From positions 89,204-153,203 of the forward strand of contig JAFQQE010000015.1 of the NCBI GenBank assembly GCA_017411405.1: DNA of 64,000 nucleotides, in the 5' to 3' direction. Source of the stretch: Bacilli bacterium (lineage in GTDB: Bacteria > Bacillota_I > Bacilli_A > RF39 > UBA660). This document shows positions 1 to 64,000 of this stretch, one piece after another (the stretch's first letter is position 1; the number at the start of each line of letters is the position of its first letter). The position numbers and the translations under genes were made by a program. The notes below the pieces were generated by a model that had not been told where the DNA came from, did no database searches, and saw only the letters and a program-made list of their open reading frames with translations.

Positions 1-24
1 TAGAGTATTAGTACAAAATATCTA

Positions 25-150
25 CTAATTGTTTTTGTAGACATTAACAACTATATCAATATTGCCAATAATGACAGTTGTTTGTGTCTTTTTATTATAT
101 CTACTAAGTAGATTTTTTATATTGGTAAGAATATTTTTTATTACTTCCAT
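25..150 (-). CDS. possible small ORF, 41 aa, unknown
   Basis: An ATG-initiated frame of 41 codons (MEVIKNILTN...) ends in TAG. A weak AGGT lies about 12 bases upstream, farther than is usual here. No family is recognised. A near-perfect palindrome (99-113) followed by six T lies inside the frame, so this could equally be the decayed 3' end of a transcript from outside the window. Treat as tentative. Confidence 0.2.
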   Translation of the reverse strand: MEVIKNILTNIKNLLSRYNKKTQTTVIIGNIDIVVNVYKNN

Positions 151-314
151 AAACTAAGGTTTACCTCACTTTCTTAAACCAAAACCCTTTATAGGATTAA
201 GAAAGATAAGCACAGGACAACACTTAGTAGACACATGTACCAACACTCAAAAACGTATATTAAATCACTAGCATTTATTTGTATATCTATTCGACAAAAT
301 TTCTGTTTTTATTC
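151..314. other. intergenic stretch with one long hairpin
   Basis: No convincing gene is seen here. The only structure is an inverted repeat with 9-bp perfect arms, CTTTCTTAA at 169-177 and TTAAGAAAG at 197-205, enclosing a 19-base loop. There is no T-run directly after either arm, so it is not a standard terminator. It could be an operator or leader structure. Confidence 0.35.
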
Positions 315-3205
<2,891 letters not shown>

Positions 3206-3215
3206 AATATCCCTC

Positions 3216-5294
3216 CTATAATTTTGATATACTTTTATGATTTTTCATTAATTTTCTAACACCAGTTTTAAAAGCAACATCTATTAAATCTCCATTCATA
3301 CTAACTACAACCCCTGTACCTAAAGTTTCATGACTAATAATATCTCCAACTTTAATTTCGTTATTTTCTGTCTTATTATATACCTTCTTAGTATCAATCT
3401 TTTCCTGTACTTTTATTCCAGAAATCTCTTCATCAATATAATTTTTATCAATTTCATCAATAAATCTACTAGGCATATTCATAGTATCTTTACCATATAA
3501 CATTCTTCTTTTTGCATTAGTTATATATAAACGTTCCCTCGCTCTAGTAATACCAACATAACAAAGTCTTCTTTCCTCTTCTACACCATTTTCCATCAAA
3601 CTCATAGTATGCGGAAATATACCTTCTTCCATACCAATCAAGAAAACAACATCAAACTCTAATCCTTTAGCACTGTGTATAGTCATTAAAGTAACTTCAT
3701 CATTATCTTCTTTATGATTCGCCATATCGCTAATTAAACTTATTTCTTCTAAAAAATCACCTAAATTAATTAATCCAGTTCTCTCTTCAAAAGATGCAGT
3801 AATACTTTTAAATTCCATTAAATTGTCTAATCTAACTTCATTTTCTAACGTTTTATCTTCATCTAATTCACGTTTTAAACCAGTTTTATCTAAAATTTCA
3901 TCAATTAAATCAGTTAAAGTCATCTCTTCACTCTTTTTAACTAAATCTAATATCATATTTTTAAATTCTAATTCTTTATTACTACTTAAAGCATCAAACA
4001 TACTAATACCTTCTAAAGTACTAACATTTTCTAATGTTTTTAAAGCAGCCTCTCCTATACCTCTTTTAGGTACATTAATAATTCTTCTTAAACTTATTTC
4101 ATCATTTGTATTATATATCAATCTTAAATAACTAATTAAATCTTTAATTTCTTTTCTATTATAAAAGTAATAACTACCAACTACTTTATAAGGAATACCT
4201 TTATTTAAGAATCCTTCTTCTACAACACGTGATTGAGCATTAGTTCTATATAAAATACCAATTTCTTCTTTTTTATATCCTTCATCTAAAAGCTTATTTA
4301 TCTCTTCGATAACAAGTGTTATTTCATGTTTCTCATCATAAGCTCTCATATATTTTACTTTTAAACCATCACCTTTTTCACTCCACAATTTAAGATCTTT
4401 TCTCTCTTTATTATTTTTAATTACAGAGTTAGCAGCATTAAGTATATTATTTGTACTTCTATAGTTTTCTTCTAACTTAATAACTTTACAATCTTGATAG
4501 TCTCTTTCAAAATTTAAAATATTTCTATAATCAGCTTGTCTAAAAGCATATATACTTTGATTCATATCTCCTACTACAAATAAATTATTATGTTTACTAG
4601 CTAACATACTAGTTAATATATATTGTACAGGATTAGTATCTTGATACTCATCTATTAAAATATACTTAAATTTATCTTGATAATGCTCTAATATTTCTTT
4701 ATGATCTCTAAATAGAATAACAGGCTTACTTAATAAATCATCAAAATCAATACTATTATTTTTAACCATCTTATCATTATATATATAATATATCTCTTTA
4801 GCAACCAAATCTATTTCAGTATTAAAAGTATTGTCTATTTCTCTATCAGATAACATTTGACTTTTAATCAAACTAATCTTATTTCTAATATAATAAGGAC
4901 TATAATGTTTAGGATCTAAATCTTTATCTTTTAATATTTTCTTTATTATTGTTAATACATCATCACTATCTATTATAGTAAAATTTTTATCCAATCCTAA
5001 ATACATATAATTTTCTCTAATTATTCGTAATCCAAATGAATGAAAAGTACCTATAAAAGCATTAGTTTCTCCAACTATATTATTTACTCTTTCTTTCATT
5101 TCTTTTGCTGCTTTATTAGTAAATGTTATAGCAAGTATATTATAATCTCTTATACCATTTTCAATCATATATGCAATACGAGTAGTTAAAACTTTAGTTT
5201 TACCACTACCAGCCCCTGCCATTACTAAACAAGGCCCATCTAAATGAGTAACCGCTTCTATTTGTTGTTTATTTAAATTATTTAAAAGTTCCAT
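3216..5294 (-). CDS. pcrA: ATP-dependent DNA helicase PcrA (UvrD/Rep family)
   Basis: This is a superfamily 1A 3'-5' helicase for repair and for clearing the path of replication forks. Walker A AGAGSGKT is at residues 26-33, motif II DEYQDT at 215-220, and motif VI (GITRARERLY) lies near residue 590. The C-terminal tail has the small Tudor-like fold typical of Gram-positive PcrA. Length 692 aa is slightly short of the usual 720-740 but no motif is missing. The pcrA-ligA pairing is common in Firmicutes; here a nucleotidyltransferase lies between them. An extended -10 box precedes the gene. Confidence 0.96.
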   Translation of the reverse strand: MELLNNLNKQQIEAVTHLDGPCLVMAGAGSGKTKVLTTRIAYMIENGIRDYNILAITFTNKAAKEMKERVNNIVGETNAFIGTFHSFGLRIIRENYMYLGLDKNFTIIDSDDVLTIIKKILKDKDLDPKHYSPYYIRNKISLIKSQMLSDREIDNTFNTEIDLVAKEIYYIYNDKMVKNNSIDFDDLLSKPVILFRDHKEILEHYQDKFKYILIDEYQDTNPVQYILTSMLASKHNNLFVVGDMNQSIYAFRQADYRNILNFERDYQDCKVIKLEENYRSTNNILNAANSVIKNNKERKDLKLWSEKGDGLKVKYMRAYDEKHEITLVIEEINKLLDEGYKKEEIGILYRTNAQSRVVEEGFLNKGIPYKVVGSYYFYNRKEIKDLISYLRLIYNTNDEISLRRIINVPKRGIGEAALKTLENVSTLEGISMFDALSSNKELEFKNMILDLVKKSEEMTLTDLIDEILDKTGLKRELDEDKTLENEVRLDNLMEFKSITASFEERTGLINLGDFLEEISLISDMANHKEDNDEVTLMTIHSAKGLEFDVVFLIGMEEGIFPHTMSLMENGVEEERRLCYVGITRARERLYITNAKRRMLYGKDTMNMPSRFIDEIDKNYIDEEISGIKVQEKIDTKKVYNKTENNEIKVGDIISHETLGTGVVVSMNGDLIDVAFKTGVRKLMKNHKSISKL

Positions 5295-5313
5295 ATTCTA
5301 CCTCACTAATAAT

Positions 5314-5322
5314 ATTATATCA
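5314..5322 (-). promoter_or_regulatory. extended -10 promoter element for pcrA
   Basis: On the minus strand TGA is followed directly by TATAAT, about 20 bases before the pcrA start, and an AGTGAGGT ribosome site follows. No good -35 box is visible at 17 bases, as expected for an extended -10 promoter. Confidence 0.5.
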
Positions 5323-5374
5323 AATAAATTATTTTCTTTAAATAAAAAAGTCAAAAAAACTAAACATTTGTTCT

Positions 5375-5404
5375 CAAAAAAAATAACCACATAAAGTGAT
5401 TATT
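5375..5404 (-). terminator. terminator ending the unknown three-gene operon
   Basis: On the minus strand AATAATCAC and GTGGTTATT form a 9-bp stem (one wobble) followed by a run of T. It sits exactly at the stop of the 5404-5703 gene, so pcrA is a separate transcription unit. Confidence 0.75.
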
Positions 5405-5703
5405 CAAATATTATAATTTATTAAATCATCTATAGAATTATTTAATAAATAAACTAACATGTTTTTATCTAATTTAGTAAAATTTTGTTTTACTAAAGAA
5501 AGAGGCAAGAAAAATAAATCTATTCTATTTTTTATAACATTATAAATATCCTCTACACCAAATTCTAATAAATATTTAATAATTTCTTTTACATTTTTTT
5601 TAGAAAAATTCAAATTTTTTAAGAGTTCATTATCATAAGTATTGATGATATCTTTTATTTCTTCTTCAGATACATTATACTCTTTTAGGTACTCTAGATA
5701 CAT
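5404..5703 (-). CDS. unknown small helical protein, third gene of operon
   Basis: Not recognised. It is a soluble, lysine/asparagine-rich, all-helical-looking protein of about 99 residues. One segment (a helix, then LLEFGVEDIYNVIKNRID) resembles the repeat in the preceding protein: a leucine-rich helix, Tyr/Phe-Gly, then another amphipathic helix. The annotated start is the second ATG, which lies 7-8 bases after GGAGAG. The gene overlaps the end of the upstream gene by about 29 bases, indicating translational coupling. A terminator follows directly. Confidence 0.6.
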   Translation of the reverse strand: MYLEYLKEYNVSEEEIKDIINTYDNELLKNLNFSKKNVKEIIKYLLEFGVEDIYNVIKNRIDLFFLPLSLVKQNFTKLDKNMLVYLLNNSIDDLINYNI

Positions 5704-6886
5704 CTTCATTCTCTCCTAATTCTATTTGTTCCTCTTCAAAAGGGACATTATCTACTATACCATCATTCTTACTTTTTTTCAACTCTAAATTATTTTTCCA
5801 ATTCATATAACTTAATTTAATAAGCAAACCATACAGTAAATCAATATTATCTAACATTTTATTATTATCTTGAGTCCAAATATTATTACTAATTAAATAT
5901 TCGATTTTTTTATCCAAATATTGCATACCCAAAATACGATACCCATAATTATTATCATCATCTGTTAACTCTATACCATATTTATTTAATACTTCTATAT
6001 TATTAATAATTACTTGAGGATTAATAGAAAATATTTTTACAACATTTTCTAAAATATTTTTAACTTTAATACCCATATTATCTAATTTTTTTAGATCTTC
6101 CTTATTTTTATTAACATCATTAATTAAATAATTAGGACAACTATTAATAATAGTCTTAATATCAACTCCATAGCTTTCTAAAGTAGCAATATTCCCCATA
6201 AATTTATCATAATTAGCTGGAACTCCATACTTAGCTTTACCATCACTTACAGCAATAAATATAGAAGGTAAATTATTCAAAACTTTTAAAACACTTACTC
6301 CTATATCATTAAGTTTATTTATAACAGCTCTAACTAAATTTATATCCGAATACATTAATATAGAAATTAAATTATTTTTATCTCCTAATCTATCATACAC
6401 TACTCTTTCTTGAGAAACTTCTCCGTCATCATTAGTTTTTAATCTAGAAGCAAAATCTACTAATTTTTTCTTATTATCTTCATTTCTAATATATTTCTTT
6501 AAATCATATTCTAAATCTTTATCTAATTCGTTAATTTCTAAAGATTTTAATATATCACTTATATCGACACTATCAACATCAAACTCTTCAAATTCTATAT
6601 CTTTATCTAGTATAGGATCAGCATATTTAACATTTTTATTCATCAAATAATTGTTATATCTATTAACATTAAGCATAATATCATATAGTATACTATCTAT
6701 ATCACTTGTTTCATATTTTCTAATTAATTCTTCAATCAATTTGAAATCAACAATATATCTTTTATCATTAATAACGTCTAATAAGTTATTAATTTTCTTT
6801 ATACTTTTTAAATCTTTTGAACTATTCTTTTCTTTTTCAAGGCATATCTTTAAATAATCTATTAAAGCATCTTTACCATTAGGCAT
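5675..6886 (-). CDS. unknown helical-repeat protein, second gene of operon
   Basis: A 403-residue protein with no recognised enzyme motif, signal peptide or membrane segment. Its middle (roughly residues 190-320) contains several copies of a repeat of about 33-40 residues: N-x-x-x-L-(D/E)-x-(Y/M)-G-(I/V)-x-(I/V)-x-x-(I/V)-(I/L), followed by a short proline- or isoleucine-containing turn. That pattern resembles mTERF-like or other alpha-solenoid repeats, which bind nucleic acid or protein; the resemblance is by eye only. The start has a strong GGAGGGTGA site. The N-terminal third is acidic. It lies between two other unknown genes, all co-directional. Confidence 0.65.
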   Translation of the reverse strand: MPNGKDALIDYLKICLEKEKNSSKDLKSIKKINNLLDVINDKRYIVDFKLIEELIRKYETSDIDSILYDIMLNVNRYNNYLMNKNVKYADPILDKDIEFEEFDVDSVDISDILKSLEINELDKDLEYDLKKYIRNEDNKKKLVDFASRLKTNDDGEVSQERVVYDRLGDKNNLISILMYSDINLVRAVINKLNDIGVSVLKVLNNLPSIFIAVSDGKAKYGVPANYDKFMGNIATLESYGVDIKTIINSCPNYLINDVNKNKEDLKKLDNMGIKVKNILENVVKIFSINPQVIINNIEVLNKYGIELTDDDNNYGYRILGMQYLDKKIEYLISNNIWTQDNNKMLDNIDLLYGLLIKLSYMNWKNNLELKKSKNDGIVDNVPFEEEQIELGENEDVSRVPKRV

Positions 6887-6897
6887 TATTCACCCTC

Positions 6898-7860
6898 CTA
6901 ACTATCAATTTTTTTAATTACATTATAACTATCTATTAATTCTAATAAATCTTTAAAATTTTTATTTATTTTTAAAGCATCTTTATCTAAATTATCTTTT
7001 AATAAATCTTTTGTTTCTAAATACATTTTATTTAATGTATCTAATATAGGAATCTTTTGGTATTTTACAATATCATCATCAGTTAAATTCATCTCTTTAA
7101 TTTTATCATCATCATATCCTAACATTTCTAAAGAAGTTTTAACTAATTCTTCATTTATAACACCCAATAACTCTTTTTCTTTATTTAATATAGTTTCTAC
7201 AAATGCAAATATCTCTTCATCACTATATTCAATAACTTCTTTCTTATTAGATTGATTTTTCTTTTGAAAATCTATATTCTTTTCCCCAACATATTTTAAC
7301 AGTTGCCATTTATCACTAGTGATAATTCCACTCTTTTTAATTACTTCATTAAATTCTTCTATATTATATATAGGTTTAATTAATTTATCATTCTTAAAAT
7401 AACCTATATATTTTTTATATAAATTATCACTTAATTTCAAACTATTATAATATTCTTTATTATTATCATTAAAATCTTTAATGTATTCCTTAATAAAAGT
7501 AACTTGATCGTTTAACCATCTTTTATATGAATTTACTTCTTCACTATTATTTACTTCTACTTCATCTTCAACAGTTAATCGCCTATTTACTTTTATAAGT
7601 ACAGAAGCATTAAAGAAAATTTTCATTTTTTCCTCTTTTTCAGGAACATTAAATACATCAAGAATACTTTCAAAGTCTTCTTTACTTAGTAAAACCAAAT
7701 CCTCCCCTGTTAAACTATCTATATCCTTTAAAGTTTTCATTGAAAGCGTATTCTTTACATTATTTATCTTTTCTATCTTACTTTCAAAATCTTTTAACTG
7801 CTCACCTACAGTTTCTATCTTTTTAGATAGTTCTGTTATAAAGGAATTGATATACATCAT
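6898..7860 (-). CDS. unknown coiled-coil protein, first gene of operon
   Basis: A soluble protein of 320 residues, rich in Lys, Glu, Asp and Asn. The first 50 residues form a heptad-patterned coiled coil (ITELSKKIETVGEQLKDFES and onward); the remainder is predicted helical with no catalytic motif that I can name. GGAGG lies six bases before the ATG. The gene begins a three-gene operon (7860 to 5404) that ends at a clear terminator, and the next gene starts 11 bases after its stop. The operon is divergent from the 7985-8654 pair. Confidence 0.6.
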   Translation of the reverse strand: MMYINSFITELSKKIETVGEQLKDFESKIEKINNVKNTLSMKTLKDIDSLTGEDLVLLSKEDFESILDVFNVPEKEEKMKIFFNASVLIKVNRRLTVEDEVEVNNSEEVNSYKRWLNDQVTFIKEYIKDFNDNNKEYYNSLKLSDNLYKKYIGYFKNDKLIKPIYNIEEFNEVIKKSGIITSDKWQLLKYVGEKNIDFQKKNQSNKKEVIEYSDEEIFAFVETILNKEKELLGVINEELVKTSLEMLGYDDDKIKEMNLTDDDIVKYQKIPILDTLNKMYLETKDLLKDNLDKDALKINKNFKDLLELIDSYNVIKKIDS

Positions 7861-7984
7861 ATCTAGCCTCCCATACTAACTCAAGTATAGCATAATTTAT
7901 AGATTAAAACAATTGTTTTAATAAGTTTTTTAATGATTTTTATAATTATTCATGATAAAATTAATATGATTAGGAGTTATGATT

Positions 7985-8398
7985 ATGATAAAACTAAAAA
8001 ATAAAATTAAAATAATTAAACCTTTGCCTGATGAAAACAACAAAAAAGATATATTAAACATAATCATAATAAATATGATAATATTATTATTTTTAATTAT
8101 TATTATATTTACATATATAAACATGTTACCTTATATAAATGCTATAGATATAAATAAAATAACAGGTAAAAAAACAACTATAACAAACTGTAATACAAAA
8201 GATTATATTATTATAGAAAAAGATAAGACATATAACATGTCAATAACTAACGAGGAATGTAATCAAGAATATTACGAAGGGACTTTAATAATTAAAAATA
8301 ACACTATAAATTTTAATAATAATATTAAAGGTACTATAGATAATAAATATAATATAATAATAAACAACAATATATTCGAGAGTGATAATAATGAATGA
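7985..8398 (+). CDS. unknown single-pass membrane protein
   Basis: A protein of 137 residues with a short positively charged N-terminus, one strongly hydrophobic segment (about residues 25-50, rich in Ile, Leu and Phe) and an 85-residue polar C-terminal part likely outside the cell. That part contains a pair of cysteines that could form a disulfide. AGGAG lies 8 bases before the second ATG, which I use as the start. It is one of the few genes read toward the origin. It overlaps the next gene by ATGAATGA, so the two are probably translated together. Function unknown. Confidence 0.55.
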   Translation: MIKLKNKIKIIKPLPDENNKKDILNIIIINMIILLFLIIIIFTYINMLPYINAIDINKITGKKTTITNCNTKDYIIIEKDKTYNMSITNEECNQEYYEGTLIIKNNTINFNNNIKGTIDNKYNIIINNNIFESDNNE

Positions 8399-8654
8399 AG
8401 AGATAAAAAATATATTAAATAATATAGATTTTGATAATAATAAATTAATTAAAATAAATGATAATTTATATCTAACAAACAATCAAATTGATACATTAAA
8501 AAGATATAATATTGATTATAAAACATCAAACTCTTTAAGAGATCTAATGATAAAGATAGAAGACATATTAGATTATGAAGATGATTATGAAGAATTAGAA
8601 ACATTGTTAGATAATTTATCAGAGAGAAATTATTATGAAAATACAAAAAAATAG
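8391..8654 (+). CDS. unknown small acidic protein
   Basis: A protein of 87 residues, soluble, strongly acidic in its second half (DILDYEDDYEELETLLDNL). The start is the ATG inside ATGAATGA, overlapping the stop of the membrane protein gene, with GAGTGAT upstream; two in-frame codons before it lack a ribosome site. It probably acts with the upstream membrane protein. No family recognised. Confidence 0.55.
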   Translation: MNEEIKNILNNIDFDNNKLIKINDNLYLTNNQIDTLKRYNIDYKTSNSLRDLMIKIEDILDYEDDYEELETLLDNLSERNYYENTKK

Positions 8655-8673
8655 TGCAAAACACTATTTTTAT
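8645..8673. terminator. bidirectional terminator between convergent genes
   Basis: AAAATAGTG and CACTATTTT form a stem around CAAAA with A- and T-runs on both sides. It serves both the 8391 gene and the S51 peptidase gene. Confidence 0.85.
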
Positions 8674-9347
8674 TCATATTTGAAACATTGGACGTTACCA
8701 TAGAATTCAATTTCTTTGCTATCGCGATTATAAAGTATAACACCATCATCAAATATAGCATATACATCTTTTTTCGTTTCATTTGATACCTCTTTAAGTT
8801 TTGAAAGATAAAGAGGATCTTCAATTGAATGAACGTCCATATAAAAAGGATCATCAATTAAACCAAAGCCATCATAAAACGCAAAATATTTATAATAATT
8901 ATTTTTGGCAGTAATAAAATATCTTTTTAGTTGTAATTCTGTTCCAGCGCTTTCCCCAATAACTACACCCTTAAAATTTTTTATATGATAAAAAATTTCT
9001 GTATCATGTAATACTTTTTTAAATAACATCTCAGGATTCCCACCTGGAATAAGCAGAACATCTGATTTATTAATAATATTTATCAATTCTTCTTTACTAG
9101 AAGAATAGCAATTACAAACAAATATATTTTCCTCTTTAATACCTAAATCCATCAAAGGCATAACATACTTATTATATCTTCTTTCGCCTTTTTTAAAATA
9201 ATCGTTATTAAATATTTCTGAATTTATTTCTACAGGAAAAGCCCAAGGAATTATAGCAACTTTAAAATCTTCCTTTATAATTTCATTCAACCTTTCTTTT
9301 ACACATTCAAACCCTTCATCAATTTTACTGAAAAATACACTATACAT
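8670..9347 (-). CDS. peptidase S51 (peptidase E / cyanophycinase-like) family protein
   Basis: A cytoplasmic protein of 225 residues with the class-I-glutaminase-like fold of family S51, members of which cleave aspartyl dipeptides or related substrates. The nucleophile motif GESAG (Ser near residue 133) is intact, as is the upstream LLIPGGNPE loop. The substrate cannot be assigned. I start at the ATG preceded by GAGTGAT rather than at the GTG inside that site. It stands alone, converging on the small unknown gene across a shared terminator. Confidence 0.8.
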   Translation of the reverse strand: MYSVFFSKIDEGFECVKERLNEIIKEDFKVAIIPWAFPVEINSEIFNNDYFKKGERRYNKYVMPLMDLGIKEENIFVCNCYSSSKEELINIINKSDVLLIPGGNPEMLFKKVLHDTEIFYHIKNFKGVVIGESAGTELQLKRYFITAKNNYYKYFAFYDGFGLIDDPFYMDVHSIEDPLYLSKLKEVSNETKKDVYAIFDDGVILYNRDSKEIEFYGNVQCFKYE

Positions 9348-9434
9348 CGTTATCACTCTTTCTATAACAAACTATCTTTATATAATTTTTTTTATTAAAT
9401 TTTTAAATAATTTTTTTATATATTTAATATCTAA

Positions 9435-9624
9435 TTATCTTTTATTCTTCATTAACTTTAAATAGTTATCCTCATCATAAATAAAAAGACTATCTTGATA
9501 TTTCGAATATAATTTATTATATTGTTTAATATACTTTTTTTCGAATTTTTTTATTAATTTAATATAAAAAGAATAATTAGGATAATTATATTTGTAATCA
9601 TGTATGATAAAAAAACTCGCCCAT
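9435..9624 (-). pseudogene. small ORF interrupted by a one-base T-tract shift
   Basis: From the ATG at 9624 the frame reads MGEFFYHT and stops. Removing one base from a seven-T tract (9609-9615) joins that start to an open frame of 62 codons (MGEFFIIHDYKYNYPNYSFY... ending KLMKNKR) with normal protein-like composition. An extended -10 (TGATATAAT, 9641-9648) lies just upstream, but no ribosome site is visible. It may be a decayed gene, a phase-variable or slippage-expressed gene, or a sequencing error. This is all that I see in the 9348-9689 gap. Confidence 0.4.
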
Positions 9625-9689
9625 AAAATATTTTGAAAATATTATATCACAAAAACAAAAAAAACAAACACTAAAACAAAAAAAGAAAA

Positions 9690-10127
9690 TCAATATATAT
9701 CAACTTTCTTACTTTCTCTTTTCAAATCACGTTCTTTTATAGTTTCTCTCTTATCATATAATTTTTTACCTTTACATAAACCTAGTAATATCTTAGCATT
9801 ATTACCGTTAAAATAAAGTTTAAGAGGTATTAAACTATAACCATCTTTCATTACTTTTGATTTAAGTTTTAATATTTCGTGTTTTTTTAATAATAGTTTT
9901 CTTTCTCTTCTTTCAGGTACATTAAATCTATTCCCCTCTTCATAAGGAGAAATAAACATATTAATTATAAACACTTCGTTATTTTTTATTCTTGCATATG
10001 TATCTTTTAAATTAGCACTACCTTTTCTAATTGATTTTACCTCTGTACCAGTTAAAACAATACCACATTCTATTTCACTTTCTATGAAATAATCAAAGCG
10101 TGCTTTTCTATTTTGAATCTCTATCAT
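9690..10127 (-). CDS. smpB: SsrA-binding protein SmpB
   Basis: SmpB binds tmRNA and brings it to stalled ribosomes. The 145-residue sequence shows the usual features: an OB-type barrel starting RKARFDYFIE, GTEVKSIR, and a basic C-terminal tail (KRETIKERDLKRESKK) that occupies the empty mRNA channel. It overlaps the end of rnr by 20 bases, so it is coupled to RNase R, which degrades mRNA released by trans-translation. Its RNA partner ssrA is 24 kb away at 33938-34292. Confidence 0.96.
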   Translation of the reverse strand: MIEIQNRKARFDYFIESEIECGIVLTGTEVKSIRKGSANLKDTYARIKNNEVFIINMFISPYEEGNRFNVPERRERKLLLKKHEILKLKSKVMKDGYSLIPLKLYFNGNNAKILLGLCKGKKLYDKRETIKERDLKRESKKVDIY

Positions 10128-12222
10128 CCTTATCCCCCACTAATTCAAAATCAATTGTTTTAGCTTCTTTACTAGCTCCAACAACTTTAATCTTAACTTT
10201 ATCTCCTATTCTATAACGTTTCTTAGTATTTTGTCCAATTAAACTCATTAATTCCTCAACATAGTTATAATAATCTCCCTTTATACTACTAATATGTACT
10301 AAACCTTCTACTAAATTATCAAGTTCAACAAACATACCAAAATTTTCAACACCAGATATAATTCCTTCATATTCTTCACCTATATGATTTTCCATATATT
10401 CTGCCATTTTCATATCCATTACTTCTCTTTCTGCATCTACCGCAGCTTGTTCTCTTTCGCTAGATTGATTACAAATAAAATCTAAATTTTCTAAATAATA
10501 ATCTAGTGTCTTATTATCTAAGTCATGATTATATAAATAAGTTCTAAGTAATCTATGAACCATTAAATCTGGATAACGTCTTATCGGAGATGTAAAATGT
10601 GTATAACATTTACTACCTAATCCAAAATGTCCAATATTGTCTTTTTGATATACAGCTTTTCTCATGCTTCTTAAAAGCATACTAGACAAAACTTCATATT
10701 CAGGAACATCTTTTAATTGTTCTAATATTTTTTGCATACTAATAGGAGTTAAGTCTTTAATTTTGCCAGTTAATTTATACCCTAATAAACTAACCATTCT
10801 AATAAATTTTTCTATTTTAATTATATTAGGTACATCATGTACACGATATAAGAAAGGTAAAGACATATTAAATATATGTGTAGCGACAGTTTCATTAGCA
10901 GCTATCATAAAATCTTCTATTAACTTCTCACCATCTTCTCTTATTCGTCTTTCAATTCCTATAACTTTCTTATTATCGTCTACTACAACTTTAGCTTCAT
11001 CTATACCAAAGTCAATATATCCTCTACCAATTTTATTTTTACGTAATATATGAGCTAAATTATTCATACCTTTTAACACATCAACATAATCAGTATATAG
11101 AGGATCAACAATATCTCTCATAATAATATCATTAACTTTTTTATAAGTCATTTTCTTTCTTGACTTAATATAACTTGGAAATATATCATAATCAACAACA
11201 TTTCCCTTATCATTAATTTTCATCACACAAGATTGTGTTAATCTAATTACTCCCTCATTTAAAGAACAAATTCCATTAGAAAGTTTATGAGGTAACATTG
11301 GTATAACACTATCAGCTAAATACGAACTTGTACCCCTAATTAAAGCATCTTTATCTAAAGGAGTGTTTTCTAATACGTAATAACTTACATCAGCTATATG
11401 AACACCTAAAATATGTAATCCATCTTTATATTCATAACTTATTGCATCATCTATATCTTTTGTATCATCACCGTCAATAGTAAAAATACATTCATTAGTT
11501 AAATCTACTCTACCTATTAAATCTTTTTTTTCTACTTCAATAGGCACTTCTTCTGTTTGCTTCATCGCTTCATTAGAAAATTCTTCATATATAGAATACT
11601 TATAAGCAACTAACTTAATATCTACACCAGGATCATCTTTATGTCCAATAACAGTTGTTATTTTTGCCAAATATTTATTTCTAGCCATTTCTTTAATTAT
11701 ACTAGCTACAACTTTTGTACCCTCTACAACACCTTTAGTAGTCTTATCGTCAAGCTTTATTTCAATTCGTTTTTTTTCATCTTCTAATTTTAAGTAAGGT
11801 TTTTCTTTTACATAATATACTTCACCTATCAAATGATCAAGATCTCTATCTAAAACTCTTAATACTTTACCTTCAATTTCACCATAATTATTAATTAACT
11901 CTATTAAAACTTTATCATCATTAATAGCAGCATTAACATTACTTTTATCTATATATACATCTTCACCATCATCTACCAATAAAAAACCACATCCAGATTT
12001 TTTAATAGATATTATTCCAACTTTTAAATTAGGACAATTTTTAAACAATATATATTTATCTTTTTTAGTTTTATATAACAAGTTTTCCTTAACTAAAGAA
12101 TCAATTGCTTTAGTTAATTCTTTTAACTCTTCTGGAGTGTTTAATGTCAACAAGTCATTAATCGCAATAATATCTAAAGCTTCATATCTATCACTTAATA
12201 CATTAAGTATTTGTTCTTTCAT
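10108..12222 (-). CDS. rnr: ribonuclease R
   Basis: This is a processive 3'-5' exoribonuclease of the RNase II/R family. The 704 residues contain an N-terminal helix-turn-helix-like region, cold-shock domains, the RNB catalytic domain with the metal-binding motif DGDDTKDIDDA (near residue 250), and a C-terminal S1 domain. The protein ends shortly after S1, lacking the long lysine-rich tail of enterobacterial RNase R. GTAGGGG lies before the ATG. The order secG-rnr-smpB is the classic Firmicutes arrangement. Confidence 0.96.
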   Translation of the reverse strand: MKEQILNVLSDRYEALDIIAINDLLTLNTPEELKELTKAIDSLVKENLLYKTKKDKYILFKNCPNLKVGIISIKKSGCGFLLVDDGEDVYIDKSNVNAAINDDKVLIELINNYGEIEGKVLRVLDRDLDHLIGEVYYVKEKPYLKLEDEKKRIEIKLDDKTTKGVVEGTKVVASIIKEMARNKYLAKITTVIGHKDDPGVDIKLVAYKYSIYEEFSNEAMKQTEEVPIEVEKKDLIGRVDLTNECIFTIDGDDTKDIDDAISYEYKDGLHILGVHIADVSYYVLENTPLDKDALIRGTSSYLADSVIPMLPHKLSNGICSLNEGVIRLTQSCVMKINDKGNVVDYDIFPSYIKSRKKMTYKKVNDIIMRDIVDPLYTDYVDVLKGMNNLAHILRKNKIGRGYIDFGIDEAKVVVDDNKKVIGIERRIREDGEKLIEDFMIAANETVATHIFNMSLPFLYRVHDVPNIIKIEKFIRMVSLLGYKLTGKIKDLTPISMQKILEQLKDVPEYEVLSSMLLRSMRKAVYQKDNIGHFGLGSKCYTHFTSPIRRYPDLMVHRLLRTYLYNHDLDNKTLDYYLENLDFICNQSSEREQAAVDAEREVMDMKMAEYMENHIGEEYEGIISGVENFGMFVELDNLVEGLVHISSIKGDYYNYVEELMSLIGQNTKKRYRIGDKVKIKVVGASKEAKTIDFELVGDKDDRDSK

Positions 12223-12297
12223 ATTACCCCTACTTTCTCAATATAAATTATAACACAAAAAAACATAAATAAAATAAATATTTATGTCTAATGTAAA

Positions 12298-12513
12298 CTA
12301 CTTTATATATAGTATAAAAGATATTATTATAAATAAAGCACTCAATACTCCAGTAATTCTAGTTATTAATAATTCAGATCCTCTTTCTTTTTGATTTTGA
12401 AATAAATCTGCATTTCCTCCACTAATAATTTGAGCACCTCCACTTGCTTTATTACTTTGTAATAACACTAATACTATTAATAATATTGCAATTATAATTA
12501 ATACAGTTTCCAT
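12298..12513 (-). CDS. secG: preprotein translocase subunit SecG
   Basis: SecG is a two-pass membrane protein of the SecYEG channel. The 71 residues show two hydrophobic segments separated by the family's polar loop (LLQSNKASGG...GGNADLF). I take the ATG that follows GGGTGAT by three bases; the earlier ATG would add 11 residues without a ribosome site. It precedes rnr in the same direction, as in B. subtilis. Confidence 0.92.
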   Translation of the reverse strand: METVLIIIAILLIVLVLLQSNKASGGAQIISGGNADLFQNQKERGSELLITRITGVLSALFIIISFILYIK

Positions 12514-12725
12514 TATATCACCCAATTTCAATAAATAATTTATCATAATTAATGCTTATTTTCAATACTTTTGAGTCTAAAAGCACGATTTTTTGAAATA
12601 AAACATTAATTTTACAATTATAAACAAAAAAATAGACACTTTAGACATGTAAATAATAAATTCAAACAAAATTTATATAAAAAATTCTAGATAAATATGA
12701 TATACTTAATAAGAGGTGTATATCC

Positions 12726-13979
12726 ATGAGAATGATAGAATTAACTAAAGAACAATTTAATGAATTTGTTAATAATAGTCCATATAAAAATTATTGTCAA
12801 ACAGAAGAATACGGAATCGTTTTGAGGGAAACTGGATTTGAATATAGTTTCGTAGGATATACCACTAATGATTATGAAATATTGGCTGCAGGTATGTTCT
12901 TAACTAAAAAGATTGGTAAAAGATATTATTATGCATATTGCCCCAAAGGATTTATAATAGATTATAAAGATTCTGATTTAGTTAGAAGGTTTACAAGAAA
13001 TTTAATAAAATATTATAAAAGAAAAAACATTATATTTTTAAAAATAAATCCTGAAATACCAATTGCAAATATTGATTATAACAATAACTATAATAGAATA
13101 ACAAACGAAAATATAAATATATTAGAAAATTTAAAATCTTTAGGGTTTAAAAAAAGAAAAGAAACTGAGCCATTACAATTATTACAACCTAAATTAACTG
13201 CATTAATCGATTTAAAAGAATACAACGTAGACTCTTTAGAAAAAAGATTTAGGCATAAAGTTAAAACAACTGAAAATAAAGGCCTAGAACTTGAAATAGC
13301 AGATTCTTCTAAAATAGAAATTTTATATGAATTTGTTAAAAATATGAAAGATAGAAAAATAGATTATTATAAAAATTTTTATAATACATTTAATAAAAAC
13401 GATCAAGCAGATTTGTTGTTAGTTAAAGTAAATTATGAAAAATATCTATTAGGTGCTAAGAAAAAAGTAGAAGAAGAAACAATTAGAAACGAAGAATTAA
13501 ATAAAGAACTTCAAAATAATAATTCAGAAAAAGTATTAAATGAAAAAATGAATTCTGACAAAATATTAGAAGAATATAAACAAGATGTTATATACGCAAC
13601 TCAAGGCCTAAGAAAAAATGAAGATACATATGTAGCGGGTGCAATAGTAATAAAGTACAAAAATAAAATAAGTATATTAATTGCTGGCGTAGATAAAAAC
13701 TATAATAATTTAAACCCAAATTATTTCTTACATCATCAAATACTAGAAAAGTATAAAAAAGATTATGATATAGCTGATATAAATGGTATAGCTGATGACT
13801 TTAACGAAGAATCTAAATTTAGTGGTTTAAATAAATTTAAAATAGGATTTAATCCTACCATAACAGAATATATAGGTGAGTTAGATTTAATTATAAGCGA
13901 ATGGAAATTTAAAATAGTTGAAAAAAATAATTTATTATCTAATGAATTTACAAAAAAAAGAGATACTACTTCAAAATAG
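12726..13979 (+). CDS. FemABX-family aminoacyltransferase (peptidoglycan bridge)
   Basis: Members transfer amino acids from aminoacyl-tRNA to the stem lysine of lipid II, building the interpeptide bridge. The 417-residue protein has two GNAT-like halves, with QTEEYG near the start, the RFRHKVKTTENKG segment and a late FNEESKFSGLNKFKIGF motif typical of FemX/MurM. A charged coiled-coil arm is inserted at about residues 235-285, as in this family. Which amino acid is added is unknown. AGAGGTG lies 7 bases before ATG. The gene is read toward the origin and converges on typA. Its stop codon lies inside the shared terminator. Confidence 0.85.
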   Translation: MRMIELTKEQFNEFVNNSPYKNYCQTEEYGIVLRETGFEYSFVGYTTNDYEILAAGMFLTKKIGKRYYYAYCPKGFIIDYKDSDLVRRFTRNLIKYYKRKNIIFLKINPEIPIANIDYNNNYNRITNENINILENLKSLGFKKRKETEPLQLLQPKLTALIDLKEYNVDSLEKRFRHKVKTTENKGLELEIADSSKIEILYEFVKNMKDRKIDYYKNFYNTFNKNDQADLLLVKVNYEKYLLGAKKKVEEETIRNEELNKELQNNNSEKVLNEKMNSDKILEEYKQDVIYATQGLRKNEDTYVAGAIVIKYKNKISILIAGVDKNYNNLNPNYFLHHQILEKYKKDYDIADINGIADDFNEESKFSGLNKFKIGFNPTITEYIGELDLIISEWKFKIVEKNNLLSNEFTKKRDTTSK

Positions 13980-13988
13980 TATCTTTTT
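13961..13988. terminator. bidirectional terminator between femX-like gene and typA
   Basis: The arms AGATACTA and TAGTATCT are flanked by A-run and T-run. The femX-like stop codon is in the loop side and the typA stop borders the other end. Confidence 0.85.
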
Positions 13989-15789
13989 ATCTTGCACTTC
14001 TAAATCTATCTTTAGGGTCTAATATAGCTTTTCTTATCCTAATAGATTCAGGAGTTATTTCAACTAATTCATCTTCTTCAATAAACTCAAGTGCTTCTTC
14101 TAAAGAAAAGTGTTTAGGAGGTACTAATTGAATAGCATCATCAGAACCGCTTGCTCTAGTATTAGTTAATTGTTTGTTTTTACAAGGATTAACATTTAAA
14201 TCGTTATCACGGTTATGTATCCCAACAACCATTCCAATATAAACATCAACTGCTGGCTCTACTATCAATGTCCCTCTTTCTTGTAAATTCCATAAAGAAT
14301 ATCCAAGCGTTTTACCATTTTCCATCGAAACTAAAACACCATTTTTACGAGTACTCAACTCTCCTACAAAAGGTTTATACTCATCAAAACTACGTACCAT
14401 TACACCTTCACCCTTAGTGTTTGTTATAAAAGAACTTCTATAACCTATTAAACCACGAGTTGGAGCACTAAATTCCATATGAGTAAAATTATCTTCAGTA
14501 GTTTCCATAGACATAAGTAACCCCTTACGTTCTTGTATATCATTAATTACAGTACTAGCATAATCACTTGGACAATTTACGATAACTTTTTCAAAAGGTT
14601 CACATTTTACACCATCTACATCTTTAAATAAAACTTGAGGTTTAGATACAGATAATTCATATCCTTCTCTTCTCATGTTTTCTAAAAGAACCGATAAATG
14701 TAATTCTCCTCTACCACTAACTTTAAAACCATCACTATTTTCTAATTCAGTAACTTCTAATCCAACGTTAGTTTCTAATTCTTTTTCTAATCTTTCTTTT
14801 ATATGTCTATTAGTTAAAAACTTACCACTTTGTCCAGCAAAAGGACTATTATTAACTAAAAAATTCATACTTAAAGTTGGTTTATCAATATGTATAGGAG
14901 ATAAAGGATTTGGTTTTCCTAAACTACAAACAGTATCACCTATACTAATATTAGCACAACCTGCTATCGTTACAATATCTCCAAAATACGCTTCTTGTTT
15001 TTCAACTCTATTTATACCTTCATTAACAAATAATTTACTAACTCTAAAACTAGTTTCAGTTCCATCATTTCTAACTAAAGTTACAGTTTCTCCAGATTTA
15101 ATTTTACCCTTATTTATTCGACCAATTCCAAGTCTTCCTATATAATCATCATAATCCAAAGTACTAATTTGTAATTGTAAATCATCTGTTTCACTACCGT
15201 TAAAAGGTTCTACTTGATTTAAAACGGTATCTAATAAAGGCGATATAGAATCCTCCATATTATTTACATCTAAAGATGACTTACCTTGTTTTGCTATACC
15301 ATAAACTATTGGAAAATCCAATTGTTCATCATTAGCATTTAAATCACAAAATAAATCAAAAGTCATATTAACAACTTCTTCTACTCTGGCATCTTTCTTA
15401 TCAACTTTATTAATAAATAATATAGGTCTTAAATTTTGTTCTAATGCTTTATTTAAAACGAATCTTGTTTGAGGCATTGGCCCTTCAGCACTATCAACTA
15501 TTAATATAACTGTATCAACAGTCTTAATAACTCTTTCTACTTCACTAGAAAAATCAGCATGTCCTGGAGTATCAACTATGTTAATTTTATAATCTTTATA
15601 TCTTATAGCACAATTCTTAGAATAAATAGTAATTCCTCTTTCTTTTTCTAAATCATTACTATCCATAACCCTTTCATCAAAAGTTTCATTTTCTCTAAAT
15701 ACACCATTTTGTTCAAGTAAAGCATCTACTAAAGTACTTTTACCAGCATCAACGTGAGCAACAACAGCAACATTAATTATTTTATCCAT
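13987..15789 (-). CDS. typA: ribosome-associated GTPase TypA/BipA
   Basis: TypA is a translational GTPase involved in ribosome assembly and stress adaptation. The G1 loop AHVDAGKST is at residues 11-19, followed by the family hallmark [21 protein letters not shown] and NKVD. EF-G-like domains III and V and the unique C-terminal domain follow. At 600 residues it is full length. It stands as a single gene. Confidence 0.96.
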
Positions 15790-15853
15790 AATAACACTTC
15801 CTTTTTTTAACTAAATAATAATACTACAAAATACTATGCGATGCAAATAAAAT

Positions 15854-16570
15854 CTATCTTTTTAATAGTTTTTTTATTTCACACTTGTCTATATCGTTTC
15901 TTTTTAAATTAATTTCATTTTCTATTTCCTTTATTTCTTCTTCTATTTTCTTTCGTCTATTAATAGCATCATTATATTTAATGATTAACTTTTCCAATTC
16001 ATCATATTTTGAATTAACATCAAAAATATTCATATCATTACAATATTTAACTAATAAATCTAATTTTCTTTTAAATAAAATACTTTCCTTCTTTTTACTA
16101 TTTAATAAATTAATATCTCTACTACAAAGTTCAATGGCATCCTTAATCAACATTGATTCACCTGTTTTTTCAACAAAACAAATTAATTTAAGACATTCAT
16201 AACTACTCAAACCCAATCTCTTTAAAGGAAAAATACTTTTAGAATGAACTTTAGCTTCATTCCAACCCTTTTTATATTCACCATTTAAACTATCTTTAGA
16301 AACTAATATCCAATCAAATAAAATATAATCTGATGACATTTGTTTTCCAAAATAACGATAATCTATCAAATCAATAAAACCTTCTATTTCTTCTTTAGAA
16401 GCTTTGTTTAAAACTTTTAAAACTCCACTTTTATATTTTTCAATAAATTCTGATAATGTTTTAATATTATCTCTCCTTGAATAATAATATACAACACTAT
16501 TAGAAGGTAAAATCAAATCATACTCATCAACACTATAACTATTCAAAATTGAGTAATCAAATTTTTCCAT
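15854..16570 (-). CDS. unknown protein with C-terminal coiled coil
   Basis: A soluble protein of 238 residues. The first 150 residues have a mixed composition with a conserved-looking patch (SVVYYYSRRDNIKTLSEFI) but no family I recognise. Residues 190-238 form a strongly charged coiled coil (RRKKIEEEIKEIENEI). The ATG follows GGAGGGG. It lies alone between typA and the divergent YfhO-like gene. Confidence 0.55.
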   Translation of the reverse strand: MEKFDYSILNSYSVDEYDLILPSNSVVYYYSRRDNIKTLSEFIEKYKSGVLKVLNKASKEEIEGFIDLIDYRYFGKQMSSDYILFDWILVSKDSLNGEYKKGWNEAKVHSKSIFPLKRLGLSSYECLKLICFVEKTGESMLIKDAIELCSRDINLLNSKKKESILFKRKLDLLVKYCNDMNIFDVNSKYDELEKLIIKYNDAINRRKKIEEEIKEIENEINLKRNDIDKCEIKKLLKR

Positions 16571-16692
16571 AACCCCTCCAAATTAGAAAATATTATAAAA
16601 CACACATCGAATAAAGTCAAACACATTTGAATAGTTTACTTTAATCTTTACATGAATTTATAACATAAGTTATAATTTACTTAGGTGATAAC

Positions 16693-19248
16693 ATGAAAAA
16701 AGTTATTAATTTTATAAAAAAATATAATTACGTTATTTTAACATTTATATTAGCTTTTTTAATTATAGGAATAATATACAAGTTACAAGACGTTGCTCCA
16801 TTAGGTAGAAATTCTATGTTAACAGTAGACTTCTTTCATCAATATGGACCTATGTTAGCAGAATTATTTGACAGAATACAATCAAAAGAAAGTTTATTAT
16901 TTTCATTTAATATAGGACTAGGTATTCCTTTTTTCAGAAACTTTTTTAATTACTTATCTAGCCCTATTAATTTATTAATGTTACTATTTAATAGAAACAA
17001 TGTAGTAATGTCTTATTCTATTATAATAGCGCTCAAAGCTATACTATCTGCTTTAACATGTTCATATTATTTAAAGAAAAAATTTAACACTAAATCCTTA
17101 ACTCTAATAGGATTAAGTTTGTTATATGCTTTCTCTTCTTATTTTGCTGCATATTACTGGAATATAATGTGGATAGACGGTTTATACTTATTACCACTAA
17201 TAATATTAGGTATAGAAAATATAATTAATAAAAATAATGGAGTACTTTATACAATAACACTAACATTAATGTTATACACTAACTATTTTATTGCATATAT
17301 GATTTGTATTTTTGCTTGTATATACTTCATAGCATATTTAATAATAAAAACAGATAAGTTTAAAATAAAAGACATACTAAAAAAATGTTTTAAATTTGCT
17401 TTATGTTCATTAACTTCAGGGTTACTAATGGCTTGGGCATTAATTCCTATGTATGAAGCATTAAGTAGCACCAACGCTACAATGGGTACATTACCAACAA
17501 GCCAATATTATGCATTTACTATTACAGAATTTTTTAAAAATCATCTAACTGGCATAAATCCAACAGTATTCGCTTCAGATATATCCAATAGTCCAAACGT
17601 ATCTTGCGGAATATTATCTATAGCATTATTTATATTATTCTTACTAAATAATAAAATTTCACTAAAAAGAAAAATAGTATACACTTTATTACTATTATTC
17701 TTATCAGCATCATTTTATATAGCACCATTAGACTATATATGGCACGCATTCCATGTACCAAACGATTTACCTTATAGATATTCTTTTATTTATAGTTTTA
17801 TACTTATATTAATAGGAGCATATTCATTAAAACAAATAAAAAACATTTCATATAAAAAAGTATTAATAAGTTTTATACTATGCATAATTTTTATAACATA
17901 TGTATACTTATCTAAATTTGATAACATTTCTACAAACATGATAAAGATAAACTACTTATTAATTACAACTTACTTCTTAATATATAATTTATATCATTTC
18001 TATCCTAAATTAAAAAGATTATCATCAAATATATTTATATTAGTAATAATAATAGAATGTATTTTATCAATAAACCATAAATGGGATATATTACAATACA
18101 TAGACGAATTTTATTATGACTATAACAATATAAATACTAGTATAAAATATATAAAAGAAAATGAAGATGAATTGTTTTATAGAACAGAAAAAGACAATAT
18201 ATTAACATTTAATGATGGAGCATGGTATGACTATTATGGTATGACAACTTTTTCATCGATGGCATATGATAATATATCACAATTAATATATGACTTAGGT
18301 ATGCCAGGAAACGAAATAAACAGTTATTACTATAAACAAAATACCCCTATATTTGACTTAATGTTTAATATAAAATATATAATAGGATATACAAGCGATT
18401 ACACTAGATATGAAGATACACTAACAAACAACGATATTAATACATATAAAAATTTATATACTACCGGATTAATGTTTGGTGTAAACAATACTATAAAAAA
18501 TTGGAAATATAACTATATAAATCCCTTCGAATATCAAAATGATTTTATAGAATATTCGACTAATATAGAAAACACTTTATATAGATTAACATTACTCAAT
18601 AAAGAAATAATACACCAAGCTAATGATGAAACTATAGTAAAATATACCTATATTAATGAATATGATAATATATATTTATATACAAATAATTCTTTAGTAA
18701 ACTATATAATTGTAAACAATAACGTATATTATAAAAACAATGTAAATACAAATGATATCTCACTAAATACTAAACAAGATATATATAATTATTATACATA
18801 TGATGAACCATATATAATAAATGAATTATCAAATAATGATGTAGTAGATATATATGTAAGTTATAATACATATCTAGATGAAGAAATAGACATTTACACC
18901 ATAGATAATAGTAAATTTATTGAAGCATATAATATATTAAATAAAAATAAATTAAATATTACAAAATTTAAAGAACATTATATAGAAGCTAATATAAATT
19001 TAGAAGAAAATAAAACTATATATACATCAATACCATATGATGATGGATGGAACGTTTATTGTAATGGAAAACATATAAACACATTTAAAATAAATGATTC
19101 TTTATTAGGTTTCGATCTAAATAAGGGTAATAATAATATAGTATTAGAATATAAAATAAACAATTTTAATATAAGTCTAGGTATTAGTATATCTACATTA
19201 ATATTTACAATAACTTATTTAATAATAAAAAAAAGGATTAATCGTTAA
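16693..19248 (+). CDS. YfhO-family polytopic membrane protein
   Basis: A protein of 851 residues with about a dozen N-terminal membrane helices, a large extracytoplasmic domain (roughly residues 430-810) and a final hydrophobic anchor. The early motif ML..DFFHQYGPM and GLGIPFFRNFFNYLSSPINL match the YfhO family, GT-C-like proteins; in B. subtilis YfhO works in glycosylation of lipoteichoic acid. The sugar and acceptor here are inference only. GGTGAT precedes ATG by three bases. The gene is read toward the origin and shares a terminator with the convergent lipid kinase. Confidence 0.8.
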   Translation: MKKVINFIKKYNYVILTFILAFLIIGIIYKLQDVAPLGRNSMLTVDFFHQYGPMLAELFDRIQSKESLLFSFNIGLGIPFFRNFFNYLSSPINLLMLLFNRNNVVMSYSIIIALKAILSALTCSYYLKKKFNTKSLTLIGLSLLYAFSSYFAAYYWNIMWIDGLYLLPLIILGIENIINKNNGVLYTITLTLMLYTNYFIAYMICIFACIYFIAYLIIKTDKFKIKDILKKCFKFALCSLTSGLLMAWALIPMYEALSSTNATMGTLPTSQYYAFTITEFFKNHLTGINPTVFASDISNSPNVSCGILSIALFILFLLNNKISLKRKIVYTLLLLFLSASFYIAPLDYIWHAFHVPNDLPYRYSFIYSFILILIGAYSLKQIKNISYKKVLISFILCIIFITYVYLSKFDNISTNMIKINYLLITTYFLIYNLYHFYPKLKRLSSNIFILVIIIECILSINHKWDILQYIDEFYYDYNNINTSIKYIKENEDELFYRTEKDNILTFNDGAWYDYYGMTTFSSMAYDNISQLIYDLGMPGNEINSYYYKQNTPIFDLMFNIKYIIGYTSDYTRYEDTLTNNDINTYKNLYTTGLMFGVNNTIKNWKYNYINPFEYQNDFIEYSTNIENTLYRLTLLNKEIIHQANDETIVKYTYINEYDNIYLYTNNSLVNYIIVNNNVYYKNNVNTNDISLNTKQDIYNYYTYDEPYIINELSNNDVVDIYVSYNTYLDEEIDIYTIDNSKFIEAYNILNKNKLNITKFKEHYIEANINLEENKTIYTSIPYDDGWNVYCNGKHINTFKINDSLLGFDLNKGNNNIVLEYKINNFNISLGISISTLIFTITYLIIKKRINR

Positions 19249-19265
19249 TTAGATTATCCTTTTTT
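19231..19265. terminator. bidirectional terminator
   Basis: AAAAGGATTAATC pairs with GATTATCCTTTTT (one bulged base). It overlaps the 3' ends of both convergent genes. Confidence 0.8.
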
Positions 19266-20176
19266 ATAAATAATTTTTTAACATTTTTATTAGGCATTAA
19301 AATCCTAAAATTATTTAATGTAGTAAACTCAAATGTTTTCGTTCTTCTATCTAACTTCTCTCCATCAATACACCAAGCATTTTTTGGATATAATTCAAAA
19401 TCAAATTTAATTCTACTTGTTTTATAAAATTCTAATCCACTTATTTTATTAGGATCATTATCAATGAGTAATCTTAAAGCTCTAATTATACTTCTTCTTG
19501 TAGTAAAATTACAAAGTAACACTTCAAATTGATTATCATCTAATTTTACATCTTTATAAAACATATTAATTCCACCAATACGATTAGCATTACTAATTAA
19601 TATAAATGAAAAATATCCAGTTTTTTTTAAGCCATTAACTTCATAATCTACTCTATAAGATTTTATAGGTTTAAAAAAATCCTTTACTCCTTGAAACAAG
19701 TAAGCAAAATATCCATATTTCTTTTTCATATATCTAGGAGTATCGTAAGCTATATTTATAAATTTACCTAATCCGGCAACATAAACAAAAGGTCTATCAT
19801 TAACCATACATATATCAATACCTTTTTCATTACCTTCCATCAACATCTTTAAATTAGATTCAAAATTTTTACCATAGCCAAACATAGTTCCAATATCATT
19901 AGTCGTTCCAATTGGTATATTAGCAAGTAATAATTTGTTTTTTCTTTGCATATTACCAGTTACAACTTCATTAAAAGTTCCGTCTCCTCCAACACTAATA
20001 ACCAAATCACAAGATTCTAAATGACTTACTATTTCTTTAGCATGCCCAGCATATTTAGTAGGAATTATTCTTACGTTATAGCCATATTCAGGTAAAACTT
20101 TTTTTGCGCTTTTTAAATTATCTTCATTCATAGTATGACCACTATTTGGATTATAAATTAATACACAATTTTTCAT
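19238..20176 (-). CDS. diacylglycerol/lipid kinase family protein (YegS/DagK-like)
   Basis: It phosphorylates a lipid head such as diacylglycerol, recycling it during lipoteichoic acid and phospholipid turnover. The sequence begins with a typical YNPNSG nucleotide loop and contains the catalytic GGDGTFNEVVTG and IPIGTTND motifs. It is 312 residues, near the usual 290-300. I take the ATG preceded by GGTGATTTGT; the longer frame upstream has no ribosome site. Substrate is not proven. Confidence 0.85.
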   Translation of the reverse strand: MKNCVLIYNPNSGHTMNEDNLKSAKKVLPEYGYNVRIIPTKYAGHAKEIVSHLESCDLVISVGGDGTFNEVVTGNMQRKNKLLLANIPIGTTNDIGTMFGYGKNFESNLKMLMEGNEKGIDICMVNDRPFVYVAGLGKFINIAYDTPRYMKKKYGYFAYLFQGVKDFFKPIKSYRVDYEVNGLKKTGYFSFILISNANRIGGINMFYKDVKLDDNQFEVLLCNFTTRRSIIRALRLLIDNDPNKISGLEFYKTSRIKFDFELYPKNAWCIDGEKLDRRTKTFEFTTLNNFRILMPNKNVKKLFIKKDNLIND

Positions 20177-20245
20177 ACAAATCACCTTATTTAAATTATA
20201 ATACAATTTTTATATATTTCCAAATAAAAAGGAGTAAACAACTCC

Positions 20246-20629
20246 TTAATCATCTATTTCAATGATTGTTTTATTATTTTGTTTTTCTTCTTTAGGAATA
20301 GTTATACATAATGTACCATTATTAAATTTAGCATTAACTAAATTAGTATCAATATCACCTAAATAAAATGATCTAGTATATTCACCATAACTTCTTTCTT
20401 TTCTAATATAGTTTTTTTCATTAGATTCTTCTTTTTTTTCTCTCTTAGCAGTTACAGTTAAATAATTGTCCTTACATTCTATTTTAATATCATTTTTATC
20501 AAACCCAGGTACATCTAATTCAATATTATAAATGCCATCCTTTTCATAAATATCACATTTCATAAAACTATCCTTTGAAGTAACAAAATCATCAAAAAAA
20601 TCATCTAAATAAAATTTTCTTGGTAACAT
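20246..20629 (-). CDS. Hsp20/alpha-crystallin small heat shock protein
   Basis: An ATP-independent holdase chaperone of 127 residues. The alpha-crystallin core (DIYEKDGIYNIELDVPGFDK...NYIRKERSYGEYTRSFYLG) and the C-terminal I-x-I-type motif are present. The start is the ATG after GGAAGGT. A CIRCE operator overlaps the promoter upstream, so HrcA repression is expected. Confidence 0.93.
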   Translation of the reverse strand: MLPRKFYLDDFFDDFVTSKDSFMKCDIYEKDGIYNIELDVPGFDKNDIKIECKDNYLTVTAKREKKEESNEKNYIRKERSYGEYTRSFYLGDIDTNLVNAKFNNGTLCITIPKEEKQNNKTIIEIDD

Positions 20630-20653
20630 ATATACCTTCCTTTCACAATTATA

Positions 20654-20681
20654 ATTATACCACATAATTAGCACTTGTCAA
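20654..20681 (-). promoter_or_regulatory. hsp20 promoter, -35 box inside CIRCE
   Basis: On the minus strand TTGACA (20681-20676) and TATAAT (20659-20654) are 16 bases apart, with TG upstream of the -10. The -35 box is the CIRCE spacer itself, so bound HrcA would cover it. Confidence 0.85.
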
Positions 20682-20694
20682 GTATAAGTGCTAA
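20668..20694. promoter_or_regulatory. CIRCE operator (HrcA site) of hsp20
   Basis: TTAGCACTT, nine bases, AAGTGCTAA: a perfect inverted repeat that differs from the consensus only at the innermost base of each arm (consensus TTAGCACTC-N9-GAGTGCTAA). Confidence 0.93.
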
Positions 20695-20703
20695 TTATCG
20701 TAT

Positions 20704-20730
20704 AAAAAAAGTATCCCTATAATAGAATAC
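20704..20730 (-). terminator. terminator of the ArsP-like permease gene
   Basis: On the minus strand GTATTC pairs with GGATAC (one wobble) and is followed by seven T. Confidence 0.7.
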
Positions 20731-21568
20731 CCATAAAATCTAAAAATATACCAATTAATACACCTATTAAATATAGAGAAATAACAATAAATATATTTTC
20801 TTTTATATTTTTATTAGATTTAAATAAAATTAATATAGCAACACCACTTCCAGTTAACAATCCAGCTATACAAGTTCCAAAACTAATAGCACTATTTAAA
20901 TAAAGTTCACTTAATGCAATACTAGCCCCACAATTAGGGATCAAACCAACTAAAGAACCAACAAACGGACCAAATAAACTATCTTTCATAAATATTTTAC
21001 TAACTAAGCTTTCTCCAAATTGTTCATATAAAAAAGTAATAATAAAACTTGTAATAACAATATATATAAAAGTACTTAAAGTATGTTTTAAACTAGATTT
21101 GATAACCCCATGCTCACAATCACAATGTTCTGTATCACATATTTCATATTCAAATTTCTTATTCTTACTTTTAAATATAAAATCTATAATATACCCAAAA
21201 ACAAAACCTGTTACAAATTTAATAAGTAATATAGAAAATATAACTTTAAAACTTACTCCACGGCTTATCATAATTGGTAACATTTCATCACTTGTAGATA
21301 AATATATAGAAAATAAACACCCTAAAGAAATAACACGTGTTATATAAAAATTAGTTGCCATAACAGAAACACCACATTGTGGTATTAAGCCTAATACACT
21401 ACCTAAAATTGGTCCAAATTTACCAGACTTAGTAATAAACTTTTTTACTCTTTTACTTAATTTATGCTCAATAAATTCTATTATCAAAAATGCTATAAAT
21501 AAAAAAGGTAATAAATTCAAACTATCTTTTAAAGTATGTTTTAAAGTATGTATTAATACTTCTAACAT
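20717..21568 (-). CDS. putative metal/arsenic efflux permease (ArsP_2-like)
   Basis: A polytopic membrane protein of 283 residues made of two similar halves, each carrying G-P-(I/F)-(L/V)-G-S-(V/L)-(L/V)-G-L-I-P-(Q/N)-C-G. The cytoplasmic linker between the halves is a Cys/His-rich stretch (CDTEHCDCEH) that could bind a metal. This architecture matches the putative 10-TM heavy-metal exporter family often labelled arsenic efflux or putative manganese transporter. The ion is not known. GGGGTGAT precedes ATG. No regulator gene is adjacent. Confidence 0.7.
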   Translation of the reverse strand: MLEVLIHTLKHTLKDSLNLLPFLFIAFLIIEFIEHKLSKRVKKFITKSGKFGPILGSVLGLIPQCGVSVMATNFYITRVISLGCLFSIYLSTSDEMLPIMISRGVSFKVIFSILLIKFVTGFVFGYIIDFIFKSKNKKFEYEICDTEHCDCEHGVIKSSLKHTLSTFIYIVITSFIITFLYEQFGESLVSKIFMKDSLFGPFVGSLVGLIPNCGASIALSELYLNSAISFGTCIAGLLTGSGVAILILFKSNKNIKENIFIVISLYLIGVLIGIFLDFMGILL

Positions 21569-21611
21569 AAAATCACCCCATAAACATAAAACAAATTATA
21601 TATTATTGTAT

Positions 21612-21639
21612 AAAAAAAGTCAATTCATAATGAATTAAC
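21612..21639 (-). terminator. terminator of the ABC-F gene
   Basis: On the minus strand GTTAATTC and GAATTGAC pair around ATTAT and are followed by seven T. Confidence 0.8.
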
Positions 21640-23218
21640 TCTCTAAACCAAATTTTTCTATATATTCTTCATAACTAATTTCTTTATCTCTTATAGTTCC
21701 ATCTTTTTTGATTTCAATAAGTCTATTACACACAGTATTAATGATTTCTTCATCAAAAGTACTAATTATTAAAGAACTTTTATATCTTTCTAAACCATCA
21801 TTTAAAGCAGTAATACTTTCTATATCTAAATGATTTGTAGGTTCATCTAACAAAAGTACATTGCCATGATTTAACATCACTTTAGAAAACATAAGTCTTA
21901 CCTTTTCACCACCGGATAATACTCCAACCTTCTTAAATACTTCTTCCCCAGAAAATAACATTCGACCTAAGAAACCTCTTATAAAAGTATCGTCCGTACT
22001 ATCTGTATATTGTCTTAACCAATCCATCATATTTAAATTTTTATCAAAATATTTATCATGATTTTTTTCATAATATGATAATCTTACAGTAGTACCGATC
22101 TTAACCTCACCACTATCAGGTTTAATTTCTCCATTTATAATATTTAAAAGAGTTGTTTTAGCTATTTCATTATTTCCAATTAAAGCAATTTTATCTCCTT
22201 TTCTTAATACAAATCTAACATTATGTAATATATCTTTATAACATACATTATCAACAATAATTACATCATTACCTAATTCACGTTCTAAATCAAAATTAAT
22301 ATAAGGATATTTCCTACTACTAGCTTTTATTTCATCCAATTCTATTTTTTCTAATGCTTTCTTTCTACTAGTTGCCTGTCTACTTTTACTAGCATTAGCA
22401 CTAAATCTACGAATAAAATCTTCTAACTCTTTAATTTTTTCTTCTTTTTTCTTATTAGAATCTTTCATTTGTTTTAAAATTAATTGACTAGATTTATACC
22501 AAAAATCATAATTACCTACAAATAATGTAATTTTCTCAAAATCAATATCAACCATATGAGTACAAACTTTATTTAAAAACGCTCTATCGTGACTAACAAC
22601 TAAAACTGTATTTTTAAAATTTATTAAAAACTCTTCTAACCACATTTTACTCTTTATATCAAGTCCATTAGTAGGTTCATCTAATAAAAGCACATCAGGT
22701 TCACCAAATAAAGCACTAGCAAGTAACACTTTAACTTTATCAGCATCTTTAAGTTGACTCATGTTTAATTCATATAAAGATTTATCAACACCTAAACCAT
22801 TCAATAATTTTTCAGCATCAACCTCAGCATTCCAACCATCCATCATAGCAAATTTTTCTTCTAATTCTGCAACTTTGATACCATCTTCATCATTAAAATC
22901 TGGCTTACTATATAAAGCATCTTTTTCTTGCATAATAGCATATAAAGGTTTATTTCCCATTATTACAGTATCAATAACTCTAAATTCATCAAAATCATTA
23001 TGATTTTGTACTAGTGTAGAGATTCTTTCGCCTTTACCTAGTATTACTTCTCCTTTAGTAGGTTCTATTCTACCATCAAGAATCTTTAAAAAAGTACTTT
23101 TGCCAGCGCCATTAGCACCAATAATTCCATAACAATTGTCTCCATTAAATTCTATATTAACATTTTGAAATAAAACCTTAGTTGGAAATCTTAATTCTAA
23201 ATTACTAACTTTTAACAT
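21635..23218 (-). CDS. ABC-F family ATPase (YkpA/YbiT-like)
   Basis: A soluble tandem ATPase without membrane domains; ABC-F proteins act on the ribosome. Two nucleotide-binding domains are separated by a charged linker (KKKEEKIKELEDFIRRFSA). The first Walker A is GANGAGKST (near residue 36) and the second domain has LSGGEKVRL. The first domain lacks a normal LSGGQ signature (NMSQLKDADKVKVL) and has DEPTNGLD, as in the YkpA/YbiT group. 527 residues, typical. The start is the ATG three to four bases after GGTGATTTTT. Role in translation is inferred from the family. Confidence 0.88.
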   Translation of the reverse strand: MLKVSNLELRFPTKVLFQNVNIEFNGDNCYGIIGANGAGKSTFLKILDGRIEPTKGEVILGKGERISTLVQNHNDFDEFRVIDTVIMGNKPLYAIMQEKDALYSKPDFNDEDGIKVAELEEKFAMMDGWNAEVDAEKLLNGLGVDKSLYELNMSQLKDADKVKVLLASALFGEPDVLLLDEPTNGLDIKSKMWLEEFLINFKNTVLVVSHDRAFLNKVCTHMVDIDFEKITLFVGNYDFWYKSSQLILKQMKDSNKKKEEKIKELEDFIRRFSANASKSRQATSRKKALEKIELDEIKASSRKYPYINFDLERELGNDVIIVDNVCYKDILHNVRFVLRKGDKIALIGNNEIAKTTLLNIINGEIKPDSGEVKIGTTVRLSYYEKNHDKYFDKNLNMMDWLRQYTDSTDDTFIRGFLGRMLFSGEEVFKKVGVLSGGEKVRLMFSKVMLNHGNVLLLDEPTNHLDIESITALNDGLERYKSSLIISTFDEEIINTVCNRLIEIKKDGTIRDKEISYEEYIEKFGLES

Positions 23219-23248
23219 AAAAATCACCACTAACTTAATCTAACATAT

Positions 23249-23282
23249 AAAAAAGATTTTAACAAGAAAATATTAAAATCTT
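23249..23282 (-). terminator. terminator of the unknown 23281-23739 gene
   Basis: AAGATTTTAA and TTAAAATCTT form a 10-bp stem; on the minus strand it is followed by TTTTTAT. Confidence 0.75.
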
Positions 23283-23739
23283 AATTAATTTTTAACTTTT
23301 GAATTTCTCTATAAATCAAGTTACAATAATTGTCACCTTTATTAGCATCAAAATTTTCTAATTCATAAAAATTACACCTGTTATAAACAAAATCAATATA
23401 ATATGTTTGTAATTCATTAATAAGATTAAGTATAACTAAAACATTAGTAATTTCATCAACATTATTATAATCTATACCTTTTTTTAATATATATAATTGC
23501 ACTTTACAAATATTTTTTTTTACGAAAGATGACAATATATCTATTTCCTTATAAGTATCTTCGCTTAAATAATTGATAACAGTATTATAATATTTAAAAA
23601 AATCTTCAAATTTAATTTCTCTATCTATTAATTTTTCCAAATATACCAAAATATCATAATTTTTATTAATTCTTCTTTTACCATCATAAAAATTATTGTT
23701 TTCTTTATTTATACTATATATTTTTCCTTGTTCTTGCAT
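23281..23739 (-). CDS. unknown protein, 152 aa
   Basis: Not recognised. It is soluble, rich in Asn, Lys, Tyr and Ile, with predicted helices and no catalytic motif visible. An upstream in-frame TTG would add six residues, but the ATG used here sits after AGAGAG, so it is the better start. It lies between htpG and the ABC-F gene with its own terminator. Confidence 0.5.
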   Translation of the reverse strand: MQEQGKIYSINKENNNFYDGKRRINKNYDILVYLEKLIDREIKFEDFFKYYNTVINYLSEDTYKEIDILSSFVKKNICKVQLYILKKGIDYNNVDEITNVLVILNLINELQTYYIDFVYNRCNFYELENFDANKGDNYCNLIYREIQKLKIN

Positions 23740-23795
23740 AATAAATCTCTCTTTCAATGAAGATATATTATATCAAAAAAAATTAATTTTACAAG

Positions 23796-23816
23796 AAAAA
23801 ACAGGCCGTTACGCCT
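23796..23816 (-). terminator. htpG terminator
   Basis: A short GC-richer stem (AGGC with GCCT) is followed on the minus strand by six T, directly at the htpG stop. Confidence 0.6.
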
Positions 23817-25686
23817 ATTTAGAAATCATTTCACATATTAAATTACTGATTTCAGTTGGATTATCTATATTTAATCCTTCTATTAATCTAGCTTCACTAT
23901 ATAAAACCTTACTATATTTTTCTAACATCTCTTTATCATTTTCATATAAATCTTTTATTTTGTTAGCGATAGGATGATTTTCATTTATTTCTAATACAAC
24001 TTCAGCATTAATAGTCTCATCACCCGGCATAGCATTAATAACTTTTTCCATTTCTACACTAATATTACCTTTACTAGTTAAACATACTGGATGTGTTTTT
24101 AATTTTTTAGTAAATCTAACTTCACTAATTCCAATAATATCTTTCATAAAAGTAAACATATTTTTGTTTTCTTCATTTATTTTATTTATTTCATCTTTAT
24201 TTTCATCTAAATCCAAATCTGCAGCACTAACATTTTTAAATTTTTTTCCTTCATACTCTACTAACGCATTTAAAGTGAATTCATCAACATAATCAGTTAA
24301 ATAAAGAATTTCATAATCTTTGTCTTTTACTTGTTCAACTTGTGGTAATGTATCTATTTTCTCGAAACTCTCCCCACTAGCATAATAAATATCATTTTGC
24401 TCTTCACTCATATTATCTACATATTCTTTTAGAGTTATTAATTCTTTAGTTTTAGAAGAAGTAAACATAATTAAATCTTGTAATTTTTCTTTATCTACAC
24501 CATAATTATTATAAATACCAAATTTAATATTATTACCAAACACTTTAAACATTTTTATATAGTTTTCTCTATCACTTTCTAACATAGTCATAAATTCTTT
24601 AATAATTTTATTTTCTATATTTTTGGCAATTAAATTAACTGATTTGGTTTTTTGTAACATTTCTCTACTAATATTTAAAGAAACATCTTCTGTATCAACT
24701 ACACCCTTAATAAAACTAAAATAATCTGGTAACAGTTCAGCACATTTTTCCATAATTAGTACACCATTAGAATATAAACTTAGTCCTTTTTCATATTCTT
24801 TAGTATAAAAATCAAACGGAGCATGACTAGGCACAAATAATAGTCCCTTATAGCTAACTACACCTTCTACACTAGTACTTATAACTTTTAAAGGTTTTTC
24901 ATAATCATAATAAGTATCAGTATAGTAATGCTCATATTCTTCATCACTAACATCACCCTTATTTTTCTTCCATATAGGAACCATACTATTTATAGTTTCT
25001 ATTTCTTTTATAGTTTCATATTCATCACTATCTTCTTTTTTATGAGAATGACTTACTTCCATCTTAATTGGATATCTTATATAATCACTATATTTCTTTA
25101 TTAATTCTTTTAATTTATATTCAGTTAAATAATCACTATAATTATCGTCTTCTGTATCTTCCTTAACATGAATAATTATATCGGTACCTATACTAGATTT
25201 TTCACAGTTTTCTAAAGTATAGCCATCCAACCCTTTTGAATTCCATTTATTAGCTTTTTCATCTTCCATACTTTTACTAATTACTGTTATTTCATCAGCA
25301 ACCATAAAAGCACTATAAAAGCCAACACCAAATTGACCAATTATATCTATATCTTTATCTTTTACATCATCCATTTGTTTAAAAGCTAAAGAGCCACTTT
25401 TTGCAATAGTACCTAAATTATTTTCTAACTCACTTTCAGTCATACCACAACCATTATCGCTAATTGTGATAGTTCTCAATTCCTTATCATAATTTATGTT
25501 TATTTCTAATGATTCTTTATTAATTTTAACGCTATCATCTGTTAATGATTTATAATATAATTTATCTATAGCATCGCTAGCATTACTTATTAATTCTCTC
25601 AAAAATATATCTTTATTTGTATAAATTGAATTAATCATTAAGTCCAATAATCTTTTAGATTCACTTTTAAATTCTTTCTTTTTCAT
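23815..25686 (-). CDS. htpG: molecular chaperone HtpG (Hsp90)
   Basis: An ATP-dependent chaperone. The N-terminal GHKL ATPase has IFLRELISNASDAIDKL, DNGCGM and GQFGVGFYSAFMVAD; the middle and C-terminal dimerisation domains follow, with 623 residues as expected. I take the ATG preceded by GGTGA. Unlike in B. subtilis, where htpG lies outside the HrcA regulon, a CIRCE element overlaps the promoter here, so HrcA control is predicted. Confidence 0.96.
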   Translation of the reverse strand: MKKKEFKSESKRLLDLMINSIYTNKDIFLRELISNASDAIDKLYYKSLTDDSVKINKESLEININYDKELRTITISDNGCGMTESELENNLGTIAKSGSLAFKQMDDVKDKDIDIIGQFGVGFYSAFMVADEITVISKSMEDEKANKWNSKGLDGYTLENCEKSSIGTDIIIHVKEDTEDDNYSDYLTEYKLKELIKKYSDYIRYPIKMEVSHSHKKEDSDEYETIKEIETINSMVPIWKKNKGDVSDEEYEHYYTDTYYDYEKPLKVISTSVEGVVSYKGLLFVPSHAPFDFYTKEYEKGLSLYSNGVLIMEKCAELLPDYFSFIKGVVDTEDVSLNISREMLQKTKSVNLIAKNIENKIIKEFMTMLESDRENYIKMFKVFGNNIKFGIYNNYGVDKEKLQDLIMFTSSKTKELITLKEYVDNMSEEQNDIYYASGESFEKIDTLPQVEQVKDKDYEILYLTDYVDEFTLNALVEYEGKKFKNVSAADLDLDENKDEINKINEENKNMFTFMKDIIGISEVRFTKKLKTHPVCLTSKGNISVEMEKVINAMPGDETINAEVVLEINENHPIANKIKDLYENDKEMLEKYSKVLYSEARLIEGLNIDNPTEISNLICEMISK

Positions 25687-25708
25687 ATTCACCATTCCTT
25701 ACATTATT

Positions 25709-25737
25709 GTTATATCTCACTTTTTAGCACTTGTCAA
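25709..25737 (-). promoter_or_regulatory. htpG promoter, -35 box inside CIRCE
   Basis: On the minus strand TTGACA (25737-25732) and TATAAC (25714-25709) are 17 bases apart. The -35 box is within the CIRCE element, exactly as at hsp20. Confidence 0.85.
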
Positions 25738-25750
25738 CATTTAGTGCTAA
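25724..25750. promoter_or_regulatory. CIRCE operator (HrcA site) of htpG
   Basis: TTAGCACTT, nine bases, TAGTGCTAA: one mismatch between the arms. The spacer again begins GTCAA, the reverse complement of a -35 box. Confidence 0.88.
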
Positions 25751-25760
25751 ATTTTATAAA

Positions 25761-25787
25761 AATAAAAGCAGTTATTTCTAACTACTT
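25761..25787 (-). terminator. terminator of the perR-rubrerythrin operon
   Basis: On the minus strand AAGTAGTTA, GAAA, TAACTGCTT are followed by TTATTTTTAT. It insulates the operon from the htpG operator next to it. Confidence 0.75.
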
Positions 25788-25791
25788 CAAA

Positions 25792-26331
25792 TTAATAATT
25801 TTCTTTTTTGATTTCAAAGTATGCTTTTGGATGAGCACATACCGGACAAACTTCAGGAGCTTCTTTGCCAATAACTATATGACCACAATTTCTACATTGC
25901 CAAATCATATCTCCATCACGACTAAATACTAAACCACCTTCAATGTTTTCAATCAATTTTCTGTATCTTTCTTCATGTTCTTTTTCAATAGCAGCAACAC
26001 CTTCAAATAAAAATGCTATTCTATCAAACCCTTCTTCACGAGCAGTTTTAGCAAACTCAGCATACATATCTGTCCATTCATAATTTTCTCCATTAGCAGC
26101 ATCAACTAAGTTTTCTAACGTAGAAGGTACTGATCCACCATGTAATTCTTTAAACCACATTTTAGCATGTTCTTTTTCGTTGTTAGCTGTTTCTTCAAAT
26201 ATTGCAGCTATTTGTTCATAACCATCTTTTTTTGCTTTACTAGCATAATATGAATATTTATTTCTTGCTTGACTTTCTCCAGCAAATGCAGCCATTAAAT
26301 TAGCTTCAGTTTTAGATCCTTTTAATTCCAT
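25792..26331 (-). CDS. rbr: rubrerythrin
   Basis: A non-haem diiron peroxidase that removes hydrogen peroxide in anaerobes. The ferritin-like domain carries the repeated E-x-x-H patterns ([27 protein letters not shown]). The C-terminal rubredoxin-like domain has CRNCG and CPVCAHP for one iron. 179 residues. The start is the ATG 7 bases after AAGGAG. It begins one base after the perR stop, so peroxide stress likely induces both. This gene suggests an anaerobic or microaerophilic lifestyle. Confidence 0.95.
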
Positions 26332-26332
26332 T

Positions 26333-26701
26333 TTAATTCTCCTTTTCTTTACATTTTTTACAAATGCCATTAAATATTAGATCGTAATTCATTATTTCAT
26401 AATCTTTAATAATTGGTAATTTTTTTATAAAATCAAACATAACATCTTCTATTTTACCACATTCAGAACAAATAACATGTGAATGTATAACATTTTTATC
26501 AAATCGATCTATATTATCTTTCATCTTTATACGAATAATTTTATAAGATTCAACCAGATGATTAAGATTTCTATATACTGTTCCTAAGCTTATATTAGGA
26601 ATTACCTTTTTACACTCCATATAAATTTCTTCAGCAGTCAAATGATTACAGCTGTTATTAATAATCTCTAAAACAAGATTTTTCTGTTTAGTATTTCTCA
26701 A
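26333..26701 (-). CDS. perR: Fur-family peroxide regulator PerR
   Basis: A 122-residue Fur-family repressor. Residues matching the PerR metal site are present (His in HLTAEEIY, Asp in DRFDKN, H-S-H, Asp in GKIEDV), and two CxxC pairs (CSEC, CKKC) match the structural zinc site. Gene context with rubrerythrin supports PerR over Fur or Zur. Translation appears to start at TTG, four bases after AGGTGG; no ATG is available. A palindrome just upstream suggests autorepression. It is somewhat shorter than B. subtilis PerR at the N-terminus. Confidence 0.85.
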
Positions 26702-26712
26702 AAAACCACCTC

Positions 26713-26735
26713 TTATTAATAATGATTACTAATAA
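26713..26735. promoter_or_regulatory. probable PerR operator (Per box-like palindrome)
   Basis: TTATTAATAAT, G, ATTACTAATAA: 10 of 11 positions are symmetric, an A/T palindrome like Fur-family boxes. A minus-strand promoter, TTGATT (26765-26760), 17 bases, TATAAT (26742-26737), ends directly before it, so the operator covers the transcription start. Confidence 0.7.
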
Positions 26736-26910
26736 GATTATATCTAATACTATTAAAAAAATCAATATTTTTTAATAAATTTAATCACTCACCTCACCAT
26801 ATAATTTTTATAAACAAAAGATAAATTAGAATTTTATAATTTAAAAAAATTATATGTTGAATATAATAATTAATAATGTTATAGTATTATTGTAGAAAGG
26901 TGTTGAATTT

Positions 26911-27540
26911 ATGAAAGAAAATAATAAAGGATTTATATGGTTAATTAATATTTTATTTGTGGTTGTATTTGGACTTATGGGATTTATTGTTTATGATAAA
27001 ATGTTAAATGTTCAAAAAGAAACTGATAATATAAATGAAATAGAAGAAAAAGTTAAAACAACAGAAGACAGATTTAATAAGTATATAATTAATTATAAAA
27101 ACACATATAAAACAAACTCAAGTAATAAGAATACATATATATTAAATTACGTTATTTCACCTAATCCAGAATCAGTTTCAAATGATGTTGAATATTATAT
27201 AACATTAGATAAAAATAATAATTTATATTTAACTTCAAAAGAAAAAGAAACTCCTAATATTGCACATGAATTAATTTCAAAAGATGTAATGCAATATTAT
27301 GTAATTGAAGATCCATTAACTGGTGATAAAACTGTTTATTATATTACTTTTAAAGGCGAAGTATATAAAAGTAATTTAGCCAATGTAGTTTATAAAGATG
27401 ATAAATCGTTGATTAAATTTGAAAAATTAAATATGAAATACATAATTAATATTTTAGATTATAAAATTGAACAATCGGCAGAAGTTAGTAATAATTTACC
27501 TCTATTTGTCGATATAGATGGTAACACATATTTAGGCTAA
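26911..27540 (+). CDS. unknown membrane-anchored extracytoplasmic protein
   Basis: A protein of 209 residues with a short N-terminus, one membrane helix (about residues 8-28) and a long outer part. A coiled-coil-like stretch (NINEIEEKVKTTEDRF) follows the helix, then a beta-rich domain. It lacks a lipobox, so it is probably an anchored protein. GAAAGGTG precedes the ATG at a slightly long distance. It is one of the few genes pointing toward the origin. No family recognised. Confidence 0.6.
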   Translation: MKENNKGFIWLINILFVVVFGLMGFIVYDKMLNVQKETDNINEIEEKVKTTEDRFNKYIINYKNTYKTNSSNKNTYILNYVISPNPESVSNDVEYYITLDKNNNLYLTSKEKETPNIAHELISKDVMQYYVIEDPLTGDKTVYYITFKGEVYKSNLANVVYKDDKSLIKFEKLNMKYIINILDYKIEQSAEVSNNLPLFVDIDGNTYLG

Positions 27541-27588
27541 AACAATTTAAAAAGGAATTATTACATATAATAATCACCTTTAAAATAG

Positions 27589-27764
27589 TCATTCATACGA
27601 GCTAAAGCTCGTTTTTTTAATTTCAAAATCTTTGTCGTCATAATTATGCTCTTTTAATCATTTATTTCTTTTTATTTACTTATATTTCAGTAATATGTGT
27701 ATACTCTTTTATTATATAAATCAACTTCATAATATTCTTTTGTTTCTCTCGCTTTAATTCTTAA
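27589..27764 (-). pseudogene. possible decayed coding sequence
   Basis: Two protein-like fragments lie in different frames on the minus strand. One (27687-27764) reads RIKARETKEYYEVDLY and stops, the other (27589-27659) reads LKEHNYDDKDFEIKK and stops. They may be remains of one gene. Family unknown. Otherwise 27541-27830 holds only hairpins. Confidence 0.2.
27597..27618 (+). terminator. terminator of the 26911-27540 gene
   Basis: ACGAGC, TAAA, GCTCGT followed by seven T. Confidence 0.85.
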
Positions 27765-27830
27765 CTAATATTTAATTATTTACTTTGTGTTATCACTTAT
27801 AATAACTAAATTTTTCTTTTTTGAAATAAC

Positions 27831-27853
27831 AAAAAAACTAACATTTCTGTTAG
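27831..27853 (-). terminator. terminator downstream of tRNA-Cys
   Basis: On the minus strand CTAACA, GAAA, TGTTAG followed by seven T. A second hairpin (27866-27884, CTCGAA/TTCGAG) lies between the tRNA and this terminator. Confidence 0.8.
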
Positions 27854-27897
27854 CAATTTATTACTCTCGAATAAAAAGTTCGAGTTTAACATCAACT

Positions 27898-27971
27898 TGG
27901 AGGACCCAGTCGGATTTGAACCAACGATCAGGGAGTTGCAGTCCCACGCCTTACCACTTGGCTATGAGTCC
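27898..27971 (-). tRNA. tRNA-Cys (GCA)
   Basis: A 74-base cloverleaf with encoded CCA. The acceptor stem pairs GGACTCA with TGGGTCC, the discriminator base is U (the cysteine identity base), the anticodon loop is CTGCAAC with anticodon GCA, and the T arm carries GGTTCAAATCC. Confidence 0.97.
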
Positions 27972-28028
27972 ATGAATTTATACAAGTTATGTAAGTATTA
28001 TACCACATAAATTGTACAAATCAATAGT

Positions 28029-29591
28029 TTATTTTAATTTATAAACAATTTTTTTTGTTCTAAAGTTAAACACTAAATTAATATTACTTGCATTCTTTAC
28101 TTCATATGGAATAGATATTATAACTTTATTACCAACAATACTTAATGCAGATACATTATAATAAACTTTATCTCTACTATTATAAGTGTATTCTATACTT
28201 GTAAATTTATTAAAGAATTCTTTATCATTACTAAAATAATTGTTTATTATATAATCTTCATCTAATTCTAACTTATAATCTAATAACAATAAAACTTTAT
28301 TAATATCTTTATCTTTAACTACTATATTTTTATTATCATTTTTATAAATATATGAATTTTCTATACTATAATTTAGTATGGTTAAATTAGAGCTACCATA
28401 CGATTTCTTATCAAATACAGTATTTTCATTTAATTTTAATTCTTTTCTATCACTATTATTATTTAATCTTTCAGCTTTCACACTAATCTCTTTATATGAA
28501 CCAACTAATTCATTTTCATTATTAATAACTCTATCATAAAACTTTAATTTATATTTATTACTTTTATAATTATTAGGTATTTTAAAAATTATAATATATT
28601 CGTTTAATACATTAGATTTAATAGGTTCTTTATTATATGGTATACCTAAATCATAAAAATACTTATTAAAGTAATTATTAGCATAAACATATTCATCCCC
28701 ATATAATAATCTTATTCTTTCTAAATCAATACTTTTTGATAAAGAATTATTATTTCTAATATTTAAACTAACTATAACAAATTTATTATTTTCATCTATT
28801 ATATTATTGTTTAAATCATACTTAGTTTCATATATATCAAGAACTTTATAATTAAAACCACCTGCATTAAAACTTTCTCCTATATTTACTTTATCCTTAT
28901 TAAACAAATTAAGACTAAAAAATGTACTTACTAATAATATACCTAATATACTTATTATAATAATAAATACTAATTTATTTTCCATTAAATAATATTTAAA
29001 TTCTCTAAACCATCTTCTTATATTCCTTTTATACTTATAAGTATTCTTACTTAATATTAATTCAACTTCTTCATTATCTTTTTCTTCTTGTTTTAACTCA
29101 ATAATATCTTTAGTAAAATTAAATTTCTTTAAATTAAATCCTATAGCGATTAAAATAAATTTAATAATAAAATATATTAAAGGAATTATAATTAATAAGG
29201 AAATATCACTATATACTTTTAAAGTAGCATGTTCTACTATAACATTGCTTAAAGTAAAAAACAAATCACTAATTACAAATAAATATATTAATAATATGAT
29301 TATATAAATTATAGCAAAAAGATAATCTTTTAATGGTTTCTTTTTTCTTCTTAGTAACACTATTATAGATATTATCAATATACAAATAAAGAATATTAAT
29401 AAATATATTCTAAAACTAATATAATTAGCATTTAAATTACTATAATTAGTTAAATTACCACTATATATATCATTTAAAACTTGATGTATAATATTTAATT
29501 TATAAGTAAAGTATATAAGTAATATACTTAATATAAAATTAATATGTCTAAAATACTTTATAAAAAATGCATAAGGTCTTTTAAATATCAT
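28029..29591 (-). CDS. unknown multi-pass membrane protein with extracellular domain
   Basis: A protein of 520 residues. Four membrane helices occupy roughly the first 150 residues, a fifth lies near 205-225, and about 290 residues of beta-rich, Asn/Lys/Tyr-rich sequence follow outside. The first outer part (NIGESFNAGGFNYKVLDIYE, then a hydrophobic core ending IIFKIP) resembles secreted domains of the DUF4352 type; this is by eye. GGTGAT precedes ATG by four bases. It is transcribed after the LysM gene. Confidence 0.6.
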   Translation of the reverse strand: MIFKRPYAFFIKYFRHINFILSILLIYFTYKLNIIHQVLNDIYSGNLTNYSNLNANYISFRIYLLIFFICILIISIIVLLRRKKKPLKDYLFAIIYIIILLIYLFVISDLFFTLSNVIVEHATLKVYSDISLLIIIPLIYFIIKFILIAIGFNLKKFNFTKDIIELKQEEKDNEEVELILSKNTYKYKRNIRRWFREFKYYLMENKLVFIIIISILGILLVSTFFSLNLFNKDKVNIGESFNAGGFNYKVLDIYETKYDLNNNIIDENNKFVIVSLNIRNNNSLSKSIDLERIRLLYGDEYVYANNYFNKYFYDLGIPYNKEPIKSNVLNEYIIIFKIPNNYKSNKYKLKFYDRVINNENELVGSYKEISVKAERLNNNSDRKELKLNENTVFDKKSYGSSNLTILNYSIENSYIYKNDNKNIVVKDKDINKVLLLLDYKLELDEDYIINNYFSNDKEFFNKFTSIEYTYNSRDKVYYNVSALSIVGNKVIISIPYEVKNASNINLVFNFRTKKIVYKLK

Positions 29592-29641
29592 TTATATCAC
29601 CTATCTTACTTAATAAGTATAACATGTATAAATTAATAAGT

Positions 29642-29677
29642 AAAAAAAAATAAGTATAGTTTACTGATTACTATACT
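29642..29677 (-). terminator. terminator of the LysM gene
   Basis: AGTATAGT and ACTATACT pair around a nine-base loop; on the minus strand it runs into TTATTTTTTTTT. Confidence 0.8.
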
Positions 29678-29976
29678 CTTTTATATGCCAATAATTGTCC
29701 TTCTTCTAATAATAATTTATCATTAACTTTACTAAACTCATTATAATTAACTTTAAATAAATTTAATATGTCATTTAAATTATCACCACTTTTAGTTAAA
29801 TAATAACTATATCCTGATTTAGGTATAAGTATTTCTTGATTTTCATATATATAATCATTCATGTTTAATCCATTTACCAAACTTAGCAATTCTGGATTAA
29901 TATTATACTGTTTACTAATACCAAACAATGTATCTCCTTTTTTTATTATGTAATTATCATACATTTCTCTATTCAT
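29671..29976 (-). CDS. small protein of two LysM domains
   Basis: 101 residues consisting almost only of two LysM modules: the first (IIKKGDTLFGISKQYNINPE) is canonical, the second (LTKSGDNLNDILNLFKVNYN) is more divergent. LysM binds the glycan of peptidoglycan. There is no signal peptide, so it would act from the mother cell side, for example on a forespore, or be exported in another way; this is inference. GGTGAT precedes ATG by three bases. It has its own terminator. Confidence 0.8.
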   Translation of the reverse strand: MNREMYDNYIIKKGDTLFGISKQYNINPELLSLVNGLNMNDYIYENQEILIPKSGYSYYLTKSGDNLNDILNLFKVNYNEFSKVNDKLLLEEGQLLAYKRV

Positions 29977-30008
29977 TATATCACCTATAATAATATATTA
30001 TAAAAAAT

Positions 30009-30037
30009 AAAAAAAGTTCTATTTTATAACAGAACTT
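30009..30037 (-). terminator. terminator after the PH-like gene
   Basis: AAGTTCT and AGAACTT pair; on the minus strand seven T follow. It overlaps the stop of the 30019-30483 gene. Confidence 0.8.
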
Positions 30038-30483
30038 ATTTTATCATTATTAGGATATAATTTCTTAGCTTCCATCATATACATAGAAATAATTGATTCT
30101 ATTTCAGGTAAAGCTCTCTTAGTGAAATTAGAAAAAGTAACTACTTCTTTTACTGTATCAATAGTAATTTTACCCCAAAAAATACCTGAAAACACACTTA
30201 AATCATTATACATTTCTGGAGTTATAGAATCTAAAGTATACCCATATAATATTTGATCTTGAGCAATAATAATTCTATCACTTGTTACACATAATACTGC
30301 TGTATCAAAAATTTTCGTAGCATTATCATTTTTTTGAGCAGCAAAAGCATATAAAACCTTTTCTTTAGGATTTAAATGTTTTTCAATTACCGCAGCATGT
30401 CTTTTAACCCTCCACATTATAGTAGATGGATATCTCTTTTTAAATTCTAAAACACATTGTAATACAGTTTTATTCTTTTTCAT
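30019..30483 (-). CDS. probable PH-like domain protein, unknown role
   Basis: A soluble protein of 154 residues. The core (EKVLYAFAAQKND...LCVTSDRIIIAQ...YTLDSITPEMYNDLSV...GKITIDTV) has the strand pattern of bacterial PH-like domains. No enzyme motif. The start is the ATG three bases after GAGTGAT; the ORF would extend four codons upstream. It begins within five bases of the preceding thioredoxin-like gene, so they form an operon. Confidence 0.55.
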   Translation of the reverse strand: MKKNKTVLQCVLEFKKRYPSTIMWRVKRHAAVIEKHLNPKEKVLYAFAAQKNDNATKIFDTAVLCVTSDRIIIAQDQILYGYTLDSITPEMYNDLSVFSGIFWGKITIDTVKEVVTFSNFTKRALPEIESIISMYMMEAKKLYPNNDKISSVIK

Positions 30484-30487
30484 TATA

Positions 30488-31288
30488 TCACTCACTTATC
30501 ATTTCTAAATTGTTTAATTTTTGTATTAAAGTTGCTCTATCAACATAACCACCAATACAGTCAATTACTTTACCATTTTTAGTATAAATTGTCAACGGAG
30601 TACCAAAGCCATCTGATAATTTAAATTCCTTATTAGAAGAATTACATTTAGATGGAACAGTTAAATCTAAATTTATAATTTTCTTATATTCATTAGCATC
30701 ATAACTTAAAGAATCAAAATAATAAATATCTAAACCATATTTTTCAGCAACAGCATCATATACAGGTTTAAATTTATTACAATAATAACAATTATCTCTA
30801 CCAAATACAGCCATTGTTACTTCATCGCTCTTAACTAATTTCTTATAAGTTTTAAAATTTTCAGCAATTTTATAAGATCTATTATTATCATTTAATTCAA
30901 CCACAAAATATTTTGAAACATCACTGTTAATATTATTATAATCATAAGTGTTATAACTTTGTTGTAAATCACCTTCAATATATAAAGCAACCTTAACATC
31001 ATTATCTATTATTCCATCAATAGAACTATCAACAGAATATACACCATATTCATAAGAATAATCATTTAAAGTTTTATCTCTTAAAGTTCTTAATTCTTTT
31101 TTTACATCTTTAGTATCTCCTACATAGACTAAAAACGTTTCTTTATTTTTTATCTTATCAACGATAATTTCTTTAGAAATAACTTCTATATTTCTACTTT
31201 TAATATAATCACATATTATTGGAACAAATAAAATAATAATAACTACAATAAAAACTATCAAACCATAATTTATATTTTTATTTTTCAT
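30488..31288 (-). CDS. membrane-anchored thioredoxin-fold protein
   Basis: A protein of 266 residues with one N-terminal membrane helix (about residues 8-28) and an outer part with two thioredoxin-like halves. The second has the redox motif CYYC and a cis-proline loop (GFGTPLTI). A CN-type pair of further cysteines (KCNSS, VIDCIGG) is present. It could reduce or oxidise disulfides outside the membrane, or act as a bacteriocin-accessory-type thioredoxin. Strong AGGAGG site. First gene of the operon with the PH-like protein. Confidence 0.75.
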   Translation of the reverse strand: MKNKNINYGLIVFIVVIIILFVPIICDYIKSRNIEVISKEIIVDKIKNKETFLVYVGDTKDVKKELRTLRDKTLNDYSYEYGVYSVDSSIDGIIDNDVKVALYIEGDLQQSYNTYDYNNINSDVSKYFVVELNDNNRSYKIAENFKTYKKLVKSDEVTMAVFGRDNCYYCNKFKPVYDAVAEKYGLDIYYFDSLSYDANEYKKIINLDLTVPSKCNSSNKEFKLSDGFGTPLTIYTKNGKVIDCIGGYVDRATLIQKLNNLEMISE

Positions 31289-31400
31289 TAATATACCTCC
31301 TAAACTAATTTTATCAAATAAATAAATTAATGTAAAACAAATATCGTTAATAAATATATAAATAATATCATAAAAAATGTATTAAAAAATTAAATTTCAT
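31289..31400. other. intergenic stretch, no gene seen
   Basis: AT-rich sequence upstream of the thioredoxin-like gene, expected to hold its promoter. Nothing else is recognised. Confidence 0.4.
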
Positions 31401-31438
31401 AAAAAAACACTATAAAATTTAATAAGATAGTGGTTTTT
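31401..31438. terminator. bidirectional terminator at the island edge
   Basis: CACTAT and ATAGTG pair around a 13-base AT-rich loop, with A-run before and T-run after, so it can stop transcription from either side. Confidence 0.65.
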
Positions 31439-31532
31439 ATATTTAATCTCAAAAAGCTCGAGTAACAATCAATCTCTACAACAATTATAACATAACCTAT
31501 TAATTTTTTGTAAAAAACTTTTAGGCGTTAGC

Positions 31533-31561
31533 TTGTTTTATATAAATACATATTATATAAT
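31533..31561 (+). promoter_or_regulatory. promoter of the toxin-like mRNA
   Basis: TTGTTT (31533-31538), 17 bases, TATAAT (31556-31561). Predicted start near 31568 coincides with the 5' end of the long-range base pairing. Confidence 0.7.
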
Positions 31562-31567
31562 TTTATT

Positions 31568-31801
31568 AGGAACATTTGATGTGAGTGTCGTCCTCCAATC
31601 TTGAGAAGGAAAGGAGATAGATAAAGATGAAAACTAAGACTTTTATAATAAAAGTTCTAAAGCTCATTGCTATCATTTTGTTACTTTCTACCTTACTGGT
31701 GTTAGCAATAAAAAAATAGACACTCTTCAGCATTGATAGAGTGTCAAGTCTATTAAATTAAAGGCGACATTCACTTGCAAGATCGAACGTTCCTCTTTTT
31801 T
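31568..31801 (+). ncRNA. toxin-like mRNA with 5'-3' panhandle
   Basis: The predicted transcript of about 234 bases runs from the promoter start to a T-run (31796-31801). Its ends pair in nested order: AGGAAC (31568-31573) with GTTCCT (31789-31794); TTTGAT (31575-31580) with ATCGAA (31782-31787); GTGAGTGTCGTC (31581-31592) with GGCGACATTCAC (31763-31774). That is 24 pairs, three of them wobble. Long-range end pairing that keeps the mRNA inactive until processed is a known trait of type I toxin mRNAs. 6S RNA was considered as an alternative. Confidence 0.55.
31627..31719 (+). CDS. 30-aa hydrophobic peptide, candidate type I toxin
   Basis: The peptide begins MKTKTFIIKVLKL and ends VLAIKK. A basic N-terminus, about 17 uninterrupted hydrophobic residues and a Lys-Lys end match small membrane-acting type I toxins in form; I recognise no specific family. 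AAGGAG lies 10 bases before ATG. The codons (CTC, CTG, GTG, ATC, ACC, AAG) are less AT-biased than in neighbouring genes, suggesting acquisition. The stop codon lies at the start of the antisense RNA's terminator hairpin. Confidence 0.55.
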   Translation: MKTKTFIIKVLKLIAIILLLSTLLVLAIKK

Positions 31802-31824
31802 ATTTTATGCAAAATTTCTTTGAC
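31709..31824 (-). ncRNA. candidate antisense antitoxin RNA
   Basis: A strong promoter (31859-31831) predicts an RNA starting near 31824. It would end at the hairpin GACACTCT/AGAGTGTC (31745-31719) followed by TATTTTTTT on the minus strand. It would be fully complementary to about the last 90 bases of the toxin-like mRNA, as in the txpA/ratA and bsrG/SR4 pairs of B. subtilis. Ends are predicted only. Confidence 0.5.
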
Positions 31825-31830
31825 ATATAC

Positions 31831-31859
31831 AATATATCATATTTTAAAGTTTATGTCAA
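31831..31859 (-). promoter_or_regulatory. strong promoter facing the toxin-like gene
   Basis: On the minus strand consensus TTGACA (31859-31854), exactly 17 bases, TATATT (31836-31831) with TGA before the -10. No protein frame follows, which supports an RNA product. Confidence 0.8.
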
Positions 31860-31900
31860 AATCTTCAATACATATATTTATAATAATACAATTATATAAA

Positions 31901-32650
31901 TTAATTTCTTTTACCAAGGGTTTTAGGTTTATCTATTTCTTTAAGTATTTCTGATTGTTTAGCTTTGTCTTCAATCCTATTATATTTTTGTATCATTTCT
32001 TCTGGCTGTTCTTCTCTGTTATCATTTTCTAAACTTTTAACATCAACTTTTGAATTAATATACTTATAAAGATATTTTAACATTAAAAATTTAGTTAATA
32101 ATTCATTATGCTTTCCATATGAATAATGACTCGCAATAAATAATTCTTCTTTTATTTGTTTCCATTCATCACTTTGTTCTTTAGCAAAAGTTCTAAAATT
32201 AAATTTTTCTAATTGTTCAGGCTTTTGAGTATTCCAATTATCACCAAAATAATATATAGGTTCTTCACACATTTTTAGTGCAGCTTTTATTGCTAAATCA
32301 CTTTTAAGTTTGTCTCCAGGTATGAAATTAAGTTCGTCACAAGATTTTTTAGTAAAAATAACTTTACTAATATCCTTAATTTGATTATCACCATAAAATA
32401 TTATTTTGTTTTTATTAATCGCAGTCATAAGACAAGCAGCTTTTTCAAATGAATCCATATTACCTTTAACGTAATTAATAGAAAAAATATCACTTAATTT
32501 AAAATAGTCGTTTAATATTTTCTTTTTTACTATTTCATTTATTTTTATTTCTCTATATTCTTTCTGAATTTCTTCCAAAGCATAATTTATACAATCCTCT
32601 GCTTCTTTATTCCATTTCTTTTTATCGGTTAAAAATCTAAATCCCATCAT
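31901..32650 (-). CDS. unknown island protein, 249 aa
   Basis: A soluble, charged protein with predicted helices and no recognised motif. It begins with MMGFRF after GGGAG and ends in a hydrophilic tail (EEMIQKYNRIEDKAKQ). It lies between the toxin-like locus and the broken mobilisation-like gene, so it may be cargo or a part of the former mobile element. Confidence 0.5.
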   Translation of the reverse strand: MMGFRFLTDKKKWNKEAEDCINYALEEIQKEYREIKINEIVKKKILNDYFKLSDIFSINYVKGNMDSFEKAACLMTAINKNKIIFYGDNQIKDISKVIFTKKSCDELNFIPGDKLKSDLAIKAALKMCEEPIYYFGDNWNTQKPEQLEKFNFRTFAKEQSDEWKQIKEELFIASHYSYGKHNELLTKFLMLKYLYKYINSKVDVKSLENDNREEQPEEMIQKYNRIEDKAKQSEILKEIDKPKTLGKRN

Positions 32651-32783
32651 AATAATATTCTCCCAATTTTTTTAATCTTACATAAGTATTTTATTTTTAA
32701 AAATTTATTTCTTTTTCTTAATTAAAAGTAAAATTATAATAGCATATTATTATTTTTAATTCAATAAATTATATTAATTTTTA

Positions 32784-33088
32784 TTAAATTCCAATCACAA
32801 AATCATCTTTATTTTTATCTTTTTTAACACTATATTCATAATCTTCTCTTATGGAGTCATAAGTTTTATATTCTATTAAATCATTTTCATAAAAGTTAGT
32901 TGCAACACCCATATATTTTTCTCTATCTTTTATCTTAAACATTATATTGCTAATAAAATTGATAATATCAAAGAATTTTTGTTTCCACTTAATAACCATT
33001 TGTTTAAGTTTATTAACTAAAAAGTCTGTTTAAAAAAAGTATTTTTGATTTCTTCAAGTTTTAAAAAAATAAAATACAATGTAATGTT
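32784..33088 (-). pseudogene. broken 3' part of a possible mobilisation (relaxase) gene
   Basis: The C-terminal 71 codons (VIKWKQKFFDIINFISNIMF and onward) have no ribosome site at their ATG. The frame stays open upstream for about ten more codons to a stop at 33031-33033. An overlapping frame carries the protein-like stretch LKLEEIKNTFFKQTF up to a TAG at 33017-33019, so a frameshift near 33019 links the two. The helical, basic style recalls C-terminal ends of plasmid mobilisation proteins. That identity is a guess from memory of such sequences. A terminator-like hairpin has replaced the rest. Confidence 0.35.
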
Positions 33089-33108
33089 TTAAATACATTG
33101 TATTTTTT
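33073..33108. terminator. strong bidirectional hairpin
   Basis: AATACAATGTA and TACATTGTATT form a perfect 11-bp stem with a 10-base loop and A/T runs on both sides. Confidence 0.75.
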
Positions 33109-33176
33109 ATTTAACTATTTTTTTAGTAATTTTTAATTTATTTTTATATCTTAAGTCTTTAAGTCAATATTATTTA

Positions 33177-33242
33177 TTTCATTTCTGATTATTTTCCGTT
33201 TTACTTCTGAATAATTTTTGTTTCATTTCCAATTAATTTCTA
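33177..33242. repeat. three imperfect 22-bp direct repeats
   Basis: Units start at 33177, 33199 and 33221. Each begins TTT(C/T)A(T/C)TTC(T/C) and continues AT-rich. They look iteron-like. No gene is seen in 33109-33327. Confidence 0.35.
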
Positions 33243-33327
33243 TATTTTTTTCGTTCCATTTTTATCAGTCATTTCTGTTTTGCAAATATCACCTACTCAT
33301 ATCACTACAAAATTTCAAGTAAACAAA

Positions 33328-33353
33328 AAATCACTTTATCAAACAAGTGATTT
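33328..33353. terminator. terminator of the 33430-33774 gene
   Basis: AAATCACTT and AAGTGATTT pair around an eight-base loop, with a T-run on the minus strand. Confidence 0.75.
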
Positions 33354-33365
33354 TCCTTTATAAAA

Positions 33366-33397
33366 CTTGACTTTCTAGACTATCTAGAGAATTCAAG
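33366..33397. repeat. long inverted repeat
   Basis: CTTGA...TCTAGA, three bases, TCTAGA...TTCAAG: a nearly perfect hairpin of about 14 bp. Its role is unknown. Confidence 0.4.
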
Positions 33398-33418
33398 TGA
33401 AACGCTTATGGTGCTAAT

Positions 33419-33436
33419 GTTGTAGACGTCTACAAC
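33419..33436. repeat. perfect 18-bp palindrome
   Basis: GTTGTAGAC followed by GTCTACAAC with no spacer. It contains the stop codon of the adjacent gene. It looks like a protein-binding or recombination site more than a terminator. Confidence 0.5.
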
Positions 33437-33774
33437 TTTTTAGTAAAAATATTTTCAGGTTTAAAATCCCTTAATATAATTCTAGTCTTTCCGTTTTCTT
33501 CCTTTTGTGTTTTTTTGTATTTTAGTCCTCTAATCATAGTGGCGAAAACAATTATACCTTCTTCTAAATTATTAACATTTCCATTTTCTAATAAAACTAA
33601 TGCTCCATTTTTTATTATTTCAGGCTCATTTTCAAATAAATTATTGTAATTTTCTATTATGAGTTCTATATTGTCAACATTATTTATATTGTCGCTGTCT
33701 GTTTTATTATTGCTTGTATTCTTTTTACTCAATAATTGATGTTTTATTTTTTTTAAATAAGTTAATAGATTCAT
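33430..33774 (-). CDS. unknown protein, 114 aa
   Basis: A soluble protein with a basic N-terminus, an Asn/Asp-rich linker and a C-terminal part (LEEGIIVFATMIRGLKYKK). No family recognised. I use the ATG after GATGTGAT; a GTG three codons upstream lies inside that site. An extended -10 (TGCTATAAT) precedes it. It is the first gene downstream of ssrA and may belong to the island. Confidence 0.5.
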   Translation of the reverse strand: MNLLTYLKKIKHQLLSKKNTSNNKTDSDNINNVDNIELIIENYNNLFENEPEIIKNGALVLLENGNVNNLEEGIIVFATMIRGLKYKKTQKEENGKTRIILRDFKPENIFTKKL

Positions 33775-33871
33775 ATTTATCACATCCGATTTAATTATAG
33801 CATATTTTTTAGTCGAAATATATAACCCCCTAGGTATTTTGACATAGATATCAAAATATTGGCTGAAAAAG

Positions 33872-33895
33872 AAAAAACAATCTTTTTTCAGATTG
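33872..33895 (-). terminator. terminator downstream of ssrA
   Basis: On the minus strand CAATCT and AGATTG pair and are followed by six T. Confidence 0.75.
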
Positions 33896-33937
33896 TAATA
33901 TATATCAAAGTTCGAATAGTTCGAACAGATTCGTCAA

Positions 33938-34292
33938 TGGTGGAGCCGAGCAGAATCGAACTGCTGTCCAAAATACTTTCTTATTTAACATCTACAAGTT
34001 TAGTTAGAACAAAATATTCATTAATAAAAAAGAGTCTAACATCTATTTATTAATATAGTTTATTATTATTCGATAATTACTCTAAACAAAATAATTATTA
34101 TATCTTGTATATATGAACCCTAATTAGACCTACAAGAAAGAATAATTAAAGTGCTTTATTGCCTTCTTAGGCAAATGCTAAAGCGTTATTATTAAATTTA
34201 TTGTCAGTTAATTTTTAACTTTTGCTACATAAGGATGTAGCCACCACCTGCAATTAAATAGAAATATATTCTGTCGAAGCCATTACGACCCC
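33938..34292 (-). ncRNA. ssrA: transfer-messenger RNA (tmRNA)
   Basis: The 5' end GGGGTCG pairs with CGGCTCC before the encoded ACCA, and the tRNA-like part has TTCGATTC in its T arm and GGCTTCGACAG near the 5' end. Total 355 bases. The tag reading frame (34205-34167) encodes DNKFNNNALAFA, 12 residues and a stop, if GAC is the resume codon; the exact resume codon is inferred. The tag ends in AFA as in some mycoplasmas. It works with SmpB at 9690. Confidence 0.95.
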
Positions 34293-34300
34293 ATAAGTAG

Positions 34301-34329
34301 ATTATATCATATTTATTCATTATCTTCAA
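34301..34329 (-). promoter_or_regulatory. ssrA promoter inside divIC
   Basis: On the minus strand TTGAAG (34329-34324), 17 bases, TATAAT (34306-34301) with TGA before it. The -35 box is in the last codons of divIC. Confidence 0.8.
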
Positions 34330-34603
34330 TTATCTTGATAATCAATTCTCCATCCTTAGAATATAAATATTTTTCCCTAGCATATTTAGCAACATATTCT
34401 GGATCTTGTAATTTTATTAAATCAGTTTCTAATATTTCTTCTTCATTCAATAAAGAAGTGTATTTATCCTCTAATAATTCTTTTTCTTTATTATTACTTA
34501 ATATTTGTTTCCAATAAGTAAAAGATGTATAAGATACATAAGATACTAATAAAATAAAAACTACAAGTAATAATAACATTCTTCTCTTTGCACCTTTATT
34601 CAT
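34313..34603 (-). CDS. divIC: cell division protein DivIC (FtsB-like)
   Basis: A bitopic septum protein of 96 residues: a basic N-terminus, one membrane helix (about 9-30), a coiled coil (NNKEKELLEDKYTSLLNEEE) and a short DPEYVAKYAREKYLY motif characteristic of FtsB/DivIC. It partners FtsL and DivIB. The start is the ATG five bases after GGTGA. Order yabP-yabQ-divIC is as in B. subtilis. Confidence 0.88.
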   Translation of the reverse strand: MNKGAKRRMLLLLVVFILLVSYVSYTSFTYWKQILSNNKEKELLEDKYTSLLNEEEILETDLIKLQDPEYVAKYAREKYLYSKDGELIIKIIEDNE

Positions 34604-34650
34604 ACTCTTCACCATAATTATAATAGCATAATCCAATTATTTAATAAAGA

Positions 34651-34872
34651 TTATTTATATATAAAAATGTAAATAAATGTAAATATAATAATAAGATAAT
34701 TATAATAATTAAAATATCCATCAAATAAAAAATAATATGTTAATATATATAATATAAAAAATATAAATAATATAATATATTTGAAAATATTATTTATACA
34801 TATTTTTTTAATTATAATAAATAATATCAACCAATATAATATAGTTAACAATAGATTAAAAAAAATATTCAT
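34651..34872 (-). CDS. yabQ: small membrane protein in yabQ position (shortened YabQ?)
   Basis: A 73-residue protein with two or three hydrophobic segments and few polar residues. In B. subtilis the gene between yabP and divIC is yabQ, a membrane protein of about 210 residues needed for the spore cortex. Assignment rests on position and membrane nature, since sequence likeness is not clear. It overlaps yabP by ATGA. If correct, it is reduced to a core. Confidence 0.5.
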   Translation of the reverse strand: MNIFFNLLLTILYWLILFIIIKKICINNIFKYIILFIFFILYILTYYFLFDGYFNYYNYLIIIFTFIYIFIYK

Positions 34873-35156
34873 TTAAACAATTTACCAAAGAATCCATTTT
34901 CATGTTCTTTATCATTATTATCTAAATAAACTACACTATTTATCTTACCTTTAATACATATATTACCATCATTAGTATCTAACTTTATTAATTCTAAATT
35001 ACTACCCTTAATGTTAACATTTCCCATAACAGTATTAATAAGAAATTCATTTTCATTAAAATTATGCACTTTTTTAGTACCACTAACAAATATATTATTT
35101 CTCTCTAATATTTTTACACTATGACTTATTACATTACTATCGAAATTATTTTCCAT
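34869..35156 (-). CDS. yabP: sporulation protein YabP
   Basis: YabP acts in the mother cell for cortex assembly. The 95 residues show the YabP/YqfC pattern: an opening H-x-(V/I)-x-(I/L) strand, VSGTKKVHNFNENEFLINT, MGNVNIKGSNLELIKLD, and a final NGFFGKLFK. I chose the ATG five bases after GGTGA; the first ATG is inside the site. It precedes the yabQ-like gene and divIC. Confidence 0.85.
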   Translation of the reverse strand: MENNFDSNVISHSVKILERNNIFVSGTKKVHNFNENEFLINTVMGNVNIKGSNLELIKLDTNDGNICIKGKINSVVYLDNNDKEHENGFFGKLFK

Positions 35157-35202
35157 ATCATTCACCTAGTAAATTATATACACTTAATCAGATTTAAATA
35201 AC

Positions 35203-35223
35203 AAAAAAACCACATAAGTGGTT
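35203..35223 (-). terminator. spoVG terminator
   Basis: On the minus strand AACCAC, TTAT, GTGGTT followed by seven T. Confidence 0.85.
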
Positions 35224-35228
35224 ATTAA

Positions 35229-35486
35229 TTATTCAGCTTTATTATATGCGTCTAATATAGCATCTTCAAACATTTTACGAGCATCAGAATTAATAGGATG
35301 CGCAATATCTCTATATTCACCAGTAGCAGTTTTTCTACTAGGCATAGCTATAAATAAACCATTATCTCCTTCTATAATTCTAATATCATGAATAGCAAAT
35401 GAATCATCTAATAAAATAGATGCTTTACCTTTCATTCTAGAGCCTTCTTTTTCAACTTTTTTTACATTTACAGATGTTATCTTCAT
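35229..35486 (-). CDS. spoVG: septation/RNA-binding regulator SpoVG
   Basis: A small nucleic-acid-binding regulator found in Firmicutes, first known from sporulation. All 85 residues match the family: MKITSVNVKKV at the start, ASILLDDSFAIHDIRIIEG, MPSRKT and DIAHPINSDARK. Translation starts at the ATG 11 bases after GGGAG. It has its own terminator and so is separate from yabP. Confidence 0.95.
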   Translation of the reverse strand: MKITSVNVKKVEKEGSRMKGKASILLDDSFAIHDIRIIEGDNGLFIAMPSRKTATGEYRDIAHPINSDARKMFEDAILDAYNKAE

Positions 35487-35560
35487 ATTAACATACACTC
35501 CCTTCAAGTTTTATATAACTCTAATTACATTTTATACTAATTGCAAAATAAAATCAAGTA

Positions 35561-36331
35561 TTATCTCGGATAACCTACAAACATCATGCCATTTGACTTT
35601 AACCCACCTATTCCATCTTTACCATATTTAGTTTTATCCAAAAGATTTATTAAATCTATTTCTTTATTACGCTCTGTTAAAGCTAAATTAACTGCAATAA
35701 TAGCAGGATCTAATGCATGTATATTAATTCTTTTAGGACTTGATGCAAAATTAGCTCCAGCTTTAATTAAAGATTCATAGTCGCTTTGACAAGCGCCTGC
35801 TATAATTACTAACTTATCATGACTATGCTCATAATTTCTAGCTTGAAATACACTCTTTACAAAATTTTTAGAATTCTTATAATTATCTAACACTTTATAA
35901 TCTTTATTTTTATTTATTGAATCATGTCCAGTAATGATTAAGATATCCGGTTTATATTTTTTTAAATATTTCGTAACACTATTTGGCATATCATTTTCTG
36001 ATACATACTCACCAACAGCATATACATTAGCTTTCTTATAAAAATTCATACATCTACTTAAATATTCTTTATCACCATCAATATGCAATATTTTAGCAGG
36101 CAAATAAAAAAATTCGCTTCTATCCATCTCATCTTTTATATCAATCTTATCAATATAATCTTCATCTTCATTAATATAATCGCATTTAACTAAATCATTT
36201 ATATGCGCATCTGCAAACAACCTTATATCAACACCCTTTAATATTACTTCATCTTTTATATCAACTATTCTAAATATAGTATCATTATTATAACTACTCC
36301 TTGTTACATAATCTCCTATTTTTAATTCCAT
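35561..36331 (-). CDS. yabG: sporulation-specific protease YabG
   Basis: YabG (peptidase family U57) trims spore coat and other spore proteins in the mother cell. The 256 residues include the N-terminal KIGDYVTR segment, AKILHIDGDKEYL, DILIITGHDS, and the C-terminal IIAGACQSDYESLIKAGANFASSP block of the family. It lies directly after ksgA as in B. subtilis. GGTGAT precedes ATG. Confidence 0.93.
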   Translation of the reverse strand: MELKIGDYVTRSSYNNDTIFRIVDIKDEVILKGVDIRLFADAHINDLVKCDYINEDEDYIDKIDIKDEMDRSEFFYLPAKILHIDGDKEYLSRCMNFYKKANVYAVGEYVSENDMPNSVTKYLKKYKPDILIITGHDSINKNKDYKVLDNYKNSKNFVKSVFQARNYEHSHDKLVIIAGACQSDYESLIKAGANFASSPKRINIHALDPAIIAVNLALTERNKEIDLINLLDKTKYGKDGIGGLKSNGMMFVGYPR

Positions 36332-36370
36332 TATATCACCATTTAATTATATAAAAAAAAAGAGAATTTA

Positions 36371-37147
36371 TTATATAATATTAGAAATTTCTACAAATAT
36401 TATATAATCCAAATCCTCTGCTCTATTTGTTAAATTTAATGAATACTTACTTAATATTTCTTCAATTTTTTTAAGATCATAACTTTTTAAATTATTACGT
36501 AAATTTTTTCTTTTTTGTTTAAAAGCATCAAATACTAATTTCTCAAACTTTTCATAACTTTTTAAATTTATATTTGCTGATTTCTTATTTAATTTAATAA
36601 TAGCACTATCTATATTAGGTACAGGATAAAAATCTTCTTTTGATACAGTAAATAAATAATCTAAATCAAAAAAATAATTTAAAATAACACTAATAGCTCC
36701 ATAATCACTACTTTTTGGTTTAGCACATAAACGTAAGGCTACTTCTTTTTGTACCATTAAAACCATACATTTAGGAATAAAATTTTCTTTAATAAACTTA
36801 GTAATAATAGGCGTAGTTATATAATATGGTATATTTGCTATAACATTAATTTTATCACTATCACCAAAATAATCTCTTAAATTTACTTCTAGAAAATCCT
36901 TAAATATTACTTTTAAATTAGATGTGCTAATACCTTTTAAATATTCTTTTAAAGTTTCATCTATTTCAAAAGCAACAACATCATTCCCAAATTTAATCAA
37001 TTTCTTCGTTAAAGCCCCAGCACCTGGACCTATTTCTAATATAATATCTTCATTATCTAAATCGAAACTTTCAACAATTCTATTTAAAATATCTTCATTT
37101 TGTATAAAATTTTGTCCATATTTTTTTTTAAAATTAAATTTTTCCAT
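36371..37147 (-). CDS. rsmA: 16S rRNA dimethyladenosine transferase RsmA/KsgA
   Basis: It methylates two adenosines in the 3' hairpin of 16S rRNA. Motif I (LEIGPGAGALT) and motif IV (ANIPYYITTPI) are present and the C-terminal domain is complete; about 258 residues. The ATG is one base after the stop of the yabE-like gene. The rnmV gene, usually between the two, is absent here. Confidence 0.95.
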   Translation of the reverse strand: MEKFNFKKKYGQNFIQNEDILNRIVESFDLDNEDIILEIGPGAGALTKKLIKFGNDVVAFEIDETLKEYLKGISTSNLKVIFKDFLEVNLRDYFGDSDKINVIANIPYYITTPIITKFIKENFIPKCMVLMVQKEVALRLCAKPKSSDYGAISVILNYFFDLDYLFTVSKEDFYPVPNIDSAIIKLNKKSANINLKSYEKFEKLVFDAFKQKRKNLRNNLKSYDLKKIEEILSKYSLNLTNRAEDLDYIIFVEISNII

Positions 37148-37148
37148 A

Positions 37149-37676
37149 TTATGACTTATCCTTATTCCATCCAAATCTTAAAATATCATAAGTTATATAT
37201 CTTTTACCAACATTATAAGCGGTTGTTTCTTCTTGTACTAATAAGTCTAAATTAGTTCCAACAACACCTCTATCTAAAACTATACCTACAACATCTTCAC
37301 CATTTAACTCATAACTAACTATAGAACCACAAGCCAAACTTTTAGATGAAGCCATAATCCTTACATTACCATATTCTTTATCATTATAAGTTGTCGTTCC
37401 ATCTAATACATTTTGATTATTGCATCCTAAATAACCAGAGCATAAAGGACAATACGCTACATAAGCAGTTAAATAACCTACATATGTATCCTTTGGGTAA
37501 TATAAATCCTTCATCTTAATTTCTTCTATTTTAACTGCCATCGCTGTTAAGTCTAAAACTTTATTAGAATTATTATTAAATACAGTACCAACATCTTTTT
37601 CTACATTAATTCTATTTATTCCAAATATTGCTATTAAAATGATACAAATTTTTAAAAATTTAATTATTTTATTCAA
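37149..37676 (-). CDS. 3D-domain secreted protein (YabE-like, truncated)
   Basis: A protein of about 175 residues with an N-terminal membrane/signal helix and a C-terminal 3D-type double-psi barrel (GYLTAYVAYC..., RIMASSKSLACGSIV, GIVLDRGVVGTNLDLLV), the fold of lytic transglycosylase-like proteins. In B. subtilis yabE is next to tatD and ksgA. The G5/DUF348 repeats of YabE are missing. I take the TTG three bases after GGTGAT as start; the ATG is inside the ribosome site region. Four cysteines (YCPLCSGYLGC...LAC) are unusual for the family. Confidence 0.75.
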   Translation of the reverse strand: MNKIIKFLKICIILIAIFGINRINVEKDVGTVFNNNSNKVLDLTAMAVKIEEIKMKDLYYPKDTYVGYLTAYVAYCPLCSGYLGCNNQNVLDGTTTYNDKEYGNVRIMASSKSLACGSIVSYELNGEDVVGIVLDRGVVGTNLDLLVQEETTAYNVGKRYITYDILRFGWNKDKS

Positions 37677-37714
37677 AACAATCACCATCTAACAACAATA
37701 ATATAACATGAGTT

Positions 37715-38467
37715 CTATTTTATGTCAAAAATTTCACTAACATTATTATTGCTAATTTCAGCCAATTTATCTAATCCAACATTTAATTCCTCAGATAAAA
37801 ATTTTGCTATTTTATTAATATAACTTGGATCATTAGTTTTGCCTCTATCAGGTACAGGTGTTAAATAAGGACTGTCAGTTTCAAATACAATATTATCTAT
37901 TCCAATAATTTTTAAAGTATCTATCAACTTACAATTTTTAAAAGTAACAACACCATTTATTCCTAATTTATACCCCATTTTAATATATTCTTTAGCCACT
38001 TCTACACTACCATTAAAGCAATGTATTATTCCTTTTAATTTATAGTTTTTTAAAATATCTAACATATCACCAGTAGATTCTCTAGAATGAATAATTACTG
38101 GTAAATTATATTTTCTAGCTAGCTCTAATTGCTTTATAAAGACTTTCTTTTGTTCTTCTTTAGTTTCTTTATTCCAATAATAATCTAACCCAATTTCGCC
38201 AATACCAACCATTTTATTATTATTCACATTATATATTATAATTTCTTCCATCTTATCTATTTCATCTAAATTTTCTTCAGGATGTAGTCCAACAACAACA
38301 AACATATTATCAAACCTATTAGACAATTCTAAAATTTCTTTAGCAGTTTTTATATTACATGCGTTATTTATTATAAATTTAATATTATTATTTTTCACCT
38401 TTTCCATTAATTTATCAATATCTTCATAATATTCATTATATATATGACAATGTGTATCAACAAACAT
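37715..38467 (-). CDS. tatD: TatD-family metal-dependent DNase
   Basis: A TIM-barrel metalloenzyme of 250 residues. DTHCH at the N-terminus, GEIGLDYYW, HSRES, HCFNGS and ETDSPYL provide the metal ligands. It starts at the ATG after GGAGATGAT. Same place as yabD in B. subtilis. Confidence 0.92.
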   Translation of the reverse strand: MFVDTHCHIYNEYYEDIDKLMEKVKNNNIKFIINNACNIKTAKEILELSNRFDNMFVVVGLHPEENLDEIDKMEEIIIYNVNNNKMVGIGEIGLDYYWNKETKEEQKKVFIKQLELARKYNLPVIIHSRESTGDMLDILKNYKLKGIIHCFNGSVEVAKEYIKMGYKLGINGVVTFKNCKLIDTLKIIGIDNIVFETDSPYLTPVPDRGKTNDPSYINKIAKFLSEELNVGLDKLAEISNNNVSEIFDIK

Positions 38468-38517
38468 TTTGATCATCTCCAAAAAAATTATATAATAAAA
38501 ATTAACATATTTCTATG

Positions 38518-39012
38518 TTAACTTATTAAATCAATTATAATAGTTTTTATTTCTTTTATTTCACTAAGTTTTTCTTCAATACTATCTTTAGATGTAATAA
38601 AAATATATCCCATCTTATTGCTATCTAATATTATAGGTTCTATATAACAATAACAATTAAAATTCTTATTTAATACAACATCTCTATTAATTAAAGATAC
38701 TTTGTTAGCATACTGTTCTAAATCTAATATAATTTCATCATTATATAAATATATATCACTATTACTACTTATTATTTTATTTTTTAAAACAATTGATATA
38801 TCATAACTACAAAAACTTTTTAAGAAATTTAATAATCTATCAAACTTATCTTTATAAGAATACAAGCCATTTCCCTTTTTTAATATAATAGAATTATCTT
38901 GAATATATATATCTAGTTCATCAAAATTATCTATCTTTAAAGTATTTCTAACTTGCTTAGGTATAACAACTCTTCCTAGTTCATCAATTCTTTTTTTAAA
39001 AGTATTACTCAA
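38518..39012 (-). CDS. spoVT: stage V sporulation regulator SpoVT-like
   Basis: A 164-residue transcription factor with an AbrB-type DNA-binding domain (KKRIDELGRVVIPKQVRNTL) and a C-terminal GAF-like part. SpoVT adjusts forespore-specific genes. In B. subtilis it follows mfd, as here. The start appears to be TTG, four bases after GGTGAT. Confidence 0.85.
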   Translation of the reverse strand: MSNTFKKRIDELGRVVIPKQVRNTLKIDNFDELDIYIQDNSIILKKGNGLYSYKDKFDRLLNFLKSFCSYDISIVLKNKIISSNSDIYLYNDEIILDLEQYANKVSLINRDVVLNKNFNCYCYIEPIILDSNKMGYIFITSKDSIEEKLSEIKEIKTIIIDLIS

Positions 39013-39039
39013 AAATATCACCAATACTAGTATGATATT

Positions 39040-42000
39040 TTAAATATTTTTTATACAAGTTTTAATTAATAATAATAAATCTAATAAATCTTTTACATAA
39101 TCATTTTTTCTGTTTACAATATTTAAGGAAATAATTAATTTTTTATCAAAATATTTTAAACTAAATTTAGGATTAATACTATATATTTGCAAAAACAATT
39201 TTTCACCGTCTACTTTATTAGAAACTTCTTCAGGAAATTCAATTTCTACATACTTATTAAGATATTTAACATTCTTTATATTTAAACTATCAGCTTCATT
39301 TTGGAACCATTCTTCATACATATAATATATAATATCGTCATTTAATTTTCCAAATCTATCTTGTATTTCATTTTTTACTTTTTCAAAACTTTCTTTAGAA
39401 GATATTTCATTTATTAATTTATGTATTTCCAATCTTAATGATTCATCATCTACATAATCTTCAGATATTGAAGTAGTAATATTTAAGAAATTATTATTAT
39501 CTTCATTATTCTTTTCTACTTCTATACCTTTTATTTTAGCAATTTCTTCATTAACCATATCCATATATAAATCAATTCCAACAGAACTAACAAAACCTGA
39601 TTGTATACTTCCTAATAATTCTCCAGCACCTCGTATAGATAAGTCTCTCATTGCAATTTTATACCCACTGCCGAGTTCAGTAAAATCTTTAATAGTTTTC
39701 AATCTTTTTATAGCTATATCATTTAACATTTTATTTTTTTCATACATCATATAGGCATAAGCAATTTTATCACTACGACCAACTCTACCTCGTATTTGAT
39801 ACAATTGACTTAAACCAAATTTATCTGCATTTTTAATAATTAATGTATTTACATTAGGAATGTCAATACCTGTTTCTATAATAGTTGTACATAATAATAC
39901 ATTATATTCTCCCGTAATAAAACTATTTATTCTTTCATTTAGTACTTCTTTTTCCATCTTACCATGAGCAATACATATTTTAGCTTCAGGTACTAAATAT
40001 TTTATTCTCGTAAATTCATTGTCAAGTGCTTCAATATTATTATGTAATATATATACTTGACCATCTCTTGACAATTCTTTATATATAGCTTCTTTTATTA
40101 AATAATCATTTTCTTCTATAACATAAGTTTGAACAGGATATCTATTAATAGGTGCGGTATCTATAATTGACAAATCCTTTACACCACTCATTGCAAGTTT
40201 TAAAGTTCTAGGAATAGGAGTTGCAGATAGTGTCAAGACATTTACATTTGTCTTTAATTGTTTAATTTTTTCTTTTTGACTTACTCCAAATCTTTGCTCT
40301 TCATCAATAACTAATAACCCTAATTGTTTAAAACTAATATCTTTATTTAATATTTTATGAGTACCAATTACTATATCAATTATTCCTTTTTTTAATCCTT
40401 CTTTAATTCTTTCTAAATCTTTATATGAAGTAAATCTATTTACTAACTCTATATTTACTGGAAAATGTCTGAATCTCTTTAAACAACTTTCATATTGTTG
40501 TTTAGATAATATAGTTGTAGGGCAAAGATATGCTACTTGACGATTATTCATAACAGTTCTAAACATTGCACGCATAGCTACTTCAGTTTTTCCAAAACCT
40601 ACATCACCACATAATAATCTATCCATAGGTTTACTTTTACTTAAATCTTCCAATATTTCTTTAATACATTTCTTTTGATCTAAAGTCTCTTCATATTCAA
40701 AATCTTTAGCAAAAATAACTTCTTCAGCAAATTCATCATAAATATCACCAGAGACTACTTCTCTTTCTGCATATAACTTTATTAATTCTGAAGAAATATC
40801 TTTAATTCTTTCTCTAGTCTTTATTTTAGTTTTAGCCCATAAATTATTACTTAAGCTATTTAACTTAGGCGTGCTAACATCACTATCTCCATATTTATAA
40901 ATGGTTTCAATCTTTTGAGCTGGAACATATATTTTATCATTACCAGCATAATTTATTAATAAATAATCCTTCTTTATACCATTATTTTCTAAAGTAACTA
41001 AGCCTTCGTATACTCCAATACCATGACTGACATGAACTACATAATCACCCTTCTTTAAATCTTCAAATCCTTTTATTTTTCTACCAATATTATATTTGTT
41101 AACAAATAACGACTTTTTAACAATATTTTCTATATCAAATTCAGAAATAACAATATAATCTTCAAAAATATAACCATTATCAATATTTCTCTTAACAATA
41201 TTAACTCTACCTTTGATTACATCTTTAAACGAAATATTATTACCAAATATAGAAATTAACTTATTAATTAAATTTTCATTAGTTACCATAAATATTACAT
41301 AATAATTATTAACATGTTCTTTAACATAAGTTTCTAATTTACTAAAATCATTATTAAAATTAATTATATCTTGAGATTTATAAGAAATAATTTCATTTTT
41401 TATAGGAACATCTTCTAAAGTATTAATAAATATTTGATTATTAATATTAATACTATAAAAATCATTAAAGATGTCTTCAATATTAAGTAAATTAAATTCA
41501 CTTTTAGAACTCAAAAAAGAATTATAAGATGTTAATGTTTTTTTATAATCTATAAAAAATACCATAGGATCATCTAACTTATTAACAATATTTTCTTTAT
41601 CTGCACACACTTCATCACTAAAACTATAAACGTCTATATCATTAATACTCTCATTAGAAATTTGCGTTTCATAATTAAATAATCTAATTGACTCTATATC
41701 GTCTCCAAAAAACTCTACTCTAATAGGACTTTCGCTATTTAAAGGAAAGAAGTCAACAATATAATTTCTTACAGCATATTCACCAGTAGTAGTAACTAAA
41801 TTAGTTTTTACATAATGATTGTTTTCCAAAAAGTCTATCAATTCTTTACGTTTAATATTAAAATCTAGTTTTAAAGAATTAACTTTTTTATCAATATATT
41901 TAATATAACCAGTTAAATTTGTTATAACAATAGATTTATCTTTATCAATACTATTTAAGGTATTAATTCTAATAATTTTTAAATCAGGAGATGCAGATAT

Positions 42001-42222
42001 TGCTAATGCTGTCGCAAATTCATCCATTGGAAAAAAGTATGTATTTGAACACAATTTATACATACTTTTATATAACTTATTTGCATCATATAAAGAATCA
42101 CTTACAATTAATATATTTTTATCATTATTATAAAAATAATTAAGAATATATTCATTAATTAAAGAAGCATTTAAGCCAGAAATAGTTAAATTATTATCAT
42201 ATTTAAAAAAACTATTTAACAC
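39040..42222 (-). CDS. mfd: transcription-repair coupling factor Mfd
   Basis: It releases stalled RNA polymerase and recruits UvrA. The 1060 residues contain the UvrB-like N-terminal part, the RNAP-interacting domain (GDYVVHVSHGIGVYEGL), a RecG-like helicase with GDVGFGKTEVA and DEEQRFG, and the TRCF C-terminal domain. It is about 100 residues shorter than usual. Start uncertain: GTG at 42222 fits the AGTGAT site better than GTG at 42231. It overlaps or abuts pth. Confidence 0.95.
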   Translation of the reverse strand: MLNSFFKYDNNLTISGLNASLINEYILNYFYNNDKNILIVSDSLYDANKLYKSMYKLCSNTYFFPMDEFATALAISASPDLKIIRINTLNSIDKDKSIVITNLTGYIKYIDKKVNSLKLDFNIKRKELIDFLENNHYVKTNLVTTTGEYAVRNYIVDFFPLNSESPIRVEFFGDDIESIRLFNYETQISNESINDIDVYSFSDEVCADKENIVNKLDDPMVFFIDYKKTLTSYNSFLSSKSEFNLLNIEDIFNDFYSININNQIFINTLEDVPIKNEIISYKSQDIINFNNDFSKLETYVKEHVNNYYVIFMVTNENLINKLISIFGNNISFKDVIKGRVNIVKRNIDNGYIFEDYIVISEFDIENIVKKSLFVNKYNIGRKIKGFEDLKKGDYVVHVSHGIGVYEGLVTLENNGIKKDYLLINYAGNDKIYVPAQKIETIYKYGDSDVSTPKLNSLSNNLWAKTKIKTRERIKDISSELIKLYAEREVVSGDIYDEFAEEVIFAKDFEYEETLDQKKCIKEILEDLSKSKPMDRLLCGDVGFGKTEVAMRAMFRTVMNNRQVAYLCPTTILSKQQYESCLKRFRHFPVNIELVNRFTSYKDLERIKEGLKKGIIDIVIGTHKILNKDISFKQLGLLVIDEEQRFGVSQKEKIKQLKTNVNVLTLSATPIPRTLKLAMSGVKDLSIIDTAPINRYPVQTYVIEENDYLIKEAIYKELSRDGQVYILHNNIEALDNEFTRIKYLVPEAKICIAHGKMEKEVLNERINSFITGEYNVLLCTTIIETGIDIPNVNTLIIKNADKFGLSQLYQIRGRVGRSDKIAYAYMMYEKNKMLNDIAIKRLKTIKDFTELGSGYKIAMRDLSIRGAGELLGSIQSGFVSSVGIDLYMDMVNEEIAKIKGIEVEKNNEDNNNFLNITTSISEDYVDDESLRLEIHKLINEISSKESFEKVKNEIQDRFGKLNDDIIYYMYEEWFQNEADSLNIKNVKYLNKYVEIEFPEEVSNKVDGEKLFLQIYSINPKFSLKYFDKKLIISLNIVNRKNDYVKDLLDLLLLIKTCIKNI

Positions 42223-42227
42223 ACTAA

Positions 42228-42770
42228 TCACTTTCCATTATATTTATTCATTACATATTCATAGTCATATTTTATAAAATCATCTATAGCTTTAAATAAA
42301 ATATCAAAATTGATCATATCCAACTCTTTTTTACTAAATTTACCTAATACAAAATCTATAACATCATCTTTCTTATCATTACTAATACCAATTTTCATTC
42401 TAAAAAATGATTCTGTCTTTAAATTATTAATTATTGACTTTATACCGTTATGTCCACCACTAGAACTATTAAATTTGAATTTAAAAGTACCAATCTTTAA
42501 ATCTAAGTCATCATGAATTACCATAATATCATCCGGATTTACATTATAATATTTTACATATTGAACTAGAGAAAATCCAGAATTATTCATAAAAGTTTGA
42601 GGTTTTATAAATATAATTTTTTCATCACATATATATTCATAATATAAACCATCAAATTTTTCCTTAAACTTTACATTACCTAAATATCTATCTATAACTT
42701 CAAAACCTATATTATGTCGAGTATTATTGTACTCTTTCCCAGGGTTACCTAATCCTACTATTAACTTCAT
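42228..42770 (-). CDS. pth: peptidyl-tRNA hydrolase
   Basis: It recycles peptidyl-tRNA. Catalytic His at residue 19 (NTRHNIGF), N9 in GLGNPG and the IHDDLDL and SSSGGHNGIKSI motifs are present. 180 residues. The start follows GGAGGG. The pth-mfd order is conserved in Firmicutes; it overlaps the upstream methyltransferase gene by four bases. Confidence 0.96.
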   Translation of the reverse strand: MKLIVGLGNPGKEYNNTRHNIGFEVIDRYLGNVKFKEKFDGLYYEYICDEKIIFIKPQTFMNNSGFSLVQYVKYYNVNPDDIMVIHDDLDLKIGTFKFKFNSSSGGHNGIKSIINNLKTESFFRMKIGISNDKKDDVIDFVLGKFSKKELDMINFDILFKAIDDFIKYDYEYVMNKYNGK

Positions 42771-43444
42771 TTTCCCTCCAAATATTTATCAATATATAAT
42801 GGTTTCATAATTTTTAAATCATTTTTACAATTATATTTTGCACATATTAATAAAAAACATGAATCACTATCTAAATTATCATAAACAAATTGTATTTTTC
42901 TTAATCCAAAACCATATTTATTTAATAAATCTATAATATCTACTAAACGTTCGCATCTATGTACTAAATATAATGAACCACTATTTGTAATTATCTTAGA
43001 AGATATTTGAATAATATCTTCTAACGTTACTAATATTTCATGTCTAGCAATAGCTTTACTATCATTTTTATTTATTTTGCTTCCTTTATTAAATTTAAAA
43101 TATGGAGGATTACATGTGATTATATCAAATTTACCTCTCACATTTACTTCAATATTATTAACATCACAATTAATCATTGTAATATTTTTTATATCATTAT
43201 AAAGAATACTATTTAATGCTAACTCATATATATCTTTTTGTATTTCTATACCATATATTTCTTTTGAAAATTTTTGAGATAATATCATTGGTATAGGAGC
43301 ATTTCCACTACATAAATCTATAATCCTTTTTGCTTTATAATTTATCTCTACAAATTCTGCTAATAAAACTGAATCAATAGAATATTTAAAAGCTTCTTCA
43401 TTTTGATATATTTTCAAATTATAATTTAATAGGTCATTCAACAT
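42767..43444 (-). CDS. tRNA1(Val) A37 N6-methyltransferase family (YabB/TrmN6)
   Basis: An N6-adenine-type methyltransferase of about 225 residues. The SAM loop is IDLCSGNAPIP and the catalytic NPPY motif reads ITCNPPYF. The position after ricT matches B. subtilis yabB. The substrate is inferred from family. Confidence 0.85.
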   Translation of the reverse strand: MLNDLLNYNLKIYQNEEAFKYSIDSVLLAEFVEINYKAKRIIDLCSGNAPIPMILSQKFSKEIYGIEIQKDIYELALNSILYNDIKNITMINCDVNNIEVNVRGKFDIITCNPPYFKFNKGSKINKNDSKAIARHEILVTLEDIIQISSKIITNSGSLYLVHRCERLVDIIDLLNKYGFGLRKIQFVYDNLDSDSCFLLICAKYNCKNDLKIMKPLYIDKYLEGK

Positions 43445-44210
43445 TATAATCAACTACTTTTTCTATACCATTTAAATCTACATATACTTTACCTTTTAAT
43501 AAATCAAGTTTTATTACTTTACACTTTTGTCCGTCAACCTCTATTTCATCATTAATTTTAGGCATTTTATCTCTTAGCTCACAATATACATCATCTTCAT
43601 AAGACAAACAACAAAGTAATCTTCCACAACACCCATTAATTTTTGAAGGATTTAAAGAAATATTTTGATTCTTAGCCATGTTAATACTAATGCCTTCCAT
43701 ACTTTTTTTAAAAGTAGTACAGCATAATGCATGTCCACATTGACCCAAACCACCTATTTCTTTAGCTTTATCCCTAACACCAATTTGATGCATTTCTATA
43801 TATGTTTTATATTTAGCTGCTAAAAACTTTACTAACTCTCGGAAATCAATTCTTTCATCAGCAATAAAATTTATTAATAATTGTTTTTTATCAAATGTAA
43901 AGGATACATCAACAATTTTCATAGGAATATCATCTTCTTCAACTTTACATTTTACAATATCATAAACTTCCTTAGCACTCTTTAAATTCGATAAATATTT
44001 ATTATAATCTTTATCATCGGCTTTTCTTATAACCTTTTTTAAATCACTTACACTATTTTTTTTAAAGTCAACATTAGTATCATTAATAAAACCAAATTGT
44101 ATGCCTTTTTCAGTTTCAACTAATACGTAATCTTCTTTATTTAATTCTAAATCTTCTGATTCAAAATAATAAGCTTTACCATCTTTTTTAAATTTTACAC
44201 TAACTACCAT
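43434..44210 (-). CDS. ricT: RicT/YaaT (PSP1 domain) iron-sulfur regulator
   Basis: RicT works with RicA and RicF in mRNA maturation with RNase Y and, in B. subtilis, in phosphorelay, competence and sporulation. The PSP1 domain and the cysteine-rich part (GLGQCGHALCCTTF, NGCCGRLLCCLSYE) are intact. The start chosen is the ATG nine bases after GGAAG. It overlaps the next gene. Confidence 0.92.
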   Translation of the reverse strand: MVVSVKFKKDGKAYYFESEDLELNKEDYVLVETEKGIQFGFINDTNVDFKKNSVSDLKKVIRKADDKDYNKYLSNLKSAKEVYDIVKCKVEEDDIPMKIVDVSFTFDKKQLLINFIADERIDFRELVKFLAAKYKTYIEMHQIGVRDKAKEIGGLGQCGHALCCTTFKKSMEGISINMAKNQNISLNPSKINGCCGRLLCCLSYEDDVYCELRDKMPKINDEIEVDGQKCKVIKLDLLKGKVYVDLNGIEKVVDYNVE

Positions 44211-44940
44211 TAATTTCACTTCCTTCCAATAAAATATAATCTAAAACATAATCTATATTTACATTATGATTTAACATAGAAATAACTCTATTAATTTTTT
44301 TTATCAAAATAATTTTATCAGGTTCAAATATACAACTGTAACAATATTTTAAATATTCGTTGAACAAATCAATTATATCATTTCTATCATATTTTTCAAA
44401 ATATCTTTTTGCATTATACAACTTTACATATTTATTTACATTATTATTAAATAAATTATCTATAATAATAATTTTATCATCAGATATTTCTATATTGGAT
44501 TCGTAATAACAATTAACAATTTGACATCTACTTTTTATAGTAAGTAATACTGAATCTAAATTATCAGTAATAAATAAAGCTATAATATTGGGATTAGGTT
44601 CTTCTAAAAATTTTAATATCATGTTAGCACTGGATGAATTTAATTTATGTACTTCTTCAATTAAATAAACTCTTTTATCATTTATATAAGATGTATTTTT
44701 AAAAAAATTTTTTAATTCTAACATATCTTCTTTTAAAATATTTTTTTTATCACTTTTAGGAATAGTAATATAATCAGTAATCTTATTAGATTCATTGTTA
44801 TTAAATAATTTATCTATAAGAAGATTTACATCTTTTTGACAACTAAAAAAATCATTTGTATAGAAAATATACGAATGAGAATTTTTATTATTTAAAAATA
44901 ATTCATAAAGATTATTAAATACTTCTTCATTAATAAACAC
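44200..44940 (-). CDS. holB: DNA polymerase III delta' subunit-like (HolB)
   Basis: A clamp-loader ATPase-fold subunit of about 246 residues. It has the AAA+ layout with YLIEEVHKLNSSSANMILKFLEEPNPNIIALF and the sensor region, but no Walker A loop, as is normal for delta'. At about 246 residues it is shorter than the usual 300-330. The start is uncertain (GTG four bases after AGGTGG). Its beginning abuts the bofA stop. Confidence 0.8.
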   Translation of the reverse strand: MFINEEVFNNLYELFLNNKNSHSYIFYTNDFFSCQKDVNLLIDKLFNNNESNKITDYITIPKSDKKNILKEDMLELKNFFKNTSYINDKRVYLIEEVHKLNSSSANMILKFLEEPNPNIIALFITDNLDSVLLTIKSRCQIVNCYYESNIEISDDKIIIIDNLFNNNVNKYVKLYNAKRYFEKYDRNDIIDLFNEYLKYCYSCIFEPDKIILIKKINRVISMLNHNVNIDYVLDYILLEGSEINGS

Positions 44941-44942
44941 TA

Positions 44943-45119
44943 TTACCACCTACTTAAAAATAATAACAATATAAGTCCTGGAAACTTAAAAAAATAAACT
45001 ATTAGTAAACTAAATATACTTATAGGTATATTATAATTTAACTTTGACAAAAATATATTAATTGTAAATAAATATATTAATGTAATAAATAAATTTTTTA
45101 TAATTCTAGAAAATCGCAT
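44943..45119 (-). CDS. bofA: BofA-like pro-sigma-K processing inhibitor
   Basis: A 58-residue protein (MRFSRIIKNLFITLIYLF...) with two hydrophobic segments. The C-terminal part, YNIPISIFSLLIVYFFKFPG then LILLLF, matches the BofA pattern (N-x-P-I-N...G-x-P-G). BofA holds the SpoIVFB protease inactive in the outer forespore membrane. In B. subtilis recR is followed by yaaL and bofA, as nearly here. GGTGAT precedes ATG by three bases. Its start codon is in a hairpin (45111-45147). Confidence 0.75.
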   Translation of the reverse strand: MRFSRIIKNLFITLIYLFTINIFLSKLNYNIPISIFSLLIVYFFKFPGLILLLFLSRW

Positions 45120-45147
45120 AATATCACCAATTAACTATATGCGATTT
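45111..45147 (-). promoter_or_regulatory. hairpin over the bofA start codon
   Basis: AAATCGCATA and TATGCGATTT form a perfect 10-bp stem with a 17-base loop. The loop holds the GGTGAT ribosome site and the 3' arm holds the ATG. It has no T-run long enough for efficient termination (TTTTC), so it may limit bofA translation. Confidence 0.55.
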
Positions 45148-45152
45148 ACTCT

Positions 45153-45752
45153 TTAAATATCTTTTCTATCTTTTAATGCTCTATCTAAGGTTATAGAATC
45201 TAAATAATCTATTTCTACTCCCATTGGTATACCATAAGATAATCTAGTAATTTTAACATTATATTCTTCTAATATTTTTTTCAAATATAAAGTTGTAGCT
45301 TCGCCTTCAATCGAAGGTTTTAAAGCAATAATAATTTCAGTATCATTACCACTGTTTTTAGCAATCCTTTCTATTAAAGAATTAATATTTAATTCATCAG
45401 GAGTAATACCATCTATCGGAGATATAACTCCATTTAAAACATGATATTTTCCTTCATAATTACCTGTTTTTTCAAACATTATTACACTTTTATAATCTTC
45501 TACTACACATATAATATTATCTTTTCTAAATTTATTAATACAAATATTACAAACATCATTATCAGTGATATGACCACAAATATTACATCTATTAATATTT
45601 TTTTTTAGTTCTACAATATATTCCGAAAATAACTCAACGTCTTCTTTAGACATTTCTAAAACAGATAATGCTAAACGTTCAGCTGTTTTTTCACCAATTC
45701 CATTAAATTTCTTAAAAGATTCTATAGTTTTCACTATAATATCAGGATACAT
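45153..45752 (-). CDS. recR: recombination mediator RecR
   Basis: RecR forms a DNA-clamping ring with RecO/RecF. The four-cysteine zinc finger (CNICGHITDNDVCNIC), the Toprim domain with VVEDYKSVI, and the C-terminal GIPMGVEIDYLD motif are present; 199 residues. ATG overlaps the TAA of ebfC. Confidence 0.96.
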   Translation of the reverse strand: MYPDIIVKTIESFKKFNGIGEKTAERLALSVLEMSKEDVELFSEYIVELKKNINRCNICGHITDNDVCNICINKFRKDNIICVVEDYKSVIMFEKTGNYEGKYHVLNGVISPIDGITPDELNINSLIERIAKNSGNDTEIIIALKPSIEGEATTLYLKKILEEYNVKITRLSYGIPMGVEIDYLDSITLDRALKDRKDI

Positions 45753-46051
45753 TAAAATAGACCTCCAGCCATTTTACTGTACATTCCTAATTTCTTTTCT
45801 ATTTCCTTATCTATTTTTTCATATGCATCATTTATAGCAATTTTTATCATATCTTCTAGACATTCTAAATCTTCCTCATCCATAGTAATTTTATTTTTTA
45901 TATTTATCTTAGATATAGTTTTATCACCCATTAATTCTACATCAACCCATTCACTACATCCAATAAATTTCATTTCATTAATTTCTTGTTGTTTTTTTTG
46001 TATATCCTTTTGCATTTTTTGTGCTTGCGCCATTAAATTACTCATATTCAT
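45752..46051 (-). CDS. nucleoid-associated protein YbaB/EbfC
   Basis: A small DNA-binding dimer of 99 residues (MSNLMAQAQKMQKDIQKKQQ...). The gene is between dnaX and recR, the standard arrangement. The ribosome site GGAGAGAG is 6 bases before ATG. Confidence 0.93.
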   Translation of the reverse strand: MNMSNLMAQAQKMQKDIQKKQQEINEMKFIGCSEWVDVELMGDKTISKINIKNKITMDEEDLECLEDMIKIAINDAYEKIDKEIEKKLGMYSKMAGGLF

Positions 46052-46064
46052 AATTTTCTCTCTC

Positions 46065-47645
46065 CTATCTAATTTCTATTATATCATTACCAAATATATT
46101 TTCTGCTAAACTTTTTGATTTAACATCTTCTTCTATAATATTTTCTTCTTCATTGATATAAGTATATTTTTTTGTTTTATTTGAAATATATTCATTTTTC
46201 TCTTTTAACCACTCATCTTTTGATAAAGCTATAAATTTATAATTTAAATTATTTAATTCATTAAATTCTTGCTCTATTAAATATAAATTTTGATTAAATA
46301 TTAACATCTCACTTTCTGTTTTTAAAGAAAATATAACATTTGTCTCTGAAACAACTTCAATATCAGAATTTTCTATATATCCTAAAATATTATATTTATT
46401 TTCAACATTTAAATTTTGAATTAATTTATCCCATAATTCTATAAATTGTTTTTTACATTCTTTTGACGCTCCTACAAAAGAATTGTTAATTCTAATAAAC
46501 TTTATTTTATTATTATCAATTATAATTTCATCTGCTACTTTTTCTTCATTAATGTCGTTATTATTAATATTGTTGTTATCATTATTTAATTTCTTTTTTT
46601 CACCAATTATTTCCTGGGAAATATCTACAAAATTATTTCCCGGGAAATAATTTTCTGATATTAACAATGTCTTTATTAAAGTAAATGGGTTTACAATTGA
46701 ATTAAAAGTTAACACAAGATTGTTTAAATCATATATAATCTTCTTTATTACTTTCTCATCAGTATTAGTTGTCAACATTATGTCTAGTAAATAATCAATA
46801 AAATTATTTATAAAATTTAAAGGAGTTATACCACTATTATTTATTTCATTTATTAAACTATTTATAGATTTTTTATCATTATTTTTAATTAATGTAAATA
46901 ATTTGTCAAATTTCGTTTTTGTTAAAATACCAAAGTTTTTTTCAATTATCTCTACATTAATATCTTTACTAAATTTTGAAATTTGATCTAAATAACTTAA
47001 TGCATCACGCATACATCCATCTGATAATTTTATAATTTCATTTAAAGCATTGTTATCTATATTTATATTTTCTTCTTTACATATACTTAACAATGATTTT
47101 TCCATTACTTCATTATTTATTTTATAAAAATCAAAACGTTGACATCTTGACATAACTGTTTCTGGTATTTTATTCACCTCAGTAGTAGCTAGTATAAAAA
47201 TAACATGACTTGGCGGTTCTTCTAAAGTTTTTAAAAAAGCATTCCAAGCACTATTAGATAACATATGAACTTCATCTATAATATATATTTTATATTTAGA
47301 ATTATATGGTAAAATCTTTACACTATCTCTTAATAATCTTATTTCTTCAACTCCATTGTTACTAGCAGCATCAATTTCTATAATATCTGCTGATTCATTA
47401 TAGTTTACACATTGTTCACATTCATCACAAGATATACCATTACTATTACTTAAACAATTTAAAGTCTTAGCAAATATTTTTGCAGTACTAGTTTTACCAG
47501 TTCCTCTAGGCCCTGTAAATATGTAAGCATGAGCAATTTTATTTAATTTTATTGAATTAATTAAAATTTCTTTTACATTATCTTGACCAATTAATTGATT
47601 AAAGTTTTTAGGTCTATATTTTCTATAAAATACTTTATAATCCAT
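46065..47645 (-). CDS. dnaX: DNA polymerase III subunit gamma/tau
   Basis: The clamp-loader motor. Walker A GPRGTGKT is at residues 45-52, zinc-binding cysteines at 64, 73, 76 and 79, and IIDEVHMLSNSAWNAFLKTLEEPP is the Walker B region. 526 residues; the C-terminal tau part is short. Two Noc-type motifs (46609 and 46635) lie within the coding region at about residue 335-345. Confidence 0.96.
   Translation of the reverse strand: MDYKVFYRKYRPKNFNQLIGQDNVKEILINSIKLNKIAHAYIFTGPRGTGKTSTAKIFAKTLNCLSNSNGISCDECEQCVNYNESADIIEIDAASNNGVEEIRLLRDSVKILPYNSKYKIYIIDEVHMLSNSAWNAFLKTLEEPPSHVIFILATTEVNKIPETVMSRCQRFDFYKINNEVMEKSLLSICKEENINIDNNALNEIIKLSDGCMRDALSYLDQISKFSKDINVEIIEKNFGILTKTKFDKLFTLIKNNDKKSINSLINEINNSGITPLNFINNFIDYLLDIMLTTNTDEKVIKKIIYDLNNLVLTFNSIVNPFTLIKTLLISENYFPGNNFVDISQEIIGEKKKLNNDNNNINNNDINEEKVADEIIIDNNKIKFIRINNSFVGASKECKKQFIELWDKLIQNLNVENKYNILGYIENSDIEVVSETNVIFSLKTESEMLIFNQNLYLIEQEFNELNNLNYKFIALSKDEWLKEKNEYISNKTKKYTYINEEENIIEEDVKSKSLAENIFGNDIIEIR
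46609..46622. promoter_or_regulatory. Noc-binding-site-like motif, one change
   Basis: ATTTCCTGGGAAAT: one mismatch to the B. subtilis Noc box ATTTCCCGGGAAAT. It lies 26 bases from the perfect copy within dnaX. Confidence 0.6.
46635..46648. promoter_or_regulatory. Noc binding site (perfect)
   Basis: ATTTCCCGGGAAAT, identical to the known Noc box of B. subtilis, inside dnaX. The flanks extend the symmetry (AATT on the left, AATT on the right). Confidence 0.85.
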
Positions 47646-47687
47646 AAAAAACCTCCCAATTTAATTATAACATAATAAATAAAAATA

Positions 47688-48104
47688 TTATATTTTCTTT
47701 CTGATTTTTTTAAAAATATCATCAAATAATTTTTTAAATAAAACATCACTAACATACATTTGTTCGTATTTGGTTTTACTATAAAAATTAGAATTATTTC
47801 CTTTAGAAAGTATATAGAAAACATTATTTATTCTTGACTCTTGTATAGCTAATTTACAAAGATCACATGGTTCTAAAGACACATACATAGAACAATCAGA
47901 TAAATTCCATCTTTTTAATTTTTTATAAGCTTTAATTAAACATAATATTTCAGCATGATATAATGCATTATTACTTATATTTTTTTTATTATAAGCTTTT
48001 GCAATAATTTTATTATTTTTTACTATTAAAGCACTAACTGGTATTTCACCTTTTTTATATGCTTTTAATGCTAATTTATAAAGAATATCTTCTATTTTTT
48101 TCAT
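47688..48104 (-). CDS. tadA: tRNA-specific adenosine deaminase TadA
   Basis: It makes inosine at position 34 of tRNA-Arg. Zinc-ligand motifs HAE (YHAEILC) and PCxxC (LEPCDLC) are present; about 138 residues. The start used is the ATG three bases after GGGTGAT; the longer frame would run into the ffs gene. Position ffs-tadA-dnaX follows the family arrangement. Confidence 0.92.
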   Translation of the reverse strand: MKKIEDILYKLALKAYKKGEIPVSALIVKNNKIIAKAYNKKNISNNALYHAEILCLIKAYKKLKRWNLSDCSMYVSLEPCDLCKLAIQESRINNVFYILSKGNNSNFYSKTKYEQMYVSDVLFKKLFDDIFKKIRKKI

Positions 48105-48120
48105 CTTATCACCCATAAAA

Positions 48121-48197
48121 AAAGTGCACATTAATATAATTTAATATGGCTGCTACGTTCCCGTCCTGACCAGTTTATAAACATATTAATTGCACAA
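48121..48197 (-). ncRNA. ffs: signal recognition particle RNA (small type)
   Basis: On the minus strand the conserved SRP core reads GGTCAGGACGGGAACGTAGC then AGCC. The 5' end (TGTGCAATTAATATG) pairs with the 3' end (CATATTAA...ATTAATGTGCAC). A T-run follows. About 77 bases, lacking the Alu domain of Bacillus scRNA. Confidence 0.9.
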
Positions 48198-48234
48198 ATA
48201 AATACTATCACTTTTTTTTGTAATAATCAAGTAA

Positions 48235-48250
48235 TGTTTCACGTGAAACA
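48235..48250. promoter_or_regulatory. parS site 1
   Basis: TGTTTCACGTGAAACA, identical to the 16-bp ParB/Spo0J recognition palindrome. Confidence 0.95.
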
Positions 48251-48303
48251 TTATTAACAATATTACATACATTTTTTTATATTTAAATAAATTTTCCACA
48301 CAA

Positions 48304-48319
48304 TGTTTCACGTGAAACA
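48304..48319. promoter_or_regulatory. parS site 2
   Basis: Same perfect 16-mer, with symmetry extended to CAATG and CATTG flanks; 69 bases after site 1. Confidence 0.95.
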
Positions 48320-48443
48320 TTGTTATATGTGCTATATTATTATATTCTTTCATTATTTTTTTTAAATAAATATTTATAAATATAATTATATTAACAAAAA
48401 TTACATTAAATTTGTTAGTTTATTTATGTTTTCCACATTTCAA

Positions 48444-48459
48444 TGTTTCACGTGAAACA
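48444..48459. promoter_or_regulatory. parS site 3
   Basis: Same perfect 16-mer; 140 bases after site 2. The symmetry extends to TTCAA and TTGAA. Confidence 0.95.
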
Positions 48460-48514
48460 TTGAAATTATTGTTTGTATATTTATAATTAATTAATTTTTA
48501 GTTTTCAACAACTA

Positions 48515-48530
48515 TGTTTCACGTGAAACA
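48515..48530. promoter_or_regulatory. parS site 4
   Basis: Same perfect 16-mer; 71 bases after site 3. Confidence 0.95.
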
Positions 48531-48569
48531 TATAATTATATTTATAAATTTAATTTTTTCTCAACTTAA

Positions 48570-48585
48570 TGTTTCACGTGAAACA
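48570..48585. promoter_or_regulatory. parS site 5
   Basis: Same perfect 16-mer; 55 bases after site 4 and 13 bases from the gyrA stop. The 48198-48597 gap holds no gene, only these sites; it could also carry the gyrA terminator function through site hairpins. Confidence 0.95.
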
Positions 48586-48597
48586 TTAAAAAAGAAA

Positions 48598-51192
48598 TTA
48601 CAAATTAGTAATTTCTTCTAAGTTATCATTTTCATTGTCGGAAGATTTGTCTACAATACTAATAGTCGAAACATACTGTTCATTTTTTAAATTAATTAAT
48701 TTTACACCTTGAGTAACTCTTCCTAATTGTCTAATTTGGTCTATTGATAAACGTATAATCATACCTGAATCAGTAATAATCATTAAATCACTATTTTCTT
48801 CAACTAACTTAAATGATGATAAAACACCATTTTTATCAGTAATAGATAATCCTTTAACTCCTTTACTTCCACGTTTAGTCATTCTAAATTCATTAACATA
48901 AGTTTTTTTACCATAACCTTTTTTAGTAACAGTTAATATATTATCTTCTAAAGAAACAACTTCTAAACCAACACAGTCAGCATCAACTAAATTAATACCT
49001 CTAACACCACTAGCAGTTCGACCCATAACTCGAATTTCTTCTTCATTAAACAAACACATTCTACCTTCAGAAGAAGCCATCATTATATAATCATTACCTG
49101 TGGATTTCTTTACACCAATTAATTCATCATTAGGTCTTAATGAAATACAAATTTTACCACTCGAACGTATGTTCGTAAACTCTTCAACCATTGTCTTTTT
49201 AATGAAACCTTTTTTTGTGCCAAACACTAAATATTTATATTCATTATCATTAGACATTTTTACTAATGAATTTATAGATTCATCTTTTTCAATTTGTAAT
49301 AAATTAATAATAGGTAACCCTTTAGCTTGTCTACTAAATTCAGGGATTTCATAACCTTTTATTCTATAAACTTTACCTTTATTACTAAAGAATAATAAAT
49401 AATCATGTGTTGATAAATTAATCATGTGTTCTACATAGTCCTCTTCATTAGTTGACATTCCCTTTATACCTACACCACCTCTGTTTTGAGCTTTATAAGT
49501 ATCAGATGTCATTCTCTTTACATAACCTTTATTTGTTAAAGTAACTATTATATTTTCTTCAGGAATTAATGACTCATCTTCTATATAATCAATTGCTGTC
49601 ATATCTATAGAAGTACGTCTTTCATCTCCAAAACGATTTTTTATTTCTAACAATTCTTCTTTAATTATATCTAAAACTTTTTGTTCACTTGCTAAAATAG
49701 ATTTTAATTCTTCAATTAATTTTAATAAATTTTCTAATTCTTCCTCAATTTTCGATCTTTCTAAACCTGTTAATCTACGTAATTTCAATTCTAATATGCT
49801 ATCAGCTTGAATTTGAGATAAACCAAATCTTTTCATCAATTGTTCTTTTGCTATTTGGTCTGTATCAGCAGATTTTATTATTTTAATAACTTCATCAATA
49901 TTATCTAAAGCAATCTTATAACCTTCTAATATATGAACTCTATTTTCACTTTTCTTTAATTCAAATTTTGTTCTTCTTATAATAACTTCTTTTTGATGAT
50001 CAATATATTTAGAAATAATATCCTTAATACCTAATGTTTTTGGAGTTAAACCATCTAACAATAAGAAAATTATACTAAAATTTGTTTGAAATTGAGTATG
50101 TTTATATAAATTGTTTAAAACTACTTGTGCATTAGCATCTTTCTTTAATGTAATAGTAATTTTTACTCCATCTTTTAAGTCTGTATGATAATCAGAAATT
50201 CCATCAATTATTTTATTATGTACTAATTCTGCAACTTTATTTTTTAATTCCATTGTATTTACACCATATGGAACTTCAGTAATTACTATACATTGATGTC
50301 CTTTTATTTCTTCTATTGTTGCTCTACTTCTTATTGTTACCGTACCTCTACCAGTTTCATATGCTTGTTTAATACCTGAATTTCCTAATATAATACCTCC
50401 AGTTGGAAAATCTGGTCCTTTAATATGTTGCATCAAACCTAAAGTATCAATATCAGGATTATCAATATAAGCAACACAACCATCAATTACTTCACCTAAA
50501 TTATGTGGAGGAATATTAGTTGCCATACCTACTGCAATACCCATAGTTCCATTAACTAAAATATTTGGGTATCTAGAAGGTAAAACTTTTGGTTCTTTTT
50601 GAGTTTCATCAAAGTTAGGATCAAAATCTACTGTATCTTTGTTAATATCTTTTAATAACTCTAAAGATAATTTAGATAGTCTAGATTCAGTATAACGCAT
50701 TGCAGCTGCGCCGTCTCCTTCGATATTACCAAAATTACCATGACCATCAACTAATAAATAACGTTGATTAAAATCTTGAGCCATTCTAACCATTGCTTCA
50801 TAAATAGATGAATCTCCATGTGGATGATAATGCCCCATAACATATCCAACAGTTGTAGCAGATTTTCTATGAGGTTTATCTGGAGTATATCCAGACTCAT
50901 ACATAGACCATAAAATTCTTCTATGAACAGGTTTTAATCCATCTCTTAAATCTGGTAAAGCACGAGATGCAATAACACTCATAGAATATTCTAAAAATGA
51001 TGTTTCTACTTCATTTACAATATTATTTTCAGCTAATCTATCTCTATCATGAAAATATCCATTAAATGATGGCTTTTCTTCTTCTATTTCATCATTAACA
51101 ATAACTTCTTCAGATTCTTTTTCAACTTCACTATTTTCTTCCTCATTTACTTCTTCATTTATAAGATCTAAAATTTCTTCATTTTCTTTCAT
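48598..51192 (-). CDS. gyrA: DNA gyrase subunit A
   Basis: The breakage-reunion subunit. Catalytic Tyr is at about 167 ([10 protein letters not shown]), the quinolone region reads [17 protein letters not shown] with Ser and Glu at the key positions, and the GyrA box is QNRGGVG at the start of the C-terminal wrapping domain. 864 residues. The first 45 residues are an unusual acidic extension ([20 protein letters not shown] and more) before the normal start. GGAGGTGA lies before ATG. Confidence 0.97.
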
Positions 51193-51208
51193 ATGACCAA
51201 TTCACCTC

Positions 51209-53125
51209 CTAAATATCTAGATTTTGTACATATCCTGCATTTTCTTCAATAAATTTTCTTCTAGGTTCAACTTCATCACCCATTAATTTATTAAAAACAG
51301 CATCAGCTTGTATACAATCATTAACAGTAATTTTCCTTAATATTCTTTTTTCAATATCCATTGTAGTTTCATTTAATTCTTCTGCATCCATCTCTCCCAA
51401 ACCTTTCATACGAGCAATTTCAGCTCTAGCACGAATATTTTCTGGTAATGATGCTAAATATTTTTCTTTTTCATCTTCATTTAATACGTATTTACGCGTT
51501 TTTCCATGCATTATTCTAAACAATGGAGGTTGAGCCGCATAAACATGTCCCGCCTCTACAATTGGCCTAAAAAACCTATAAAATAACGTTAAAAGAAGTA
51601 CTCTAATATGTGAACCATCTACATCGGCATCTGTCATTATTATAATTTTATTATATCTTAATTTAGATAAATCAAAATCTTGTCCTATACCAGTACCGAA
51701 TGCTGTTATAATTGTTCTAATTTCTTCATTTTCTAAAGCTCTATCTAATCTAGTTTTTTCTACATTTAATATTTTACCTCTTAAAGGAAGAATAGCTTGT
51801 GTCATTGAATCTCTACCTTTTTTAGCACTTCCACCCGCACTATCTCCTTCGACTATAAATATTTCTGATATATTAGCGTCTTTACTTTTACAATCTGATA
51901 ATTTACCAAAGAAATTACTATTTACAGATAAATCAGTTTTTCTAGTTATCTCTCTTGCTTTTTTAGCAGCACTTCTAGCACGACTTGCTAACATAGATTT
52001 TTCTACTATAATTTTTGCTTCATTTGGGTTTTCCATTAAAAATCTATCAAAACCTTTAGAAAAAACATTATCAGCAATTTTTCTAACTTCTGAATTACCC
52101 AATCTACCCTTAGTTTGTCCTTCGAATTGTGGATTAGGATGTTTACAAGAAACTATCATTGTTAAACCTTCTTTAACATCTTCCCCAGTTAAAGATTCAT
52201 CCTTTTCTTTTAACATACCACTCTTTTTAGCATAATTATTTATTAATCTTGTTAAAGCTCTTCTAACACCTTCTTCATGTGTCCCACCATCATGTGTATT
52301 TATATTGTTAACAAAAGAATAAATATTATCGTTATAACTAGAATTATATTGCATAGCAACTTCAAATACTATTCCATCTTCTTCACCCTCTAAATGAATT
52401 ATTTCATCATGAATAGGTGTTTTATTTTCATTTAAAAATCTAACATACTCACTAATACCTCCTTCATATAAGAAAGTATCTCCAGTTGTATCTTCATTAT
52501 CTCTATCATCTCTTAAAGTTAATCTTAAGCCTTTATTTAAAAATGCTAATTCTCTAACTCTAATTTTTAAAGTTTCATAATCATATATTTCAGTATCAAA
52601 TATTTCAGGATCTGGTTTAAATGTAACAGTTGTACCAGTTCTTTCACCACATTCTCCAATTACAGTTAAAGGTTGAAGTACTTTACCACCATTTTGGAAT
52701 TTAGTTTCATGTATTTTACCTTCTTTATATACAGTAACAGTTACCCAACTTGATAATGCATTAACTACACTCGCACCAACACCATGTAATCCTCCACTTA
52801 CTTTGTAGCCTCCGCCACCAAATTTACCTCCAGCATGTAATACAGTATAAACTGTTTCTACAGTAGATATTCCAGTTTTAGCATGTTTTCCAACTGGTAT
52901 ACCTCTACCATCATCTTTAACAGTTATAGAATTATCTTTATTAATAACTATCTCTATATTTTTACAATATCCTGCTAAAGCTTCATCTATAGAATTATCT
53001 ACTATCTCCCACACTAAATGATGTAATCCTTTAACATCAGTAGTACCAATATACATACCTGGTCTTTTTCTAACAGCATCTAATCCTTCTAATACCTGAA
53101 TATCACTTTCATTATAATCATTCAT
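51209..53125 (-). CDS. gyrB: DNA gyrase subunit B
   Basis: The ATPase subunit, 638 residues. GHKL motifs ([35 protein letters not shown]), the Toprim domain ([19 protein letters not shown]) and the C-terminal [10 protein letters not shown] tail are complete. It overlaps recF by eight bases. Confidence 0.98.
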
Positions 53126-54206
53126 AAAAATCCTCCCTTATTTCACCATTTTTTATTTGAAAAACTTTAGAATTTTTCAAATATTTATTCTTAACTTTTT
53201 TTAAATCAGTTGTAGTAATAAATGTTTGAATATCTCTATTTATATAATCTAAAATACATTCTATTTTTTTAATATCTAATTCACTAAATAAATCATCTAA
53301 AATTAATATTGGATAATCATTATTTGTATCATTAAATATCTCTAATTCTGCCATTTTAAAAGCTATAACACTATTTTTTTGTTGTCCTTCACTTCCAAAA
53401 TTCTTAATATCTTTATCATCTATATAAAATATATAATCATCTTTATGTATACCATATTGAGTAGATTTTAAATTTAAATCTTTATCTATATATTTATTAT
53501 ATATTTTTAATATTTCTTCTTTATCTAAATCATCATAATCACTTTTATATTTTATAAATAATTTACCTTTACCACCCAATTTATTATAAATATTAGATAT
53601 TATATCATTAATATTATTAATGAATTTTTTTCTCATATTAAATATCTTTAACCCATAATCTATTAATTGTTCATCCAATATATTTAAATAAGACTTATTT
53701 ATATTAAATGTACTTTTTAAATATGTATTTCTCTGTTTTAATATTTTATTATAATAATTTAAATATTTTATATAATTATTATTTAATTGAGATATTTCTA
53801 AATTAATAAGTTTTCTTCTAGTATTAGGAGTATCTTTAATTAGTTTTAAATCATTTATACTAAAAAAAACTACTTGTATATTTGAAATATAATCACTTAA
53901 TTTATTTATTTTATTATTATTTATTTTAACAACTTTAACTTTATCTTGATATATAATCTTATAATTATTAATAAATGAAGATTTTATATTACCTTCTATT
54001 TTATATAAATTATTATTTTCTTTTATTAATATATCATCTTCATTAGTTCTAAAAGATTTAGTTAAGGCTAAAACAAATATTGCTTCTACAATATTCGTCT
54101 TTCCCTCACCATTATTACCTATTATTAAATTTCTATTTTTAGAAAAATTTAATTCTAAGTTTGAAAAATTTCTAAAATTAATTAATTTCAAAGATGTTAT
54201 TTCCAT
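53118..54206 (-). CDS. recF: DNA replication/repair protein RecF
   Basis: An SMC-like ATPase that loads RecA at gaps. Walker A GNNGEGKT is at residues 30-37, the signature [17 protein letters not shown] and Walker [13 protein letters not shown] are present. 362 residues. Translationally coupled to gyrB. Confidence 0.95.
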
Positions 54207-54238
54207 TTAAAACCCTCTTTTAAATAAATATAATAAAT

Positions 54239-54270
54239 AAATAGGTATTCCTGTACTCCTATACCTATTT
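54239..54270 (-). terminator. hairpin between comK and recF
   Basis: AAATAGGTAT and ATACCTATTT form a perfect 10-bp stem. Only an ATTTATTTAT stretch follows on the minus strand, so termination may be partial. Confidence 0.55.
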
Positions 54271-54312
54271 AAATTATATCATAAAAAATTAGTTTTTAAA
54301 ATGTTTTTTAGC

Positions 54313-54765
54313 TTATTTAGACTTTCTTTTATTAATTATTGATTCTAATCTATGAGATTTTAAAATTTGATTATTTAATACACAATATGATACATCAAAT
54401 TCTATTTTTTCTTTATTATCAAATACTATAATACATCTTTTTTTATCAAAATCATAATAATAAGATTCAATATTATTTAAAGATACCCAACAACATTTTT
54501 TTAATCTAGGAGAAGATGTAGGAAAAAATATCATATTTCCTTCTTCTTCTATAAATATTGGAACTTTATAAGTAATACCTGTTAAATTAGTTGTACCTTT
54601 TTGTCTATTATTAATAGAACTTCCATAATATTTACAACTTTCATCCATTATATGATTAGGACTTTTATTTATAACAAAACTACAATCCTTTTCAACTATT
54701 TTAGACTTATTATCACCTACAGGTATAACAGCCAAAGTCTGATTAGATATTTCATAATCTTTCAT
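54313..54765 (-). CDS. comK: ComK-family competence transcription factor (short)
   Basis: 150 residues that follow the ComK pattern: YEISNQTLAVIPVGDNKSKI, VEKDCSFVINKSPNHIMDES, CKYYGSSINNRQKG, KVPIFIEE, IFFPTSSPRL and WVSLNNIE. B. subtilis ComK has 192 residues. The missing end includes the FMLYPK motif that MecA recognises for degradation, so regulation by MecA/ClpC is probably absent. Strong GGGAGGTGAGG site. Its position between dnaN and recF replaces the S4-domain gene yaaA. Whether it still activates DNA-uptake genes is unknown. Confidence 0.85.
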   Translation of the reverse strand: MKDYEISNQTLAVIPVGDNKSKIVEKDCSFVINKSPNHIMDESCKYYGSSINNRQKGTTNLTGITYKVPIFIEEEGNMIFFPTSSPRLKKCCWVSLNNIESYYYDFDKKRCIIVFDNKEKIEFDVSYCVLNNQILKSHRLESIINKRKSK

Positions 54766-54832
54766 TACCTCACCTCCCTGATAAATCCCTTATATCATCA
54801 AGAAATATAAAATAATGTTGAAAATTGTCGTT

Positions 54833-54841
54833 TTATCCACA
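54833..54841 (+). promoter_or_regulatory. perfect DnaA box
   Basis: TTATCCACA, the consensus box, in the gap between dnaN and comK and adjoining the dnaN terminator. Confidence 0.75.
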
Positions 54842-54864
54842 AAAAAAGACTTTTAATAAGTCTT
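54841..54864 (-). terminator. dnaN terminator
   Basis: On the minus strand AAGACTT and AAGTCTT pair and are followed by seven T; the dnaN stop is in the loop. Confidence 0.8.
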
Positions 54865-55971
54865 AATTGGTAAAATTAATTGAATTAAACTTTCATCTTT
54901 AATAGACTTTAATATTATTGGAGATGAATCATTGTTTAAAAGAATTAATAATTCTTCTTCATTAAATGTTTTTAAAGCGTCCATCATATATTTAGAACTA
55001 AATGATATAGCTATATTTTTTTCAGTATTTTTATCAATAGTTATTTTATCTTCAACTTTACCAATTTCAGATGCATAACTAGAAATATTTAATATCTTAT
55101 CATTTGTTTCCATTCTTACTATATTTTTATCTTTACTTTGTGTAAGTAAAGCAGCTCTATCTATACTAGAATAAAATTTATCTAAATTGGTATTAATTAT
55201 AATTTCAAATTCATTAGGTATTAAATTAGACGTATTAGGATAATTTCCATTTAATAAGCTTGATTGAAAAATAATATTTTCATATTTAAATATAACTTTA
55301 TTAGAAAAAACATGTAATTCAACTTCTCCATCTTCATCTAATATTTTATCAAATTCATTAATATTCTTTCCAGGTATTGTAATATCTACAGATTCTGGAT
55401 AAGAATTTTCTAAAACTATAGTTTTTTTAGCTAATCTATAAGAATCAGTAGCAACAACTTCCATAATGTTATTATTTATCTTTAAATTTAATCCAGTTAA
55501 TAATGGCCTTGATTCTTGCATAGAAACAGCAAATATAGTTTGTTTTACCATATTTTTTATAATATCACTTTTTAAGATAATAGGATTATTGGAAGTCTCT
55601 AAAATAATTTGTGGATAATCTTCAGTATTTAAACAATTTAAATTATATAAACTATCATCTGTATAAATTCTAATTTTTAAACCATCAATAACTTCTATAT
55701 TAATTTCATCACTAGGCATTTTTCTAATAATATCTATAATATATTTGCTTTGAATTATTATAGTACCTTCTTCTTCTATATTTTTAATATCTTTTTTCGG
55801 TATAAAACTTTTTATAGTTAAATCACTATCACTAGCTATTAAGTTTAAACCTTCATTATTTAGTTCAAACTTAATACCATTTAATATAGGTATTATATTT
55901 TTAGGACTAATTGCCCTAACAACGTTAACTAAACTATCTAATAAAATATTTTTATCAATTGTAAATTTCAT
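54853..55971 (-). CDS. dnaN: DNA polymerase III beta sliding clamp
   Basis: A clamp of 372 residues made of three similar domains (first KFTIDKNILLDSLVNVVRAI, second from about 125, ending in QLILPIKTY). Normal length. Directly after dnaA in the same direction. Confidence 0.97.
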   Translation of the reverse strand: MKFTIDKNILLDSLVNVVRAISPKNIIPILNGIKFELNNEGLNLIASDSDLTIKSFIPKKDIKNIEEEGTIIIQSKYIIDIIRKMPSDEINIEVIDGLKIRIYTDDSLYNLNCLNTEDYPQIILETSNNPIILKSDIIKNMVKQTIFAVSMQESRPLLTGLNLKINNNIMEVVATDSYRLAKKTIVLENSYPESVDITIPGKNINEFDKILDEDGEVELHVFSNKVIFKYENIIFQSSLLNGNYPNTSNLIPNEFEIIINTNLDKFYSSIDRAALLTQSKDKNIVRMETNDKILNISSYASEIGKVEDKITIDKNTEKNIAISFSSKYMMDALKTFNEEELLILLNNDSSPIILKSIKDESLIQLILPIKTY

Positions 55972-56011
55972 ATATATTCCTTCTTTCTTTTTAACATATT
56001 ATTATTATAGA

Positions 56012-56029
56012 TGTTGATAATGTTGATAA
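56012..56029 (-). promoter_or_regulatory. two tandem DnaA boxes
   Basis: On the minus strand TTATCAACA occurs twice with no spacer, between dnaA and dnaN. Each differs from TTATCCACA at one base. Confidence 0.65.
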
Positions 56030-56092
56030 CTACTACTTCTTCCTTTTTTTATTGAAAAAGAGATGTTAATAATTAAAAAGTTTTCAACATTA

Positions 56093-57439
56093 TTAATTTA
56101 TTTTATTTTTAATTTCATTGATTTGATTTTTTAATTCTTCATTTGATTTTAAATCTTTTGTTACTTTTTCTATAGCATGTAATACAGTAGAATGATCTCT
56201 ATTTCCGAATTCTAATCCTATTCTTGTTGTAGTTTCTTCAGTAGTTGTTCTAGATAGATAAATTGCAATTTGTCTGGCATTATTAATATCCGAAGTCCTT
56301 TTTTTACTTTTTAAACTTTCTACAGTTAAATTAAAGTAATCAGCAACAGCTTTTTGAATTTTAGATATATTATTATTTGAATATACAGAAGAGCCTATAT
56401 AATCTTTTAAAGCTTCCATAGCAAATTCTAAATTAATCTCAGTAGGACTGTACATAGCAGCAAAAGCATAAAGTCTAGTAATAGAACCTTCTAAATATCT
56501 TACATCACTTTCGCAGTTATTTGCAATATATTCTATAACTTCATCTTTAACAAGTTTAGCTACTTCCAAACCTGACATTTTATCTTTTAATATTTTACAT
56601 CTTAAATCAAAATCTGGTGGAAATATATTTGCAGTAAGTCCCCATCTAAATCTAGTTCTTAGACGTTCTTCTAAAAGTTTTAAGTCATCTGGAGATCTAT
56701 CTGAACTAATTATTATTTGTTTGTTAGAATCATACAAAGTATTGAAAGTATGGAAAAATTCTTGTTGAGTTTTCTCTGCTCCCCCTAAAAATTGAATGTC
56801 ATCTATTATTAATACATCTATATTTCTATATTTTTCTTTAAAATGATCTATAACATCATAATTATCAGAATCTTTTCTATTAATTCCAATAAAATCTGTA
56901 ATAAATTTATCACTCGTTACATATAAAACTCTTTTATTAGTGTTTTCAACAATATAGTTTCCTATAGCGTGCATCAAGTGAGTTTTACCTAAACCACTTT
57001 TTCCGTGGATAAATAAAGGGTTATACACTTTTCCAGGTTGTTCAGCAACAGCAACAGCTGCAGTTTGTGCAAATCTATTGCTATCTCCTATTACAAATGA
57101 ATCAAATGTATATTGTGGATTTAAATTTGATTGAAAATAATCATTCTTATTTTTAGTTTCTTCTTTAATAACTTCTATATCATTATTAATTAAATCTTCT
57201 TCAATTACAAAATTAATATCATAGCTCTTACCAGTTAATCCAGTAATAACATTTTCTATCAACTCATAATAATTATCATTTAAGAAATTTTTATGAAAAC
57301 TCATAGGTACTTCTATACTAATAGTATCATCAGTAATTTTAGCAAGTTTAGTATCTTTAAACCATGTATCATAAGACACACCAGAAAGCTTAGTTTTTAT
57401 AATTTTTAAGAAACTCTCCCAAGAAAAATTATTTTCCAT
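56093..57439 (-). CDS. dnaA: chromosomal replication initiator DnaA
   Basis: 448 residues in four domains: the N-terminal protein-interaction domain, a linker, the AAA+ domain with GKSGLGKT (146-153) and VLIIDDIQFL, and the C-terminal DNA-binding domain with the signature around TRIGLEFGNRDHSTVLHA. Strong GGGGTGG site upstream. Confidence 0.98.
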   Translation of the reverse strand: MENNFSWESFLKIIKTKLSGVSYDTWFKDTKLAKITDDTISIEVPMSFHKNFLNDNYYELIENVITGLTGKSYDINFVIEEDLINNDIEVIKEETKNKNDYFQSNLNPQYTFDSFVIGDSNRFAQTAAVAVAEQPGKVYNPLFIHGKSGLGKTHLMHAIGNYIVENTNKRVLYVTSDKFITDFIGINRKDSDNYDVIDHFKEKYRNIDVLIIDDIQFLGGAEKTQQEFFHTFNTLYDSNKQIIISSDRSPDDLKLLEERLRTRFRWGLTANIFPPDFDLRCKILKDKMSGLEVAKLVKDEVIEYIANNCESDVRYLEGSITRLYAFAAMYSPTEINLEFAMEALKDYIGSSVYSNNNISKIQKAVADYFNLTVESLKSKKRTSDINNARQIAIYLSRTTTEETTTRIGLEFGNRDHSTVLHAIEKVTKDLKSNEELKNQINEIKNKIN

Positions 57440-57696
57440 AAAACCACCCCGCTTCCAAGATAACTTTTCTACAAATATTTTAAAACAAATTTGTTGAAAA
57501 ATAAAGTATCAAATAACAAATTTTTAATTTTCAACATCATTTCCACAAACTTATGAACATCTAACCCTAATTAAAATAAGACAATAATATAGTTATCAAC
57601 AATTTCCACAATTTAATATCCACATAAAAAAAAGATATACACATTTTAACGTTGAAAACTTTTTAATACTTAAAAAACATTTTTTTAAAATTTTAA
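57440..57696. other. oriC region
   Basis: This AT-rich interval between the divergent dnaA and rpmH genes contains DnaA-box-like 9-mers: TTATCAACA (57593-57601), ATTTCCACA (57539-57547 and 57602-57610), ATATCCACA (57616-57624), TTTTCAACA (57528-57536) and its reverse (57492-57500). Gene strand switches here. The sites at 54833 and 56012 may form further parts of a split origin. The unwinding element is not defined. Confidence 0.85.
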
Positions 57697-57725
57697 TTGA
57701 CTTAATAAAAAAAATATAATACAAT
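57697..57725 (+). promoter_or_regulatory. rpmH promoter
   Basis: TTGACT (57697-57702), 17 bases, TACAAT (57720-57725). Confidence 0.75.
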
Positions 57726-57757
57726 AAGATGGCTTAAGAAGAGGTGGAGGTGCAATT

Positions 57758-57880
57758 ATGAAAAGAACTTATCAACCAAATAATCGTAAAAAAAGTAAAA
57801 AACATGGTTTTTTTGCACGTAAAGAAACGAATATTTTAAAATCAAGAAGAAAAAAGGGACGTAAACAATTATGTAAGTAA
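57758..57880 (+). CDS. rpmH: 50S ribosomal protein L34
   Basis: A 40-residue basic protein: [12 protein letters not shown] at the start, HGFFARK in the middle and [11 protein letters not shown] at the end, the L34 pattern. It is four residues shorter than usual. GGTGGAGGTG precedes ATG. Confidence 0.97.
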
Positions 57881-57881
57881 G

Positions 57882-57901
57882 CCACAATTATGTGGTTTTT
57901 T
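57882..57901 (+). terminator. partial terminator after rpmH
   Basis: CCACA, ATTA, TGTGG followed by six T. rnpA starts 20 bases later without a new promoter in view, so it probably acts as an attenuator that lowers rnpA relative to rpmH. Confidence 0.75.
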
Positions 57902-57920
57902 ATCTATTAGGAGAAAAAAT

Positions 57921-58247
57921 ATGAAAAAGAAAGATGTTATAAAACCTAAAGAAGAATTTAATGATTTGATAAAAAATGGTAAATTTATTAAAAATAATGA
58001 ATTTGTTATATATTATAAGGAAAATAATTTAAATAAAAAACGTTTTGGGATTGCTATAAGTACAAAATTAGGCAAAGCAGTTGTAAGAAATAAATTAAAA
58101 AGACAAACGCGTGAAATTATAGATAAATTAAATTATTTCTTTAAAAATAACATGGATTATATTATAATGATAAGGAAAGGAAGTTTAGAAACTACTTTTC
58201 ACGATCGAATTAAAAATCTAGAAAATATTTTAAAGGAGAAATTATGA
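57921..58247 (+). CDS. rnpA: ribonuclease P protein component
   Basis: The protein subunit of RNase P, 108 residues. The RNR-type signature reads NKLKRQTREI after AVVR, and the N-terminus has the usual F-x-x-(V/I)-x-K-type start. It overlaps yidC by four bases. Confidence 0.94.
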   Translation: MKKKDVIKPKEEFNDLIKNGKFIKNNEFVIYYKENNLNKKRFGIAISTKLGKAVVRNKLKRQTREIIDKLNYFFKNNMDYIIMIRKGSLETTFHDRIKNLENILKEKL

Positions 58248-59173
58248 AAAGAAAAAAATTAATTATTATAGCTTTGCTTTTATTAACATTAACAACAGGA
58301 TGTACCAAATATTTATCAGATAATGATAATAAAAGAATAACAAATGAAAAAACAGGACAAAGTCTTACATCAAATATTTTATGTAAACCAAAAGATCCAG
58401 AGTTATTAAGTATATATGAAAAATATTCTGATAATATGGAAGTTAAATTAGAAAAACTTCAAGATTGTGAAAAAATGAAAGTATATGATAAAAATAATTA
58501 TAATGGTTTATGGGTACAATTTTTCGTAAGACCATTAGCATGGCTAATTATAAAATTAGGATTATTAGTTAAAAATTATGGTATATCAGTAATGATTATC
58601 GGTCTATTATTAAGATTAATATTAATGCCATTTTCAGCAAAAACTATGAAACAATCAGAAAATATGAAAAAAGCCCAACCTGAATTAGAAAGATTAGAAA
58701 AAAAATACAAAGATAAAACAGACTCAGACTCAATGATGGCAAAAAGTCAAGAAACTATGATGATTTATAAAAAATATAATATTAACCCAATGGGAGGTTG
58801 CTTAGTATCATTCATTCAATTACCGTTATTCTTTGCATTCCTAGAAGCAATCAATAGAGTACCAGCAATATTTGAAGAAAGTTTATTATCATTACAATTA
58901 GGTACAACACCTTTAGTAGGTATAAAATCAGGTAATTATTGGTATTTAATATTAATTGCATTAATTATAATTACTACATATTTATCATTTAAATTTAGTA
59001 TGTCTAATACAGGAAGTTCTGAACAACAAAAACAAATGCAATTCATGACAACATTTATGTTAATATTTATTTCAATTGCATCATTTAGTTTACCAACAGC
59101 AATAGCATTATATTGGGTAGTTACAAATGGATTTAGTGTTATTCAAACATTAATATTAAAAAAAAGGAGATAA
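58244..59173 (+). CDS. yidC: membrane protein insertase YidC (SpoIIIJ/Oxa1 type)
   Basis: Inserts membrane proteins alone or with SecYEG. A lipoprotein signal with LTTGC (Cys 20) is followed by five membrane helices, including LLLRLILMPFSAKTMKQSE and NPMGGCLVSFIQLPLFFAFL. 309 residues. In sporulating Bacilli this position is spoIIIJ, needed for SpoIIIAE-related forespore signalling. AAGGAG precedes ATG. Confidence 0.95.
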   Translation: MKRKKLIIIALLLLTLTTGCTKYLSDNDNKRITNEKTGQSLTSNILCKPKDPELLSIYEKYSDNMEVKLEKLQDCEKMKVYDKNNYNGLWVQFFVRPLAWLIIKLGLLVKNYGISVMIIGLLLRLILMPFSAKTMKQSENMKKAQPELERLEKKYKDKTDSDSMMAKSQETMMIYKKYNINPMGGCLVSFIQLPLFFAFLEAINRVPAIFEESLLSLQLGTTPLVGIKSGNYWYLILIALIIITTYLSFKFSMSNTGSSEQQKQMQFMTTFMLIFISIASFSLPTAIALYWVVTNGFSVIQTLILKKRR

Positions 59174-59179
59174 CGTCAA

Positions 59180-59785
59180 ATGGAAGTAAAGGAATTTGAA
59201 GGAAAAAATTTAGAAAATCTTATAGAAGAAAGTTTACAAGAACTTAACACTACAAAAGATGAAGTAATAATAGTAAGTGAAGAAATAAAAGGTAATATTT
59301 TAAAGAAATCATCATTTAAAATAAAAATTTACACTTTAATTGACATACAAAATTATATTAAAGAATATCTTAAGAGTTTAACAGATTTAATGGGATTAGA
59401 AGTTAGTTTTGAATCAAAAATTAGAGATAATCAAATTTACATAAAAATGTATAGTGATAATAATTCCATATTAATAGGAAAAGAAGGTAAAACATTAAGT
59501 TCATTAATGTTAATTGTAAAACAAATGTTAAGTGTTAAATATAATATTTGTCCACATATTTTATTGGATGTAGAAAATTATAAAGAAAATCAAGAAAAAA
59601 AATTAGAAAGACTAGCAAAGAAAATGGCTAGAGAAGTTATAAATAGTAAAATAGACGTAAAGTTAGATAATATGAATTCTTATGAAAGAAGAATTATTCA
59701 TAACGTACTTAGTAATAATAATAAAGTTGTAACTATAAGTGAAGGTGAAGAACCAAATAGACATGTAGTTATAAAACTTAAATAA
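59180..59785 (+). CDS. khpB: RNA-binding protein Jag/KhpB
   Basis: 201 residues: a Jag-N domain (KEFEGKNLENLIEESLQELN), a KH domain (SILIGKEGKTLSSLMLI) and a C-terminal R3H domain (SYERRIIHNVLSNN...). It binds RNA with KhpA and affects cell elongation. Seven bases after yidC. Confidence 0.93.
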   Translation: MEVKEFEGKNLENLIEESLQELNTTKDEVIIVSEEIKGNILKKSSFKIKIYTLIDIQNYIKEYLKSLTDLMGLEVSFESKIRDNQIYIKMYSDNNSILIGKEGKTLSSLMLIVKQMLSVKYNICPHILLDVENYKENQEKKLERLAKKMAREVINSKIDVKLDNMNSYERRIIHNVLSNNNKVVTISEGEEPNRHVVIKLK

Positions 59786-59786
59786 G

Positions 59787-59816
59787 GTGTCAATTAATAA
59801 GTTGACACTTTTTTTA
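59787..59816 (+). terminator. terminator of the rpmH-khpB operon
   Basis: GTGTCAA and TTGACAC pair around an eight-base loop, followed by seven T. Confidence 0.9.
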
Positions 59817-59828
59817 CACAATTAAATT

Positions 59829-59842
59829 ATTTCCCGGGAAAT
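59829..59842. promoter_or_regulatory. Noc binding site (perfect)
   Basis: ATTTCCCGGGAAAT between khpB and mnmE; a half-site (ATTTCCC) follows at 59874-59880. Confidence 0.85.
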
Positions 59843-59895
59843 AATTTTTATTATATAGATTTAATAAAAAAATATTTCCCAACTATTAGAAATTG

Positions 59896-59904
59896 TGCTA
59901 TAAT
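59896..59904 (+). promoter_or_regulatory. mnmE extended -10 promoter
   Basis: TGC followed by TATAAT, about 20 bases before the start codon. No clear -35 box. Confidence 0.65.
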
Positions 59905-59924
59905 ACATTATGGAGGGGTGTACT

Positions 59925-61280
59925 ATGAACGAAACAATATGTGCTATTTCAACAGCATTAGGAGTAGGAGCTATATCAATAATAAGAATTTCTGGAGAAA
60001 AATCTATAGAAATAGTAAATAGTATATTTAAAGGAAAAGATTTAACTAAAGTTAATAGTCATACTATACATTATGGTTATATAATATATAAAAATGAAAT
60101 AATAGACGAAGTTTTAATTTCTATTATGAAAGGACCAAAAACATTTACAACAGAAGATATAGTAGAAATAAATTGTCATGGTGGAATTTCAACTACTAAT
60201 AAAATATTAGAAATATTGTTGACAAATGGATGTAAATTAGCAGAACCTGGTGAATTTACAAAACGCGCTTTTTTAAATGGAAGAATAAGCTTATTAGAAG
60301 CAGAATCTGTAAGTGATTTGATTAATTCAGAAACAGAGAAAAGTAGAACTTTATCTATAAATGGAGTTACCGGAAATATTTCTAATATGATAAAAAATAT
60401 TAAAGATAAACTTTTACCAATAAGTGCAAATATAGAAGTAAATATAGATTATCCTGAATATGAAGATGCAATACTTTTAACAAATAAATTAATAAAACCA
60501 GTAGTAGAAGAAGTAAAACAAGATTTAGAGAAGTTATTACAAGAATCAAAAAATGGAAAAATTATAAAGAATGGAATAGATGTAGCAATAGTAGGTAAAC
60601 CAAATGTAGGAAAAAGTAGTTTACTAAATGCATTTTTAGAAGAAGAAAAGGCTATTGTAACAAATATTGCAGGAACAACAAGAGATATAGTAGAAGGAAA
60701 ATATAATTTAGATGGTATAATTCTAAATTTAATTGATACAGCAGGTATAAGAGAAACAGAAGATGTTGTAGAAAAAATAGGTGTAAATAAAAGTAAAGAA
60801 ATAATAGAAAAAAGTGATCTTGTAATTTTTGTATTAAATTATAATGAATCTTTAACAGAAGAAGAAATAAATTTAATTAAAGAACTAGAAAATAAAAATA
60901 TGATTGTTTACATAAATAAAAATGATTTAGATAAACAAATAGAAGTAGAACTTATAAACAATAAAAATATAGTTTATGGTAACACAAAAAATATTAGTAA
61001 TTTAGAAGAACTAAAAAATAAAATTAAAGAAATATTTAATTTAGAACAAATAGATACAAAGAATATGAATTATCTATCTAATTCAAGACAAATATCTCTA
61101 GTTAATAGAGCAATTTTAGCATTAGATAATTGTTTAGAACAAATAGAAAATAATGTAGAAATTGATCTATTAGCAATAGATATTAAAGAATGTTACGACT
61201 TATTAAGTGAAATAATAGGAGAAGCATATAACGATGAATTATTAGATGAAATATTCGCTAATTTTTGTTTAGGAAAGTAG
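59925..61280 (+). CDS. mnmE: tRNA uridine-5-carboxymethylaminomethyl GTPase MnmE
   Basis: With MnmG it modifies U34 in tRNAs. N-terminal folate-binding domain, G domain with GKPNVGKSS and DTAGIRET, and the invariant C-terminal FCLGK with its cysteine. 451 residues from the ATG after GGAGGGG; the earlier ATG lies directly before that site. Confidence 0.97.
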   Translation: MNETICAISTALGVGAISIIRISGEKSIEIVNSIFKGKDLTKVNSHTIHYGYIIYKNEIIDEVLISIMKGPKTFTTEDIVEINCHGGISTTNKILEILLTNGCKLAEPGEFTKRAFLNGRISLLEAESVSDLINSETEKSRTLSINGVTGNISNMIKNIKDKLLPISANIEVNIDYPEYEDAILLTNKLIKPVVEEVKQDLEKLLQESKNGKIIKNGIDVAIVGKPNVGKSSLLNAFLEEEKAIVTNIAGTTRDIVEGKYNLDGIILNLIDTAGIRETEDVVEKIGVNKSKEIIEKSDLVIFVLNYNESLTEEEINLIKELENKNMIVYINKNDLDKQIEVELINNKNIVYGNTKNISNLEELKNKIKEIFNLEQIDTKNMNYLSNSRQISLVNRAILALDNCLEQIENNVEIDLLAIDIKECYDLLSEIIGEAYNDELLDEIFANFCLGK

Positions 61281-61288
61281 GTGAAATA

Positions 61289-63160
61289 ATGAAATATGAT
61301 GTAATAGTTGTAGGTGGGGGTCATGCTGGTTGTGAAGCATCTCACGCAGCAGCAATAATGGGAAAAAAGACAGCTTTAGTAACAGCAAATATAAAAAATA
61401 TAGGAGATATGCCATGCAATCCATCAATAGGAGGTACAGCTAAAGGAATAATAGTTAGAGACATAGATGCTTTAGGTGGTTTAATGGGAATAGTAGCTGA
61501 CAAAAGCCATTTTCAAATAAAAATGTTAAATAATGGTAAAGGACCAGCAGTAAGATCTTTACGTGCACAAGCAGACAAAGTTACATATCCTAAAATAATG
61601 TTAGAATCACTACAAAATACAAAAAATCTAGATATTATAGAAGGTATGGTTGAAGATTTAATAGTTGAAAATAACACCATAAAAGGAATAGTTCTAGAAG
61701 ATAATAAAAAAATATTATGTAAAGCATTAATTTTAACTACAGGAACTTATTTAAGAAGTAAAATATTAATAGGAGATAAAAATAAATTAGAAGGTCCACA
61801 TGGTGAAAGAAGATCAAAATATTTAAGTAAAAAACTAAAAGAATTAGGTTTTGATATAATAAGACTAAAAACAGGAACACCACAAAGAATAGATAAAAAA
61901 ACAATAGATTTTTCTAAACTTAAAGAAGAATTAGGAGATAATGAATATTTGACATTTAATATAGAAAATGAAGTATTTTATAATATAGAAGAACAAGAAA
62001 AATGTCATTTAGTTTACACTACAGAAAAAACCCATAAAATAATAAATGATAATTTAAATAAAAGTGCAATGTATGGAGGGTATGCAGAAGGCGTAGGCCC
62101 TAGATATTGTCCTTCAATAGAAGATAAAATAGTAAGATTTAAAGATAAAGAAAGACACCAATTATTCCTAGAACCGGAATCTAAATATTATGATGATATT
62201 TACATACAAGGATTTTCAACAAGTATGCCCGAAGAAGTCCAAGAACAAATGGTTCACAGTTTACCTGGGCTAGAAAATGCAAAAATATTAAAATATGCTT
62301 ATGCAATTGAATATGATGCAATAAATCCATTACAATTAAAACCTTCTTTAGAAACAAAAGTGATTGACAATTTATTTACAGCTGGTCAAATTAACGGAAC
62401 AAGTGGATATGAAGAAGCAGCAGGACAAGGTATTGTTGCTGGAATAAATGCAGTTAGAAAAATAGATAATAAAAAAGCCTTTGTTTTAAAAAGAAATGAA
62501 TCATATATAGGAGTTTTAATAGATGATTTAATAACTAAAGGAACAAAAGAACCATATAGAATGTTAACAAGTCGTGCAGAATTTAGATTACTATTAAGAC
62601 ATGATAATGCAGATTTAAGATTAAGAAAATACGGATATGAATTTGGTTTAATTTCTAAAGAAAAATATGATAAATTAATAGAAAAAGAAGAAAATATAAA
62701 TAAACTTATAAATTATTTGAAAGATAATAAAATTAATAAAAAAAATATAACACCTGTTATCTTAAATGTTATGAATATAGATTCGATAGAAACAGGAACT
62801 AATTTATATATGTTTTTAAAAAGACCTGAAATTAGTATCGATTTATTACTTAAAGAAAATATAATACCAGAAATATATGATAAAGAAGTATATAACCAAG
62901 TTGAGATATTTATAAAATATGAAGGATATATTAATAAAGAATTAAAAGAAGTAGAAAAATTATTAAAATTAGAATCAAAACAAATTCCAAATGATATTGA
63001 TTATGACAAAGTTCATAATTTAGCTAGTGAAGCTAGACAAAAATTAAAAAATGTAATGCCAACTACAATGGCGCAAGCAGCAAGAATAAGTGGTGTAAAT
63101 CCATCAGATTTATCAATATTATCAATATATTTAAAAAAGGAATATAATAAAAATGAATGA
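61289..63160 (+). CDS. mnmG: tRNA uridine-5-carboxymethylaminomethyl enzyme MnmG
   Basis: The FAD partner of MnmE. FAD loop VVVGGGHAGCEAS near the start, MPCNPSIGG, the catalytic-region PRYCPSIEDK and QINGTSGYEEAAGQG are present. 623 residues. The start ATG follows AGGTGA; eight codons upstream are in frame but overlap mnmE. Confidence 0.97.
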   Translation: MKYDVIVVGGGHAGCEASHAAAIMGKKTALVTANIKNIGDMPCNPSIGGTAKGIIVRDIDALGGLMGIVADKSHFQIKMLNNGKGPAVRSLRAQADKVTYPKIMLESLQNTKNLDIIEGMVEDLIVENNTIKGIVLEDNKKILCKALILTTGTYLRSKILIGDKNKLEGPHGERRSKYLSKKLKELGFDIIRLKTGTPQRIDKKTIDFSKLKEELGDNEYLTFNIENEVFYNIEEQEKCHLVYTTEKTHKIINDNLNKSAMYGGYAEGVGPRYCPSIEDKIVRFKDKERHQLFLEPESKYYDDIYIQGFSTSMPEEVQEQMVHSLPGLENAKILKYAYAIEYDAINPLQLKPSLETKVIDNLFTAGQINGTSGYEEAAGQGIVAGINAVRKIDNKKAFVLKRNESYIGVLIDDLITKGTKEPYRMLTSRAEFRLLLRHDNADLRLRKYGYEFGLISKEKYDKLIEKEENINKLINYLKDNKINKKNITPVILNVMNIDSIETGTNLYMFLKRPEISIDLLLKENIIPEIYDKEVYNQVEIFIKYEGYINKELKEVEKLLKLESKQIPNDIDYDKVHNLASEARQKLKNVMPTTMAQAARISGVNPSDLSILSIYLKKEYNKNE

Positions 63161-63857
63161 GAATACTTTTTATAATGAACTAGAAAAACTTAACATTTAC
63201 TTAACAGATATACAAAAAAAACAATTTAAAGACTATTATATTTACTTAAATGAATATAATAGCCACACTAATATTACAACAATTACTGAATTAGAAAATG
63301 TATACTTAAAGCATTTCTATGATTCAATACTTTTATCAAAAACAATTGATTTTAACGCTATAAAAACCATGTTAGATATAGGATGTGGAGCTGGTTTTCC
63401 TGGATTAGTATTAAAAATAGTTTATCCACATTTAAACTTAACTTTATTAGATTCAAATAATAAAAAAACTACTTTTTGTAAATGTGTTGTAAATAAATTA
63501 AATTTAAATAATGTTACAATAATAAATAAAAGAGCAGAAGATTATATAAAAGAAAAAAGAGAATATTTTGATTTAGTAACTGCAAGAGCTGTAAAAGATT
63601 TAACAATATTATCTGAATTAGCAATACCTTATGTAAAAGAAAACAATTATTTTATAGCAATGAAATCAGATTATAAAGAAGAATTAAATAAAAGTATTAA
63701 TGGAATAAATATATTGGGTGGAAAATATCTAGAAACAAAAAATATTAATTTACCAAACAATGAAGGGATAAGGAATTTTATAATAATAAAAAAAATATCA
63801 AAAACTAACCAAAAATATCCAAGACAATATAATCAAATATTAAAAAAACCATTGTAA
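63153..63857 (+). CDS. rsmG: 16S rRNA G527 N7-methyltransferase RsmG
   Basis: 234 residues with SAM motif LDIGCGAGFPGL and the VTARAVKDL motif. It overlaps the mnmG end (ATGAATGA). Its stop lies in the terminator. Confidence 0.95.
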   Translation: MNENTFYNELEKLNIYLTDIQKKQFKDYYIYLNEYNSHTNITTITELENVYLKHFYDSILLSKTIDFNAIKTMLDIGCGAGFPGLVLKIVYPHLNLTLLDSNNKKTTFCKCVVNKLNLNNVTIINKRAEDYIKEKREYFDLVTARAVKDLTILSELAIPYVKENNYFIAMKSDYKEELNKSINGINILGGKYLETKNINLPNNEGIRNFIIIKKISKTNQKYPRQYNQILKKPL

Positions 63858-63875
63858 AAAACAATGGGATTTTTT
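63849..63875 (+). terminator. terminator after rsmG
   Basis: CCATTGT and ACAATGG pair around AAAAA, followed by GATTTTTT. Confidence 0.85.
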
Positions 63876-63942
63876 GTATAAAACTATTGAAAAAACAAAA
63901 AAAATAGAGTATTATTATATAGAGAATAGGAGTAGGGGAATT

Positions 63943-64000
63943 ATGAATTTAGAACCAAATGTACAATATATAAATGTAGAAGAAATTATACCAAATAGAT
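63943..64000 (+). CDS. noc: ParB-family protein, start only (probably Noc)
   Basis: The window ends after 19 codons (MNLEPNVQYINVEEIIPNR). The stretch I-x-V-x-x-I-(I/V)-P-N-R is the beginning of the ParB/Noc N-terminal domain and resembles Noc (IVPNRFQPR) more than Spo0J. In B. subtilis noc follows rsmG. AGTAGGGG precedes the ATG. Noc sites are present in the window, supporting the assignment. The 3' part is outside. Confidence 0.75.
   Translation, partial: MNLEPNVQYINVEEIIPNR

Follow-up and report, generated by a model that had tools for sequence, protein, structure and literature searches.

Does the short gap between gyrA and ffs, in which one 16-bp palindrome, TGTTTCACGTGAAACA, is repeated five times without a change of letter, hold a centromere of the chromosome, and if so, which proteins might gather there? 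The locus lies in a 64-kb stretch of contig C25 of the draft genome of a small gut bacterium of the Bacilli (the window, i.e., the whole stretch of DNA analyzed), and the array and its surroundings are as follows.

47688..48131, reverse strand: tadA-like deaminase gene, which in relatives closes the array gap at its far end
48118-48198, reverse strand: ffs, small SRP RNA (Rfam RF00169)
48235..48250, no strand: parS1, exact match in a 22-bp palindrome, just upstream of the ffs promoter region
48304..48319, no strand: parS2, exact match in a 24-bp palindrome
48444..48459, no strand: parS3, exact match in a 30-bp palindrome
48515..48530, no strand: parS4, exact match in a 20-bp palindrome
48570..48585, no strand: parS5, exact match in a 24-bp palindrome, directly behind the gyrA terminator
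48590-48619, reverse strand: hairpin followed by a T-run, intrinsic-terminator-like, overlapping the gyrA stop codon (RNA fold)
48598-51192, reverse strand: gyrA (NCBIfam)
56093-57439: dnaA, with a GC-skew sign switch at 56-58 kb
57440..58243, no strand: probable oriC side of dnaA (the dnaA-yidC gap), from the GC-skew switch and gene order

The initial annotation had described five identical 16-bp parS sites in 350 bp between ffs and gyrA, all with further symmetric flanks and about 9 kb from oriC. The sites were confirmed by exact matching and their neighbors by Rfam and NCBIfam, and the distance fits both the position of dnaA and the GC-skew switch. The flanking symmetry is perfect over the lengths given above, with a probability of ~1.6e-4 beyond the ever-present outer A/T; this outer A..T pair alone is common to all five sites, the other flank letters varying from site to site. 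At one parS per 70 bp, the array occupies a 350-bp gap, and no further copy of TGTTTCACGTGAAACA was found in the window with up to three mismatches. Shuffling of the window gave 0.20 expected parS matches and never five, and at the base composition of the host an exact TGTTTCACGTGAAACA is expected by chance in ~1e-4 copies per 1.04 Mb. A scan with the 16-mer of the whole draft genome, which comprises 1.04 Mb in 29 contigs, is 78% complete and could be missing distant parS, returned no site beyond the five with two or fewer mismatches, the next best match having three, so the special status of the cluster was not refuted. A tandem-repeat origin is no longer visible in the window's own array, where no tandem period was detected.

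Symmetric arms are found around parS across the family as well. In a de-duplicated set of 282 family sites, self-complementarity of the flanks extends about six bases past the 16-mer, with z falling from 7 to 3, and the flank letters themselves are not conserved, except for A..T and, in part, C..G. Other 10-bp palindromes in the same gaps carry no such arms, and the idea that arms are a general property of gap palindromes was rejected. The arms may reflect selection for hairpin or cruciform formation at parS, or quasi-palindromes may have been made perfect through correction by template switching, two rationales that are indistinguishable here.

Comparison of the ffs-gyrA gap among relatives, using 80 loci fetched by a GyrA profile from genomes named as uncultured, mostly gut-derived Bacilli MAGs, revealed that parS is present at this place family-wide. 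In 76/80 loci, parS lies behind gyrA, with 1-15 sites and a median of 4, these counts being lower bounds, as a contig end falls within 250 bp of the last parS in 12/80 loci. Short-read contigs stop inside the array in many relatives (L158-L167, L080, L125, and others), so that array sizes in drafts are underestimated. The sites are inside the gyrA-tadA gap in 61/64 loci bounded by tadA, some arrays running on into the tadA-dnaX gap, and ffs adjoins tadA in 10/10 loci tested (Rfam). On the genome scale, the core GTTYCACGTGRAAC occurs in 88/98 family genomes, 1-20 times per genome, while the reversed pattern occurs in none; where places were checked, the sites belong to the gyrA-tadA-dnaX stretch, and a family genome whose sites are split over two or three contigs has in most cases an assembly broken inside the array. 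In several sister families, a pair of parS separated by 230-420 bp is located 1-3 kb behind gyrA, and the place therefore looks older than the array. In some relatives (L189 of G001, L051, and L122), the first parS is inside the coding sequence of gyrA, at its 3' end. The de-duplicated spacings gave a weak 10.0-bp signal (Rayleigh z of ~5 after scanning 61 periods), on which we make no claim of helical phasing.

Two further observations concern other parts of the window. A gene for the competence regulator ComK (54313-54765, reverse strand; Pfam E = 8e-41) lies between dnaN and recF in this small-genome bacterium, and relatives such as L183 and L185 have a ComK gene at the same place. At 3509-3608 (reverse strand), there is a match barely above the Rfam threshold to n00280, an sRNA located within a helicase gene of C. 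difficile; the match is probably due to conservation of the coding sequence in a 692-amino-acid open reading frame at 3216-5294.

A centromere of this kind would need a parB gene, and soj and parB are present on another contig (C27), behind an ftsH-like gene. The ParB protein (L013 1381-2277) has B. subtilis Spo0J as its best match (3e-62) and carries the CTP-binding GERR motif and, by alignment to Spo0J, the parS-type R in the recognition helix. SMC and ScpA are also encoded in the genome. The parS near oriC, the ParA and ParB genes, the recognition residues and these SMC-complex proteins fit a chromosomal ParABS centromere of the Spo0J type.

The same origin region contains Noc-binding sites (NBS) and the beginning of the gene for Noc itself.

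46609..46622, no strand: NBS with one mismatch, inside dnaX
46635..46648, no strand: NBS ATTTCCCGGGAAAT, perfect, inside dnaX
59829..59842, no strand: perfect NBS across oriC, in the jag-mnmE gap
63943..64000, forward strand: start of noc, after rsmG, continuing to the right of the window (L011); PDB match to Noc

These two perfect and one near-perfect NBS are all within ~13 kb of oriC, and no others were found in the window genome within two mismatches; none is inside the window parS array, the nearest being 1.6 kb away. All genomes of the genus (5/5) have NBS at two loci only, dnaX and the jag-mnmE gap, which flank the array and oriC. In each of the other four, a single dnaX NBS lies ~1.6-1.8 kb away from the array, and across oriC the jag-mnmE gap holds a second NBS that is either perfect or deviates at one position. 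A further 13 loci also have an NBS within dnaX, and the site is read there in two different frames (ISREI and YFPGN); its explanation as a protein motif was therefore rejected, and it is the DNA on which selection acts. Chromosome-wide spread of NBS outside the terminus was not observed in the family, which has 0-20 NBS per genome, with perfect sites in 85/98 genomes (1-20 per genome; 0 for the reversed control). In 40/80 loci, NBS occur within the gyrA-dnaX stretch. In L112, strict alternation at a period of 126 bp covers ten parS and eleven NBS; alternation of this type is seen in L114, L119 (84 bp), and L108 (64 bp, with gaps), and a similar one in G026 (79 bp, at least 16 parS and 15 NBS). 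Over all loci, alternation is moderate (123 switches versus 108 +/- 6 shuffled) and is strict for the named arrays only. An NBS is found within 34 bp of a parS core in 13/54 family genomes versus 1/341 other genomes of the class (p = 2e-11). Locus L120 has a seven-copy NBS array ~720-1300 bp after gyrA and no parS core in the fetched stretch, and in L125, 13 parS spaced at 43 bp come after four NBS spaced at 75 bp.

The specificity for NBS has been assigned to Q173 and R201 together with one permissive lysine, at 179 or 184 (PMC7383237). The window Noc, with Q, K, N, and R at the recognition positions against Q-K-K-R in known Noc, has residues of the NBS type, and of 30 family Noc proteins, the 24 in which every position of the motif is readable have Q-K-x-R, and all 30 have the R. 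The amphipathic helix on which membrane binding and occlusion depend lies within the first 26 residues of Noc (PMC8429893; PMC4331003). Counted from its own ATG, the window Noc begins where the Geobacillus Noc N-delta-26 construct begins and, judging from its sequence, lacks the N-terminal amphipathic membrane helix; in ~25/30 family Noc, the open frame is too short to accommodate it. The family proteins (L014 and L127-L155) instead have, ahead of the C-terminal domain and after the DNA-binding one, a disordered linker of 80-458 residues rich in Asn, Glu, Pro, and Ser. A literature search found nothing relevant on interspersed Noc and ParB sites, and the pairing of parS with Noc sites and an origin-confined, helix-less Noc appear undescribed in the literature searched, which is weak evidence of novelty, as many subscription papers were out of reach.

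It might be asked whether the repeats are mainly gyrA transcription terminators or RNA hairpins, the parS match being secondary, and we regard this as very improbable. All sites are perfect inverted repeats, and a second hairpin, that of parS5, comes directly after the gyrA terminator, the two hairpins together giving an RNA fold z of -4.3; in relatives, the first parS past gyrA has longer arms and a T-run and is terminator-like more often than later parS (Fisher p = 0.006). However, a hairpin followed by a T-run is not seen at each repeat, since in relatives the bias is confined to the first site and is absent from later ones, and up to 15 copies would be pointless as terminators. Furthermore, the core is invariant and the arms vary, whereas terminators need no fixed loop sequence, and the alternation of NBS with parS would be left unexplained. 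The proposal of the initial annotation that the array shapes gyrA transcription ends is plausible for relatives; in the window, gyrA has its own terminator ahead of parS5, making any such role secondary. With this terminator on one side and, from inspection of the sequence, a likely ffs promoter just downstream of parS1 on the other, the array is set between a terminator and the next promoter.

DnaA-box-like sequences stand next to three of the five window parS, each pointing at its site, and they bear on the alternative of replication control.

48292..48300, forward strand: DnaA-box-like TTTTCCACA, 3 bp from parS2
48429..48437, forward strand: DnaA-box-like TTTTCCACA, 6 bp from parS3
48502..48510, forward strand: DnaA-box-like TTTTCAACA, 4 bp from parS4

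Judged by the E. coli and B. subtilis consensus, these would be working DnaA boxes. With parS and NBS removed, TTWTCCACA was found 27 times in 65 gaps versus 0.8 in dinucleotide shuffles, and boxes face the neighboring parS at 1-8 bp in ~10 loci, on which the adjacency rests, the reverse orientation being little enriched. G003, from the same genus as the window, has TTTTCAACA beside both its parS sites, and TTATCAACA also occurs on both sides of the window dnaA. An array serving mainly replication control, as a DnaA-titration or ParA-DnaA contact site to which ParB is accessory, would account for these boxes; nevertheless, the strict box is present in 15/65 gaps only and most arrays have none, and ParA control of initiation in B. 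subtilis is reported to be independent of parS location (PMC7614844), which leaves this function improbable as the main one. Passive growth of the array, in which only one parS is needed and its GC-poor spacer is duplicated in tandem, the extra copies persisting because they do no harm, we judge unlikely. In its favor, spacers resemble one another inside a genome and differ from genome to genome, 19% of pairs within loci and 0% between loci being more than 80% identical, and regular iterons occur in 11/80 loci (units of 36, 37, 43, 44, 55, 63, 64, 84, 107, or 126 bp), some arrays consisting of perfect tandem iterons. In addition, one parS of a four-site cluster suffices in P. aeruginosa (PMC4368675), so extra copies need not matter for segregation. 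Against passive growth, most arrays, including that of the window, combine diverged spacers with perfect parS cores, so that each copy appears to be under selection, and at least three parS, i.e., a copy number above 2, are present in 63/80 loci. Repeated tandem duplication in which selection preserves the core would account for the likeness of spacers within genomes. The near-fixation of the 18-mer ATGTTYCACGTGRAACAT, with spacers diverging between species, counts in favor of a centromere.

The sites, their uniqueness and conservation, the partner genes and the ParB and Noc specificity codes argue for the array as a single, compact centromere that loads ParB, in an origin domain to which Noc and perhaps DnaA are also drawn, a reading to which we give a probability of about 0.8. 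The initial interpretation is supported in part: one strong centromere and ParB loading zone is still the best reading of the locus, one that we infer and that the tests able to refute it failed to overturn, but the family-wide array, the Noc sites in the same zone and the DnaA boxes abutting parS had been missed. The centromere could operate as follows: (i) ParB dimers would bind and load as CTP clamps at the five parS between the gyrA terminator and the ffs promoter, and the loaded ParB would slide onto neighboring DNA, giving one ParB zone; (ii) ParA would move this zone, and SMC-ScpA could be loaded from it, and since every site found is at the same spot, SMC would have a single place of entry; (iii) Noc would bind its own sites flanking the zone (in dnaX and jag-mnmE) or, in many relatives, inside the same array, whereby ParB and Noc complexes would share the origin domain and may function jointly; (iv) the DnaA boxes touching some parS may link the ParB zone to initiation control.

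ParB and Noc are presumed to be products of a duplication. A more tentative possibility, which we would not put at even odds, is that of a composite origin centromere, where these paralogous CTP-clamp proteins load from interleaved or neighboring sites; Noc, with neither membrane anchor nor chromosome-wide sites, would act as a second origin-confined segregation or initiation factor and not in nucleoid occlusion, and the DnaA boxes would tie the array to replication. This bears on how Noc passed from a centromere role to chromosome-wide occlusion, as both site sets together at the origin and a helix-less Noc would represent a halfway stage of this change or a return from it. In addition, the arrays vary naturally, at one fixed locus, in how many parS they hold (1-20), how these are spaced, and how regular they are, which can be useful for learning what parS multiplicity does to ParB clamp density and SMC entry.

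Set against known systems, the dense array by itself belongs, as a variant, to an already described kind of parS cluster, and the Noc pairing is the newer part. The regular tandem repeats of binding sites in relatives (units of 36-126 bp) resemble plasmid centromere iterons; unlike these, the arrays described here are chromosomal and consist of canonical chromosomal parS served by a Spo0J-type ParB. In Pseudomonas aeruginosa, parS are not packed into one short intergenic gap, unlike in the window array. The likeness to that species lies in several parS near oriC (PMC4368675). In most bacteria, parS are clustered within 5-40 kb, and the closest precedent in density is Myxococcus xanthus, with 22 parS in 3 kb forming a dense, many-site cluster at a single locus near oriC (PMC8357415; PMC3899335). 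The M. xanthus cluster has approximately one site per 140 bp and is located 4 kb from parA, whereas here the array is twice as dense and stands beside gyrA, parAB is on another contig, and the family shows linkage to Noc sites and DnaA boxes. The contrast drawn at the outset with B. subtilis was right, as its eight parS scattered over ~0.75 Mb are the exception (PMC8357415). Noc sites are likewise widespread in known systems, with ~70 around most of the B. subtilis chromosome (PMC4331003) and 41 loci in S. aureus (PMC5540599). The bacterium studied here shares with B. subtilis the parS and NBS sequences and the ParB and Noc specificity residues, and it differs from it in having one parS array, NBS near oriC only, and a Noc without the amphipathic helix.
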